50,128 nt of DNA from positions 255,114 to 305,241 of the forward strand of contig NZ_KB235958.1 of the NCBI RefSeq assembly GCF_000332355.1, written 5' to 3'. The notes beneath the pieces were generated by a model. That model made no database searches. It was not told where the DNA came from and was given only the letters and a program-made list of their open reading frames with translations. The first letter of the stretch is position 1; each line of letters begins with the position of its first letter. The stretch is from Baaleninema simplex PCC 7105 (GTDB lineage Bacteria > Cyanobacteriota > Cyanobacteriia > Cyanobacteriales > Geitlerinemataceae). The position numbers and the translations under genes are program-made. Below, in pieces: positions 1 through 50,128 of this stretch.

Positions 1-437
1 CGATAGTCTACGCTGGGGGAACTTCCTTCGTAGGCGATGACGACGCGCAACTCGCTTACGAATTTGGACAATAAGGCGAGTAACGTCCAAACACCGAAGG
101 CGTTGGAAAACACGACATCGGGTTTAAATTTTGACAGTCGCCCGACAATTTGTAGGGGAAGATAGGTGAAGGTACTGCCGTAACCTTTATCGGCTTTTTT
201 GAGAGCGACGAGTTTACGTTCTCCGACAATATCGACGCGAAAAGAATCTTCTAGTCCGGGGGCGAATCCATGCCAGCGACTGGTGTAGACGGTGGTATTG
301 GGGAATAAGTCCGTGAGACATTTCATGGCAGGTTGCCAGTAGAAAAATGCCGAGGTTAACAGCCACGCGACGCGCACTGATGCGGGATCGATCGCTCCCG
401 TTTCTAACGGCGTAGAAGACTCGTTCGTTGCAGTCAT
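1..437 (-). CDS. Glycosyltransferase, family 4-like (3' part outside window)
   Basis: Reading leftward from ATG at 437, an open frame runs off the window edge. The visible 145 residues begin MTATNESSTPLETGAIDP and continue with VRVAWLLTSAFFYWQP, KCLTDLFPNTTVYTSRWHGF and KPDVVFSNAFGVWTLLALL. That is a Rossmann-like N-terminal acceptor domain of a GT-B glycosyltransferase; the donor-binding C-terminal half is not in view. Its ATG overlaps the stop of the gene upstream of it in transcription (434-1450) as ATGA at 434-437, so the two are translationally coupled in one leftward operon. The family assignment rests on fold-like motifs and context, so the sugar and acceptor are unknown. Confidence 0.7.
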   Translation of the reverse strand, partial: MTATNESSTPLETGAIDPASVRVAWLLTSAFFYWQPAMKCLTDLFPNTTVYTSRWHGFAPGLEDSFRVDIVGERKLVALKKADKGYGSTFTYLPLQIVGRLSKFKPDVVFSNAFGVWTLLALLSKFVSELRVVIAYEGSSPSVDY

Positions 438-1450
438 GACGATACCTCAGTAGACGCCTTTTGGTTGGAGCGAACTGTCCCATCTGTCCTGACTTGACGG
501 GTTTCTGAATTCGGTTTTTCGTAAGCCGATCGCCGCAAGCGAAGTTGTACGTCTTCGAGCAATTTGCGGTTGGCAGACATCACGTCCGCCACTAACCCGA
601 ACATCCACAATTGAAAGCCGATGAGGATTAAAATTGCCGCGAGAATCAAACTCGGCGTGCGGGCGCGATCGGGTTCAAATAAAATCAACCAGCGAATACA
701 CAGCAATATCCCCAAGGTGAAGGGAATACTTCCCGCGATCGAAAAGAACCGCAGGGGGCGATAGGTCATGAAAATTCGCAGGATCGTAAAGATCGATCGC
801 TGGATGTAAGCGGGAATGCTTTTCACCAGTCGCGAGGGGCGTAAATAGCCGTTGGTTCGGATGGGAACTGAGGCGATCGCCATTCCCTTTTGTCCCGCTT
901 GAATGATGGTTTCGAGGGTGTAGGTATATTCGTTAAACACGTTTAACTGCATCGCCGCGTTGCGAGAATAGGCGCGAAATCCGCTGGGGGCGTCGGGAAT
1001 TTTCGTGTTGCTGGCGATGCGAACGACCCAACTTCCGAGGCGTTGCAGGACTTTTTTCGCCGGGGAAAAATGCTCGATCTCGGTGATGGGGCGTTCTCCA
1101 ACGACCATCTCGGCGGTTCCGTTGAGAATCGGTTCGATGAGTTTGGGAATATCAGCGGCGCAATATTGGTTGTCGGCGTCTGTGTTGACGATGATATCCG
1201 CCCCCGCTTTGAGGCTGGCGTCGATACCCGCCATGAACACTTTCGCGAGTCCCTGGTTGTGGTCGAAACTGACGATGTGGTCTACGCCGCAGGCTTGGGC
1301 GACTTCGACGGTGCGATCGACGCTACCATCGTTGACAATCAGCCATTCGACCCGATCGATCCCTGGAATGTCGCGGGGGAGTTCGGAGAGCGTCACCCCC
1401 AGGGTGGCTTCTTCGTTGTAACAGGGAATTTGAATAATCAGTTTAGTCAT
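434..1450 (-). CDS. DPM1-like polyprenyl-phosphate glycosyltransferase (GT2) with C-terminal membrane helices
   Basis: This 338-residue protein has a GT2 (GT-A fold) N-terminal domain: IPCYNEE at residues 8-14, VNDGS at 39-43, NTDADNQY around 89-96 (the DxD-type metal/nucleotide-sugar site) and SGFRAYS at 156-162, a signature of dolichyl-phosphate-mannose synthase-like enzymes. Two hydrophobic segments at about 235-258 and 266-290 anchor it in the membrane, as in the bactoprenol-phosphate sugar transferases. By family it moves a sugar from a nucleotide donor onto a polyprenyl phosphate at the cytoplasmic face. That would supply lipid-linked sugar to a GT39-type enzyme such as the one at 3042-4979, which is my inference from proximity. 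It overlaps the next gene by four bases. Confidence 0.86.
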   Translation of the reverse strand: MTKLIIQIPCYNEEATLGVTLSELPRDIPGIDRVEWLIVNDGSVDRTVEVAQACGVDHIVSFDHNQGLAKVFMAGIDASLKAGADIIVNTDADNQYCAADIPKLIEPILNGTAEMVVGERPITEIEHFSPAKKVLQRLGSWVVRIASNTKIPDAPSGFRAYSRNAAMQLNVFNEYTYTLETIIQAGQKGMAIASVPIRTNGYLRPSRLVKSIPAYIQRSIFTILRIFMTYRPLRFFSIAGSIPFTLGILLCIRWLILFEPDRARTPSLILAAILILIGFQLWMFGLVADVMSANRKLLEDVQLRLRRSAYEKPNSETRQVRTDGTVRSNQKASTEVSS

Positions 1451-1506
1451 TGCTGACGGAGAGGGTGGAGTATACCAGGGATTTTATGCGCGATCGATGG
1501 GATTTA

Positions 1507-1586
1507 GGGGAGAAGGGGAGAGGGGGAGATGGGGAGATGGGGAGAGGGGGAGATGGGGAGAGGGGGAGATGGGGAGAGGGGGAGAT
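1507..1586. repeat. G-rich minisatellite (left part)
   Basis: Imperfect tandem units of GGGGAGA, GGGGGAGAT and GGGGAGAT type fill this stretch on the + strand. The array stops exactly at the left end of the insertion sequence and resumes at its right end (2869-2900), so it is one array split by the IS. Pyrimidine versions of the same motif occur at 15211-15253 and 24831-24922. Confidence 0.9.
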
Positions 1587-2868
1587 CTGATAAGGCTATG
1601 ACTTTTACTTAGGAGGTATCGAAAGCCAAAGAAGCCCCAGGATAGGGAGAAGTACGGTGGCGTCCCCAACTCAAGGGAAGTCCTTGAAAGAGGCGGACGA
1701 CAAAAGAGATACAGCCAAGGCGCCAACAAGAAAGAGTTCTCGGTCTGAGGGTCGCGGCGGCCAGACCGGTCGAGTCAGAGTCAGTCCGAGGGGAAGTCGA
1801 AGGCTTTTGGGAGTCTTCCCGACAAGCCCCTTCGGTGATGAGCCAAAGTAAAGCCACAGACATGGCCAGCCAAAGACACTCAGCCCGGTGAGGATGAGTC
1901 AAACGGGTGCGTTGCCAATTAAAGCCATCGCTCTTGAGATCGCGATAAGCCGCTTCAGTCCAAGAGCGAAAGCCATAAAAGGCAGCCGAAGCCGATTGAG
2001 GTGAGGCGTCACTCAGCAACAGCCAAGGGTCTTTGTAATCCTCGTCCCATCGGGCTAACAGGGTACAATCGAGAGGATTTTGGCGAAAGCAGCGTACCGG
2101 TTGACTAAAACTCTCACCAACTCGAACCACTTGCTCGAGAGGTTGCCAGTCGGCGAGAGTTTCCCCCGAGCGCACTTGGTAATAGCCTTGTGAGTTAATA
2201 CGTAACAAAGGATGCCATCCCAGAGCCACAATTTCCTCATACAGCCAACAAGCATAGAGTCCTCGATCGGCCAAAACCCAAACCCTGACCGACTCGGGAA
2301 CCACTCCGCTCAAGCGACGGAGCAAGTCTTGCCACAGGGGCTTCCAGGGGTGTTTCTGGGAAGCTTTCACGATTTTCCAGGCCACGGGAATGCCACTGCC
2401 GCGATAGAGTACGTTGAGTGACAAGACGATAAATTTTTGACCGATATGGGTCGCATCTAAGGCCAGGAACAGGTCGTCGCTCTCTCCTAATAGCTCTAAG
2501 ACCCACTTCAGCAGCGGCGCGAAACAACTGGCTACATCTAGCTCAGCATATTTACGACCGTAAGCTTGGCGTTTTTCTTTGTACCACTGTTGTAGTCTTT
2601 GACGTACGTTGGTGAATTTTTCCCCGTTGACTTGGGCAATACACTCTGACACTTGAGTCAGACTTGAAGAGCGACTCATCATCATGCCAAAGCTCCAGGT
2701 GGCTAGCCCTGATACTTGTGGCAAGGAAAGATTCGGAAAATGACGACTGACTTCTTGCGACCACTGTTTGAGGTAAGCTGAGTTGTATTTCATGGCTTCT
2801 CCTAAACGAGTCTACGGCTTTCTCTTTGTCGGCTCTTTCTCTCTCTCTTACAATCATAGCCTTGTCAG
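1587..2868 (-). mobile_element. IS4-family insertion sequence, complete, 1282 bp
   Basis: The ends carry terminal inverted repeats: CTGATAAGGCTATGA at 1587-1601, and CTGACAAGGCTATGA read on the other strand at 2854-2868 (14 of 15 match). The flanks are identical for 11 bp, GAGGGGGAGAT at 1576-1586 and 2869-2879, compatible with the long target duplications of IS4-type elements. Because the target is itself repetitive, part of that identity could be pre-existing. One intact transposase gene fills the element. I saw no HIP1 octamer inside it although HIP1 is common around it, which fits recent arrival. Confidence 0.9.
1609..2793 (-). CDS. IS4-family DDE transposase
   Basis: This 394-residue protein catalyses cut-and-paste transposition of the surrounding element. 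The catalytic triad can be placed: D113 in LALDATHIG, D176 in VLADRGLY, and E280 inside YGFRSWTEAAYRDLK. The last stretch fits the IS4 signature Y-(2)-R-(3)-E-(6)-K exactly (Y273, R276, E280, K287). A basic, tryptophan- and arginine-rich tail follows. The frame is uninterrupted and runs to 8 codons from the left inverted repeat, so the enzyme is probably functional. Start ATG is at 2793, about 60 bp inside the right end. Confidence 0.93.
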   Translation of the reverse strand: MKYNSAYLKQWSQEVSRHFPNLSLPQVSGLATWSFGMMMSRSSSLTQVSECIAQVNGEKFTNVRQRLQQWYKEKRQAYGRKYAELDVASCFAPLLKWVLELLGESDDLFLALDATHIGQKFIVLSLNVLYRGSGIPVAWKIVKASQKHPWKPLWQDLLRRLSGVVPESVRVWVLADRGLYACWLYEEIVALGWHPLLRINSQGYYQVRSGETLADWQPLEQVVRVGESFSQPVRCFRQNPLDCTLLARWDEDYKDPWLLLSDASPQSASAAFYGFRSWTEAAYRDLKSDGFNWQRTRLTHPHRAECLWLAMSVALLWLITEGACREDSQKPSTSPRTDSDSTGLAAATLRPRTLSCWRLGCISFVVRLFQGLPLSWGRHRTSPYPGASLAFDTS

Positions 2869-2900
2869 GAGGGGGAGATGGGGAGAGGGGGAGATGGGGA
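2869..2900. repeat. G-rich minisatellite (right part)
   Basis: This is the continuation of the GGGGAGA/GGGGGAGAT array beyond the insertion sequence. Its first 11 bases duplicate 1576-1586. Confidence 0.85.
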
Positions 2901-2905
2901 GTGTG

Positions 2906-3028
2906 CATTGGCGGTGCGTGACGATTTTTCGGTCTGGTGTTCGATACCCGATTTTTCTCTTGTCTGTGGGCGGTGTACATTGGCGGTGCGTGACGATTTT
3001 TCGGTCTCGCGTTCGATACCCCATTTTT
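2906..3028. repeat. Two direct repeats of about 51 bp, 72-bp period
   Basis: Copies at 2906-2956 and 2978-3028 both begin CATTGGCGGTGCGTGACGAT and differ at only a few positions near their right halves. They lie between the minisatellite and the stop of the GT39-like gene. The core GTGCGTGAC recurs near 15145 and, inverted, at 3032-3040 and 15196-15203, so it appears to be a dispersed intergenic sequence rather than a gene part. Confidence 0.8.
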
Positions 3029-3041
3029 CAAGTCACGCACC

Positions 3042-4979
3042 CTACGGATTGTTACCTGAAAAAACCGCGATCGCACCGTATTTGTCGGCTTGGGTGAAGG
3101 TTTGTCCGCCCCACTCCAACTCGGTGGCTTGTACGTCGTCGTTTTGGTTGGCGACGATCACGCAGGGGGTAAACTCGCCGTTGGGATAGGGTAAGTCTTT
3201 GGTGGGGTTAGCCTCGACTAAACGCAGGTGTTCGATGCGAAAGGGACTGTCGAGACGCTGTTTTAACAACATCCATAGGGGATATTCCCAAGCGTCGCCG
3301 TCGTAGGACAGACCGATATCGGTACAGCCACTTTCGGCCAGCCAGTCGACGGTTTGGTTGTAAGATTGGCGAATTTCCGGCCGGGGCGTGAAGTATTGGT
3401 CGTTGCGGGAGGTATTGAAAATATTTTCAAGGCGATTTTCTTCGATGTATTTACTGTTGGCGACGATGGGACGGGTTTCGTTAAACAACAGCCATAGCAA
3501 CGACGCCAAAATTAGAAATACGGCCACGGCGTTCGTGAGTTGCGGTTTGACGACTCGTTCTAACACCACGGCGATAAACGGCGATAGTAAGACGAACAGC
3601 GGTAGATGTAGCCGCGATCGCCAGGGCGACCAGATAATGAGGGAACAGAACAGAAGAAAACCCGCGACGATCGCAGCGAGATACAACGCCAGTTTCAGCC
3701 GTTGGTTCCACTCGAACCGCTTCCAATTTCCAAAAAAGGCGATCGCACTGAGAAATCCCAAAATCAGATGGAGGGGATTTCCGGCTAAGTCTTCGTGGTT
3801 GACGCGACTGTGAATGTCGAACTGTTGTCCGGGGGGAAAAGTGGTGTTGGGATCGCTGACATCCGCCCCGATGAGATTGTGGAACTGTTCGACGACGCCA
3901 ATCAGGATCAGGTTGATTTTACGAACGGGGGTACTCAGGTGTAACGCCAGGTTCCGCGAGACGTTCGACAGCAGGAGTTTGAGACTCCAGCCCCCCATAT
4001 CGTAGGTTTCCGTTGCGCCTAGAGGCGAACCGAAGGCGGCGAAGTTGCGAGAATAATGACCCAGGTTCAACCCGAGGGCGATCGCTCCCATAATTACCCA
4101 GGGTTGCCAAATCCGCGTCCGAAACCGCCAAATGCTGGAAATGGCAAACCACAAGCCGAAGGGAAACAGGTACAAGTAGGCAGTACCTTTAGCTAAGATC
4201 GCTAAGCCCAAACTCGCCCCCATTTGGGGAACCTGGGACATTTTGCGCTCGTTGTCCCAGTACCGCAAAACGTAGTAGGCGAAACAGGTCATCCAAAACG
4301 CGCCCACATAGTCGGTTTGGGTGCTAGAACTCTGTAAAATTCCCATCGGAAGCGTTACGCAGACGACGGCGGCCAAAATTTGCCCCCGCAATGACGCCCC
4401 CAACTCTCGAGCGATCGCCGCGACGCCGAACAAACTCCCCACCATCGCCAACCACTGGACGAGATTGGCGAAGCGATCGCCCCCGCTGAGAATTTGCAGT
4501 TGAGTAATGGTGAATCCGGCAAAGGGCCCTTGGTAAATTTGTCGGGTGATGGCGGTGGGATAGTGAGCGACGCTTTGATTTTGCATCCAATGCACTACCC
4601 GCCCCATGTGGTACGTCATCGAATCCCAGTTGTTGGGGGGGGCGATGAGGGCGATCGCCGCGATGGTGGCGACGAGGGCGATCGTGCAGCCCACGAGGAA
4701 CCACTGAAACCACGACGAATGCGACATTGAGGTTTTGGGCATCTCCCGAGGCTGATATTTCGCGATGTAGAAAATCGCCAACAGGTCGAACAGTCCCCAG
4801 GCGAGAGTCAAACTCACCCCCGTCAGGGCTTGGAACGCCCCAAACAGTTCTGTAGTGACGACGACGAACGCCCCCCAACACAACGCCCCAGACAGTACGG
4901 CGTCCGTCCAGGGGTTGCCCCGTTTGCGGAAAACGAGAACCAGCAGGGCTAAGGCGAGAAACGGTAGAACGACCAGCAT
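3042..4979 (-). CDS. GT39/ArnT-like multi-spanning membrane glycosyltransferase
   Basis: The 645-residue product has about ten or more hydrophobic segments from residue 1 to about 500, then a soluble C-terminal domain of about 140 residues facing the periplasm or lumen. The first loop contains APPNNWDSMTYHMGRVVHW, with an acidic residue and a MTYH motif in the place where PMT/ArnT-like GT-C enzymes keep their catalytic aspartate. Such enzymes take a sugar from a polyprenyl-phosphate carrier and transfer it outside the cytoplasm. It is the second gene of a leftward pair, 24 bp after the GT4 gene at 5004-6284, with AAGGG seven bases before its ATG. A likely supplier of lipid-linked sugar is the DPM1-like enzyme at 434-1450. 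The acceptor is unknown. Confidence 0.75.
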   Translation of the reverse strand: MLVVLPFLALALLVLVFRKRGNPWTDAVLSGALCWGAFVVVTTELFGAFQALTGVSLTLAWGLFDLLAIFYIAKYQPREMPKTSMSHSSWFQWFLVGCTIALVATIAAIALIAPPNNWDSMTYHMGRVVHWMQNQSVAHYPTAITRQIYQGPFAGFTITQLQILSGGDRFANLVQWLAMVGSLFGVAAIARELGASLRGQILAAVVCVTLPMGILQSSSTQTDYVGAFWMTCFAYYVLRYWDNERKMSQVPQMGASLGLAILAKGTAYLYLFPFGLWFAISSIWRFRTRIWQPWVIMGAIALGLNLGHYSRNFAAFGSPLGATETYDMGGWSLKLLLSNVSRNLALHLSTPVRKINLILIGVVEQFHNLIGADVSDPNTTFPPGQQFDIHSRVNHEDLAGNPLHLILGFLSAIAFFGNWKRFEWNQRLKLALYLAAIVAGFLLFCSLIIWSPWRSRLHLPLFVLLSPFIAVVLERVVKPQLTNAVAVFLILASLLWLLFNETRPIVANSKYIEENRLENIFNTSRNDQYFTPRPEIRQSYNQTVDWLAESGCTDIGLSYDGDAWEYPLWMLLKQRLDSPFRIEHLRLVEANPTKDLPYPNGEFTPCVIVANQNDDVQATELEWGGQTFTQADKYGAIAVFSGNNP

Positions 4980-5003
4980 CGCAATCCCTTCATTGCAAGA
5001 ACT

Positions 5004-6284
5004 TCACACCCGACGTAACGGTTCGTCCACGGCCTCGAAGATAACGCGGGCGAATTCTTCGGCCACGTTTTCGAGGGCAAAGGCATCGAGACTCGACTCA
5101 ATGCACGAAATGTTGTTTTTGTCAAGTAGCCATTGCGTCAATCCTCGGGCGATCGCATCGGAATTCGTCGAATCGACGCTGATGCCTAGATGGTAGCGTC
5201 GCACGAGTTCTCCCATTAAGCCGTAGTCGGAACTGAGAACGGGTTTTCCGGCGGCCGCCGCCCAAATTAAAATCCCGCTCATGCCCACGTGACGCTGGTA
5301 GGGAGCGAGAACTAAATCCGACAGTTGGAAATAGGCCGGAACGTCGGCTTCGGGGACGAATTCGTACTGTTGCAGGATTTGCACGGGTCGATCGATCTGC
5401 ACTTCGGCGATCTCGGCTTCGATGCGATCGACGATGCGAGATTCCCCCACCAGCAACACACAGAGTTGTTGGCAGAGTTCCGGGGGCAGTTGTCGCAAGC
5501 TGGCGATCGCCTGTAACACCCCTTTCCGCTCGTTCAATGCCCCGAACAACAAGGCGACTCGCCGTTGGGGTTCGATGCCCAATCCGGCGCGAATTTGCGA
5601 GACTCGCTCGTCGGAAACCGGATGGAAATCCAACGGATCGGGGAGGGGAACCGCTTTCGGCGTCGGGGAAAGGCGATCGACGGCTTCGACGGAAAAGCGA
5701 TCGAGACAGAGCATTCGATGCAAGTTGGGATGGCGTAACACCCGCTTCAACACCAGGGTTTCCCGCCAGCGTTGCAGTTGCTCTTTACGAGACGGGCGAT
5801 CGCCGAAAAACTGGTGGTAGTGGAACGTCGGACGAAAGTAAATCCCCGAAAACGGACAGGGTAGCGACGCCCCCAACGCCAAGGGAAGCAGGTACGTATC
5901 GAAATACATCACCACGCAATGAGCCGCCTCGAGCCGTTCTGCCGTGCGGCGCAACAGCTCCCATTCGTCGAAATAGCGGCGTAGGCGTCCCCATTTTGAA
6001 TTCCGAGACGGTAAAGCCGCGAATTCCTCCTCAGAAATTGGAACGACGCGAGTTCTCGCCGTCTCGTTTGCCAGTTCCACCACATCGGGATGTTCGGTGA
6101 CGAATGATGGAGATACGACTAAGGCGATCGCGCGATCGTGTCGCCGCACGTATTCGATAAGATGTCGTAAATAACTCGGGTGATGTCCCCGAACCGACAA
6201 ATCGAACAAAACCGTCGTTTTCCCCGACGGAGACGCGACGGCGGATTGGTTCGGAAAACAAACTGAAGGAGATCGTTCTACCAT
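5004..6284 (-). CDS. Glycosyltransferase family 4 (GT-B)
   Basis: This 426-residue protein has the two-domain GT-B layout. The N-terminal half holds TTVLFDLSVRGHHPSYLRHL near residues 23-42. The C-terminal half holds VALLFGALNERKGVLQAI, VLLVGE, and SDLVLAPYQRHVGMSGILIWAAAAGKPVLSS, the usual donor-nucleotide-binding stretch; the expected E-x7-E glutamates are partly replaced (HVGMSGILIWA). The first 20 residues are poorly ordered and the start could lie slightly downstream. It is the promoter-proximal gene of the leftward operon with the GT39-like gene. Substrate cannot be read from sequence. Confidence 0.82.
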   Translation of the reverse strand: MVERSPSVCFPNQSAVASPSGKTTVLFDLSVRGHHPSYLRHLIEYVRRHDRAIALVVSPSFVTEHPDVVELANETARTRVVPISEEEFAALPSRNSKWGRLRRYFDEWELLRRTAERLEAAHCVVMYFDTYLLPLALGASLPCPFSGIYFRPTFHYHQFFGDRPSRKEQLQRWRETLVLKRVLRHPNLHRMLCLDRFSVEAVDRLSPTPKAVPLPDPLDFHPVSDERVSQIRAGLGIEPQRRVALLFGALNERKGVLQAIASLRQLPPELCQQLCVLLVGESRIVDRIEAEIAEVQIDRPVQILQQYEFVPEADVPAYFQLSDLVLAPYQRHVGMSGILIWAAAAGKPVLSSDYGLMGELVRRYHLGISVDSTNSDAIARGLTQWLLDKNNISCIESSLDAFALENVAEEFARVIFEAVDEPLRRV

Positions 6285-6644
6285 CGACTTTTCGAGCCTT
6301 CGAGACTTGGGATACCGTCGATCGCCATCTCGACGTGCCGAGCGTTGAGTCCGAGCGGAGTCGAGGACTCAAGCCCGTCGCACCCCCGGCTCGAACCCAC
6401 CCAATCCGCAATTTCGCGGAGGCTGTAGCACCCAGGCGGCAACCCAAAGCAAAATAACATTTCAGGTACGAGTGTACTTCTGCACCTTTAAAGTCAGTGA
6501 AATTACGTATAAAATTCACAAAACTTTTAGAATTCACAGGCGAATGTAAAATTCGCGCAAACTCTCCGAACGGGTCGCGGTGGCGCGGTTACAGTCGGGA
6601 GTAGCATCGAAAGAAGAACCTCAGTAATGTTATGGGAGACGAGG
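6285..6644. other. Divergent intergenic region between two glycosyltransferase units
   Basis: This 360-bp gap separates leftward and rightward glycosyltransferase genes and must hold both promoters. It contains GAGTCC...GGACTC arms (about 6349-6372), a small TCCGC/GCGGA hairpin near 6409-6424, and an AT-rich stretch around 6490-6560. I found no strong -35/-10 pair, no RNA gene and no convincing ORF. Confidence 0.55.
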
Positions 6645-7799
6645 ATGTCGAACGTGACGGGAGCCGAAACCACTCCAGTATCTGCCGACCCCCCCGCGAA
6701 CAGCGCTCCGACGATCGCCCTCTTTCTCAGCTACTTGGGGGGAGGCGGTGCCGAACGCGTAATCCTCAACCTCGCTCGAGGACTGCGCGATCGCGGCACG
6801 AACGTCGATATTGTTTTAGGGAAAGCCTGGGGACCTCACCTCAGTAAAATTCCCGACGACGTGCGCGTGGTGGATTTAAACGCGGGGCGAACGGTGGCGA
6901 TGTTACCCGCTCTCGTCGGCTACCTCGATCGCGAACGTCCGGCGGCCTTGTTGTCGGCCATGCACTACGCCAACGAAGTGGCGATCGCCGCCAAATACCT
7001 CAGTCGAAGTTCCACGCGTATCCTCGTCAGCGAACACAACACCGTCTCGAAATCCTTCGGCAACCTCAAGGGACTCAAGCGGTTCGCCATTCCCTTCGCC
7101 GTCCGCTATCTCTATCCCCTCGCCGACGAAGTGGTGACGGTTTCTAAAGGTGCAGCGCAAGCCTTAGCTCGAGCCAGCGGTTTAGACCGGGTTCGCGTAG
7201 TGTACAATCCCGTTATCACCCCCCAATTGCGCGATCGGGCCGCCGAGGCGATCGATCGGGCCTGGTTTCGACCGGGAGAACCTCCGGTATTTCTCGGCGT
7301 CGGGAAACTCGAAGCTCAAAAAGACTTTCCCAACCTGATTCGTGCCTTCGCTAAAGTTCGGCAAAAACAGCCCTGTCGCCTGGGGATTTTGGGCTGGGGA
7401 CCCGATCGCGACGCTCTCGAAGCCCTGATTTCCCAACTCCATCTCGAGAACGACGCCGCCTTACTCGGTTACGCGGACAATCCCTATGCGTACATGGCGC
7501 GATCGAAAGCCTTCGTCTTGTCCTCCGCCTGGGAAGGCTTACCCACCGTCTTAATTGAAGCCTTAGCGTTAGACGTTCCCGTGGTTTCGACCGATTGTCC
7601 CAGCGGCCCGTCAGAAATCCTCGACGGCGGCCGGTATGGAACCCTCGTTCCGGTTGGAGACAGCGACGCCTTAGCCGAAGCCATGACGGAGGTTCTCGAG
7701 GGAGGGGGTAAATCGGCACCTCCTGAGTGGCTCGATCGCTTTACCAACGAGAGTGCGGTCGCAGCGTATTTGCAACTGATGAAGGTGAACGCCCCATGA
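6645..7799 (+). CDS. Glycosyltransferase family 4 (GT-B)
   Basis: A typical GT4 protein of 384 residues from the chosen start. Near the N-terminus is LSYLGGGGAERVILNLARGL, the common GGAERV signature. The C-terminal domain has FLGVGKLEAQKDFPNLIRAF, LGILGWGPDRDALEAL and a well-formed E-x7-E region SSAWEGLPTVLIEALALDVPVVS, so the catalytic centre looks complete. I chose the ATG at 6645 because GGGAG stands six bases before it; an in-frame ATG at 6627 lacks such a site. The stop overlaps the next start as ATGA (7796-7799), so a two-gene unit is likely. It probably extends a surface glycan; donor and acceptor unknown. Confidence 0.9.
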   Translation: MSNVTGAETTPVSADPPANSAPTIALFLSYLGGGGAERVILNLARGLRDRGTNVDIVLGKAWGPHLSKIPDDVRVVDLNAGRTVAMLPALVGYLDRERPAALLSAMHYANEVAIAAKYLSRSSTRILVSEHNTVSKSFGNLKGLKRFAIPFAVRYLYPLADEVVTVSKGAAQALARASGLDRVRVVYNPVITPQLRDRAAEAIDRAWFRPGEPPVFLGVGKLEAQKDFPNLIRAFAKVRQKQPCRLGILGWGPDRDALEALISQLHLENDAALLGYADNPYAYMARSKAFVLSSAWEGLPTVLIEALALDVPVVSTDCPSGPSEILDGGRYGTLVPVGDSDALAEAMTEVLEGGGKSAPPEWLDRFTNESAVAAYLQLMKVNAP

Positions 7800-8827
7800 G
7801 TCATCCGACGGTTAGCATTATCGTTCCCTCCTACAATCGCGCCTATATCCTCGATCGCGCGATCGACAGCGTTCTGGCGCAAACCGTCGCAGACTGGGAA
7901 CTCATCGTGGTAGACGACGGGTCGAAAGACAACACGCAACAGGTGGTCGAACAGTTTGGCGACTCGCGAATTCGCTACCTCCGCCACGATCCCAATCGAG
8001 GGGTTTGTGCGGCACGCAATACTGGAATCGAGGCCGCCAGCGGAACCTACGTCGCCTTTCTCGACTCCGACGATCGGTGGCGTCCCGAAAAGTTGGAAAA
8101 GCAACTGCGCGTCTTCGCCAATTCGCCGCCCAAGGTTGGCGTCGTTTACACTTGGCTGGGGTTTACCGACGCCCAAGGAAATCTCAAGCGCGTCCGCAAT
8201 CCTCGCGATCGCGGAAATTTGCGAGAAAACCTGCTGTTTTCTAATTTAATCGGCACGCCGTCGACGGTGATGGTGAAACGAGACTGTCTCGATCGCGGCG
8301 TGTGGTTCGATCCACGACTGCGATGCGGTGAAGATTGGGATTTTTATTTACAACTGGCGCAAGTTTGCGACTTCGAGGTCGTCCCCGAAGTGTTAGTGGA
8401 CTACTGCGACGACGAAACCAGTCGTTCTACGGACGGTGCGAAAGCCACGAAAAACAGTCAAATCGTCGTAGAAGGTCATTTAAGATTATTTGAGAAATAT
8501 CATCGCCCTCGGGATCTCGCCGCGACAACGTTAGGGACGTTAGAGCCTCACGAAAAAGCCGCGTACTTGTTCGATCTCGGGCGACGGTTGATGTGTCATG
8601 GAAGGCTGGCACGGTCTTCAGAAGCCATTCAACGGGGTCAGTATTATTTGGGGTTAGCTTGTCGGGTGAATTCCAGACAGCCCTATTTAAGAATGCACTA
8701 TCTGGTTTCGCAGTTCGGCGGAAACTTTTACGGGAAAGCGATCGAGTTTGAGAATATGTTGAAACGGTCTTTAAAGTCTGTACTTCAACCGATTTTCAAA
8801 AAATACAATTTTTCAAAAAATATATAA
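7796..8827 (+). CDS. Glycosyltransferase family 2
   Basis: The 343-residue product starts MSHPTVSIIVPSYNRAYILD, followed by VDDGSKDNT (nucleotide binding), AARNTGIEAASGTYVAFLDSDD (DxD metal site) and CGEDWDFYLQL (the acidic catalytic-base region). All the usual GT-A residues are present. The open frame extends 23 codons upstream, but the ATG at 7796 overlaps the previous stop and begins exactly at the domain start, so I use it. The C-terminal 120 residues are outside the catalytic domain, basic, and end in KKYNFSKNI. It acts with the GT4 just upstream. Confidence 0.9.
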   Translation: MSHPTVSIIVPSYNRAYILDRAIDSVLAQTVADWELIVVDDGSKDNTQQVVEQFGDSRIRYLRHDPNRGVCAARNTGIEAASGTYVAFLDSDDRWRPEKLEKQLRVFANSPPKVGVVYTWLGFTDAQGNLKRVRNPRDRGNLRENLLFSNLIGTPSTVMVKRDCLDRGVWFDPRLRCGEDWDFYLQLAQVCDFEVVPEVLVDYCDDETSRSTDGAKATKNSQIVVEGHLRLFEKYHRPRDLAATTLGTLEPHEKAAYLFDLGRRLMCHGRLARSSEAIQRGQYYLGLACRVNSRQPYLRMHYLVSQFGGNFYGKAIEFENMLKRSLKSVLQPIFKKYNFSKNI

Positions 8828-8910
8828 AAAATCGATCGTTTTAAATTTTTAAAAAAGTATTTGTTAATACAGAATTTGAACTCAAATACTGTATTTTTAA
8901 ACTCCAAAAG

Positions 8911-8954
8911 CCCCTCTATCCCCCCAACGCAGCGGGGGGCTAAGGGGGATGGAG
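8911..8954. repeat. Palindromic C/G-block element, possible terminator of the GT unit
   Basis: CTCTATCCCCCCAACGC is followed by the complementary GCGGGGGG...GGGGGATGGAG, giving a strong hairpin. The same opening, CTCTATCCCCCCAAC, appears again at 50111-50125 where the window ends, so this is a dispersed element. Its position 84 bp after the GT2 stop allows a terminator role, but there is no U-tract right after it. Confidence 0.65.
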
Positions 8955-9006
8955 TGAAGACTTCTTGAAATCCAGCGTATTGAAACAGGATGGAGTATGA
9001 TAGTCT

Positions 9007-9510
9007 CTACATTTTTTGAGATTTGGGTTTAACAGGAATTAGGCGATCGCGATCGTCTGGATCGATGTCGTATGCTGCCCCAAAACCCACGACAAATCGT
9101 CCCGAAACCGGCGTTAAAACAAACAACTGAAAGTCTTCTAAATTCCGCAACACGTCGATGAGAGCGCCGAATCGTTCTTGAAAGCGATCGAGCGTTCGAT
9201 TCCAAACCTCTGTATTACGAGCGATCGTCGCGACGCGACACTCGAAGGACAAACGGCGACGGGCGAAAATTTCCTCAGTTTTGGACTCGTCTTCAATCAG
9301 TAAAATACTCGCCTGGGGATTGGCAAGTAAATTTTTCGTGTGACTTGACAAACCGCTGATGTAGATATACAAATTCTGGGTTTCGTCCGTGACAAACGGA
9401 GCGTAACTCGCGTGAGGTTTTCCCGAAGTATCGACCGTACTCAGCATTAAACTGCGGAGCGATCGCACGAAATCTCGATATTGAAGTTGCGCTGTTTCGA
9501 GAGAACTCAT
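9007..9510 (-). CDS. Pyridoxamine 5'-phosphate oxidase-like (split-barrel, HugZ-type) protein
   Basis: 167 residues from MSSLETAQLQYRDFV. The sequence LMLSTVDTSGKPHASYAPFVTDETQNLYIYISGLSSHTKNLL is characteristic of the PNPOx-like FMN-binding split barrel, and the SSHTKNLLANPQASILLIED stretch recalls the heme-related HugZ branch. Residues near the end (TPVSGRFVVGFGAAYDID) also match that branch. Members of the family bind FMN or heme; whether this one degrades heme is not shown. An in-frame start at 9573 adds 21 residues before the domain; no clear ribosome-binding site decides between them. It stands alone between longer gaps. Confidence 0.82.
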   Translation of the reverse strand: MSSLETAQLQYRDFVRSLRSLMLSTVDTSGKPHASYAPFVTDETQNLYIYISGLSSHTKNLLANPQASILLIEDESKTEEIFARRRLSFECRVATIARNTEVWNRTLDRFQERFGALIDVLRNLEDFQLFVLTPVSGRFVVGFGAAYDIDPDDRDRLIPVKPKSQKM

Positions 9511-9821
9511 AAGTTTTATCGCTACAGTCTTGACTGAGAACGTGCACCGGCCAATTTCAGGCGATTTCCCCAACTCGGTTTGAGTAGTACGACAGCTTAG
9601 TCGAGTTGTGTGAGGTTATTTTACAACGAAGCCCGATGCTTTCTTTAGCAACACGAGATCCCATCTCGAAAAAACCGAGTCCTTAGCCTTTACGCCTGCT
9701 GCCAGAGGAACTCAGACACAATAGGAACATTTAAAACCACTGAAATCACGTCCCGGGTTGAGCTACGGCGCGATCTTGCCACTCCGAACCAACAGAAGAG
9801 TTAGTCTAACCTACGGCTCCA

Positions 9822-10277
9822 TTAAGGGCGTCCCATTCTCGCTGAAGTGAGTTTTTCAGCGTACCACATACCTGCAGGAGTTCCATTATATGTGAAATTA
9901 CCAGACATAGCATTTCCTGAAAGGCGACCACTCCCCTCCCCTGGTGGACGAGACGTATAACCTGCGAAAACCTGGGGTTCGCTCTCACGTTCAAATTCAA
10001 CTCTCATGACTCCCCACCGTTTGCCTGCACCACGCTCTAGAGTCATGACTGTACCTTGGATTTCAGTAATACGTCCTCTCAAGTTAACTAGAAATCCAGA
10101 TATAGAGTTTCCTTGCTGCTCTACCACCAGTACCCCGTTGCTAGTCCCGTGTACGAAGCGCCATGTTCCAGTTAAGTCGAAACTCGTTTGGGCACAGGCT
10201 GGATTGCTACAAAGAGCGAGGAGAGCAAGAGATACAGCAATCAAAACCTTAATCGAAATCTTAAAGTTACGATACAT
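9822..10277 (-). CDS. Small secreted protein of unknown function
   Basis: The 151-residue product begins MYRNFKISIKVLIAVSLALLALCSNPACAQ, a Sec signal peptide with a basic start, a hydrophobic core at about residues 8-24 and an ACA|Q signal peptidase I site near residue 29. The mature part is rich in beta-type alternation, glycine and threonine: LTGTWRFVHGTSNGVLVVEQ, RLSGNAMSGNFTYNGTPAGMW. That suggests a small beta-barrel or sandwich, perhaps lipocalin-like, but I cannot assign a family. A start four codons upstream is also open (10289). No neighbouring gene is close enough to suggest a partner. Confidence 0.7.
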   Translation of the reverse strand: MYRNFKISIKVLIAVSLALLALCSNPACAQTSFDLTGTWRFVHGTSNGVLVVEQQGNSISGFLVNLRGRITEIQGTVMTLERGAGKRWGVMRVEFERESEPQVFAGYTSRPPGEGSGRLSGNAMSGNFTYNGTPAGMWYAEKLTSARMGRP

Positions 10278-10289
10278 CGTACTTAGCAA

Positions 10290-10739
10290 ATCTTGTTAGA
10301 GGTTTAGTAATGCTAATGGATTCTTAAATTTTACCTCCATGAACTGAAGTAAAAAGCGTCTAACTCTCGATTAGGCTGCAAGTGCAGGATAACTTCCCCA
10401 CTAGAGGTATTGTTAAGCACTGACGATCGCCCTCCAAGACTCTAGACAGTTATCCCACAGTGACTAGATAAAACGCTAGATTAGGGACGTTTTCTCCTTC
10501 GTAGCACATCCCTTCGCACCTCGTCGAACACCTCGCCGAACGTCCTTCGACACCTCCCATCAACAAGGGAAGGATGGGTGGAGTTGTGATCGCACAAGTG
10601 AGATACACCCGTCCTCGGATGTTTCACCACCTTTCAAACTGACGAGTTGAAGCTGACGTTAAGATCTGCTCCCAACACCAAACCGCATCCGATAATAACA
10701 CTAGCCTCAGACCCTCTCGCGTCTTAACTGAAAGCGTCT
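10290..10739. other. 450-bp intergenic region, no gene recognised
   Basis: No convincing ORF or RNA gene was seen. It contains near-repeats around 10517-10552 (CACCTCGTCGAACACCTCG, AACGTCCTTCGACACCTC). It should hold the promoter of the leftward secreted-protein gene and of the small membrane protein at 10740, but no strong promoter pair stood out. Confidence 0.5.
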
Positions 10740-10910
10740 ATGTTAGCCCTGTTAATTTTATTCTTCACCGTCCTGCTCTTAGTGGCCTTTACTCCCCTGC
10801 TCGGCTACTTCGACAACAAATGGATTTTGCCGTTGATGTGGGGATTGTTCGCCGTTTTTACCCTACTCGGATGGCTGGTTTTCCTGGGGATCGGTTGGCT
10901 GAACGTCTAA
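10740..10910 (+). CDS. 56-residue two-helix membrane protein
   Basis: A short ORF runs from ATG at 10740 to TAA at 10908. It begins MLALLILFFTVLLLVAFTP, turns through LLGYFDNKWILP, and has a second hydrophobic helix WGLFAVFTLLGWLVFLGIGW ending in LNV. Two transmembrane segments separated by a short polar turn, with almost no charged residues, make random origin unlikely. There is no good Shine-Dalgarno sequence before the ATG, which is common in cyanobacteria. Its last 48 bases overlap, on the opposite strand, the end of the DHNA-CoA hydrolase gene. Function unknown. Confidence 0.68.
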   Translation: MLALLILFFTVLLLVAFTPLLGYFDNKWILPLMWGLFAVFTLLGWLVFLGIGWLNV

Positions 10911-11351
10911 AATTGACGTTCTCGGCTCGTCTGGTGAGGGTTCGAGGGATTGTGCCGAACTCGACACCCAACGTTCGATCGCCTCGGGTAACGGTTGGCG
11001 TCGTCGCTTGTGAGGGTCGATGCAAACGTGGCGCGTGGTCGCACGGCTGGCTCGGCGAGAGCATCCCCTTACGAAAATATCGTAAATGACTTCAAATTCG
11101 CTCGAACTGAGTTGATTGGGGGCAAGTCGAACTTCGATCGCGTCGCCACAAAAAAGCGGTTGAAAAAAATCGATTTCAGCCCGCACGATGGGAACGGCCA
11201 CATCAGAACCGCTAAAAAACGAACGCAGATCGATTCCGGATTCAGCGATCGCGGCTTCGTAAGCTTCGTGACAGACTGACATTAAACTGGCAAAATATAC
11301 GACACCCGCCGCATCAGTATCGGCAAAGCGGATCGTGCGGAAATAGGTCAT
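10863..11351 (-). CDS. menI: Probable 1,4-dihydroxy-2-naphthoyl-CoA hydrolase (hotdog thioesterase)
   Basis: 162 residues with a 4HBT-type hotdog fold: the N-terminal YFRTIRFADTDAAGVVYFAS carries the D-x-D/G-x-V-Y-F active-site motif, followed by CHEAYEAAIAESGIDLRSFF and AEIDFFQPLFCGD. This arrangement is that of the cyanobacterial DHNA-CoA hydrolase, which releases 1,4-dihydroxy-2-naphthoate for phylloquinone (photosystem I quinone) synthesis. The last 30 residues (SLEPSPDEPRTS onward) are proline- and acid-rich, beyond the usual domain. They overlap the convergent small membrane-protein gene. Another acyl-CoA specificity cannot be excluded from sequence alone. Confidence 0.83.
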   Translation of the reverse strand: MTYFRTIRFADTDAAGVVYFASLMSVCHEAYEAAIAESGIDLRSFFSGSDVAVPIVRAEIDFFQPLFCGDAIEVRLAPNQLSSSEFEVIYDIFVRGCSRRASRATTRHVCIDPHKRRRQPLPEAIERWVSSSAQSLEPSPDEPRTSILDVQPTDPQENQPSE

Positions 11352-11532
11352 GGGCAGTTAAACTAAACGAGCTTCCCTTTTACCTCGAGTCACGTCTTCG
11401 TATCGGCTCTCGAAGCGAGGACAGGCCAAACCCGCAAACGGGACGGGGAGAAAGACGGCAGCGGTCGTTACCGCATCCGGTCGAGACGTTCGACGTTCGT
11501 TTCAACACCTCATCATAATCGAGTCGAGTGCG

Positions 11533-12660
11533 ATGGTTCGAGCTGAGATTTTCACCCAAGCTAAACAAGGCAATCCCGAGGCGATCGCCTCGTTAATGAA
11601 CCAGTCGCTGCAAGTCAAGCAGATTACGGTCAACGTGAGAATCGACGGAAATCATCTGTCGGCGATCGCCACGGGAGAACGACCGCCAGATCGAGATTTT
11701 ATGGTCGATTTCGTCCGCCGGGGGTTGGAAAAACTCAACACCGGCTCGATCGACCGCGTTACGGTTCTCGCTTTCGTGCGCGAGAGTACCGTTCCCCTCT
11801 GGCGCGAAACGATCGCCCTCGAGACGCCGAGACCCCCCGACGCGATCGCCTCCCACCCCCTAGACTCCTCGACGAACGGATATCGCCACCGACAGAGTCC
11901 AGAGACGCTCTTAGCCTCCCCCGTCCCCCGCAAACTCGCTCGCAAACGCGCTCGCCGACGCCAACAAACGAAAACCGCCTTCGATCGCCTCAAACTCGCA
12001 ATCGGTGTTCTCCTGTTTTTCATCGTCTCGGCACTCTCGGTTAGTTTAGCTGCGATCGTCAAACTATTCACCACCCTGCTGGCTGAAAATTCTCTGTATC
12101 GCATTCAGTTTCTCGGCGATCTCATGCGCGGTATCGAGATTGCCGAAATTTTCAATATTTTAGTCTTTGCGATTCTCGGCTTGGGATTGGGACTCGCCAC
12201 CGTTTTCGTCCCCAGAAAATTCGGGATTCGCTTTAACGTCGCCGTCGTCATCGTCCTGCTTCCGGTGTTGTTGAGTGTCGGTCCGATCGTACGTTACGAC
12301 AACTGGATTCAAGAGTTTTCGACAAACGAAAATATTTCGGCGATCGAGTCTAAAGACCGTACCGATGACTATCTCGAAGGCAAAGTCTCTCAAACGGGAG
12401 TTTTTGGATTTTATTTACACACCGCACGTTATCCTTCTTTACCTGTACGTATCGCTCAATTAGATTCTGTCGATATTCTCGAATCGAGGGTCGTTTCCCA
12501 CGTTGAAGGCAAAATGGGACTGACCTCTAAAAAACTTTCCCTTGCCTTTGCTATTTGTATGTGGGGAATTCGCCTGTTTTACTTTTTCGTGTCGGCAATT
12601 ACAGTTATCGCCCATTTCGGACAAGGGGTCGATTTAGCCAATCGCATTGGCGATCGTTAA
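11533..12660 (+). CDS. Cyanobacterial membrane protein of unknown function with N-terminal soluble domain
   Basis: 375 residues in three parts. Residues 1-95 form a soluble alpha/beta domain (IFTQAKQGNPEAIASLMNQS, then VNVRIDGNHLSAIATGERPP, DFVRRGLEKL) that I recognise as recurring at the start of several cyanobacterial proteins without a known function. Residues 110-150 are a basic linker (PRKLARKRARRRQQ). Four hydrophobic helices follow at about 153-177, 207-228, 234-252 and 338-360, with a polar loop between the third and fourth. The next gene downstream on the same strand is also a membrane protein of unknown role. I have no basis for a function. Confidence 0.75.
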   Translation: MVRAEIFTQAKQGNPEAIASLMNQSLQVKQITVNVRIDGNHLSAIATGERPPDRDFMVDFVRRGLEKLNTGSIDRVTVLAFVRESTVPLWRETIALETPRPPDAIASHPLDSSTNGYRHRQSPETLLASPVPRKLARKRARRRQQTKTAFDRLKLAIGVLLFFIVSALSVSLAAIVKLFTTLLAENSLYRIQFLGDLMRGIEIAEIFNILVFAILGLGLGLATVFVPRKFGIRFNVAVVIVLLPVLLSVGPIVRYDNWIQEFSTNENISAIESKDRTDDYLEGKVSQTGVFGFYLHTARYPSLPVRIAQLDSVDILESRVVSHVEGKMGLTSKKLSLAFAICMWGIRLFYFFVSAITVIAHFGQGVDLANRIGDR

Positions 12661-12720
12661 CGATCGCTTTGGGTACATCTCAAAAATGTAAATTCATCGA
12701 ATTGGGCGCACTCAATTTCC

Positions 12721-12753
12721 AGATCCCCGGCATCTCCAAGATGCCGGGGATCT
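12721..12753. repeat. Intergenic palindrome, GATCCCCGGCATC type (copy 1)
   Basis: Arms AGATCCCCGGCATC (12721-12734) and GATGCCGGGGATCT (12740-12753) are perfectly complementary around the loop TCCAA. A nearly identical copy is at 20855-20887 and related ones at 22753-22803 and 47721-47753. It lies between two same-strand genes and may act as a terminator or processing site as well as a dispersed repeat. Confidence 0.88.
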
Positions 12754-12844
12754 TATACCGGAAGTGCTAATCGGGAATTTTGCCACCCAAAACTGATGTT
12801 TTTGCAAAAGTGAGATGCACCCCTTCGTTTCCTCCATAAGTGCC

Positions 12845-13627
12845 ATGAACACCAGAGAAATCAATAACTTCGCCGGATTTACGATCCTGTTAGTTATCCT
12901 CGTTCTTCTCACCTTCGGGATTTTGCAGTGGTTGGGGATTCCTACCGGAAACTTCGTCGATTGGATTGTCGGCGTGGCGAGTTTTTGGTGGTTAGTCGCC
13001 ATCGTCACCATCCCCTGGAACGTTTACTTCAACGCCAAACAAGTCCTCGCAGACGCCGATCGCTCTCGCGAAAGAGGCATTCCCATCGACGAAAAACAAA
13101 TCCGTTACGTGAAAGTCGTTGTGCGGCGATCGCTTTGGATTGCCCTCGGACTTCACGTCATCTCTGCCCTCGGCTTGTATCTCCTCGCCGCCACCGGAAT
13201 CAGCGTGATCGGCTACATCAGTTCCGTCGCCACGCTGCTGTTTACCGGATTGCGCCCCGCCGTCGCCTTTTATCAATATTTGGCTTATCGTCTCACGGCG
13301 ATCGGGCGAGAATTCAAATATCCTCGTCAAGATATCATCGAATTACGAGAACGCTTAGCACAAATCGAAGAAAATGTCAAGTCTTTGTGCGATCGCCTCG
13401 ATCCCGAAAAGCCCGATTCCGTGGTTTCCACTCAACAGCGTCAATTCGACGGAATTCGCCAAGACTTAAGCCGTCTGGCGAGTTCTCACGAAACCCTGAA
13501 ATCCGAGAACCACGCCGAACATACCCGGATTTCGAGAGACGCCCAAAACGCGATCGCCCAACTGAGTGCAGACGCCCAATTCCTCGATCGCGTCCGCGAA
13601 CTCATTCGCTTTTTCAAAGAAGCGTAG
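12845..13627 (+). CDS. Membrane protein with C-terminal coiled coil, unknown function
   Basis: 260 residues from MNTREINNFAGF. Four hydrophobic segments are visible: about 10-30, 38-60, 100-122 and 125-145, with a basic cytosolic loop (residues 65-98) between the second and third. The remaining 110 residues form heptad-like helices (DIIELRERLAQIEENVKSLCDRL, then DLSRLASSHETLKSENHAEHTRI), so oligomerisation or a scaffolding role is plausible. The frame is open ten codons upstream (12815), but the ATG at 12845 begins the hydrophobic domain more naturally. I recognise the type from cyanobacteria but know no function. Confidence 0.72.
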   Translation: MNTREINNFAGFTILLVILVLLTFGILQWLGIPTGNFVDWIVGVASFWWLVAIVTIPWNVYFNAKQVLADADRSRERGIPIDEKQIRYVKVVVRRSLWIALGLHVISALGLYLLAATGISVIGYISSVATLLFTGLRPAVAFYQYLAYRLTAIGREFKYPRQDIIELRERLAQIEENVKSLCDRLDPEKPDSVVSTQQRQFDGIRQDLSRLASSHETLKSENHAEHTRISRDAQNAIAQLSADAQFLDRVRELIRFFKEA

Positions 13628-13672
13628 GGGAATCGATCGTTGATAGTTGATAACGGGGAAAATTGAGATGAC

Positions 13673-15019
13673 TTACAACAATCCGGCGGATTCGTAAAGT
13701 TGGCGGAGAATTGCCATAATGCGATCGCCGTAGGTGATATCAGAAGACCAACGCCCCGAAAGTTGACCCACTAACGGCGCAATTCCTCGCGTGAGAAAGC
13801 GGAATCGAGGGTCAACAATTTCCTGTACCAGCGGTTCCGTACTGGCGTAGGCTTTCAAATGCTGAACGTGGGCGCGGACACCGATGCGGGCGCTGGAGAA
13901 GGACGCCCCACCCGCACTTCCGGCGGCGTCTCCCAATCCGGCGAAGTTGTTTTGCGCCGCACTAACGCCCTTTCCAAACCGCAGATAGTCCGTTTCCAAA
14001 CACATCTGCGAAAAAGCAATATCGTAATTGACTCCTTCGATACTGGCTTCTTCTCGATATAACGTGGCGATGTCGGGAAACTGCGTCGCAGCTTGGGGGT
14101 TGTCCTTTTTCAGAAATACCAGAAGTTGAACGTCCGTCGTGTTTCCAATTCCCATGATGCGATCGATCTGTCCCTTACAAATCGGAAGAACCGATCGCAG
14201 CGTCACCGCCCGACTTTGATTGTCCCATCCCACCGCAATGTTGAACTCGCGCAAATCGACCGCTTTCACGTAAACGATATTGCGATAGTAAATCCGACGC
14301 ACGAACGACGCCTGTGTCAAATCCACCCCGAAACTGTCCGCGATCGCAATAGGAATATAGGAGTTTCCATTGACAGCGATTCCCGGTTCCCCGTACTCGT
14401 GACCGTTGACGCGGATGTTAATCTGCGGGTAGACGATGGTATCCGGGGGTTTTTCGGGCGATCGATTCACCCAAGACAGCAACCCATCCGCCAACCCCGT
14501 CGCAATCTCATCGCGACGGTTTTGAATCAAATAACGATCTTCGGGATTCGTCAAAAACCCCACTTCCACGTACAACGAAGGAACCGTCACCGCCCGACAA
14601 AACAACAAACTCCCCGTTCCCGTCACCGCATCGGGACGCGCCCCGCGATTCGTCAGTTGCGGAACCCGCTGTAACAGGGCGCGAAGTAGGCGTTCGGCTT
14701 CCTGACGGCGTTCGGCGTTATTGGTGATGTAATACACCGTCGTTCCCTTCGCTTCCGGGTTGAGGGCGGCGTTCGTGTGTAATTCCACCGCCACATCGTC
14801 AGAACGGGCGCGACTGTTAATCCAATCGATGGTTTGCTGCTGGCTGAGGTCGTCGGGAACCGAGAGAACCGTGACTTTCCGGGCTTGCAGTTCGCTCATA
14901 ACGCGATCGCGCAACAAAATCATCTCCTGCGCCTCAGTCGTACCGCCTGCGGTAATTCCCGGATCGATTTGTCCGTTCTCGTAACCCCCGTGACCCGCAG
15001 AAATAAAAACTCGTCCCAT
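13673..15019 (-). CDS. N-acetylmuramoyl-L-alanine amidase with stalk and C-terminal glucosaminidase-like domain
   Basis: 448 residues. The N-terminal Amidase_3 domain (about 1-190) has the zinc ligands and catalytic acids in order: H10 in ISAGHGG, glutamates in TTEAQE (E29/E32), H81 in VELHTNAA and E152 in LYVEVGF. A middle segment (about 203-282, INIRVNGHEYGEPGIAVNG to SRAVTLRS) resembles copper-amine-oxidase-like stalk domains. The C-terminal part (about 325-448) has YDIAFSQMCLETDYLRFG and NNFAGLGD, as in mannosyl-glycoprotein endo-beta-N-acetylglucosaminidase-like lysozymes. Together they would cut both the peptide and the glycan of peptidoglycan. No signal peptide is visible before residue 1, so export is uncertain or the start is further upstream. 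Confidence 0.85.
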   Translation of the reverse strand: MGRVFISAGHGGYENGQIDPGITAGGTTEAQEMILLRDRVMSELQARKVTVLSVPDDLSQQQTIDWINSRARSDDVAVELHTNAALNPEAKGTTVYYITNNAERRQEAERLLRALLQRVPQLTNRGARPDAVTGTGSLLFCRAVTVPSLYVEVGFLTNPEDRYLIQNRRDEIATGLADGLLSWVNRSPEKPPDTIVYPQINIRVNGHEYGEPGIAVNGNSYIPIAIADSFGVDLTQASFVRRIYYRNIVYVKAVDLREFNIAVGWDNQSRAVTLRSVLPICKGQIDRIMGIGNTTDVQLLVFLKKDNPQAATQFPDIATLYREEASIEGVNYDIAFSQMCLETDYLRFGKGVSAAQNNFAGLGDAAGSAGGASFSSARIGVRAHVQHLKAYASTEPLVQEIVDPRFRFLTRGIAPLVGQLSGRWSSDITYGDRIMAILRQLYESAGLL

Positions 15020-15039
15020 AACCGTAGGGTGTGTGTTTT

Positions 15040-15093
15040 ACAGTGAACAGTGAACAGTGAACAGTGAACAGTGAACAGTGAACAGTGAACAGT
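15040..15093. repeat. 7-bp tandem repeat (ACAGTGA), about seven copies
   Basis: Exact head-to-tail ACAGTGA units upstream of the amidase start. A second 7-bp array, CACCCGT in three copies, follows at 15102-15122. Both lie in the region that should hold the amidase promoter. Heptamer arrays of this kind are a known feature of cyanobacterial intergenic DNA. Confidence 0.92.
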
Positions 15094-15210
15094 GTTTCAG
15101 TCACCCGTCACCCGTCACCCGTGAAGAAAGTTTTCAGTTGTAGGGTGCGTGACCTAAAGACACGGGCAATGTGCCGCGAAATCGGCCAACTTGTCACGCA
15201 CCGAATCCGT

Positions 15211-15253
15211 TTCTCCCCCTCTCCCCCTCTCCCTTTCTCCCCCTCTCCCTTTC
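15211..15253. repeat. Pyrimidine minisatellite (CTCCCC/CTCCCTTT)
   Basis: Units TCTCCCCC and TCTCCCTT alternate on the + strand and end six bases from the argS stop codon. It is the complement-type relative of the G-rich array at 1507-1586 and a close relative of 24831-24922. Confidence 0.88.
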
Positions 15254-15258
15254 TCAGC

Positions 15259-17013
15259 TTACATCCGCTCTAACACCTCAATTCCCAATAGGGACAGTCC
15301 CAATTTCAACGTCCGGGCGCTTAAATCGCACAACACCAAGCGAGAGGTGCGTAACGGTTCCTCCGCTTGCAACACCGGACATTTATCGTAAAACTGGTTG
15401 AATTTCTGACTCAACTCGAACAAATACTGACACAGGCGGTTCGGTAACAACTCCGAAGCAACCTCGTCGAGAATCTCCGACAAACTCAACAGATGTTTCG
15501 CCAGGACGAATTCCGGTTCTTCCTGTAACGACATCGACACTTCGCCCAAATTCTCGAAATCGATCGCGCCCTTACGACTGATTCCCTGAACCCGCACGAA
15601 CGCATACAGTAGATAGGGGGCAGTGTTCCCCTGCAACGAAAGCATCTTGTCGTAACTGAAAATGTAGTTGCTGGTGCGGTTTTGACTCAAATCGGCGTAC
15701 TTCACCGAACTGAGTCCCACCACGTTCGCCACGTTTTCGATAAACTCTTCGCTTTCCTGGCGTCCTTCTTCTTGGAGGCGTTTTTCCAAATCCGCACGGG
15801 CGCGACGTACCGCTTCGTCCAGCAAATCTTTCAGGCGAATCGTTTCCCCAGAACGGGTTTTCAGCTTTTTCCCGTCTTCCCCTTGCACCAAACCGAAGGG
15901 AACGTGCGTCGCTTCGACGCCTTCGGGAATCCAACCGGCCCGTCTAGCCACTTGAAACACTTGGTCGAAGTGGGTTCCTTGTCCCGCATCGACGACGTAA
16001 ACCACCCGCTGCGCCCCGTCTTCGCGAATGCGGTAGCGCAAGGCGGCTAAGTCGGTGGTGGCGTAGTTGTAACCGCCGTCAGACTTCTGAACGATGAGAG
16101 GTTGGGGGTTTCCTTCTTTATTTTTATAGCCTTCGAGAAAGACGCATTTCGCCCCTTGGTCTTCGACAACTAACCCCTGTTTTTCCAGGTCTTCGACGAC
16201 TTGGGGTAACATTTCGTTGTAGAAGGATTCGCCCCGTTCCTGAAGCTGCACGTCCAGGCGATCGTAGATTTTCTGGAATTCCCGCCGCGACTGATCGCAG
16301 AGTAATTCCCAAGCTTGACGGGTTTCGGTATCTCCCGATTGCAGTTTGACGACGGTGTTGCGGGCGGTTTCTTGGAATTCGGGATCTTCGTCGAAGCGGA
16401 TTTTCGCTTTTTTGTAGAACGCCACCAAGTCGCCGATGTCGAGGGCGTCGGGTTGGGTGAGGGCGTCGGGATAGGCTTCTCGTAGGTAGGTAATCAGCAT
16501 CCCGAATTGGGTTCCCCAGTCGCCCACGTGGTTGAGGCGGAGGACGTTATCGCCGTGGAATTCGAGAACGCGAGCGATCGCATCGCCGATAATGGTCGAT
16601 CGCAGGTGTCCCACGTGCATTTCTTTGGCGATGTTGGGACTGGAGAAGTCTACAACTGTCGTCTGAGGGGTTTCTGTGGGGTCGATTCCCAGGCGATCGC
16701 TCCCTTGCATTTTTTGCAGTTGCGCTTCGAGGAATTCCCGTTTCAAGCGTAGGTTGATGAATCCGGGGCCGGCGATTTCCGGCGGTTCGCAGATCTCTGA
16801 CACCTCGAGGCGATCGACAATTTGTTGGGCGATGTCGCGGGGTTTCTGTTTGAGGCGTTTCGCCAGCGACATGGCGAGGTTGGCTTGATAGTCGCCGAAT
16901 TTGGGATTGTTCGTCGAGGCTAACAGGGGATCGGTTCCGGCGAGTTCCTCACCGAAGGCGTCTACGAGAGCGCGATCGAACTTTAAACGAAGCTGTTCGG
17001 GAATGGAAGACAT
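15259..17013 (-). CDS. argS: Arginyl-tRNA synthetase
   Basis: 584 residues, normal length for bacterial ArgRS, a class I synthetase that charges tRNA-Arg. The N-terminal additional domain (about 1-110) precedes [20 protein letters not shown], in which HVGH (133-136) is the HIGH motif. The degenerate KMSKS equivalent lies in [17 protein letters not shown]. The C-terminal DALR anticodon-binding domain ends [20 protein letters not shown]. The gene is the second of a leftward pair with adk (17079-17639), with 65 bp between them. Confidence 0.97.
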
Positions 17014-17078
17014 GGAGCGTTAAAAATCGAAACCTGAAATCGAGACGTTGAAGAGTCAGAAGGAGAGAAATGGAGGGA

Positions 17079-17639
17079 TCACGCTTGCGTCGCCGCCAGC
17101 TTATCGAGTAAATCCTGTTGGATGACTTCTGAAGGGCGATCGCCGTCGATGCGAAGGAGTTTGTTGCGCGGTTTATAGTAGCCGGTAATGGGAATCGTGC
17201 GCTGGTGGAACAAATCGATCCGCCGTCGGATGATTTCCGGGGCGTCGTCGTCGCGGGAGCGATCGAGCGATCGTTGCATCAACACCGGAACCGGGGCGTC
17301 TAACCAAATCGCCCAGTTTAATTCCTGTCCGAGATCCCCCAGGAGAAAATCCAGTTCTTCGGCTTGAAACGCTGTTCTTGGGTAGCCGTCGAGAAGCCAG
17401 CCATTTTCCGTATCCGGTTGCGTGAGGCGATGGCGAATTAGTTCGATGGTAATCGGATCGGGGACTAAATCGCCTTTTTCCACATAGGGCGCCGCTTGAC
17501 GACCGAGTTCCGTGTCCGATTCGATCGCCGCGCGAAAAATTTCCCCCGTCGCAATCCAGGGAATCCCTAAGTTTTCGCATAACATCCGACCTTGCGTCCC
17601 TTTTCCGGCACCAGGGCCGCCCAAAATGACCAATCTCAC
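17079..17639 (-). CDS. adk: Adenylate kinase (first of two in the window)
   Basis: 186 residues. Walker A GGPGAGKGTQ at 7-16, ATGEIFR for AMP binding, GWLLDGYPRT near residue 80 and the RRRID helix after the lid are all present. The lid is short, without zinc cysteines. Start is a GTG at 17639 preceded by AGGAG with a seven-base spacer. It should interconvert ATP, AMP and ADP. A second, more canonical adk sits in the ribosomal operon at 40664-41218. Differences such as DRSRDDDAPE in the lid suggest a distinct paralogue, perhaps with a changed nucleotide preference, which is inference. It precedes argS on the same strand. Confidence 0.92.
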   Translation of the reverse strand: MRLVILGGPGAGKGTQGRMLCENLGIPWIATGEIFRAAIESDTELGRQAAPYVEKGDLVPDPITIELIRHRLTQPDTENGWLLDGYPRTAFQAEELDFLLGDLGQELNWAIWLDAPVPVLMQRSLDRSRDDDAPEIIRRRIDLFHQRTIPITGYYKPRNKLLRIDGDRPSEVIQQDLLDKLAATQA

Positions 17640-17840
17640 AAATTCTCTCCTACACTAGACAACTCGGACGTTTCAGACGAGCGCGTGTCCCCGTCAAGTA
17701 TACGATCGATCTCGTAACGAAATCGACCGCGCCCCGAGACCCTAGCGATTTCACGAAAACTCGTTCTTCCCCAAAATCGATCGTCAAAAGCGATCGTCAA
17801 CGCGATATCCTAGTCAGTTGGTGGGTACTTTCTCGAAGCA

Positions 17841-19571
17841 GTGATTAAAAACGATACCTGGATTGCTCAAATGGCAGACAGGGGGATGATTTCCCCCTTT
17901 GAACCGCAACAAGTTCGCCACGCCGACGACTTCCCTGTGATTTCCTATGGGTTGAGTAGTTTTGGCTACGATATTCGTCTATCCCCAGCGGAATTTCGGA
18001 TTTTTCGCCACATCCCTGGAACCGTCGTCGATCCCAAAAACTTCAACCCGGAAAACCTCGAACCGACGAAACTTTACACGGACGAAAACGGCTCTTATTT
18101 CGTTCTTCCCGCCCATTCTTATGGGTTAGGCGTCGCCCTCGAAAAACTGGATATTCCCAACAACGTAACCGTGGTTTGTTTGGGAAAAAGCACGTATGCA
18201 CGTTGTTTTCGAGGCGATACGCGCGTTGCTTTGGTAGATGGAACGGCGCCGACGTTAGAAGAAATGGCGCGACGTTCCGAAGATGGCGAGCAATTTTGGG
18301 GCTACAGTATCGGTCTTCACGGACGAGTTATCGTCACACTTCTAGAAGCTCCGAGATATATCGGTCGGGATTCGTTAATGAAGGTGACGTTGGATAACGG
18401 TCAGTCCATTTTCTGCACGCCGGATCATCAATTTTTGACCCGAGACGGACGGATGGTCGAAGCGCATACTTTGCGCCCTCAAGATTCGCTGATGCCTTTG
18501 TATCGACAATTGCATCGCGGTTATGAAATGGTTTATCAACCGCTGAACGGGCATTTGTATCCGACACATCGGTTAAGCGATGAATGGAACGTTCGCAATG
18601 ACATCTATGCCGACATTAGCGATTCCCATCGCCATCATATCGACTTTAATCGATTAAATAACAACCCTTGGAATATCATCCGAATGGATGCGTCCGAGCA
18701 TATCCAACTTCACAATCGAGAATCCTACGGTGCAGAGTTCGACCCCGTCGAACACGGTGAATCGATTAAAGCTGCGATCGCACAATTAAAACAAGACCCG
18801 CAATGGAACGCGATTTTTTCACAGCAGCAGCAAGATAAAGCTCAGGCATTTTGGCACGATCCTAAATACGAGCAGCAGCGTCGATCGTTACTCGAACGTC
18901 GCCAGCACTGCTCGGAACAAACCCGCCAAGCCCATCGGCAAGCCATGATTCGCTATTATCAGGATCGACAAGCCCGTGCTTTAACCGCAGAGTTAAGCAA
19001 AAAGGCTTGGGCGCAAGACGATGGAACCCGACGGAAGCAGCAATCCGACTGGATGAAAGAATTCGTCGATCGATCGAAAACCCGTCACGATATTACAGGA
19101 GAAGCGGTTCGAGAGGCATTAGATCGCACGGGTTCGATTCGTGGCGCAGCTCGGTTGCTGAATTGCGATCGCTCGGTATTTCGGCGCTTTCCTGAAGTCA
19201 TCCAGGCATTTCGAGGAGAATCTCATCAACCTGCAACACGCAATCACAAAGTTGTTTCGGTTGAAGACGTTCCCGGTACGCACGATGTTTATTGTTTGAC
19301 CGTTCCGGAAGCAGGTAATTTTGCCTTAGATTCGGGGGTTTTCGTTCACAATTGCGGAATTATAGCAAATATTACGCCCGCCGAAGCCGCGTGGAAAGGT
19401 CATTTAACCTTAGAATTTTCCAACTCCTCTAGCGCAGACTGTCGAATTTACGCCAACGAAGGCGTGGTTCAACTGCTCTTTTTTGAAGGAGAAGCCTGCG
19501 ATACGAGCTACGAAGATAGAAAAGGAAAATACCAAGACCAAATCGAAAAAGTGACCTTGGCAAAAGTTTAG
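17841..19571 (+). CDS. dcd: dCTP deaminase precursor containing an intein
   Basis: The 576-codon frame is two pieces of a 193-residue dCTP deaminase around a 383-residue intein. Residues 1-121 (MIKNDTWIAQMADRG, SYGLSSFGYDIRLS, CLGKSTYAR) and 505-576 (CGIIANITPAEAAWKGHLTLEFSN, ANEGVVQLLFFEGE) join into a complete enzyme, whose family converts dCTP to dUTP, the precursor of dUMP for dTMP synthesis. The conserved Ser and Arg of GKSTYAR (117 and 121) and the catalytic Glu after splicing (about residue 142, in LTLEF) are retained. The junction falls directly after that arginine, so the unspliced product should be inactive. Start is GTG at 17841. thyX follows on the same strand. Confidence 0.95.
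   Translation: MIKNDTWIAQMADRGMISPFEPQQVRHADDFPVISYGLSSFGYDIRLSPAEFRIFRHIPGTVVDPKNFNPENLEPTKLYTDENGSYFVLPAHSYGLGVALEKLDIPNNVTVVCLGKSTYARCFRGDTRVALVDGTAPTLEEMARRSEDGEQFWGYSIGLHGRVIVTLLEAPRYIGRDSLMKVTLDNGQSIFCTPDHQFLTRDGRMVEAHTLRPQDSLMPLYRQLHRGYEMVYQPLNGHLYPTHRLSDEWNVRNDIYADISDSHRHHIDFNRLNNNPWNIIRMDASEHIQLHNRESYGAEFDPVEHGESIKAAIAQLKQDPQWNAIFSQQQQDKAQAFWHDPKYEQQRRSLLERRQHCSEQTRQAHRQAMIRYYQDRQARALTAELSKKAWAQDDGTRRKQQSDWMKEFVDRSKTRHDITGEAVREALDRTGSIRGAARLLNCDRSVFRRFPEVIQAFRGESHQPATRNHKVVSVEDVPGTHDVYCLTVPEAGNFALDSGVFVHNCGIIANITPAEAAWKGHLTLEFSNSSSADCRIYANEGVVQLLFFEGEACDTSYEDRKGKYQDQIEKVTLAKV
18204..19352 (+). mobile_element. Intein with HNH homing-endonuclease domain, in dcd
   Basis: 383 residues, from C122 (CFRGDTRVALVDG, block A) to H503-N504, followed by +1 Cys505. 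Block B is QSIFCTPDHQFLTRDG with TxxH (T193, H196). Blocks F/G read DVYCLTVPEAGNFALDSG and FVHN; the usual block F histidine before NF is a glycine. Residues needed for splicing (Cys1, TxxH, terminal HN, Cys+1) are present. The insert carries an HNH nuclease motif, HRHHIDFNRLNNNPWNI with later EHIQLH (about 263-291), then a charged helical stretch and an HTH-like segment SIRGAARLLNCDRSVFRRFP. Two HIP1 octamers inside (18774-18781, 19165-19172) suggest long residence in the host lineage. Confidence 0.93.
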
Positions 19572-19590
19572 AACTTGTAGATTAAAAATT

Positions 19591-19625
19591 GTAGGTTGGG
19601 TGGAACGGAGTGGAACCCAACATCC
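19591..19625. repeat. GGTTGGGT hairpin repeat after dcd
   Basis: GTAGGTTGGGTGGAACGGAG followed by TGGAACCCAACATCC gives GGTTGGGT/ACCCAAC complementary arms. Related copies are at 19742-19770 and 20648-20673, and a degenerate one near 47681-47712. Probably a dispersed cyanobacterial hairpin; it could also end dcd transcripts. Confidence 0.75.
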
Positions 19626-19741
19626 ACAACTTTCGGAATTTCAACGATTTCTTAATTTCAAAAATTAGTGAAATTGAAAATTGTGAAATTCGATTGGGTT
19701 ATAATCCAACATTCTAAAACCCCACAAAACGCAGTTGGAAG

Positions 19742-19770
19742 AGTTGGGTTTCGTTCCTCAATCCAACCTA
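19742..19770. repeat. GGTTGGGT-type hairpin before thyX
   Basis: AGTTGGGTTTCGTTCCTCAA then TCCAACCTA, sharing the core TTGGGTTTCGTTCCTCAATC with the copy at 20648-20673. A smaller related hairpin, GATTGGGTTATAATCCAAC, lies at 19693-19711. Confidence 0.75.
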
Positions 19771-19817
19771 TAAGCAACAACTTTTGACGCAAGAACACTG
19801 CTGAATCGTCCGACATC

Positions 19818-20594
19818 ATGAAATTAGCCACAGCAAAAGATCTACTCGAAAACTGTCCTAAATTGCGCGTAGAAATCGACCCAGACGGTACGTCGCCCTC
19901 TCCCAACCGCGCCATTTGGAAAGGACAACATCAATGCGTTTACGAAGGATTCGCATTTGACGACAAAGCCCCCGACGAACGCCAAGCCGGAAAATCCGTC
20001 GTCAACACCCTATTAAAAGCCAACAAAGGGCATTATTCCCCCTTACGATGGGCGCACGTCGTCCTGCATATGAACGGTTTCGACCACAACACGATTATGC
20101 AGTTCGTTCGCCACCAAGATAGCGCCCATCTCGTGCAATCGATGCGCTACACTGGAAAGCGAATCGCCGCCTGGTGCAAGCAACAAAAGGACAGGGAATC
20201 GATCGATGGAATCGAAGAGATTCACTATCAACGTCCGGCGGGATTTACCTATGTCGATCGCTACGGACAAAAAGTAGAATACACCGAAGAGCTTCGCCAG
20301 CAAGATTTAAAACGAGCGGCGCAGTCCTATTTTGAATATGCTGAACAAGTCGATCTCGGATATCCTTTCGAGATGGCGAGAGGCTGTTTGCCCACGGGGT
20401 TTCGGCAAAATTACACCCTAGCGGCGGATTTACAAGCTTTATTACATATTCTCGATCAGCGCACGAAAAAAGACGCGCAAATTGAGGCTCAAGTGTTAGC
20501 CGATTTGATTTTAAATCAGCTCGATCGCTGGGTTCCTGAAATCGCCCACTGGTATCGCGACGCTCGTTATGGAAAAGCGATTCTCGCTCCTTAA
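19818..20594 (+). CDS. thyX: Flavin-dependent thymidylate synthase
   Basis: 258 residues. ThyX uses FAD, NADPH and methylene-tetrahydrofolate to methylate dUMP to dTMP. The signature region is FVRHQDSAHLVQSMRYTGKR: R98-H99-Q100 then x7 and S108, i.e. RHQ-x7-S in place of the textbook RHR-x7-S. The flanking HYSPLRWAHVVLH, SMRY and GFRQNYTLAADLQALLHILDQR stretches are typical. It stands 246 bp after dcd on the same strand, separated by hairpin repeats. With no thyA seen here, the pair dcd-thyX would cover much of the dTMP route. Confidence 0.94.
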   Translation: MKLATAKDLLENCPKLRVEIDPDGTSPSPNRAIWKGQHQCVYEGFAFDDKAPDERQAGKSVVNTLLKANKGHYSPLRWAHVVLHMNGFDHNTIMQFVRHQDSAHLVQSMRYTGKRIAAWCKQQKDRESIDGIEEIHYQRPAGFTYVDRYGQKVEYTEELRQQDLKRAAQSYFEYAEQVDLGYPFEMARGCLPTGFRQNYTLAADLQALLHILDQRTKKDAQIEAQVLADLILNQLDRWVPEIAHWYRDARYGKAILAP

Positions 20595-20608
20595 AACTTC
20601 CTTTTTTC

Positions 20609-20636
20609 AATCCTCCATCTCGGAGGATTTCTTGTA
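20609..20636 (+). terminator. Probable intrinsic terminator of thyX
   Basis: Perfect 8-bp arms AATCCTCC (20609-20616) and GGAGGATT (20622-20629) around ATCTC, 15 bases after the thyX stop, followed by TTCTTGT. The U-tract is modest. Confidence 0.65.
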
Positions 20637-20647
20637 TGTTTTATTTA

Positions 20648-20673
20648 GGTTGGGTTTCGTTCCTCAATCCAAC
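20648..20673. repeat. GGTTGGGT-type hairpin repeat after thyX
   Basis: GGTTGGGTTTCGTTCCTCAA followed by TCCAAC; the shared core with 19743-19763 is essentially identical. Confidence 0.75.
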
Positions 20674-20854
20674 AGCCTAACCGTTAATTTGAAACGGTTT
20701 TATAAAAAGTTTTCTGATGAATTTTTCGCGATCGAGTCTTTTTAGACAAGGATTTCACGAAGCAAATTTATTATCAAATAAAACATTTTTTGTCAACAAA
20801 ATTTAAAAAGAATTAAACCGCTCGATCGCCCCCCTCAGTCCAACGACAAAAGCC

Positions 20855-20887
20855 AGATCCCCGGCATCTCCGAGATGCCGGGGATCT
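20855..20887. repeat. Intergenic palindrome, GATCCCCGGCATC type (copy 2)
   Basis: Arms AGATCCCCGGCATC and GATGCCGGGGATCT around TCCGA, followed by TTT. It differs from the copy at 12721-12753 only in one loop base. Confidence 0.88.
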
Positions 20888-20970
20888 TTTCCGTCCCGAT
20901 ACCCGAGACTCCAACAAGATGGAATAATGGCAGATGGGAGATCTCTCCTTGGCGAAGTCAGACAAAATCC

Positions 20971-22704
20971 ATGAAGACACGCGCGTTTTCTCCATTTTCC
21001 ATTTCCATTTTGGCGGTTCTGGTGCTAACCGTCGTCTGGAGCGTTTACTGGTTCGGGTTCCAGAGTTCCCTGACCCTGCTGCGGGGTGCGCCGATTTCCG
21101 AACCCGTAGCGGCGATGTTCGTTCCCAAAGACGCCCCCCTGGTGATGTCGCTGTTTGCGAACCCGCAGAAACTCCAGAACTTGCGACAACTGCGAACCCC
21201 TCTGAGAAAACGCGGTCAAGCCCGCGCGGAGTTCGATCGCCTCAAACGCAGTCTTCTCGCGGACACCGATCTAAACTACGAACGGGATATCAAGCCCTGG
21301 CTGGGGAACGAAATCACCCTCGCCGTCACCACCCCCGACCTCGATCGCGACCCCAAAAACGGAACTCAACCCGGCTATCTGCTGGCGTTGGAAGTCAAAG
21401 ACGCCGAACAAAGTCGCGAATTCCTCGATTTATTTTGGCAAAACAAAGCCGTTTCCGGGCGCGATCTCCAATTCGAGCAGTATAAAGGGGTCAAACTCAT
21501 CTACAGCACGAAAATCCAACCCCCCAGTCGCGACGGCTTGCAACTAAAAGACTTCAACCCCTTCGCCAAATCTAGCGCCGGAGAATGGTCGAGTGCAGTC
21601 GTCGGCGATCGCTTCGTCTTGTTCGCCAACGCCCCGGAAGTCCTCCGCAAAGCCATCAACGACGTACAGGTTGACGATCTCAACCTCAACGGTTCCCCCA
21701 CCTATCGCAAAGCCCTCGATCGCATGAGCGATCGACGCATCGGCTTACTTCTCGGAGACGTTCCCCAACTCGCCGCATGGCTGGGAGGCGAATCCGTGCG
21801 CCCCGACTCCCAACTCCCCGACACCCTCGCCGTCGGCTTGACCCTCTCCCGTAAAGGTCTCGTCGCCGATACCGTCTGGGCCAGCGAATCCGACGAGTCC
21901 ACCGTCACCCCCCAACTCGATCGCCCCGTCGCCGCCCTCAACTACATCCCCGAAAACAGCGCCCTCGTCATCGCCGGACGGGATCTCGATACCCGCTGGA
22001 ACCGCCTTTCCAACGCCCTCTCGGGAGACGACCTCTTTTCTCGCCTCGTCTCGCAACCCCTGTCCGAACTCGAAAGCCGTTGGGGTATTTCTCTCCCCGA
22101 AGACATCTTTAGCTGGGTCGAGGGAGAATACGCCCTCGCCTTACTTCCCGGTGTCGATCTCCACGAAACCGACTGGCTGTTTGTGGCCGAAGACTCCGAC
22201 GCCGCTGACGCTTCGATGCAAAAACTGGACGACGCCGCCCTCGAAAAAGGCTACAGCGTCGGCCCGTTTACTCTGAAAGACCAGCATCGCATCCTGGCTT
22301 GGACGCGCCTGGTGACAAAAGAAGGAGAAACCGCTGAAGGAAACTTGCGCTTGCGCCTGGAAGCCGACGTGATGGGCGTGCGGGGACAAATCGACAACTA
22401 TCGCATTCTCGCCAGTTCCATCGAGGCGATCGATCGCGCCGTCAGCGCCCCCCGTCGTTTCTCTTTACTCAGCGATAAAGGCTTCTCCAAAAAACTCGGC
22501 ATTTTTCCCACTCCCAACGATGGCTATCTCTATTTAAATTGGGAAAACGGCAAACAACCCATTAAAGAACGAATTCCGTTTTTGAAAGTGTTAGAACTAG
22601 CTGGAAAACCCGCTTTAGAACATATTCGATCGCTGACCACTAGCACCTACGGTAGCGAAAACGGCGTTCGTCGCGCTGAAGTCCTGTTCGAGTTCTCCCC
22701 TTAA
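20971..22704 (+). CDS. DUF3352-type protein, membrane-anchored, unknown function
   Basis: 577 residues from MKTRAFSPFSISILAVLVLT. One hydrophobic segment at about 8-28 acts as signal anchor, placing the rest outside the cytoplasm. The body shows VAAMFVPKDAPLVMSLFANPQ, DLNYERDIKPWLGNEITLAVTT, YLLALEVKDAEQSREFLDLFW and EQYKGVKLIYS, the pattern I know from the cyanobacterial DUF3352 family. No enzymatic motif is apparent. The frame is open from 20875, inside the palindrome, but the ATG at 20971 starts directly before the anchor and is preferred. The next gene (cNMP-domain protein) follows on the same strand after a palindrome. Confidence 0.85.
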   Translation: MKTRAFSPFSISILAVLVLTVVWSVYWFGFQSSLTLLRGAPISEPVAAMFVPKDAPLVMSLFANPQKLQNLRQLRTPLRKRGQARAEFDRLKRSLLADTDLNYERDIKPWLGNEITLAVTTPDLDRDPKNGTQPGYLLALEVKDAEQSREFLDLFWQNKAVSGRDLQFEQYKGVKLIYSTKIQPPSRDGLQLKDFNPFAKSSAGEWSSAVVGDRFVLFANAPEVLRKAINDVQVDDLNLNGSPTYRKALDRMSDRRIGLLLGDVPQLAAWLGGESVRPDSQLPDTLAVGLTLSRKGLVADTVWASESDESTVTPQLDRPVAALNYIPENSALVIAGRDLDTRWNRLSNALSGDDLFSRLVSQPLSELESRWGISLPEDIFSWVEGEYALALLPGVDLHETDWLFVAEDSDAADASMQKLDDAALEKGYSVGPFTLKDQHRILAWTRLVTKEGETAEGNLRLRLEADVMGVRGQIDNYRILASSIEAIDRAVSAPRRFSLLSDKGFSKKLGIFPTPNDGYLYLNWENGKQPIKERIPFLKVLELAGKPALEHIRSLTTSTYGSENGVRRAEVLFEFSP

Positions 22705-22752
22705 CCGCGAGTTCTCCAGGCATTTTCAGCATCCCTCGGGTGCATTTTCGCC

Positions 22753-22803
22753 AGAAGCCCGGTATCTTCCAAGTCCGTAACTCCCGTCAGATACCGGGTT
22801 TCT
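22753..22803. repeat. Intergenic palindrome, GAAACCCGGTATC type (copy 3)
   Basis: Arms AGAAGCCCGGTATCT (22753-22767) and AGATACCGGGTTTCT (22789-22803) with a 21-base loop; one G-T pair. A shorter-looped relative is at 47721-47753. It sits between the DUF3352 gene and the next start at 22861. Confidence 0.82.
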
Positions 22804-22860
22804 CAAATTTATCAAAATGGGTTTCTCAGACAGATTTCAACAGAATCGAAAACACCGCCG

Positions 22861-23703
22861 ATGGAAAACCGCGATCGCATCGTTGCACTTTTAAAATACA
22901 CGAGTTTGGGGCGAGACCTGTCCGAGACCGACATCCAAAAACTACTCGAAGTCGGAACCGTCTGCGACGCCGACACGGGACATTTACTGTGTGTCGAAGG
23001 AACCCCCAGCGATTCCCTTTGCGTTCTCCTCAACGGCGAAGCCGAACTGCTCAAAAACGACGCCACCGGAAACCCGCTGCTGTTGGGTAAAATTTCCCAA
23101 GGCGAAACCATCGGCGAGTTGGGGTTCGTGTTGAACTATCCCCGTCTCGGAAGCGTTCGCACCACCTGTCCGTCGTTGATTTTCGTCCTACACCGCACCG
23201 AATTCGATCGCCTGTTCTCCACCAGTCGCGTCGGCGTCAAACTCGCCCTGCGCCTCTGTGAACTCGCCCACCGACATCTGGGCCACCTCGTCGAAAAAAA
23301 CGATCGCTTCGTCCGCGACTACGGCGACGCCCTCACCAACCTCGATCGCCTGCGAATCGCGCCCCCAGATACCGACACGCAACCGTTACGAGACACCCTC
23401 ACCCTCGAGATCGATCGCCTACGAGAACAACACCACCAATTGCAACAACAACTCTATCCCGTCCACCAACCCCAAAAACCCAAACGCCGCCCCAATCGAA
23501 AACTTCAGATCGCGTTAGGATCGATTCTCGGCTTAGGGGCGATCGCCGGAATTCTGTATCTCATCTTCGAGATCGATCGACTGCGCGACAAAGCCTCCGA
23601 ACCGCCTTATCCCGCTGTCCTTCCCGACATTTCCGACGCAACCCAATGCACCGGAGACGGACGCTATTGGTACGACGAACAATGTTTCGACTTCACCCAA
23701 TAG
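22861..23703 (+). CDS. Cyclic-nucleotide-binding-domain protein with a single membrane helix
   Basis: 280 residues. A cNMP/CRP-like beta-barrel covers about 15-135: LCVLLNGEAELLKNDATGN, then GETIGELGFVLNYPRLGSV, with G85-E86 and R95 where the phosphate-binding cassette has its Gly-Glu and Arg. No DNA-binding HTH follows. Instead there is a helical segment rich in R, Q and H (about 160-205), one transmembrane helix at 215-237 and a 43-residue outer tail ending CTGDGRYWYDEQCFDFTQ, with two cysteines (263, 275) that could pair. A nucleotide-sensing cytosolic domain tethered to the membrane is the reading; ligand and partner unknown. era follows on the same strand. Confidence 0.8.
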   Translation: MENRDRIVALLKYTSLGRDLSETDIQKLLEVGTVCDADTGHLLCVEGTPSDSLCVLLNGEAELLKNDATGNPLLLGKISQGETIGELGFVLNYPRLGSVRTTCPSLIFVLHRTEFDRLFSTSRVGVKLALRLCELAHRHLGHLVEKNDRFVRDYGDALTNLDRLRIAPPDTDTQPLRDTLTLEIDRLREQHHQLQQQLYPVHQPQKPKRRPNRKLQIALGSILGLGAIAGILYLIFEIDRLRDKASEPPYPAVLPDISDATQCTGDGRYWYDEQCFDFTQ

Positions 23704-23757
23704 TTGGTAGGGAACGGGGAACGCCGGATCTGGGAACGGGGAACAATTGAGGAACCT

Positions 23758-23802
23758 CGATTCTCTGTGTCCCGATTCTCTGTGTCCCGATTCTCTGTGT
23801 CC
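23758..23802. repeat. 15-bp tandem repeat, three copies
   Basis: CGATTCTCTGTGTCC is repeated exactly three times and trails into CTCTGTGTCTCTGTGG. It lies between the cNMP protein and era and is in frame with era upstream of its likely start, so it would encode FSVSR repeats if translation began earlier; I consider it non-coding. Confidence 0.88.
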
Positions 23803-23859
23803 TCTGTGTCTCTGTGGTGCAAAACGCCCTCCACTCCTCCACACCCCGCTAACCGCATC

Positions 23860-24798
23860 ATGACCGATTTCGCCAACCTCCCCCTGATTCCCGCCGCCCC
23901 AGAAGGCTTTAAATCTGGATTTATCGGCATTATCGGCCGTCCCAACGTGGGAAAATCCACCTTAATGAATCTGATGGTGGGACAAAAAATCGCCATCACC
24001 TCCCCCGTGGCGCAAACCACCCGCAACCGCCTACAGGGAATCCTCACCACCCCCGAGGCGCAACTGATTTTCATCGACACGCCGGGAATCCACAAACCCC
24101 ATCACCAACTCGGAAAAGTCCTGGTTCAAAACGCCAAAATCGCCATCGAATCGGTAGACGTATTGCTGTTTGTCGTCGATAGTTCCGTCGAAGCAGGTGG
24201 CGGCGATCGCTACATCGCAGCGTTACTCAAAGACGTATCCGTTCCCGTGATTTTGGGACTCAACAAAAGCGACGTACAAGCGCAAGATAAAGTTGAAGCG
24301 ATCGATCGCTCTTACCGCGAGTTAATCGGCGATCGCCCTTGGGAACTGGTGAAATTTTCCGCCCTAACCGGAGAAGGCGTCGAACCGCTAAAACACAACC
24401 TGAGCGATCGCCTCGAACCCGGACCTTACTACTATCCCCCGGATTTCGTCACCGATCGCCCCGAACGCTTCGTCATGGGTGAATTAATTCGCGAACAAAT
24501 TCTGTTGTTAACCCGCGAAGAAGTTCCCCATTCCGTCGCCATTTCCATCGAGCGCGTCCAAGAAGACCAAAAAATCACCCGTGTTTTTGCTACGATTCAC
24601 GTCGAACGATCGTCTCAAAAAGGCATTATCATCGGCAAAGGCGGACAAATGCTCAAACGCATCGGTTCGGCGGCGCGAGAGCAAATTCAAAAGCTGATTA
24701 GCGGTCAAATTTATCTAGAACTGTTCGTGAAAGTGCAACCGAAATGGAGACAATCCCGCTTGCACTTGGCAGAATTGGGCTATCAAATCGAAGAATAG
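23860..24798 (+). CDS. era: GTPase Era
   Basis: 312 residues from MTDFANLPLIPAAPEG. Era binds 16S rRNA 3' ends and helps 30S maturation. G1 is GRPNVGKST (26-34), G2 around QTTRNR (52-57), G3 DTPG (73-76), G4 NKSD, followed by a KH RNA-binding domain with GIIIGKGGQMLKRIG. The open frame extends 52 codons upstream through a tandem repeat, without homologous character, so the ATG at 23860, just before the GTPase domain, is chosen. Length is normal for the family. Confidence 0.96.
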   Translation: MTDFANLPLIPAAPEGFKSGFIGIIGRPNVGKSTLMNLMVGQKIAITSPVAQTTRNRLQGILTTPEAQLIFIDTPGIHKPHHQLGKVLVQNAKIAIESVDVLLFVVDSSVEAGGGDRYIAALLKDVSVPVILGLNKSDVQAQDKVEAIDRSYRELIGDRPWELVKFSALTGEGVEPLKHNLSDRLEPGPYYYPPDFVTDRPERFVMGELIREQILLLTREEVPHSVAISIERVQEDQKITRVFATIHVERSSQKGIIIGKGGQMLKRIGSAAREQIQKLISGQIYLELFVKVQPKWRQSRLHLAELGYQIEE

Positions 24799-24830
24799 AC
24801 AGACAACGAATCGACCCTCAAAATCTGAAA

Positions 24831-24922
24831 ATCTCCCCCTCTCCCTTTCTCCCCCTCTCCCTTTCTCCCCCTCTCCCCCTCTCCCTTTCTCCCCCTCTCC
24901 CCCTCTCCCTTTCTCCCCCTCT
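24831..24922. repeat. Pyrimidine minisatellite between era and the DUF2993 gene
   Basis: CTCCCCCT and CTCCCTTT units repeat over about 90 bp on the + strand and stop five bases before the next start codon (24928), thus filling the place of a ribosome-binding site. Same family as 15211-15253, and 1507-1586 read on the other strand. Confidence 0.92.
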
Positions 24923-24927
24923 CGAAT

Positions 24928-25611
24928 ATGTCCACCTCTCCGGTTGATTTACAAAAACCCTCAAAAAGCTCTGTCGGAAGCGCGATCGCCGCTGCATTGC
25001 GCCTGTGGTTGCGTTCCCAAGTCGAAACCGTCGATCGCATCGAAATCGACCTCAACGGACGCAATCGCGACATCCTCAGCGGCTACGTTCCCCAAGTCTC
25101 CATTTCCGCCCGACGCGCCGTCTATCAAGGCTTACACCTGAGTCACATCGACCTCTGCGGCGATCGCATCCGTATCAATCTGTGGCAAATTCTCAAAGGG
25201 AAACCCCTGCGGTTACTCGAACCCGTACCCGTCTCCGTGCGCTTGCACCTCCACGATCGCGATCTCACCCGTTCCCTCGCCTCGCCATTGCTGCAAACGC
25301 CCGTACAAGAATTGTTTCAAAGCGTTCTTCCCGACGCCGTAGATTTCTCCACCGCAGAGGTTCGATTCGATCGCGCCTCCCTCATCCTCTCCGCCTCCAC
25401 ACCGCAACCGTTTACCCTCAGTACCGAAGTGCGCGTCGCCGAAAACAACCAACTGCAATTTCTGACGCCACAACTCGAAACCGACAGGCGACAAGACTTT
25501 CCCACGATTACCGTTCCCTTCGATTCCCAAGTCCAACTCGACGAACTGAGGCTCGATCGCGGTAAACTCTCCATTTCCGGTTGTCTTATCGTTCGCAGCG
25601 ACGAACCGTAA
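24928..25611 (+). CDS. DUF2993-type (LmeA-like) lipid-associated protein
   Basis: 227 residues, with VDRIEIDLNGRNRDILSGYVPQVSI near 36-60, then YQGLHLSHIDLCGDRIRINL and a C-terminal VQLDELRLDRGKLSISG. This order matches the DUF2993 family of cyanobacteria and actinobacteria; actinobacterial LmeA binds phospholipids. There is no membrane helix or signal peptide, so it is probably cytosolic or peripheral on a membrane. The start codon follows directly on a minisatellite, with no Shine-Dalgarno sequence; no other Met lies near enough to serve. Confidence 0.8.
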   Translation: MSTSPVDLQKPSKSSVGSAIAAALRLWLRSQVETVDRIEIDLNGRNRDILSGYVPQVSISARRAVYQGLHLSHIDLCGDRIRINLWQILKGKPLRLLEPVPVSVRLHLHDRDLTRSLASPLLQTPVQELFQSVLPDAVDFSTAEVRFDRASLILSASTPQPFTLSTEVRVAENNQLQFLTPQLETDRRQDFPTITVPFDSQVQLDELRLDRGKLSISGCLIVRSDEP

Positions 25612-25699
25612 TTTCAGCCTTCGGTGTTTTGTCGCACCCTTGCCGAGCGCGAAGTGGTAACATCGTTCGAGTAAGTGCGCCCCGCATCCAAAATCCCGA

Positions 25700-26299
25700 A
25701 TGTTCGACGAACCTTTACTGCAACAGCTCGTCTGGACGGATTACCGTCTCGCCGTTTTCCTCACCGTCTCGCTTCCCTTGGTTTTGCTGATTTGGGCGTT
25801 CGTCCAAAAAGCCGAAGCCATGCAACGCCTCCTCGTCATCTATTGGCGTGTCGCGAGTTTGTTGGCGATTACCGTCTATTTGGCGATCGCGTCGCTTCCC
25901 ATTAGCTTCATTACGGGATTCATGGCGCGTCTGTTAATTCCCGCCTCCCTGTGGTTTTGGGTCGATATCAACGACGAAATCGAAGACCGTCCGCCCTCTC
26001 CGTTAAAATGGACGATGACCGCGTGGCGTTGGGCGGTGACGCTTTATTGCATCATTGGCGCGATTTTTCAAGCCTATTCGTTGCGGTGCGCCGCATTGAC
26101 GACTGACGCTCTCGTAGAGGATTTCGCCTGTCGCGTCTGGTTGGAAGCACCTTGGGGCTATAAAGCCATGTTCCACCCCAACGGTTCGCCGCAAATCCTC
26201 GGCTTCTTTGCGATCGTCGGTTTGGCGGTTTACGTCATTTGCTTGTTGTATTTCTGCTTCGTTCGCCTGGGTAAGCAAGGGCGATCGGCTTTGGGATAG
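25700..26299 (+). CDS. DUF3177-type membrane protein, unknown function
   Basis: 199 residues with about five hydrophobic segments (17-37, 45-68, 70-90, 112-132, 165-187). Conserved-looking pieces are VWTDYRLAVFLTVSLPLVLL, LLIPASLWFWVDINDEIEDR and a cysteine/tryptophan-bearing loop DFACRVWLEAPWGYKA. I recognise it as the cyanobacterial DUF3177 type, whose function is not known to me. It lies 88 bp after the DUF2993 gene and 24 bp before another small conserved gene, possibly one transcript. Confidence 0.75.
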   Translation: MFDEPLLQQLVWTDYRLAVFLTVSLPLVLLIWAFVQKAEAMQRLLVIYWRVASLLAITVYLAIASLPISFITGFMARLLIPASLWFWVDINDEIEDRPPSPLKWTMTAWRWAVTLYCIIGAIFQAYSLRCAALTTDALVEDFACRVWLEAPWGYKAMFHPNGSPQILGFFAIVGLAVYVICLLYFCFVRLGKQGRSALG

Positions 26300-26323
26300 G
26301 GTTTAGCATAACCTCGAAAAATT

Positions 26324-26620
26324 ATGGCTTCTGCGATCGCGCGTCTGGAACAGTACACCATCAAACGCCCCCAAGAGGTGCTACTCGTCTCCGCCACAGT
26401 AGAGGGGGAAGAGGACGAAATCGTCATTTTCAAGGGGTTTTCCAGTTCGCTAATGCGTCCGACAGCGTTCGATCCCGACGTGTCGGTACTTCCCGACGAT
26501 GCGACAATTGAGAAGATCGATCGCCTGCAAAGTCCCTACGTTCCCGAAAATCCCCAGTACATCGAACAGGGTTTAACTTGGGAAACCATGCAACCCTATC
26601 TCGAATCTGTGGGAGTTTAA
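26324..26620 (+). CDS. Small conserved cyanobacterial protein, unknown function
   Basis: 98 residues, acidic: IARLEQYTIKRPQEVLLVSATVEGEEDEIVIFKGFSS, then FDPDVSVLPDDATIEKIDRLQSPYVPENPQYIEQG. It has a well-formed beta-strand start and a helical end, no membrane segment and no known motif. Base composition and codon use match its neighbours. It follows the DUF3177 gene after 24 bp, so co-transcription is likely. I think homologues exist in cyanobacteria and plastids but cannot name the family. Confidence 0.72.
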   Translation: MASAIARLEQYTIKRPQEVLLVSATVEGEEDEIVIFKGFSSSLMRPTAFDPDVSVLPDDATIEKIDRLQSPYVPENPQYIEQGLTWETMQPYLESVGV

Positions 26621-26635
26621 GGTATTGCACATAAG

Positions 26636-26812
26636 TCATTGCAAAACACTGAGGTTCTCGTTTGCAACCTCAAGCCAACCTCGAATCGCATCTTCGAGAT
26701 TTGCCAAAACTTCTTCCCAGGTATCGCCTTCAGTGATACACCCAGGTAGTGCAGGAACTTCAGCCCAGTAACCACCTTCTTCTGCTGAATGAACGATCGC
26801 TTTAAGTTTCAT
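26636..26812 (-). CDS. HicB-family antitoxin-like protein, solitary
   Basis: A 58-residue frame read leftward from ATG at 26812: MKLKAIVHSAEEGGYWAEVP, then ALPGCITEGDTWEEVLANLE and DAIRGWLEVANENLSVLQ. The motif EGGYWAEVPALPGCITEGDT is the hallmark of HicB antitoxins, with their partial RNase H-like fold. HicB normally pairs with HicA, a small dsRNA-binding mRNA interferase, but I see no HicA on either side: the sequence before it is AT-rich and non-coding, and the sequence after it runs into the convergent 26324-26620 gene. It may be an orphan, or pair with a toxin elsewhere. It lacks the C-terminal DNA-binding domain of long HicBs. Confidence 0.85.
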   Translation of the reverse strand: MKLKAIVHSAEEGGYWAEVPALPGCITEGDTWEEVLANLEDAIRGWLEVANENLSVLQ

Positions 26813-26994
26813 CGCTCGTTTACCTCATACCTTAGAAAACTTCAAAACAAGTTAGAGTATTAAAAGCTAAATTTTATTGTAGCAAATCTTTTTCTCAAAA
26901 CTCATTCTCGTTGTTCTCGTGCGCTCGTTTCCCGATTTCGCATGGGAATGTAGTCGGGAGGACTATTACCTCCCCACCACCCGAAAACATCAAT

Positions 26995-27849
26995 CTAAGC
27001 AAAAACAACCGTGCGATTGTTGTAAGACAAAACGCGACGATGCAAATGCGATCGCACCGCTCTCGCTAACACCATCCGCTCCAAATCTTTCCCTTTCCGA
27101 ATCAAATCGGCAACCGTATCCCGGTGACTGACGCGCACCACATCCTGCTCGATAATCGGTCCTTCATCGAGATTTTCCGTCACGTAATGCGCCGTTGCCC
27201 CAATAATCTTAACCCCCCGTTTGTACGCCCGGTGATAAGGTTTTGCTCCTGCAAACGCCGGAAGAAACGAATGGTGAATATTGATGACTTTCGGAAATTT
27301 TTCGACAAAATCCGAACTGAGAATCTGCATATATTTCGCCAACACCACGAGGTCGATATCGTACTGTTGCAACAGTTCCAGTTCTCGGGCTTCCTGTTCC
27401 GCTTTCGTCTCTTTCGTAATGGGAACGTGATGAAAATCGATACCAAACTGTTCGGCGATCGGCTGCAATTCTGTATGATTGCTAAGAATTAACGGGATTT
27501 CCGCTTGAAACTCTTTCGCCTTTTGACGCCACAACAAATCGAGCAAACAGTGGTCTTGTTTCGTCACCCAAATGGCGATGCGCGGAACGTCATCGGAAAA
27601 ATGGAGTTCCCAGTCTGCTTCCAAAGGCTTCGCCACCGCATCGAAAGCCGGGGCAATAATCTCTCGAGGCAGGTTAAAACCGTCGAGTTGCCATTCAATG
27701 CGGCTGAGAAACAGTCCGGCGGAAAAGTCCGTATGATGGTCGGCGTGGATGATATTTCCGCCGTTGGAATAGATAAAATTGGCGATTTTCGCCACGAGTC
27801 CCTGGCGATCGGGACAAGCCAAAAGTAAAATTGCAGTGGAACCGTTCAT
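26995..27849 (-). CDS. purU: Formyltetrahydrofolate deformylase
   Basis: 284 residues. An N-terminal ACT-type domain (STAILLLACPDRQGLVAKIA, about 4-85) is followed by a formyltransferase-fold domain with QDHCLLDLLWRQ, VVLAKYMQILSSDF, PKVINIHHSFLPAF and AHYVTENLDEGPIIEQ, which carry the catalytic Asn-His-Asp set. The enzyme hydrolyses 10-formyl-THF to formate and THF, balancing one-carbon pools; the ACT domain may sense methionine or glycine in the E. coli enzyme. It has no operon partner here. Confidence 0.95.
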   Translation of the reverse strand: MNGSTAILLLACPDRQGLVAKIANFIYSNGGNIIHADHHTDFSAGLFLSRIEWQLDGFNLPREIIAPAFDAVAKPLEADWELHFSDDVPRIAIWVTKQDHCLLDLLWRQKAKEFQAEIPLILSNHTELQPIAEQFGIDFHHVPITKETKAEQEARELELLQQYDIDLVVLAKYMQILSSDFVEKFPKVINIHHSFLPAFAGAKPYHRAYKRGVKIIGATAHYVTENLDEGPIIEQDVVRVSHRDTVADLIRKGKDLERMVLARAVRSHLHRRVLSYNNRTVVFA

Positions 27850-27951
27850 GAATCGTTGCAGTCGATCGCTGCGCTAGTGCGGTTTTCGAGGGTTTGCTAT
27901 CAAAGGTTGCACAAATTGCAAACCCCGATTATACACAGCTTCTCGAGCCTT

Positions 27952-28551
27952 TTATGCCGAACGGGGAAGTTCGATTGCCCCTTGCTGTTGTTGCAGTCGA
28001 TACATATGCTCGAACAACCGCCAGCAATAGGCTTCGGAGAGTCCGCAAGTCACAGCCCCCCGTAACACTACGTTGAAATACCAGTCGTTGGGGGCGAGTT
28101 CGCGGGGAAGTTTGTTCACGACAACGTAAGTCCGAACGTCGCTATAGTGGCGATCGCCACACTGTACGGCGATGGTTTCGCGGCGATAGCCTCCCGTGGG
28201 GATTTCTTCCCGTTCGTCGAGGCGATCGCTCAAACGCCAGGGAAGACGGTACAGAACCCCCTCAACGCGAGCGTTATCGTCGCGCACGACATCGAGAACG
28301 CCACAGTTGCGACGGCGCGATCGACGGTTGAAGGCGAGGCGATATCCGTCGAGAACCGCCGTACCCACCACGTAGTCTCGCGTACTTTCGCCGAGGGTTC
28401 GCTGTAGGTCGATCGGACACATACAACTACCGTAGGCGAAATAATAGAAACTGGTTTCGGACAATACTCGATGGTGGGGTGTGCGATCGAGACAACGTTT
28501 GCTCGATCGTGCGATTTCGCTTGGCGACAGTCGATCGGGGCGATCGCTCAT
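27952..28551 (-). CDS. Gamma-glutamylcyclotransferase-fold protein
   Basis: 199 residues from ATG at 28551, preceded by AGGAGG with an eight-base spacer, which decides the start over an upstream one at 28635. The core begins FYYFAYGSCMCPIDLQRTLG, matching the YGS-N-M dinucleotide-like loop of GGCT/AIG2 proteins (here Cys in place of Asn), and the acidic catalytic residue is probably in RLDEREEIPTGGYRRETI. Such enzymes release 5-oxoproline from gamma-glutamyl compounds; the substrate here is unknown. It stands alone. Confidence 0.83.
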   Translation of the reverse strand: MSDRPDRLSPSEIARSSKRCLDRTPHHRVLSETSFYYFAYGSCMCPIDLQRTLGESTRDYVVGTAVLDGYRLAFNRRSRRRNCGVLDVVRDDNARVEGVLYRLPWRLSDRLDEREEIPTGGYRRETIAVQCGDRHYSDVRTYVVVNKLPRELAPNDWYFNVVLRGAVTCGLSEAYCWRLFEHMYRLQQQQGAIELPRSA

Positions 28552-28826
28552 AGCAAACCTCCTAAACGTGACAGAGATAACAGCTTGACTTGTAGGCTGT
28601 TTGTAAGATTGCGTTGGATAAAATTCTCCACCCATCTTATCAAAACCACAGTATCTCGACCGAGAAACCGTAGATTAACTTAACAAAGCGCCACCAACAA
28701 CAACGACGCACCGAAAACATCGGTACGCCGTCGATCGAGATATTGAAAAATCAGAGAATTTTAGAGAATTTAGAGACACAAAGCCACAAGAGAACCGAGC
28801 TTTCTCATCATCCCCTCATTTCCCAA

Positions 28827-29300
28827 TTAAGCCGGAACCAGAACGTCTTCAAGAGACATCCAACGGAAGACGCGATCGCCGCCCACTTCCACCACCACTT
28901 TCACGCGGGGTTCAATTTTCGGAAGTGCCGTCAAATATTCAAGTTCCTGACGAGACAACACTCTTCCATCGAAAATCCACAGCAATAGACCTTTCGATCG
29001 ATCCGGAAGCGTATCCAGTTGAGTTTGCACGATCGGGGGAACGTAAGCGATCGGCCCCACCGCACCGTCACCGAAATCCTTTTTACCCAAATGAGGGGGA
29101 CGAACGCCGTGAACGCCCATCAAATAAGACGCCAAATCGCCCAATCCCCGAGCGCAGAGCGAAATACTCGTATAACCCGCAGCCCGAGCGCGTCGTTGGT
29201 AACGTCCTTCAAAGCCACCTTCGAGGGGAACGTAAGCCCCCAACGCCCCAAACTGTTCGAGATCTGATAGAAATTTTTTGCCGTTTGCCAGTAATATCAT
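28827..29300 (-). CDS. ndhN: NAD(P)H-quinone oxidoreductase subunit N
   Basis: 157 residues. NdhN is a hydrophilic subunit of the cyanobacterial and plastid NDH-1 complex (thylakoid membrane, ferredoxin-driven cyclic electron flow and respiration). Diagnostic stretches are GALGAYVPLEGGFEGRYQRR, RARAAGYTSISLCARGLGDL and YLMGVHGVRPPHLGKKDFG. The length is normal. It is transcribed away from the ribosomal operon across an 855-bp region; a TATACT box on its strand lies near 29414-29419, with no clear -35. Confidence 0.97.
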   Translation of the reverse strand: MILLANGKKFLSDLEQFGALGAYVPLEGGFEGRYQRRARAAGYTSISLCARGLGDLASYLMGVHGVRPPHLGKKDFGDGAVGPIAYVPPIVQTQLDTLPDRSKGLLLWIFDGRVLSRQELEYLTALPKIEPRVKVVVEVGGDRVFRWMSLEDVLVPA

Positions 29301-29598
29301 GCCTTTGAAACTCTCTATAGATTGCCATCGACGCGCCTAGCGCGAGACCGCCACAGAACCGTCCGACAAGACGCGATCGCAAATTACCGCAACAATCCTT
29401 TAAAAAAGTATAGCCCCACAGCGGGATTCCCACGAGGATACGGCCGAGTCAGCCTACAGGATAGCGATCGCATTTTACCGACCTTCAGTTGAGGAAACAG
29501 GGAGCGGGCAACAGTAAGGGATTTTAGTTAGATGCGAGCGATCGGTGTCAGTGAGTATCCTCGACCGCCTGAAGAGTCAGAAGCTCCGACGTAGCGAT

Positions 29599-29631
29599 GG
29601 TGTTGGGCGAGGTTAAATCCCCTCCAACACC
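29599..29631. other. Hairpin upstream of the rplC promoter
   Basis: Perfect 8-bp arms GGTGTTGG (29599-29606) and CCAACACC (29624-29631), no U-tract. It lies 43 bp upstream of the putative -35 box. Confidence 0.6.
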
Positions 29632-29673
29632 TGCACGATTCCCTGTTGCCTTTAAATTAAATTCTCCCCGAAC

Positions 29674-29702
29674 TAGACAATTAAGATAGACTCGCGTATA
29701 CT
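29674..29702 (+). promoter_or_regulatory. Sigma70-type promoter of the rplC operon
   Basis: TAGACA (29674-29679) and TATACT (29697-29702) are separated by exactly 17 bp and each differs from consensus by one base. Transcription would begin near 29709, giving a leader of about 450 nt before the rplC GTG. Confidence 0.7.
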
Positions 29703-29738
29703 GGGAAATTGCGACTGAAAGTTATAGAAAAACGTTAG

Positions 29739-29755
29739 CACTATATACTATAGTG
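29739..29755. promoter_or_regulatory. Perfect dyad CACTATATACTATAGTG, possible operator
   Basis: Seven-base arms CACTATA and TATAGTG flank TAC. The dyad begins 37 bp after the -10 box and itself contains TATACT (29744-29749), so it could be an operator or part of a second promoter. Confidence 0.5.
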
Positions 29756-30155
29756 CGACTCGATCGCGTAGCCTACGGGACTGGCTTACTGCCCTCAACA
29801 AGGCACCAAGTCGCAAGCGTAGAGGTCTTCCCGCGCCCGAACCGTCCATGTTATCGGCGTCTGGGAAAATTCGGAAACGGTTCCCCAACATCAGTTGCGA
29901 ACCCGCTCCGGAGATACTGGGCGAACCCAAAGTTTACCTAAGTCTCAGCCGAACTCGGCAACCTCGAAACAGCTTTAACGGACACCCCAGTTCAACGTAT
30001 CGAATCTCCTCGATCGCGGCAACCGAAGTGGTTCTAGAGAACCATCTGCGGTTGTCGCGTTATAGGGGTGTCAAACGCTGCGAGCGATCTGTGGGTGAGG
30101 CATACGCCAACCTATCTTCGTATGTGTAGTGGCTAAACAAGGAGAAAACAGTACC

Positions 30156-30794
30156 GTGTCTGTTGGGATTCTCGGCAAAAAAGTCGGCATGACGCAAATC
30201 TTTAACGAGGAAGGCATAGCCGTCCCCGTTACCGTCGTTGAAGCCGGACCGTGCAAAGTCACGCAAATCAAAACCAAAGAAACTGACGGGTACGAAGCCG
30301 TACAAATCGGCTACGACGAAGTCAAACCTAAAGCACTGAACAACCCGCTACTGGGTCATCTCAAAAAATCCGATTCCCCGGCTCTGCGTCACCTGCGCGA
30401 ATACAAACCCGCCAGTGTCAGCGAGTACGAACTCGGACAGTCCGTCACCGTCGAAATCTTTGAAAACGGACAAATCGTAGACGTAACCGGTCACAGCATC
30501 GGCAGAGGCTTCACCGGATATCAAAAGCGCCATAACTTCAAGCGCGGGCCCATGTCTCACGGGTCGAAAAACCACCGCCTCCCCGGTTCGACGGGCGCCG
30601 GAACGACCCCCGGTCGTGTCTATCCCGGCAAACGGATGGCCGGTCGCAAAGGAAACGATCGCGTCACCGTCCGCAAACTGACCGTCGTTAAAATCGATGC
30701 CGAACGGAACCTGCTGCTCGTGAAAGGGTCCGTTCCCGGAAAACCCGGAAGCTTAATCAGCATCGCCCCCGCCAATATCGTTGGCGCCAAATAG
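30156..30794 (+). CDS. rplC: 50S ribosomal protein L3
   Basis: 212 residues from GTG at 30156 ([15 protein letters not shown]). I chose this over an in-frame GTG at 30129 because the protein family starts here and AAGGAG (30139-30144) precedes it by 11 bases. [20 protein letters not shown] and [20 protein letters not shown] are the L3 loop residues that reach the peptidyl-transferase centre. First gene of the S10-type unit. Confidence 0.98.
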
Positions 30795-30829
30795 TCCTTC
30801 CATCCTCGAACGAGTAACAGACGATCGAC

Positions 30830-31462
30830 ATGGTTAATTGTGTAGTTCGCAACTGGCAAGGCGAAGAAGTGGGACAAGCCACCTTCGAACTCAAAGTTGC
30901 CAAAGAAGAAAGCGCCGCCCACATCGTCCACCGCGCCCTCGTGCGTCAAACGACCAACGCCCGCCAAGGGACGGCTTCCACCAAAACTCGCGCCGAAGTG
31001 CGCGGTGGCGGTCGCAAGCCCTGGCGTCAAAAAGGCACCGGTCGCGCCCGGGCCGGGTCGAACCGGTCTCCCCTGTGGCGAGGCGGTGGGGTCATCTTCG
31101 GTCCCAAACCGAGAGAATACAACCTCAAAATGAACCGAAAAGAGCGGCGTCTCGCCCTGAGAACCGCCTTTTCCAGCCGTGCCGAAGATCTGATCGTCGT
31201 CGAAGAATTCGCCGAACAGTTTTCGCGCCCCAAGACGAAAGACCTCGTCAACGCCTTCGAGCGTTGGGGCATCGACGCCGACGGCAAAATCCTAATGATT
31301 TTGCCGGAAATCCCCGACAACGTATATCTGTCGGCTCGTAACGTCGAGCGGCTCAAAACCATCGCCGCCACCAACCTCAACGTCTACGACCTGCTTCACG
31401 CCGACAAAATCGTGACCACGGCCGCAGGATTAGCCAAGATTCAGGAGGTTTACAGTGACTAA
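30830..31462 (+). CDS. rplD: 50S ribosomal protein L4
   Basis: 210 residues. The long 23S-binding loop [20 protein letters not shown] to [14 protein letters not shown] is typical; it lines the exit tunnel. L4 of E. coli represses its own operon, but here nothing in the leader was recognised as its target. Eight bases of overlap with rplW imply coupled translation. Confidence 0.98.
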
Positions 31463-31760
31463 AACCGTTTCGCAGCGCGACCTAGCCGATATCATCCGTT
31501 GCCCCCTCATCACCGAGAAAGCCACGCGGCTGATGGAGAACAACCAATACACCTTTGACGTCGCGCTCAAAGCCACCAAGCCCGAAATCAAAGCGGCCGT
31601 CGAAGCCATGTTCGAGGTCAAAGTGGTTTCCGTGCAAACCCTCCGCAAACCGCTGAAGAAAAAGCGCGTCGGACGTTTCGTCGGATACAAAGCCCAGTAC
31701 AAACGCGCGATCGTTCGGCTGGCCGACGGCGACTCCATCGACCTGTTCCCCGACGTTTAA
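31455..31760 (+). CDS. rplW: 50S ribosomal protein L23
   Basis: 101 residues from GTG at 31455, inside the end of rpl[21 protein letters not shown] and [20 protein letters not shown] are characteristic. L23 sits at the tunnel exit and docks trigger factor and SRP. Confidence 0.98.
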
Positions 31761-31819
31761 AACTGGCGTCCGAACCCTCGCCCCTTCTTTCGTAGCACAC
31801 CAAACCTGAGACAAACATC

Positions 31820-32683
31820 ATGGGTATTCGTTCGTACCGACCCTACACCCCGAGTACTCGCCAAGCCACCGTCTCGGACTTCTCCGAAGTCACTCGGAGC
31901 AAACCCGAGAAAAGCCTGACCAAATCCAAACACCGCGCCAAAGGGCGTAACAACCGGGGCGTCATCACCTGTCGCCATCGCGGTGGCGGTCACAAACGCC
32001 GCTATCGCTTCGTCGACTTCCGCCGGGACAAACACAACGTACCCGCCAAAGTCGCAGCGATCGAATACGACCCCAACCGCAACGCCCGCATCGCCTTACT
32101 GCACTACCAAGACGGCGAAAAGCGTTACATCCTGCATCCGAGCGGACTGGCCGTCGGCAGCACCGTCGTTGCCGGCCCCGAGTCCCCCATCGAAGTCGGA
32201 AACGCCCTGCCCCTGGGAAGCATTCCCCTGGGTACGAGCGTCCACAACGTCGAACTCATGCCCGGTCGCGGCGGTCAAATCGTCCGCGCAGCAGGAACCA
32301 GCGCCCAAGTGGTCGCCAAAGAAGGTAACTTTGTCACCCTGAAACTGCCTTCGACCGAAGTTCGCATGGTACGCCGCGAATGCTACGCCACCATCGGACA
32401 AGTGGGCAACAGCGAAGCCAGAAACCTGACCCTCGGCAAAGCCGGACGCACCCGCTGGAAAGGTCGTCGCCCGCAAGTGCGCGGTAGCGTCATGAACCCC
32501 GTCGATCACCCCCACGGTGGCGGTGAAGGACGGGCGCCCATCGGTCGCAGCGGTCCGATGACCCCCTGGGGCAAACCCGCACTAGGGATGAAAACCCGTC
32601 AGAAGAACAAACAAAGCGACAAATACATCGTGCGTCGCCGTCGTAAGACTTCCAAACGCAGCCGGGGCGGACGCGAAAGCTAA
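31820..32683 (+). CDS. rplB: 50S ribosomal protein L2
   Basis: 287 residues. [20 protein letters not shown] and the C-terminal [20 protein letters not shown] (with the conserved His near the peptidyl-transferase centre) identify L2. Normal length and complete. Confidence 0.99.
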
Positions 32684-32740
32684 ACCTCGTCCGGCCGCAT
32701 CAGAACGGACTCCCTCTGTGTACTTCACTATCGCGAAACT

Positions 32741-33019
32741 ATGAGTCGATCGCTCAAAAAAGGGCCTTTCATCGCCGACAGCTTGATGAAAAAAATCGAA
32801 GCCCTCAACGCCAAAAACGAAAAACAAGTTATCAAAACCTGGTCTCGCGCATCTACGATCGTGCCGCAGATGATCGGACATACCATCGCCGTCCATAACG
32901 GTCGCGCTCACGTCCCCGTCTACGTTAGCGAGCAAATGGTCGGCCACAAACTCGGAGAATTCGCCCCGACGCGCACCTTCCGAGGCCACGCCAAGAGTGA
33001 TAAAAAAGCCCGCCGCTAG
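32741..33019 (+). CDS. rpsS: 30S ribosomal protein S19
   Basis: 92 residues, beginning [20 protein letters not shown] and containing [20 protein letters not shown] and [17 protein letters not shown]. It binds the 3' domain of 16S rRNA with S13. Confidence 0.99.
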
Positions 33020-33034
33020 AGAAGGAGAAGCCTC

Positions 33035-33397
33035 ATGGCTGTCGATACTACCGAACAAGCAAAGGCGACTGCGCGCTATATCCGAATGTCCCCCCATAAA
33101 GTGCGCCGCGTACTCGACCAAATTCGGGGACGGACTTACCGGGAAGCACTGGTCATCTTAGAATTCATGCCCTACCGGGCTTGCGACCCCGTCCTCAAAG
33201 TCCTGCGTTCGGCCGTCGCCAACGCCGAACACAACCTCGGCATCGATCCGGCGTCCCTCGTGGTGTCCGAAGCCTTCGCCGACCAAGGGCCGAGCCTGAA
33301 ACGCTATCGCCCTCGCGCTCAAGGTCGCGCTTACATGATTCGCCGACCCACCTGTCACATCACCGTGGCAGTCGCCCCTGAAATTGACGAAGAGTAG
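33035..33397 (+). CDS. rplV: 50S ribosomal protein L22
   Basis: 120 residues; [20 protein letters not shown] at the start and the beta-hairpin end [20 protein letters not shown], which lines the exit tunnel. GGAG before the ATG at 33035. Confidence 0.98.
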
Positions 33398-33415
33398 ACA
33401 AGAGGACTAGGACTC

Positions 33416-34144
33416 GTGGGACAAAAGATTCACCCGACTGGGTTTCGCTTGGGAGTAACCCAAGAACACCGCTCTCGTTGGTTCGCCGATAGCAAACGCT
33501 ATCCCGAACTGCTCAAAGAAGACCGCCTGATTCGGGAGTATATCCAAAACAACCTGAACAACGCCGGAATTTCGGAAGTTCGCATCGAACGCAAGGCCGA
33601 CCAAATCGACCTGGAAATTCGCACCGCCCGTCCCGGTGTAGTCGTCGGTCGCGGTGGCAGCGGCATCGAAAGCCTGCGGACGAACCTGCAACGGATTCTC
33701 GGCGGTAGCAACCGTCAAATTCGCATCAACGTCGTCGAAGTGACCCGTGTGGACGCCGACGCCGCCTTGATTGCCGAATATATCGCCCAACAACTCGAAC
33801 GGCGGGTGTCCTTCCGTCGCGTCGTGCGCCAAGCCATCCAACGAGCCCAGCGCGCTGGCGTCGAAGGCATCAAAGTGCAAGTGGCCGGACGCCTCAACGG
33901 TGCCGAAATCGCACGGACTGAATGGACTCGCGAAGGTCGCGTTCCCCTGCATACGTTACGGGCTGATATCGATTACTGCTACCGTACCGCCCGCACCATT
34001 TACGGCATCCTGGGCGTGAAAGTGTGGATTTTCAAAGGCGAAATCTTGCCGGGACAGGAAGAAAAAGCGCCCGCGAACGCCGATCGCCCTCGCCGTCGCC
34101 AACAGCGTCGCAGACAGTTTGAAGATCGCTCCAACGAAGGGTAA
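33416..34144 (+). CDS. rpsC: 30S ribosomal protein S3
   Basis: 242 residues from GTG at 33416 ([13 protein letters not shown]). KH domain with [17 protein letters not shown]-terminal [20 protein letters not shown] basic tail [16 protein letters not shown] follows. S3 forms part of the mRNA entry site. Confidence 0.99.
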
Positions 34145-34203
34145 AACCGAGTCCCGTCGGTCGCACCCTGTCTGACCCATAGCCAACGTTCGATTCGCAA
34201 ACC

Positions 34204-34617
34204 ATGCTCAGTCCGAAACGTACCAAATTCCGCAAACAGCAGCGCGGACGACTCCGGGGTCAAGCCACCCGTGGCAACAAAGTCGATTTCGGGGAGTACG
34301 GCCTCCAAGCTCTCGAGCCGTCCTGGATTACCTCCCGTCAAATCGAAGCCAGCCGTCGGGCAATGACTCGTTACGTCCGTCGCGGTGGGAAAATCTGGAT
34401 TCGTCTGTTTCCCGACAAACCCGTGACCATGCGTCCGGCAGAAACCCGGATGGGTTCCGGTAAAGGATCGCCCGAGTTTTGGGTGGCTGTCGTCAAACCC
34501 GGCCGCATCATGTTCGAGATCGCAGGCGTCCCCGAAGAAACCGCTCGGGAAGCCATGCGTCTGGCGTCCTTCAAGCTGCCGATTAAAACGAAATTCATCA
34601 AGCGCGAAGGAGAGTAG
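34204..34617 (+). CDS. rplP: 50S ribosomal protein L16
   Basis: 137 residues, beginning [19 protein letters not shown], with [39 protein letters not shown]. Typical length and motifs; it organises the A-site tRNA region. Confidence 0.99.
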
Positions 34618-34626
34618 AAACTGACG

Positions 34627-35025
34627 ATGTCTTTGCCCAAGATCGACGAAGTCCGAAATTTCAGCAGTGAAGAACTGTCCCAGCAGGTTCTCGACATTAA
34701 AAAACAACTGTTAGACCTGCGGGTGCAACAAGCCCTCGGACAACTCGAAAAACCCCACCAGTTCAAACACCTGCGCCATCGTCTCGCGCAGTTGCTGACC
34801 GTCGAACGCGAGCGCGAACTCGAAGCGGCGAAAACGGCCGCCGACGTTCCCGCCGAGGCTCCCGCCGAAGAACCGGCCGCCGCGAGCGATAACACTTCCA
34901 CCGACGTTCCCGCCGAGGCTCCCGCCGAAGAACCGGCCGCCGCGAGCGATAACACTTCCACCGACGTTCCCGCCGAGGCTCCCGCCGAAGAACCGGCCGC
35001 CGCGAGCGAGGAAGAAGAGGCGTAA
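34627..35025 (+). CDS. rpmC: 50S ribosomal protein L29 with repetitive acidic C-terminal extension
   Basis: 132 residues, almost twice the usual 65-75. Residues 1-70 are normal L29 ([20 protein letters not shown], then [20 protein letters not shown]). The rest is a tail of 20-residue units [20 protein letters not shown], two complete and one partial, ending EEEEA. The DNA units are exactly 60 bp and identical, so they arose recently by tandem duplication. The frame stays open and the following rpsQ is unaffected. L29 sits near the exit tunnel; a flexible acidic tail there is unusual and its effect unknown. Confidence 0.95.
34843..35010. repeat. 60-bp exact tandem repeat inside rpmC
   Basis: Units at 34843-34902, 34903-34962 and a partial third from 34963, starting GACGTTCCCGCCGAGGCTCC. 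The first two are identical over all 60 bases, as is the third as far as it goes. Confidence 0.97.
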
Positions 35026-35064
35026 TCTCCCTATCCGTTTATCGACCAAGAAAGTCATCCGCTT

Positions 35065-35316
35065 ATGGCAGTTAAAGAAAGAGTCGGCACCGTCGTCAGT
35101 AACAAAATGCAGAAAACGGTCGTTGTCGCCGTCGAAAACCGGGTTCCCCACCCCAAGTACGGCAAAACGATGGTTCAAACCAAACGCTACAAAGCCCACG
35201 ACGAAAATAACGAGTGCCAGATCGGCGATCGCATTCGCATCCGCGAAACCCGCCCCCTCAGCAAACACAAGCACTGGGTCGTGGTTGAAACTCTCAGCCA
35301 CACTCCGGACGCTTAG
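35065..35316 (+). CDS. rpsQ: 30S ribosomal protein S17
   Basis: 83 residues; [20 protein letters not shown] and [20 protein letters not shown] are standard S17 OB-fold sequences. It binds helices 7 and 11 of 16S rRNA. Confidence 0.99.
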
Positions 35317-35376
35317 TCGGTTTCGATAAGTCATCGCAGGCTTGTTAAAGAACGCTCGGAGTAAGGGAGAACGACC

Positions 35377-35742
35377 GTGATTCAGAAAGAAAGTTATCTC
35401 AACGTGGCGGACAACAGCGGGGCGCGCAAGCTCATGTGTATTCGCGTCCTCGGGGGAAATCGCCGCTACGCCCACGTCGGCGACACGATTATCGCCGTCG
35501 TCAAAGACGCCATCCCCAACATGGCGATTAAAAAATCCGACATCGTGAGAGCGGTTGTCGTCCGCACGCGCAAAAACCTACGTCGCGAAAGCGGAATGAG
35601 CATCCGTTTCGACGACAACGCCGCCGTCATCGTCAACCTCGACGGCAACCCCAGAGGAACGCGGGTGTTCGGCCCCGTCGCTCGCGAACTTCGGGAGAAA
35701 AACTTCACCAAAATCGTTTCGCTCGCGCCGGAGGTGCTCTAG
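35377..35742 (+). CDS. rplN: 50S ribosomal protein L14
   Basis: 121 residues from GTG at 35377. [20 protein letters not shown] and [20 protein letters not shown] are typical. The stop is immediately followed by the rplX ATG, indicating coupled translation. Confidence 0.99.
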
Positions 35743-36093
35743 ATGCCTAAGAGCCAACAGAAAACACCGACTCGCCTGAAAATGCACGTCAAAAAAGGCG
35801 ACACCGTTCAGGTCATCGCCGGGAAAGACAAAGGCAAGGTCGGCGAAGTGCTAAGAGCGTTGCCCGAAACCAGTCAAGTAGTGGTTAAAGGCGTCAACGT
35901 CCGCACCAAGCACGTCAAACCCACCCAAGAAGACGAGTCCGGTCGCATCGTGACCTTTGAAGCCCCCATCCACAGCTCCAACACGATGCTGTATTCGACC
36001 AAAGAAAAGGTGGCCAGCCGCGTGTGCTACACCTTCACCGAAGACGGACGAAAAGTCAGAAAGCTCAAAAAAACTGGAGAGATCCTTGATTGA
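35743..36093 (+). CDS. rplX: 50S ribosomal protein L24
   Basis: 116 residues. KOW motif [20 protein letters not shown] near 20-40 and [20 protein letters not shown]. An assembly initiator of the 50S subunit. No gap to rplN. Confidence 0.98.
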
Positions 36094-36171
36094 CGATCCG
36101 TTGTCGGTTCGCTTCCGATACAGCTTTACTCGTCCTGACCAAGACCAGGACACTTCCGAGGTACTACGACC

Positions 36172-36717
36172 ATGACACAGCGACTCAAAACCCTTTACCT
36201 AGATACCATCGTCCCCAAGCTGAAAGACCAGTTCGGCTATACCAACATCCACCAAGTTCCCAAAGTGGTGAAAATCACCGTCAACCGAGGTCTGGGAGAG
36301 GCATCTCAAAATGCCAAAGCCCTCGAATCCTCCGTGCGGGAACTGGCGATTATTACGGGTCAAAAACCCATCGTCACCCGTGCCAAAAAATCCATCGCTG
36401 GATTTAAACTTCGCGAAGGAATGCCCGTAGGCGTGATGGTGACGCTTCGCCAAGAGCGGATGTACGCATTTTTGGCTCGGTTGATCGATTTGGCCTTGCC
36501 TCGGATTCGAGACTTTCGCGGCATCAGTCCCAAAAGTTTCGACGGCCGAGGAAACTACACCCTCGGCCTCCGAGAGCAGCTCGTTTTTCCGGAAGTGGAT
36601 TACGACAGCGTCGACCAAGTGCGGGGCATGGACATCTCGATCGTTACCTCGGCTGAGACAGACGAAGAGGGTCGCGCTTTGCTCAAGGAAATGGGAATGC
36701 CCTTCCGCAGTAATTGA
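36172..36717 (+). CDS. rplE: 50S ribosomal protein L5
   Basis: 181 residues; [40 protein letters not shown] and [20 protein letters not shown]. It binds 5S rRNA and contacts P-site tRNA. rpsN, which follows L5 in many bacteria, is missing here, as in cyanobacteria generally. Confidence 0.99.
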
Positions 36718-36740
36718 GGCAGGTTAGATAAGAGGAAACT

Positions 36741-37142
36741 ATGGCGGCTAACGATACTATTGCAGATATGCTGACGCGCCTTCGCAACGCGAACTTGGCT
36801 CGGCACGACACGACGCAAGTGCCGTCCACCAAGATGACGCGCAGCATCGCCCAAGTTTTAAAAAACGAGGGATTTATTTCTGAATTTGAAGAAGTCGGCG
36901 AAGGAGTCAAGCGACATCTCGTCGTTTCGCTGAAGTACAAAGGCAAAAACCGCCAGCCGATTATCAAGATGCTCAAGCGGGTGAGTAAGCCGGGATTGCG
37001 CGTGTACTCCAATCGTAAGGAACTCCCCCGAGTTCTCGGTGGAATCGGCATTGCCATTATTTCGACATCTCGCGGCATCATGACCGATCGCGAAGCACGC
37101 CAGCACGGCGTTGGCGGAGAAGTGCTTTGCTACGTCTACTAA
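36741..37142 (+). CDS. rpsH: 30S ribosomal protein S8
   Basis: 133 residues; [20 protein letters not shown] and [21 protein letters not shown]8 binds 16S helix 21 and in E. coli also represses the spc operon. GAGG precedes the ATG. Confidence 0.99.
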
Positions 37143-37240
37143 GTTCTCGCACCCTCTCGAACGGCGACGTCCGCTTCGATACGCCGCCAACTGACGGCGA
37201 TCCTCGGGTGCGAATCCGTTAAACACTTCAAGAACTAGCT

Positions 37241-37780
37241 ATGTCTCGAATTGGCAAACGACCTATAAGCGTCCCTAAAAACGTCACCGTGACCATCGAC
37301 GGGCAAGCTGTTTCCGTGAAAGGCCCCAAAGGCGAACTGTCTCGGGTGTTTCCGAAAGAAGTTTCCTTCGATCGCGACGGCGAGGCGATTCTCGTCAAAC
37401 GTCACGACGAATCCCGCGTCTCTCGGTCGCGTCACGGACTCAGTCGCACGCTGCTTTTCAACATGGTCGAGGGCGTCTCGAACGGATTCGAGCGTCGCTT
37501 GGAAATCCAAGGGGTCGGCTACCGCGCCCAAGTGAAAGGCAAAACCCTCGTTCTCAACGTCGGCTACAGCCAACCGGTCGAAATCGACCCCCCCGAAGGC
37601 GTTGAGTTGGCGGTCGAGAATAATACCAACGTGATCGTCAAAGGCATCAACAAGGAAGTCGTCGGGAATACCGCTGCTAAAATTCGCGGCGTCCGTCCCC
37701 CCGAAGTCTATAAAGGCAAAGGAATTCGCTACGCTGGCGAGCAAGTTCGGCGCAAAGCGGGTAAGGCCGGTAAGAAATAA
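37241..37780 (+). CDS. rplF: 50S ribosomal protein L6
   Basis: 179 residues; [40 protein letters not shown] and the end [20 protein letters not shown]. Two L6 repeats, complete. Confidence 0.99.
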
Positions 37781-37817
37781 CGCCTCGAGCGCATTACTCA
37801 TCACCGTCACAGCAGCT

Positions 37818-38174
37818 ATGAAACTGACACGCACACAGTCTATTCAGCGCAGACACCGCCGGATTCGGCGGAAAGTTCGCGGGACGTCCGAACGTCCTCG
37901 CCTGGCCGTGTTTCGATCGAACCAACATATCTACGTCCAGGCCATCGACGACACGCGAGACCACACCCTCGCGGCGGCCTCTACTGTCGATAAGGAACTC
38001 CAACTCGACAGTACGGCCACCTGCGACGCCGCCGCCAAAGTCGGCGAACTCGTCGCCAAGCGTTTGGTAGCGGCCGGTATCGATAAGGTGGTCTTCGATC
38101 GCGGAGGCAACCTCTACCACGGCCGAGTCAAAGCCCTCGCCGATGCCGCCCGCGAAGCCGGGCTAAACTTCTAA
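37818..38174 (+). CDS. rplR: 50S ribosomal protein L18
   Basis: 118 residues; basic N-terminus [20 protein letters not shown], then [15 protein letters not shown] and [20 protein letters not shown]. Binds 5S rRNA. Confidence 0.98.
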
Positions 38175-38200
38175 AGTACACCACGCGACTTCAATCAAAC

Positions 38201-38737
38201 ATGGCAGATCGACAAGACCGTCGGAAAAAAGGGAACCGCAACCGCGAAAAAGATTCTGAATGGCAAGAGCGCGTCGTTCAAATCCGCCGCGTGACCAAAG
38301 TGGTTAAAGGCGGTAAAAAGCTCAGCTTCCGTGCCATTGTCGTCGTCGGTAACGAACGCGGCCAAGTGGGCGTCGGCGTCGGGAAAGCCGGAGACGTCAT
38401 CGGCGCTGTGAAAAAAGGCGTCGCCGATGCGAGAAAACACGCGGTTTCTGTTCCTCTGACGAAAGCCAACTCGATTCCCCACCGCTCTAACGGCATCGCC
38501 GGAGGGGCCAAAGTGATGATGCGTCCCGCCTCTCCCGGTACGGGTGTAATTGCTGGGGGTGCCGTGCGTACCGTCCTCGAACTGGCGGGCGTCCAAAACA
38601 TCCTCGCCAAACAACTGGGATCGAGCAACCCCCTCAACAACGCACGGGCGGCTGTGGACGCTCTGGCGAACTTACGCACCTTCTCCGAGGTGGCTCGCGA
38701 GCGTGACATCGCTTTAGAACAGCTTTTCGCGCGTTAG
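38201..38737 (+). CDS. rpsE: 30S ribosomal protein S5
   Basis: 178 residues; [40 protein letters not shown] and [20 protein letters not shown]. Takes part in decoding fidelity. rpmD (L30), which often follows, is absent, as usual in cyanobacteria. Confidence 0.99.
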
Positions 38738-38800
38738 TGCCGTTTGGCGCGATCGCCCCTGGCGGTCGATATCCTGTTCACTTCACTGCAAACTAGAACG

Positions 38801-39292
38801 ATGAGATTCCAAGACGTACAGCCCCAACCCGGCTCTAAGAAGCGTCGCCGCCGCCTCGGCCGTGGCATCGCTGCCGGCCAGGGTGCCAGTTGCGGCAAAG
38901 GAATGCGCGGTCAAAAGTCTCGTTCGGGCGGTGGAACCCGACCGGGCTTTGAAGGGGGTCAAATGCCCTTGTACCGCCGCGTTCCCAAGCTCAAGCACTT
39001 TACGGTCGTCAATCCCAAACAGTACACTGTTGTCAACGTCGGTAAACTGGCCTCCCTCTCCCCTAACAGCGAAGTGACCCTCGCTTCGTTGATGGAAGCC
39101 GGAATCGTCACGACCGACGACGGCCCCCTCAAAATTCTCGGCGACGGCGAACTTAGCGCAGCCCTGACGGTGAAAGCCGCAGCCTTTACCGCCAGCGCCC
39201 GCCAGAAAATCGAAGCGGCCGGCGGCCGTTGTGAAATCGTCGCCAAAGGCTCGGCGAACGACTCCGCGTCTGAAAGCAGCGACGCCGAGTAG
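38801..39292 (+). CDS. rplO: 50S ribosomal protein L15
   Basis: 163 residues from ATG at 38801 ([20 protein letters not shown]), which matches the family start; an upstream in-frame ATG at 38744 adds unrelated residues. [20 protein letters not shown] and [15 protein letters not shown] follow. The acidic tail [10 protein letters not shown] is a lineage-specific end. Confidence 0.97.
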
Positions 39293-39354
39293 TCGAGGCG
39301 CGAGAGTAGCCGTTCGCAATTCGGCGATGGTACGTACTGGTAGAGGTTCCCTTC

Positions 39355-40659
39355 ATGGTAGTCAATCGAGATAAAGCTCCAACGGCTCAAGAAACGTTCT
39401 TGCAGATGGCTCAGGCGGCCGGCCTTCGCGGCCGGATTCTGGTGACCGTCGGTTTGCTCGCGATCGTACGACTGGGGATTTACCTGCCCGTTCCCGGTAT
39501 CGATCGCGCGCGGTTTGCCGCTGACTTGCAAAACAGCCCGTTTTTCGGACTGCTCGACGCCTTCTCTGGCGGCGGCTTGCAAGCCCTCGGTATTTTTGCA
39601 TTGGGGATCTTACCGTTTATTAACGCGTCGATCGCCATTCAGTTGCTGACGGCTGCTATTCCCAGCCTCGAAGACTTACAGAAAAACGAAGGCGAAGCGG
39701 GACGGCGCAAGATCTCTCAGATTACTCGCTACATCGCCCTGGGCGTGGCCGTGTTGCAAAGCATCGGGATTGCCTTGTGGACGAGCGCCTACGCCTACGA
39801 TCCCAGCCCCATATTCGTCGCACAAACGGTATTGGCTCTCGTGGCCGGTGCGATGTTCGTGATGTGGGTCTCGGAACTGATTACCGAACGGGGAATCGGC
39901 AACGGGGCGTCTCTATTGATCTTCGTAAACATCGTCGCCGTCCTGCCGCGATCGCTCGGCAACACCATCGAACTGGCCCAACAGGATCGCGCCATCGTCG
40001 GACGGGTCGTCTTGCTGCTGCTGGTCTTTCTGGTCACGATCGTCGGCATCGTCTTCGTCCAAGAAGGGGCGCGGCGCATTCCCATCGTGTCCGCCCGTCG
40101 CCAAGTCGGCCGTCGCCTGTATCGGGAACGCACCAGCTATCTGCCCCTGCGACTCAACCAAGGGGGCGTCATGCCGATTATTTTCGCCTCCAGTTTCCTG
40201 ATTTTGCCGGGGATTATCGCCAACTCCACGAACAATCCCGTTTTGCTTCGCGTGGCGGAATACCTCAGTCCTAGCGGTCCGGCACCTTGGATGTACGCCC
40301 TGTTCTATCTGCTGTTGATTATCTTCTTCAGCTACTTCTACGCGTCGCTGATTCTCAACCCCGTGGATTTGTCCCAGAACTTGAAAAAAATGGGTTCGAG
40401 CATTCCCGGCATTCGACCGGGACGCGCCACCAGCGACTACATCGAGCGAGTTCTCAACCGCTTGACGTTCCTCGGTGCCGTGTTCTTGGGGTTAGTGGCG
40501 ACGGTTCCGACGGCTGTTGAAAGTGCGACGCGCGTGACGACGTTCCAAGGGTTGGGGGCGACCTCGTTACTGATTTTGGTGGGGGTTGCGATCGATACGG
40601 CGAAGCAGATTCAAACTTACGTGATCTCGCAACGATACGAAGGAATGGTGAAACAGTAA
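39355..40659 (+). CDS. secY: Protein translocase subunit SecY
   Basis: 434 residues with ten hydrophobic helices. VPGIDRARF after TM1, FALGILPFINASIAIQLLTA (lateral gate), TERGIGNGASLLIFVNIVA and the last cytoplasmic loop with GIRPGRATSDYIERVLNRL are diagnostic. Forms the SecYEG channel in plasma and thylakoid membranes. Stop is four bases before adk. Confidence 0.99.
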   Translation: MVVNRDKAPTAQETFLQMAQAAGLRGRILVTVGLLAIVRLGIYLPVPGIDRARFAADLQNSPFFGLLDAFSGGGLQALGIFALGILPFINASIAIQLLTAAIPSLEDLQKNEGEAGRRKISQITRYIALGVAVLQSIGIALWTSAYAYDPSPIFVAQTVLALVAGAMFVMWVSELITERGIGNGASLLIFVNIVAVLPRSLGNTIELAQQDRAIVGRVVLLLLVFLVTIVGIVFVQEGARRIPIVSARRQVGRRLYRERTSYLPLRLNQGGVMPIIFASSFLILPGIIANSTNNPVLLRVAEYLSPSGPAPWMYALFYLLLIIFFSYFYASLILNPVDLSQNLKKMGSSIPGIRPGRATSDYIERVLNRLTFLGAVFLGLVATVPTAVESATRVTTFQGLGATSLLILVGVAIDTAKQIQTYVISQRYEGMVKQ

Positions 40660-40663
40660 ACTC

Positions 40664-41218
40664 ATGCGTTTGATTTTTTTGGGACCGCCGGGTGCGGGAA
40701 AGGGGACACAAGCTCAACGGATTGCCGAACAGTTTGAGATTCCCCATATTTCGACGGGAGATATTCTCCGACAGGCTGTGGCGAACGAAACGCCCCTCGG
40801 ACAGAAGGCAAAGGAATATATGGATCGGGGCGATTTGGTCCCCGACGAGTTGATTCTGTCGATGGTGCGGGAACGCCTTTCTGAAAGCGATGTCCAACCG
40901 GGCTGGATTTTAGATGGGTTTCCCCGCAACGTGAGTCAAGCGGAATTTCTCGATAAGTTGCTTCAAGAAATTCAGCAAGCCTGCGATCGCGCCGTCAACT
41001 TCGAGGTGCCCGACGAGATGTTGGTGAAGCGCCTGTTGGGACGGGGTCGTAAAGACGACAACGAAGTGACCATCCGCCACCGCCTCGAAGTCTACCGTGC
41101 GGCGACTGCCCCGGTGATCGACTTCTACCGCCAAGGCGATCGCATCGTTTCTATCGACGGCAGCCAATCCATCGACCACGTGACCCAAACCCTGGCGATC
41201 GCTCTCGAAAGAACCTAA
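40664..41218 (+). CDS. adk: Adenylate kinase (operon copy)
   Basis: 184 residues. FLGPPGAGKGTQAQRIAEQF (P-loop), HISTGDILR, GWILDGFPRNVSQAEFLD and a short lid GRGRKDDNEVTIRHRLEVY. This is the canonical adenylate kinase, placed after secY as in most bacteria. A divergent paralogue is at 17079-17639. It makes ADP from AMP and ATP. Confidence 0.98.
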   Translation: MRLIFLGPPGAGKGTQAQRIAEQFEIPHISTGDILRQAVANETPLGQKAKEYMDRGDLVPDELILSMVRERLSESDVQPGWILDGFPRNVSQAEFLDKLLQEIQQACDRAVNFEVPDEMLVKRLLGRGRKDDNEVTIRHRLEVYRAATAPVIDFYRQGDRIVSIDGSQSIDHVTQTLAIALERT

Positions 41219-41341
41219 AAATAAAGATTTGTCAAGTCAATTTTTGATAAGATCTTTAAAGAGATCGCGAGCCGCTGCTCCTAACATCTACAGTTATCGC
41301 AGCCCTCTCCGATCCCTGTCGAATTCAGAGGAACCCCCCCC

Positions 41342-41566
41342 GTGGCCAAACAAGATCTCATCGAGATGGAAGGAACCGTAACGGAATCCTTGCCCAACGC
41401 TATGTTTCGCGTCGATCTCGATAACGGATTCAACGTCCTCGCTCACATTTCTGGGAAAATTCGCCGGAATTACATTAAAATTCTGCCCGGCGATCGGGTC
41501 AAAGTGGAACTGACCCCCTACGATCTCCAAAAAGGTCGCATCACCTATCGCTTACGTAAAAAATAA
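41342..41566 (+). CDS. infA: Translation initiation factor IF-1
   Basis: 74 residues from GTG at 41342. [20 protein letters not shown] and [20 protein letters not shown] are standard. 123 bp separate it from adk, and a terminator-like hairpin follows. Confidence 0.98.
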
Positions 41567-41593
41567 ACGATCGAGCGAGTTTCGAGCCACTAG

Positions 41594-41618
41594 AAACGCT
41601 CCCCCGGAGTCGTTTTTA
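41594..41618 (+). terminator. Intrinsic terminator after infA
   Basis: AACGCTCC pairs with GGAGTCGTT (one bulged base) around CCC, followed by TTTT, AG and TTTT, 28 bases after the infA stop. Confidence 0.68.
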
Positions 41619-41620
41619 GT

Positions 41621-41648
41621 TTTCTACACCCGAAAAATCTGATATAAT
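41621..41648 (+). promoter_or_regulatory. Putative promoter of the rpmJ-rpsM unit
   Basis: A perfect TATAAT (41643-41648) with a weak TTTCTA 16 bases before it. Start would be near 41655, 23 bases before the rpmJ ATG. Directly after the infA terminator, so it fits a new transcript. Confidence 0.6.
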
Positions 41649-41677
41649 ATGCAGTTTGTAAGTATCGCAGCAAACCC

Positions 41678-41791
41678 ATGAAAGTCCGAGCATCAGTCCG
41701 CAAAATGTGCGAAAAGTGCCGCGTGATTCGTCGGCGCGGCCGCGTGATGGTGATTTGCACCAATCCCAAGCACAAACAGCGTCAAGGATAA
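41678..41791 (+). CDS. rpmJ: 50S ribosomal protein L36
   Basis: A 37-residue protein, short enough to be missed by length-based ORF searches: [20 protein letters not shown], then [17 protein letters not shown]. The zinc ribbon is C11, C14, C27 and H32, so this is the zinc-binding form. It leads the alpha-type unit. Confidence 0.98.
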
Positions 41792-41907
41792 CTGGGTTTT
41801 CTTGGCTCTATTTTTCTTGGCTCTATTGTAGTACAGATAGCCAGCTCCGTCGGCAACCTTCCATCTGACCGTCCGCACTGGCTGCCCGCATTCACTCAGG
41901 AACAATA

Positions 41908-42291
41908 ATGGCACGAATCGCTGGAGTAGACCTTCCCCGAGACAAACGGGTCGAAATCGGCCTGACTTACATTTACGGCATCGGTCTCACGAGATCGAAA
42001 CAAATTTTAGCAGCGACGGGCATCAGCCCCGACACCCGCGTCAAAGACCTAGCCGACAAAGAAGTCGCCACGTTGCGCGAACACATCGAAACGAACTATC
42101 AAGTCGAAGGGGACTTGCGACGTTGGGAATCGATGAATATCAAGCGGCTCGTCGACATCGGTTGTTATAGAGGTCGCCGCCACCGCATGGGCTTGCCCGT
42201 TCGCGGTCAGCGCACCCGAACCAACGCACGCACCCGTCGGGGAACTCGTCGCACCGTGGCTGGCAAGAAGAAACCCGCCGCTAAGAAATAA
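41908..42291 (+). CDS. rpsM: 30S ribosomal protein S13
   Basis: 127 residues; [39 protein letters not shown] and the tail [20 protein letters not shown]. Head-domain protein that contacts P-site tRNA. GGAAC precedes the ATG. Confidence 0.99.
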
Positions 42292-42354
42292 CGTTCGAGC
42301 CGATTTCGGCTTTGCTCTACCGCGACAGACAGACCTTTACCGACAAACACAAAT

Positions 42355-42750
42355 ATGGCGAGACAATCAGGTAAAAAATCCGGCGCCCGCAAACAGAAGC
42401 GCCACGTTCCCAACGGCGTCGCCTACATCCAATCGACGTTCAACAACACCATCGTCACCATCACCGATCCTCGGGGAGAAACGATCTCCTGGGCTTCTGC
42501 CGGATCGAGCGGTTTCAAAGGCGCTAAAAAAGGAACCCCTTACGCCGCCCAAACTGCTGCCGAAAGCGCTGCCCGTCGCGCCAGCGACCAGGGAATGCGC
42601 CAGATCGAAGTGATGGTCAGCGGTCCGGGATCGGGGCGCGAAACCGCAATTCGCGCCATTCAAGGGGCCGGTCTCGAAATCACCCTCATTCGCGATATCA
42701 CTCCCATTCCTCACAACGGCTGCCGTCCGCCGAAACGCAGACGAGTATAG
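42355..42750 (+). CDS. rpsK: 30S ribosomal protein S11
   Basis: 131 residues; [40 protein letters not shown] and [18 protein letters not shown]. Complete platform protein. Confidence 0.99.
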
Positions 42751-42857
42751 CGATCGCCGCCGGTTCGGCGCCAAATCGCCGCTAGTTTTGCCTCGATCGC
42801 GCGAGGTAACTTGCAATCTAGGCTCAGATGGGGAATAAGGAGAAGGGAGGTCACGCC

Positions 42858-43799
42858 GTGGCGCAGTTTCAGATTGAGTGTGTTGAGACAAACACCGAAA
42901 AAGACCAGGGTCAATACGGAAAGTTCACGATCGAACCCCTCGAGCGGGGTCAGGGAACCACCGTCGGTAACGCCCTGCGGCGGGTGCTGCTGTCCAACTT
43001 AGAAGGGACTGCCATCACCGCCGTCCGCATTGCCGGAGTCAACCACGAATTCGCAACCATTCCCGGCGTCCGCGAAGACGTTCTGGAAATTCTATTAAAC
43101 ATGAAAGAGGTGGTGCTAAAAAGCCACACCTCGCAACCGCAAATCGGTCGTCTCCTAGTCAAAGGGCCGGCCATGGTGCGGGGCGAGCATTTCGACTTAC
43201 CTTCAGAAGTCGAAGTGACCGCTCCCAACCAGTACATTGCCACGCTCGCCGAGAACGCCACCTTAGAAATGGAGTTTCGCGTCGAGCGCGGTATCGGATA
43301 CCGTTCTGTCGATCGCAACCGAGACGAGTCTGGGGCCCTCGACTTCCTCCAGATCGACGCGATTTTTATGCCCGTGCGGAAAGTCAACTACACCGTTGAA
43401 GACGCACGCATCGGCGGTTCTCTCGAAAAAGACCGCCTGATCTTAGAAATCTGGACGAACGGTAGCATCAGCCCCCAAGAGGCGCTCAGCGAAGCGGCCA
43501 ATATGTTGGTCGATCTCTTCGTTCCCCTCAAAGACATCACCCTCGAATCGCTCAAAGACGATTACACGCCGGACGAAGACCCGACCAGCCAAATTCCCAT
43601 CGAGGAACTTCAGCTGTCCGTTCGCGCTTACAACTGTCTCAAACGCGCTCAGATCAACTCCGTAGCCGACTTGCTCGACTACTCCCAAGAAGACCTCTTG
43701 GAAATCAAAAACTTCGGTCAGAAATCTGCCGAAGAGGTGATCGAAGCGCTCCAAGAACGCTTGGGGATTACTTTACCTCAAGAAAAAACTAAAGCGTAG
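42858..43799 (+). CDS. rpoA: RNA polymerase subunit alpha
   Basis: 313 residues from GTG at 42858 (MAQFQIECVETNTEKDQGQY). GGGAGG seven bases upstream decides this start over an ATG at 42828. The N-terminal domain (TTVGNALRRVLLSNLEGTAI) dimerises and binds beta/beta'; the C-terminal domain (LQLSVRAYNCLKRAQINSVA onward) binds UP elements and activators. Confidence 0.98.
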   Translation: MAQFQIECVETNTEKDQGQYGKFTIEPLERGQGTTVGNALRRVLLSNLEGTAITAVRIAGVNHEFATIPGVREDVLEILLNMKEVVLKSHTSQPQIGRLLVKGPAMVRGEHFDLPSEVEVTAPNQYIATLAENATLEMEFRVERGIGYRSVDRNRDESGALDFLQIDAIFMPVRKVNYTVEDARIGGSLEKDRLILEIWTNGSISPQEALSEAANMLVDLFVPLKDITLESLKDDYTPDEDPTSQIPIEELQLSVRAYNCLKRAQINSVADLLDYSQEDLLEIKNFGQKSAEEVIEALQERLGITLPQEKTKA

Positions 43800-43891
43800 C
43801 CGACAGTCGCGACCCGCGCCGACTCGCGCGGCCGGGGCGTCGCTGCGCTACTCTAAACTCTCGTCGTTATTGAAACTCAGCCGATCGAACT

Positions 43892-44242
43892 ATGCGCCAC
43901 CGTCGTCGCGTCCCTCAACTCGGCAAACCTGCCGACCAACGTAAAGCCCTGCTGCGGTCTTTGACTACCGAGCTGATCCGTCACGGTCGCATCGTGACCA
44001 CCAAAGCTCGAGCAAAAGCCGTGCGATCTCAAGCCGATCGCATGATTTCCCTGGCCAAAGAAGGCACTCTGTCCGCTCGCCGTCGCGCCCTGGGCTATAT
44101 GTACGATAAAGACCTCGTACACGCCCTGTTTATCGGCGTCCAAGAACGCTACGGCAACCGCAACGGCGGTTATACCCGTATCCTGAGAACGGTCAGCCGT
44201 CGCGGTGATAACGCGGAAATGGCGATCGTGGAATTGGTTTAA
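43892..44242 (+). CDS. rplQ: 50S ribosomal protein L17
   Basis: 116 residues; [39 protein letters not shown] and [18 protein letters not shown]. Standard length. Confidence 0.98.
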
Positions 44243-44267
44243 AACTTGGTTTAACGTTTCGATCGCT

Positions 44268-45107
44268 ATGCCCGAACGCTGTCCCAGACCCAATCAGCGC
44301 GTTGCCCTCGTCGTTCAGTACGTCGGACGCGGCTTTTATGGATGGCAGCGTCAACCGCAGCATCGCACCGTTCAGGAAGACCTCGAAACCACGATCGCTT
44401 CCCTCGCGGGGCATCCCGTGACCGTCCACGCCGCCGGACGAACCGATACCGGCGTCCATGCAGCGGCACAGGTGGCACACTTCGACGTCAACAGTCCCAT
44501 TCCGGCTCGCAAATGGGCAGTCGTGTTAAACAACCACCTCCCCGACGGCATTCTCGTGCGAGCCTCTGCCCCAGTGAGCTTCGACTGGCACGCCCAGTTT
44601 TCCGCCACGTGGCGTCGCTATCGCTATACCTTGTATACCGAAGCCCGCCCTAACTTGTTCGTCGATCCCTTCGTTTGGCATTACTATCGCGAACCCATCG
44701 ACGAAACGGCGATTCGCAGCGCCCTGACGCCCCTCCTCGGACGCCATCACCTCTCGGCGTTCCGACGAGCTGGCTCCAACCGCGCCCATTCCTGGGTTGA
44801 CGTTCAGGACGTTTTGTGCTATCGTCGCGGGCCGTTCGTGACGGTCGAAGTTCAAGCCAGTGGGTTTCTCTACGGCATGATGCGCCTGTTGGTGGGTATG
44901 CTCGTTCAAGTCGGAACCGGACGGCGTGCGATCGAGGAATTCCACCACATCTGGAAAAACGAACGGCGCGAAGCCGTCAAATACGCGGCACCGGCCAAAG
45001 GACTCTGTTTCCTGGCCGTGGGCTATCCCGACTCGCCGTTTCCCCCCGAAGCGCGATCGAACGCCATGCCACACTTCGCATTCGACCCCTTACCGATTAG
45101 CTGTTAG
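44268..45107 (+). CDS. truA: tRNA pseudouridine(38-40) synthase
   Basis: 279 residues from ATG at 44268, 25 bases after the rplQ stop; an upstream start at 44205 would overlap rplQ. VQYVGRGFYGWQRQPQHRTV, then AAGRTDTGVHAAAQVAHFDV with the catalytic aspartate in GRTDTGVHA, and SGFLYGMMRLLVGMLVQVG. Modifies the anticodon arm of many tRNAs. Part of the ribosomal unit. Confidence 0.97.
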   Translation: MPERCPRPNQRVALVVQYVGRGFYGWQRQPQHRTVQEDLETTIASLAGHPVTVHAAGRTDTGVHAAAQVAHFDVNSPIPARKWAVVLNNHLPDGILVRASAPVSFDWHAQFSATWRRYRYTLYTEARPNLFVDPFVWHYYREPIDETAIRSALTPLLGRHHLSAFRRAGSNRAHSWVDVQDVLCYRRGPFVTVEVQASGFLYGMMRLLVGMLVQVGTGRRAIEEFHHIWKNERREAVKYAAPAKGLCFLAVGYPDSPFPPEARSNAMPHFAFDPLPISC

Positions 45108-45113
45108 TTCCCC

Positions 45114-45572
45114 ATGAGTACCAAAACCTACGTTCCTCCCGTCGATTCGATCGATCGCAAGTGGTACGTCATCGACGCCGCCGACCAACGGCTCGGACGC
45201 CTCGCCAGCGAAATCGCGAAAATCCTCAGAGGAAAAAACAAACCGAACTTTACCCCCCACATGGACGCCGGTGACTTCGTCGTTGTCGTCAACGCCGAAA
45301 AAGTCCAAGTGACCGGGAAAAAACGCTTTCAAAAACTCTACCGTCGTCACTCCGGCCGTCCCGGCGGAATGAAAGTCGAAACCTTCGACAAACTGCAAAA
45401 CCGCATCCCCGAACGGATTATCGAAAAAGCCGTTAAAGGGATGTTGCCGAAAAACGCGCTCGGTCGGAAACTCTTTACCAAACTGAAAGTGTACGCCGGA
45501 CCCGAGCATCCCCACGAAGCTCAACAGCCTGAAGTGCTGACTGTCGATACCAATACTGGAGAACAAGGTTAA
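45114..45572 (+). CDS. rplM: 50S ribosomal protein L13
   Basis: 152 residues; [40 protein letters not shown] and [19 protein letters not shown]. Six bases after truA; its stop TAA shares one base with the rpsI ATG (TAATG), so the two are coupled. Confidence 0.99.
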
Positions 45573-45985
45573 TGGAAGCCGTCGAACAACAAAACCGCGT
45601 CGTGTACTGGGGAACCGGACGCCGTAAAGCCTCCGTCGCCCGCGTCCGCCTGGTTCCGGGCGAAGGTAAATTGGTGGTCAACGGAAAACCCGGCGACCTC
45701 TACCTTCAATTCAACCCGTCTTACCTGTCCGCCACCCGCGCCCCCTTGGAGACCCTGGGTCTCGAGAACGAGTACGATATCCTCGTCAACGTTCGCGGCG
45801 GCGGACTGACCGGCCAAGCCGACTCCATTCGTCTCGGCGTGGCTCGCGCCCTGTGCAAGCTCGACCCGGACAACCGCCAACCCCTCAAAAGCGAAGGCTA
45901 TCTCACTCGGGATTCCCGCAGTAAGGAACGGAAAAAATACGGTTTGCGGAAAGCTCGCAAAGCCCCTCAATACTCCAAACGCTAA
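45572..45985 (+). CDS. rpsI: 30S ribosomal protein S9
   Basis: 137 residues; [40 protein letters not shown] and the terminal [16 protein letters not shown], whose last arginine touches P-site tRNA. Confidence 0.99.
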
Positions 45986-46183
45986 CGTGTTTTTGCCAGT
46001 TCTCTCTTGTCTCGGGCCGATCGGTTGTTTTGGATTCGCGCGATCGCGGCAAGAGAGAATTCTCGTGAAGGCATCGTTGGAGAACGTCGCGTTAAACTTC
46101 GCGTTAAAATAAAAAAGCCGCCTCAAGCAGCTTTATCCCGCAACGTTTGTTGTCATCCCATCGCAGAAATCGAGGAAATCGTC

Positions 46184-46429
46184 ATGCCTAAAGAAGGTAT
46201 TCACCCCGAATGGTATCCCGAAGCCAAAGTCTACTGTAACGGTGAAGTCGTTACGACCGTAGGCGCGACTCAACCGGAAATTCACGTCGATGTTTGGTCG
46301 GGCAACCACCCCTTTTACACCGGCAACCAGAAGATTATCGACACCGAAGGACGAGTCGAACGTTTCTTGCGGAAGTACGGCATGATGGACACCAGTTCTC
46401 AAGAGCAAAAAGACTCTGGCGAAAAATAG
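46184..46429 (+). CDS. rpmE: 50S ribosomal protein L31, zinc-free type
   Basis: 81 residues from ATG at 46184 (MPKEGIHPEWYPEAKVYCNG). The frame is open 59 codons upstream without family resemblance. The zinc ligands of the C+ form are mostly lost: only Cys18 remains, and the place of the second pair reads VWSGNHPFYTGNQKI. About 200 non-coding bases precede it. Confidence 0.96.
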   Translation: MPKEGIHPEWYPEAKVYCNGEVVTTVGATQPEIHVDVWSGNHPFYTGNQKIIDTEGRVERFLRKYGMMDTSSQEQKDSGEK

Positions 46430-46527
46430 TTGGGTTGTCGTTTGGAACCTCACCTTTGCCGATCGATCTCGCTGTAGGTCGTTCGGTTCTCTTGCATTAA
46501 ACCTATCCACACAACTCCAACGACATC

Positions 46528-47637
46528 ATGGCCGAACGTTACCTGCTAGACAAACTCCAATCCGTCGAACAAACCTTCAACGAACTGACGCGACGGATGG
46601 CCGACCCCGACGTCGCCACCGACCCCAACGAGTTTCAGAAAGTGGCGAAAGCCCGCGCTTCTCTTGAAGAAACGGTGGCGACGTACCACCAATGGCAAGA
46701 CGCGGGTGAAGAACTCGTTGGCGCTCAGCAGGTTCTCAAGGAATCTTCCAGCGACCCGGAAATGCACGAAATGGCGGCGATGGAAGTCGAGGAACTTCAA
46801 GAGCGCCTGGTTCGATTGGAACAACGCCTCAAAATCCTGTTGCTGCCCCGCGACCCCAACGACGATAAAAATATTATGTTGGAAATTCGCGCGGGAACGG
46901 GCGGCGACGAAGCTTGTATTTGGGCGGGGGATTTGGTGCGGATGTACTCTCGCTACGCGGAAGGCCAAAGCTGGCAGGTGAAACTCGTCAGTGAATCGAC
47001 GGCGGATATGGGCGGGTTTAAAGAAGCTATTTTGGAAATTAAGGGCGATTCGGTCTACAGCAAACTGAAGTTCGAGGCGGGGGTTCACCGGGTACAGCGG
47101 GTTCCCGTCACTGAAGCGGGCGGCCGCGTGCATACGTCGACGGCGACGGTGGCTGTGATGCCGGAAGTGGACGATGTGGAAGTGAAAATCGACCCGAAAG
47201 ATTTGGAGATTTCTACGGCGCGATCGGGCGGTGCTGGCGGTCAAAACGTGAACAAGGTGGAAACTGCCGTCGATTTGCTGCACAAACCTACGGGAATTCG
47301 GATTTTCTGCACGGAAGAGCGATCGCAGCTTCAAAACCGCGAACGGGCGATGCAGATTTTGCGCGCGAAGTTGTACGAGATGAAGTTGCGGGAGCAACAG
47401 GAAGCTGTCACCTCCATGCGGCGATCGCAGGTGGGAACGGGGGCGCGATCGGAGAAAATTCGCACCTACAACTATAAGGACACCCGCGTCACCGATCACC
47501 GTCTCGGCCAGAACTTCAATCTCGACGGGATTCTCGAAGGAGACTTAGAAACCGTCGTACAATCTTGTATTACGCAAGACCAGCAGGAACGCTTAGAACA
47601 GTTAGCAGAAGCCACTACTGCGACGACTTCTGTGTAG
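46528..47637 (+). CDS. prfA: Peptide chain release factor 1
   Basis: 369 residues. GGQ at 237-239 in [19 protein letters not shown] is the catalytic loop; the stop-codon reading tripeptide is PVT at 193-195 (family: PxT, reads UAA and UAG). Last gene of the rightward unit, followed by a palindrome shared with the convergent moaB. Confidence 0.98.
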
Positions 47638-47720
47638 TACAAACGTCTGCGTAATACAAAAAACCGAAAAATTGTAGGTTGGCGTTAAGGGACGACATCC
47701 ATTGACCTAACCCCAATCTG

Positions 47721-47753
47721 AGAAACCTGGTATCTCCACGATGCCGGGTTTCT
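47721..47753. repeat. Intergenic palindrome, GAAACCCGGTATC type (copy 4); possible bidirectional terminator
   Basis: Arms AGAAACCTGGTATC and GATGCCGGGTTTCT (two G-T pairs) around TCCAC. It lies between the convergent prfA and moaB, two bases before the moaB stop. Confidence 0.83.
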
Positions 47754-47755
47754 GG

Positions 47756-48283
47756 CTATTCTGACAGGCGAGGCATCAACGACACGAGGTTACAGGGACG
47801 GTAGCGACTGTCTAGCTGCCAGCGTAAAATCTCGTCCCAGGCGTCGCGACAGGCTCCCGAGGACCCCGGTACGGCAAATAAATAGGTTCCAGCAGCAACA
47901 CCAGCCGTTGCCCGCGATTGCAACGCCGAGACGCCAATTTTCTGATAGCTGAGGTGACGGAACAACTCGCCGAAACCGGGAATTTCTTTTTCACAGACTT
48001 GTTGAAAGGCTTCGGGGGTCACGTCTCGTCCTGTAATTCCGGTTCCCCCCGTTGAAATGACGACATCGATGTCGGGGTTAGAAATCCAGGTTTTCAGGCG
48101 ATCGACGATCGCCTCGCAGTCGTCGGGAACGATCGCGCGATCGACGAGGTGGTGTCCCGTCTCGGAAATTAAATCCACGAAGACCTGTCCCGATTTATCC
48201 GTCTCGAGGGTTCGCGTATCCGATACCGTCAGCACAGCAATGTTGACGGGAACGAACGCCCTCGATTCATCAATACCTACCAT
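47756..48283 (-). CDS. moaB: Molybdopterin adenylyltransferase-like protein MoaB
   Basis: 175 residues. VNIAVLTVSDTRTLETDKSG, VVISTGGTGITGRDVTPEAF and LFAVPGSSGACRDAWDEIL are the MoaB/Mog motifs. The family adenylylates molybdopterin in molybdenum cofactor synthesis (needed for nitrate reductase, for example). A histidine kinase gene lies 29 bases upstream on the same strand. Confidence 0.94.
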   Translation of the reverse strand: MVGIDESRAFVPVNIAVLTVSDTRTLETDKSGQVFVDLISETGHHLVDRAIVPDDCEAIVDRLKTWISNPDIDVVISTGGTGITGRDVTPEAFQQVCEKEIPGFGELFRHLSYQKIGVSALQSRATAGVAAGTYLFAVPGSSGACRDAWDEILRWQLDSRYRPCNLVSLMPRLSE

Positions 48284-48312
48284 GTTCCTAGACTCGAAAA
48301 ATATCGCTCGGG

Positions 48313-49665
48313 TTATTGTAAAGGCAAACGAATCTCGAACGTTGCTCCGTCCCCAAATTTCGACGATAGCTTCAGCTCTCCACCGTGATTCTCCGTGATA
48401 ATTTGATAGGCGATCGCCAATCCTAACCCCGTTCCCTTTCCGGGGGGTTTAGTCGTAAAAAAGTTGTCAAAAATTCGCTGTTGGATCGCTTCGGGAATTC
48501 CGGGGCCGTTGTCGGTAATTCTCACGATCGCCCGTTCGTCATCGACGATTTCCGTAGTCAGCGTAATGCGAGGCGTTTCGGTCGAATTTTCCAAAGATTC
48601 TAGCGCATCGATGGCATTTCCAACCAGATTCATAAATACCTGACTGAGCTGTCCCGAATAGCATTTGACTAACGGCAAATCTCCGTACTGCTTGACTACC
48701 TCAACCCCTTTTTTGAGACGGTTACTTAAAATCAATAACGTGCTATCGAGACAATCATGTAAGTTAGCGAGTTTTCGGCTGCCGTGACCGACGTGAGAAA
48801 AGCTATACAAACTGCTGACGATCTGTGTCAGTCGCTCGGCACTGACTTTCATCGTGTCTAAAATTTTCGGTAAATCCTGCTTGAGAAAATCGAATTCGAG
48901 ATCGGCTTTGAGAGTTTCGATCTCCTCATTCTCGATATCGGACGATCTTTCGTAGGCGTTCGTCAACTCCATTAAATCTTCAAAATAGTTAATGAGAAAT
49001 CCTACATTTCCATTGATACAGTTAACAGGATTGCGAATTTCGTGTGCGACACCCGCCACCATGCGACCCAAACTCGACATTTTCTCCGTTTGCATCATTT
49101 GAGCTTTCGTTTGCTCGTTGAGGAGTTGAGTCGTGAGTTGGTGGATTTCCGATTGCGCGACGAGGAGCTGGTGAACGTCGAGAAGTCGATATTCGTTCGG
49201 CTCGATTTCAACGAGAATTGGTTCGTAAAGCAGTTCTGGCGGTCGTTGCAGCGATCGCCTCGCGGCCATAACGATGAGCGTCTCGCGTTGGCAGCACAGA
49301 ACCTCGGTGTGGGCGAAACTATATAGGGAAGCGATGGGACGACGGGAGAACAGTTCGACTCCGTAAGGACGACTCATGTGTTCGAGAAACCGCCGTCTCG
49401 AAACAACACCAACTAAATGACCGCGATCGACTAAAATCACACCCGGTAACAACGAGTCGAGATCGAAAAGCTTAACGACATCACGACCGGGGCGCGACAC
49501 GTCAATTTGACAGTCGTGTAATGAGAGTTCTGCGAGGGTTGAGTCTAAACTCAAGTTCGATTTGAACGAGTCAGACCGGATTAGAGAGGAAGATTCGATC
49601 GAGGAAAGGAGAGGAGCAGCCATTGCTAGAAACTTGTGAAAGCTTCGAGTATTTGTGTCGGACAC
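48313..49665 (-). CDS. Sensor histidine kinase with N-terminal CBS-like domain
   Basis: 450 residues. The N-terminal part (about 40-170) is CBS-like, with [20 protein letters not shown] and [20 protein letters not shown]; it has no membrane helix. A coiled linker (about 172-195) leads to the H-box [11 protein letters not shown] (H208), then N-box [15 protein letters not shown]1 DNGPGIP, F-box IFDNFFTTK and G2 [10 protein letters not shown]. All ATP-binding boxes are intact, so it should be an active, soluble kinase. Start is GTG at 49665, or ATG at 49623 (MAAPLLSS); the sequence does not decide. No response regulator lies beside it. Confidence 0.9.
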
Positions 49666-50128
49666 TACTAATATAAGTGTAGTTCGATCTAAGTCAAAAA
49701 AATCGATAATATCGATCGTTTCTTGATTTTTAATTTTTTTAATCTTTTATTAACCAAAAAATAACCTTAAATTTAAACAAACATGATAAGTAATAAATCT
49801 TGAATAAATTTGACGATCGCAAATTAAATTTTATTCAAAACAATAAATATTATCAAAACATAAAATTGCAACATAAAATCACAAAAAAATACGTTTTAAC
49901 GTTCTTCAATTCGAGTGTATTCTATTAATGTTTTCGTATCTATTGAGTACGATCTAGTGAATTTGCGCCAACTTTACCAAAGTAAAGACTGGTTCCCAAA
50001 AAACTTAAACTTTAACGATCGACGACAAAGAAGGTGTGATACGGAATCCGAATTTCAACGCTTCGACTTCGCTCGGACTCAAATACTGGTTTTGCCCAAC
50101 CCGACAAGTTCCTCTATCCCCCCAACCA
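49666..50128. other. AT-rich non-coding end of the window
   Basis: 463 bp with A/T runs (about 49680-49900), and no ORF or RNA gene I can support. It should contain the promoter of the leftward kinase gene. The last 18 bases (CTCTATCCCCCCAACCA) begin a copy of the element seen at 8911-8954. Confidence 0.6.

Follow-up and report, generated by a model that had tools for sequence, protein, structure and literature searches.

The dCTP deaminase gene (dcd) of the cyanobacterium Baaleninema simplex PCC 7105, located in the 50,128-nucleotide stretch of contig NZ_KB235958.1 analysed here (hereafter, the window), very probably harbours a mobile class-1 intein that splices in cis and includes an HNH homing endonuclease. 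The element occupies a single fixed insertion point in dcd, referred to here as site a, immediately behind the active-site arginine. A Dcd HNH intein at this same site is already known from cyanophage CL131, and the new element is a further, chromosomal member of that kind.

The intein and its insertion point in dcd

The dcd reading frame and its surroundings comprise the following features (window coordinates; residue numbers within the intein count from its first Cys):

17841-19571, + strand: dcd open reading frame, GTG start, 576 aa.
17841..18203, + strand: N-extein of dCTP deaminase, residues 1-121, ending in GKSTYAR (Pfam DCD 2-122; TIGR02274 5-122; 4DHK alignment).
18204..19352, + strand: intein, 383 aa, precursor residues 122-504, C122-N504 (PF14890; TIGR01445/TIGR01443; model).
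18204..18503, + strand: N-terminal half of the Hint domain, intein residues 1-100, with Cys1 (TIGR01445; model).
18417-18428, + strand: block B, TPDH, intein residues 72-75 (sequence).
18624..18728, + strand: HNH nuclease core, intein residues 141-175, strand-strand-helix, with the motif HRHHIDFNRLNNNPWNI at 142-158 (PHROGs; model).
18744..19082, + strand: helical linker region, intein residues 181-293 (model), wholly or mostly absent from the shortened cyanobacterial alleles in the alignment.
19098..19211, + strand: probable helix-turn-helix DNA-binding segment, intein residues 299-336, ending in GSIRGAARLLNCDRSVFRRFPEVIQAF (predicted helices).
19242..19352, + strand: C-terminal half of the Hint domain, intein residues 347-383, blocks F and G, ending in FVHN (TIGR01443; model).
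19353..19571, + strand: C-extein of Dcd, 72 residues plus stop, starting with CGIIANITP (+1 Cys) and containing E525 (second 4DHK segment, 505-575).
19818..20594, + strand: ThyX-type thymidylate synthase downstream of dcd and outside the element (Pfam Thy1, 92.4 bits).

In Pfam, the dcd frame matched DCD at 70.5 bits and Intein_splicing (PF14890) at 65.8 bits, against a cut-off of 35.8 for the latter, and the NCBIfam model dCTP_deam (TIGR02274) matched it in two stretches. The models of the N-terminal and C-terminal intein regions scored 36.8 bits (TIGR01445; cut-off 24.5) and 23.7 bits (TIGR01443; cut-off 15.6), respectively. The frame contains the intein blocks A (CFRGDTRV), B (TPDH at 72), F (DVYCLTVPEAGNFA) and G (GVFVHN). 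The 383-residue intein with blocks A, B, F and G that the initial annotation had placed between C122 and N504 is therefore borne out by three profiles above their cut-offs. The class-1 splicing residues are complete, consisting of Cys1, TPDH at 72-75, H382-N383 and the +1 Cys. The possibility of a split or bicistronic gene was rejected, as the frame is open throughout, and promoter-like sites between 17600 and 19900 were no more frequent than in shuffles (1 vs a mean of 2.1).

The structural reading rests on an AlphaFold2 model of the intein alone, built from 30 aligned inteins (mean pLDDT 85.7), the model of the whole precursor (pLDDT 59.1) having been set aside. The best PDB matches of the intein model were themselves inteins (Foldseek E 5.9e-7), and its VIA-align comparison with the Mtu RecA intein gave a Z of 20.8 over 138 residues at 1.7 Å. 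The predicted structure is that of a Hint fold assembled from residues 1-100 and 347-383.

The solved Dcd structure 4DHK aligns with residues 2-122 and 505-575 of the precursor, both segments meeting at chain residue 120. Because the two Dcd halves join at a single position, that of the +1 Cys, the insert lies exactly between R121 and the following residue, which agrees with the earlier placement directly after the GKSTYAR arginine. The same alignment upholds the expectation that the joined exteins constitute a normal Dcd of 193 aa (21,549 Da, from the sequence). Residues S117, R121 and E525, invariant across 24 aligned Dcd sequences, are presumably the active-site residues of E. coli Dcd, E525 being the catalytic Glu by homology. 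As the insert separates R121 from E525, the unspliced precursor should, from Dcd enzymology, be inactive.

Taken together, the profiles, the splicing residues, the fold, the joined-extein product and the existence of empty alleles identify the dcd insert as a class-1 cis-splicing intein. In the chemistry that we infer for the window copy, Cys1, the Thr and His of block B, Asn383 and the +1 Cys would carry out acyl shift, transesterification and Asn cyclisation after translation, and splicing would release an intein of 44.6 kDa (44,553 Da, from the sequence) and yield a Dcd of 21.5 kDa.

The predicted HNH endonuclease and related inteins

Four PHROGs HNH families matched the window intein (E 1.8e-5 to 0.0016), and the secondary structure predicted for the core consists of two strands (141-145 and 158-162) and a helix (163-175). 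The Pfam model HNH_3 reached 12.2 bits on the window intein, below its cut-off of 24.8. At E<=5, four of eight aligned inteins matched this model, the strongest at 0.0024, and the CL131 homologue scored 38.7 bits with it. Ten positions (H142, H144, H145, D147, N152, N153, P155, N157, H166 and H170) were invariant in an alignment of 30 inteins that includes the window and ten GyrB inteins. The HNH motif noticed initially thus finds backing in the PHROGs matches and the CL131 homologue, and the assignment of a putative HNH endonuclease is good, though not by Pfam alone. No LAGLIDADG match to the window intein was obtained up to E 5. The predicted helices of residues 299-336 resemble a helix-turn-helix, a tentative name, as HTH_28 matched one of eight aligned inteins, at E 0.1 only.

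For the HNH segment, dN/dS ratios of 0.027, 0.043 and 0.097 were obtained from three pairings of loci L006, L008, L018 and L019, a fourth pair being saturated, and L020/L007 gave 0.042. These values cover relatives only, as dS was saturated in both window pairs, and dS was 1.4-1.5 in two of the four quoted pairs. The low ratios and the deletions described below fit an endonuclease that would be maintained in full-length copies and lost repeatedly elsewhere. No endonuclease assay for any member of the intein family was found in the available portions of the open-licence literature searched.

The closest known system is gp069 of cyanophage vB_AphaS-CL131 (MG209611.1), which shares with the window the host gene and the insertion site (GKSTYAR|C...N|CGIIAN), as well as the combination of Hint, an HNH_3-type domain and a SIRGAAR..DRS.FRRFPE segment, with 42.7% identity over the full length. 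The CL131 intein differs in its length (352 aa), in ending in KN where the window copy ends in HN, and in belonging to a phage rather than a chromosomal gene, and its branch in the intein tree is very long. According to a 2018 report, the CL131 Dcd intein is excised in E. coli (PMC6293099). C-terminally tagged gp069 expressed in E. coli BL21(DE3), with growth at 37 °C and overnight expression at 20 °C, was purified as a protein of ~25 kDa, in agreement with the 23.8 kDa of the joined exteins (PMC6293099). The initial annotation, which was not aware of a well-studied Dcd intein, is corrected in this respect. The same paper mentions earlier Dcd inserts from only two bacteria, belonging to Proteobacteria and Chloroflexi, with Novikova 2016 and MacGregor 2013 cited nearby (PMC6293099), and no Dcd intein is reported in the accessible parts of PMC7412058, PMC4853749, PMC5371798, PMC7019647 and PMC3608112.

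Cyanobacterial GyrB HNH inteins are related to the window intein over its whole length, with HNH columns in common and ~34-40% identity over residues 1-383 in most of the matches listed, but reside in another host gene and at another site (EGDSAGG|C); the intein of locus L075, for instance, has 435 aa. The RtcB-type intein model NF052663, from a different host, matches the window at 153.3 bits, below its whole-protein cut-off of 1050 bits. A Hint protein of Bacillus phage SP-15, also from a different host, shows 26.1% identity over residues 111-505 and was the top viral fold match (TMq 0.52). The inteins of Mtu RecA (splicing domain), Ssp DnaB and Npu DnaE share the Hint fold with the window (Z ~19-21) but are only ~20% identical, and their 139-160 residues leave no room for an HNH domain.

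Distribution, probable movement and decay of the site-a intein

Among the 14 genomes of the window family, 13 gave a dcd match, and the intein is present in two of these (the window genome and G512). The suggested survey for intein-less alleles at the same site accordingly returned 11 such alleles in the 13 dcd-bearing family genomes. Two overlapping samples extended the search: an order sample of 388 genomes, queried with the intein alone, contained at least 14 site-a inteins in dcd, of which 10 were full-length and 4 shortened, and a phylum sample of 386 genomes, queried with the whole precursor, gave at least five full-length matches. Many other intein matches of the order sample, most of them 34-40% identical, lie in frames of ~1,050-1,670 aa; Pfam identified the host ORF of L075, the single frame examined with it, as gyrB, and further intein ORFs of this sample show GyrB-like sequence in the same ORF.

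A scan of genome contigs returned 11 loci. Of the 111 genomes from the phylum of L012 (a Thermaceae MAG, hence Deinococcota), nine carry the intein, in every case in dcd (one of the nine is cut by a contig end). For the phylum of L011 (a Chloroflexus MAG, hence Chloroflexota), the figure is 8 of 251 genomes, and one MAG labelled Bipolaricaulota carries a site-a intein on a 4.3-kb contig. In 19 matching plasmid records, no place with 80% query coverage was found; among the eight plasmid matches listed, seven extend over a third of the query, which is what an intein-less Dcd would give, and the other is gyrB. Viral contigs scanned with six peptide patterns contained no matching stretch, and PADLOC gave no match.

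Inserts also occur at two other points of the Dcd loop:

L047 (genome G155), 677-2467, + strand: dcd insert GK|C...HN|STYARC, five residues upstream of site a (Pfam).
L048 (genome G127), 1278-2972, - strand: dcd insert GK|C...HN|STYARC, five residues upstream of site a (Pfam).
L049 (genome G121), 1054-2694, - strand: dcd insert TPAEA|C...N|SWRG, ~12 residues downstream of site a (junction read by eye).

L047 and L048 matched Intein_splicing (75.5 and 76.5 bits) and LAGLIDADG_3 (70.7 and 68.5 bits). L049 matched LAGLIDADG_3 at 26.6 bits (cut-off 22.5) and no intein model at E<=1, and its insert is a putative intein solely by our reading of the junction. No report of inserts of these kinds was found in the open-licence literature searched.

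The 33 site-a alleles that we compared come from cyanobacteria, relatives in two further phyla, the Bipolaricaulota-labelled MAG and the phage. The intein and extein trees are discordant. The extein tree is built on 200 columns and is poorly resolved, and the extein tests reported here use the 18 cyanobacterial intein-bearing rows alone. The extein data reject the intein pair G433 plus Nodosilinea (p-AU 0.03); their rejection of the 12-row intein group containing the window is marginal (p-AU 0.045), and they do not reject the intein trio G368, Spirulina and G411 (p-AU 0.080). Support for the 12-row group was 86/88 in the larger intein tree and 40/92 in the rebuilt one. In the opposite direction, the intein data reject the extein group formed by the window, G433, Coleofasciculaceae and G368 (p-AU 1.6e-11), the support of which is 91/92 only; this exact four-row extein group replaced an earlier five-row intein test. 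A larger extein tree combined the 33 intein-bearing alleles with 16 empty ones picked from those fetched. A clade test of the window plus five rows against the others (p-AU 0.002) was dropped because it split the near-identical L008/L014 and counted empty alleles, and its companion tests on 18 intein-bearing and 16 empty rows (p-AU 0.0116, 0.00235 and 0.0736) were dropped because they also counted empties.

The discordance of the trees, together with the patchy distribution, favours horizontal movement of the site-a intein, the short extein limiting the strength with which this can be claimed. Base composition was uninformative as a sign of recent arrival, the intein GC of ~0.47-0.53 being like that of the surroundings. 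In the empty family alleles the +1 residue is Ala (six), Cys (four) or Thr (one); co-conversion of the +1 codon was not decisive as an indicator, because Cys is common in empty alleles fetched elsewhere. The identity of the flanking DNA to the window followed no clear pattern across alleles.

The length of the intein also varies: 22 of the 33 site-a alleles have inteins of 352-386 aa, and the remaining 11 are shortened to 155-310 aa. Three Deinococcota alleles found later, outside this set (L132-L134), are likewise shortened (157, 198 and 301 aa). Cys1, the block-B TxxH and the terminal Asn are kept in all 33, and the penultimate His in 21 (absent from 12). Our own block-F pattern fits 31 of the 33. 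Our own HNH pattern fits 24; L097 and L098 deviate from it by one letter, L014 and L070 retain its first part only, and five alleles show none of it. The seven shortened cyanobacterial alleles represent seven different deletion spans, two of which share the left end, and all are in frame. In the Nostoc pair L008 (sp. TH1S01 MAG) and L014 (sp. CHAB 5844), the exteins differ at one of 197 compared residues; the L008 intein has 383 aa with HNH, and that of L014 is shortened to 235 aa. The pair points to a recent in-frame deletion of the endonuclease.

Patchiness, tree discordance and repeated endonuclease loss are as expected of a homing element. In the cycle proposed, the HNH core and the helical DNA-binding segments would cut empty dcd alleles, into which the intein would then be copied; later, in-frame deletion of the endonuclease would give rise to mini-inteins, or the entire element would be lost.

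Genome context and the role of the element

The window genome (6.15 Mb in 8 contigs) contains a single dcd, which lies on a contig of 3.98 Mb. An adenylate-kinase family gene of 186 aa sits immediately upstream of it on the opposite strand (window 17079-17639, -). A search with PF14890 revealed a second intein of this genome, in a 788-aa ORF (L003, 685-3051, +; G000:C4) that reads as a DnaB replicative helicase from its sequence. Neither of the two dUTPase families searched, PF00692 and PF08761, gave a match in the window genome, the PF08761 search being a weak one in which 1 of 14 controls matched, below the cut-off. In the 388-genome order sample, PF00692 matched one of the 14 genomes with a site-a intein (G352) vs 156 of the 374 others, a contrast confounded by the fact that many of those 374 may lack dcd.

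That the insert is an artefact of frame fusion, assembly error or contamination is practically inconceivable, being refuted by the recurrence of the allele: the same junctions appear in 33 alleles from separate records, a homologue exists in a sequenced phage, and the single dcd lies on a contig of 3.98 Mb. A more serious alternative, possible and yet distinctly less likely than an intact element, is that splicing has been kept while the HNH endonuclease of the window copy is already inactive, at an early stage of decay. The weak HNH_3 score of the window, the saturation of dS in the window pairs and the frequency of decay (11 of 33 alleles shortened) are consistent with such a state; against it, the window intein is full length and shares the ten HNH-region columns invariant in 30 inteins.

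The initial annotation had further suggested that the intein could serve to switch dUTP/dTMP supply. Under this proposal, conditional splicing, governed by redox, metal or temperature, would gate Dcd and hence dUTP/dTMP supply, and the intein would be retained as a regulator. The separation of R121 from E525, which from Dcd enzymology should leave the precursor inactive, is compatible with it, as is the thiol nature of both Cys1 and the +1 Cys; in a genome matching neither PF00692 nor PF08761, Dcd output may matter more. What the proposal draws on is the insertion position only, and an element homing into the most conserved DNA would just as well be expected in the active site. Moreover, the patchy occurrence (2 of 13 dcd-bearing family genomes), the discordant intein and extein trees and the repeated loss of the endonuclease argue against retention as a regulator, and the CL131 Dcd intein was excised in E. 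coli under ordinary expression, as reported in PMC6293099. We consequently regard a regulatory switch as very improbable, and the broader notion of a post-translational valve on pyrimidine-nucleotide supply, in a cyanobacterium whose dcd lies beside thyX and whose genome matched neither dUTPase family searched, as equally hard to credit.

The favoured reading thus remains a homing element at a fixed site of dcd. Considered alone, the window gene carries an ordinary, seemingly intact HNH intein. The family to which it belongs, with empty, full-length and shortened site-a alleles in at least three phyla and a phage, provides a naturally occurring range of states in which the homing-and-decay cycle can be tested, and the shortened Dcd alleles are a source of mini-inteins for protein engineering. 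With three insert sites and two kinds of endonuclease, the dcd loop is a compact example of why inteins occupy active sites.
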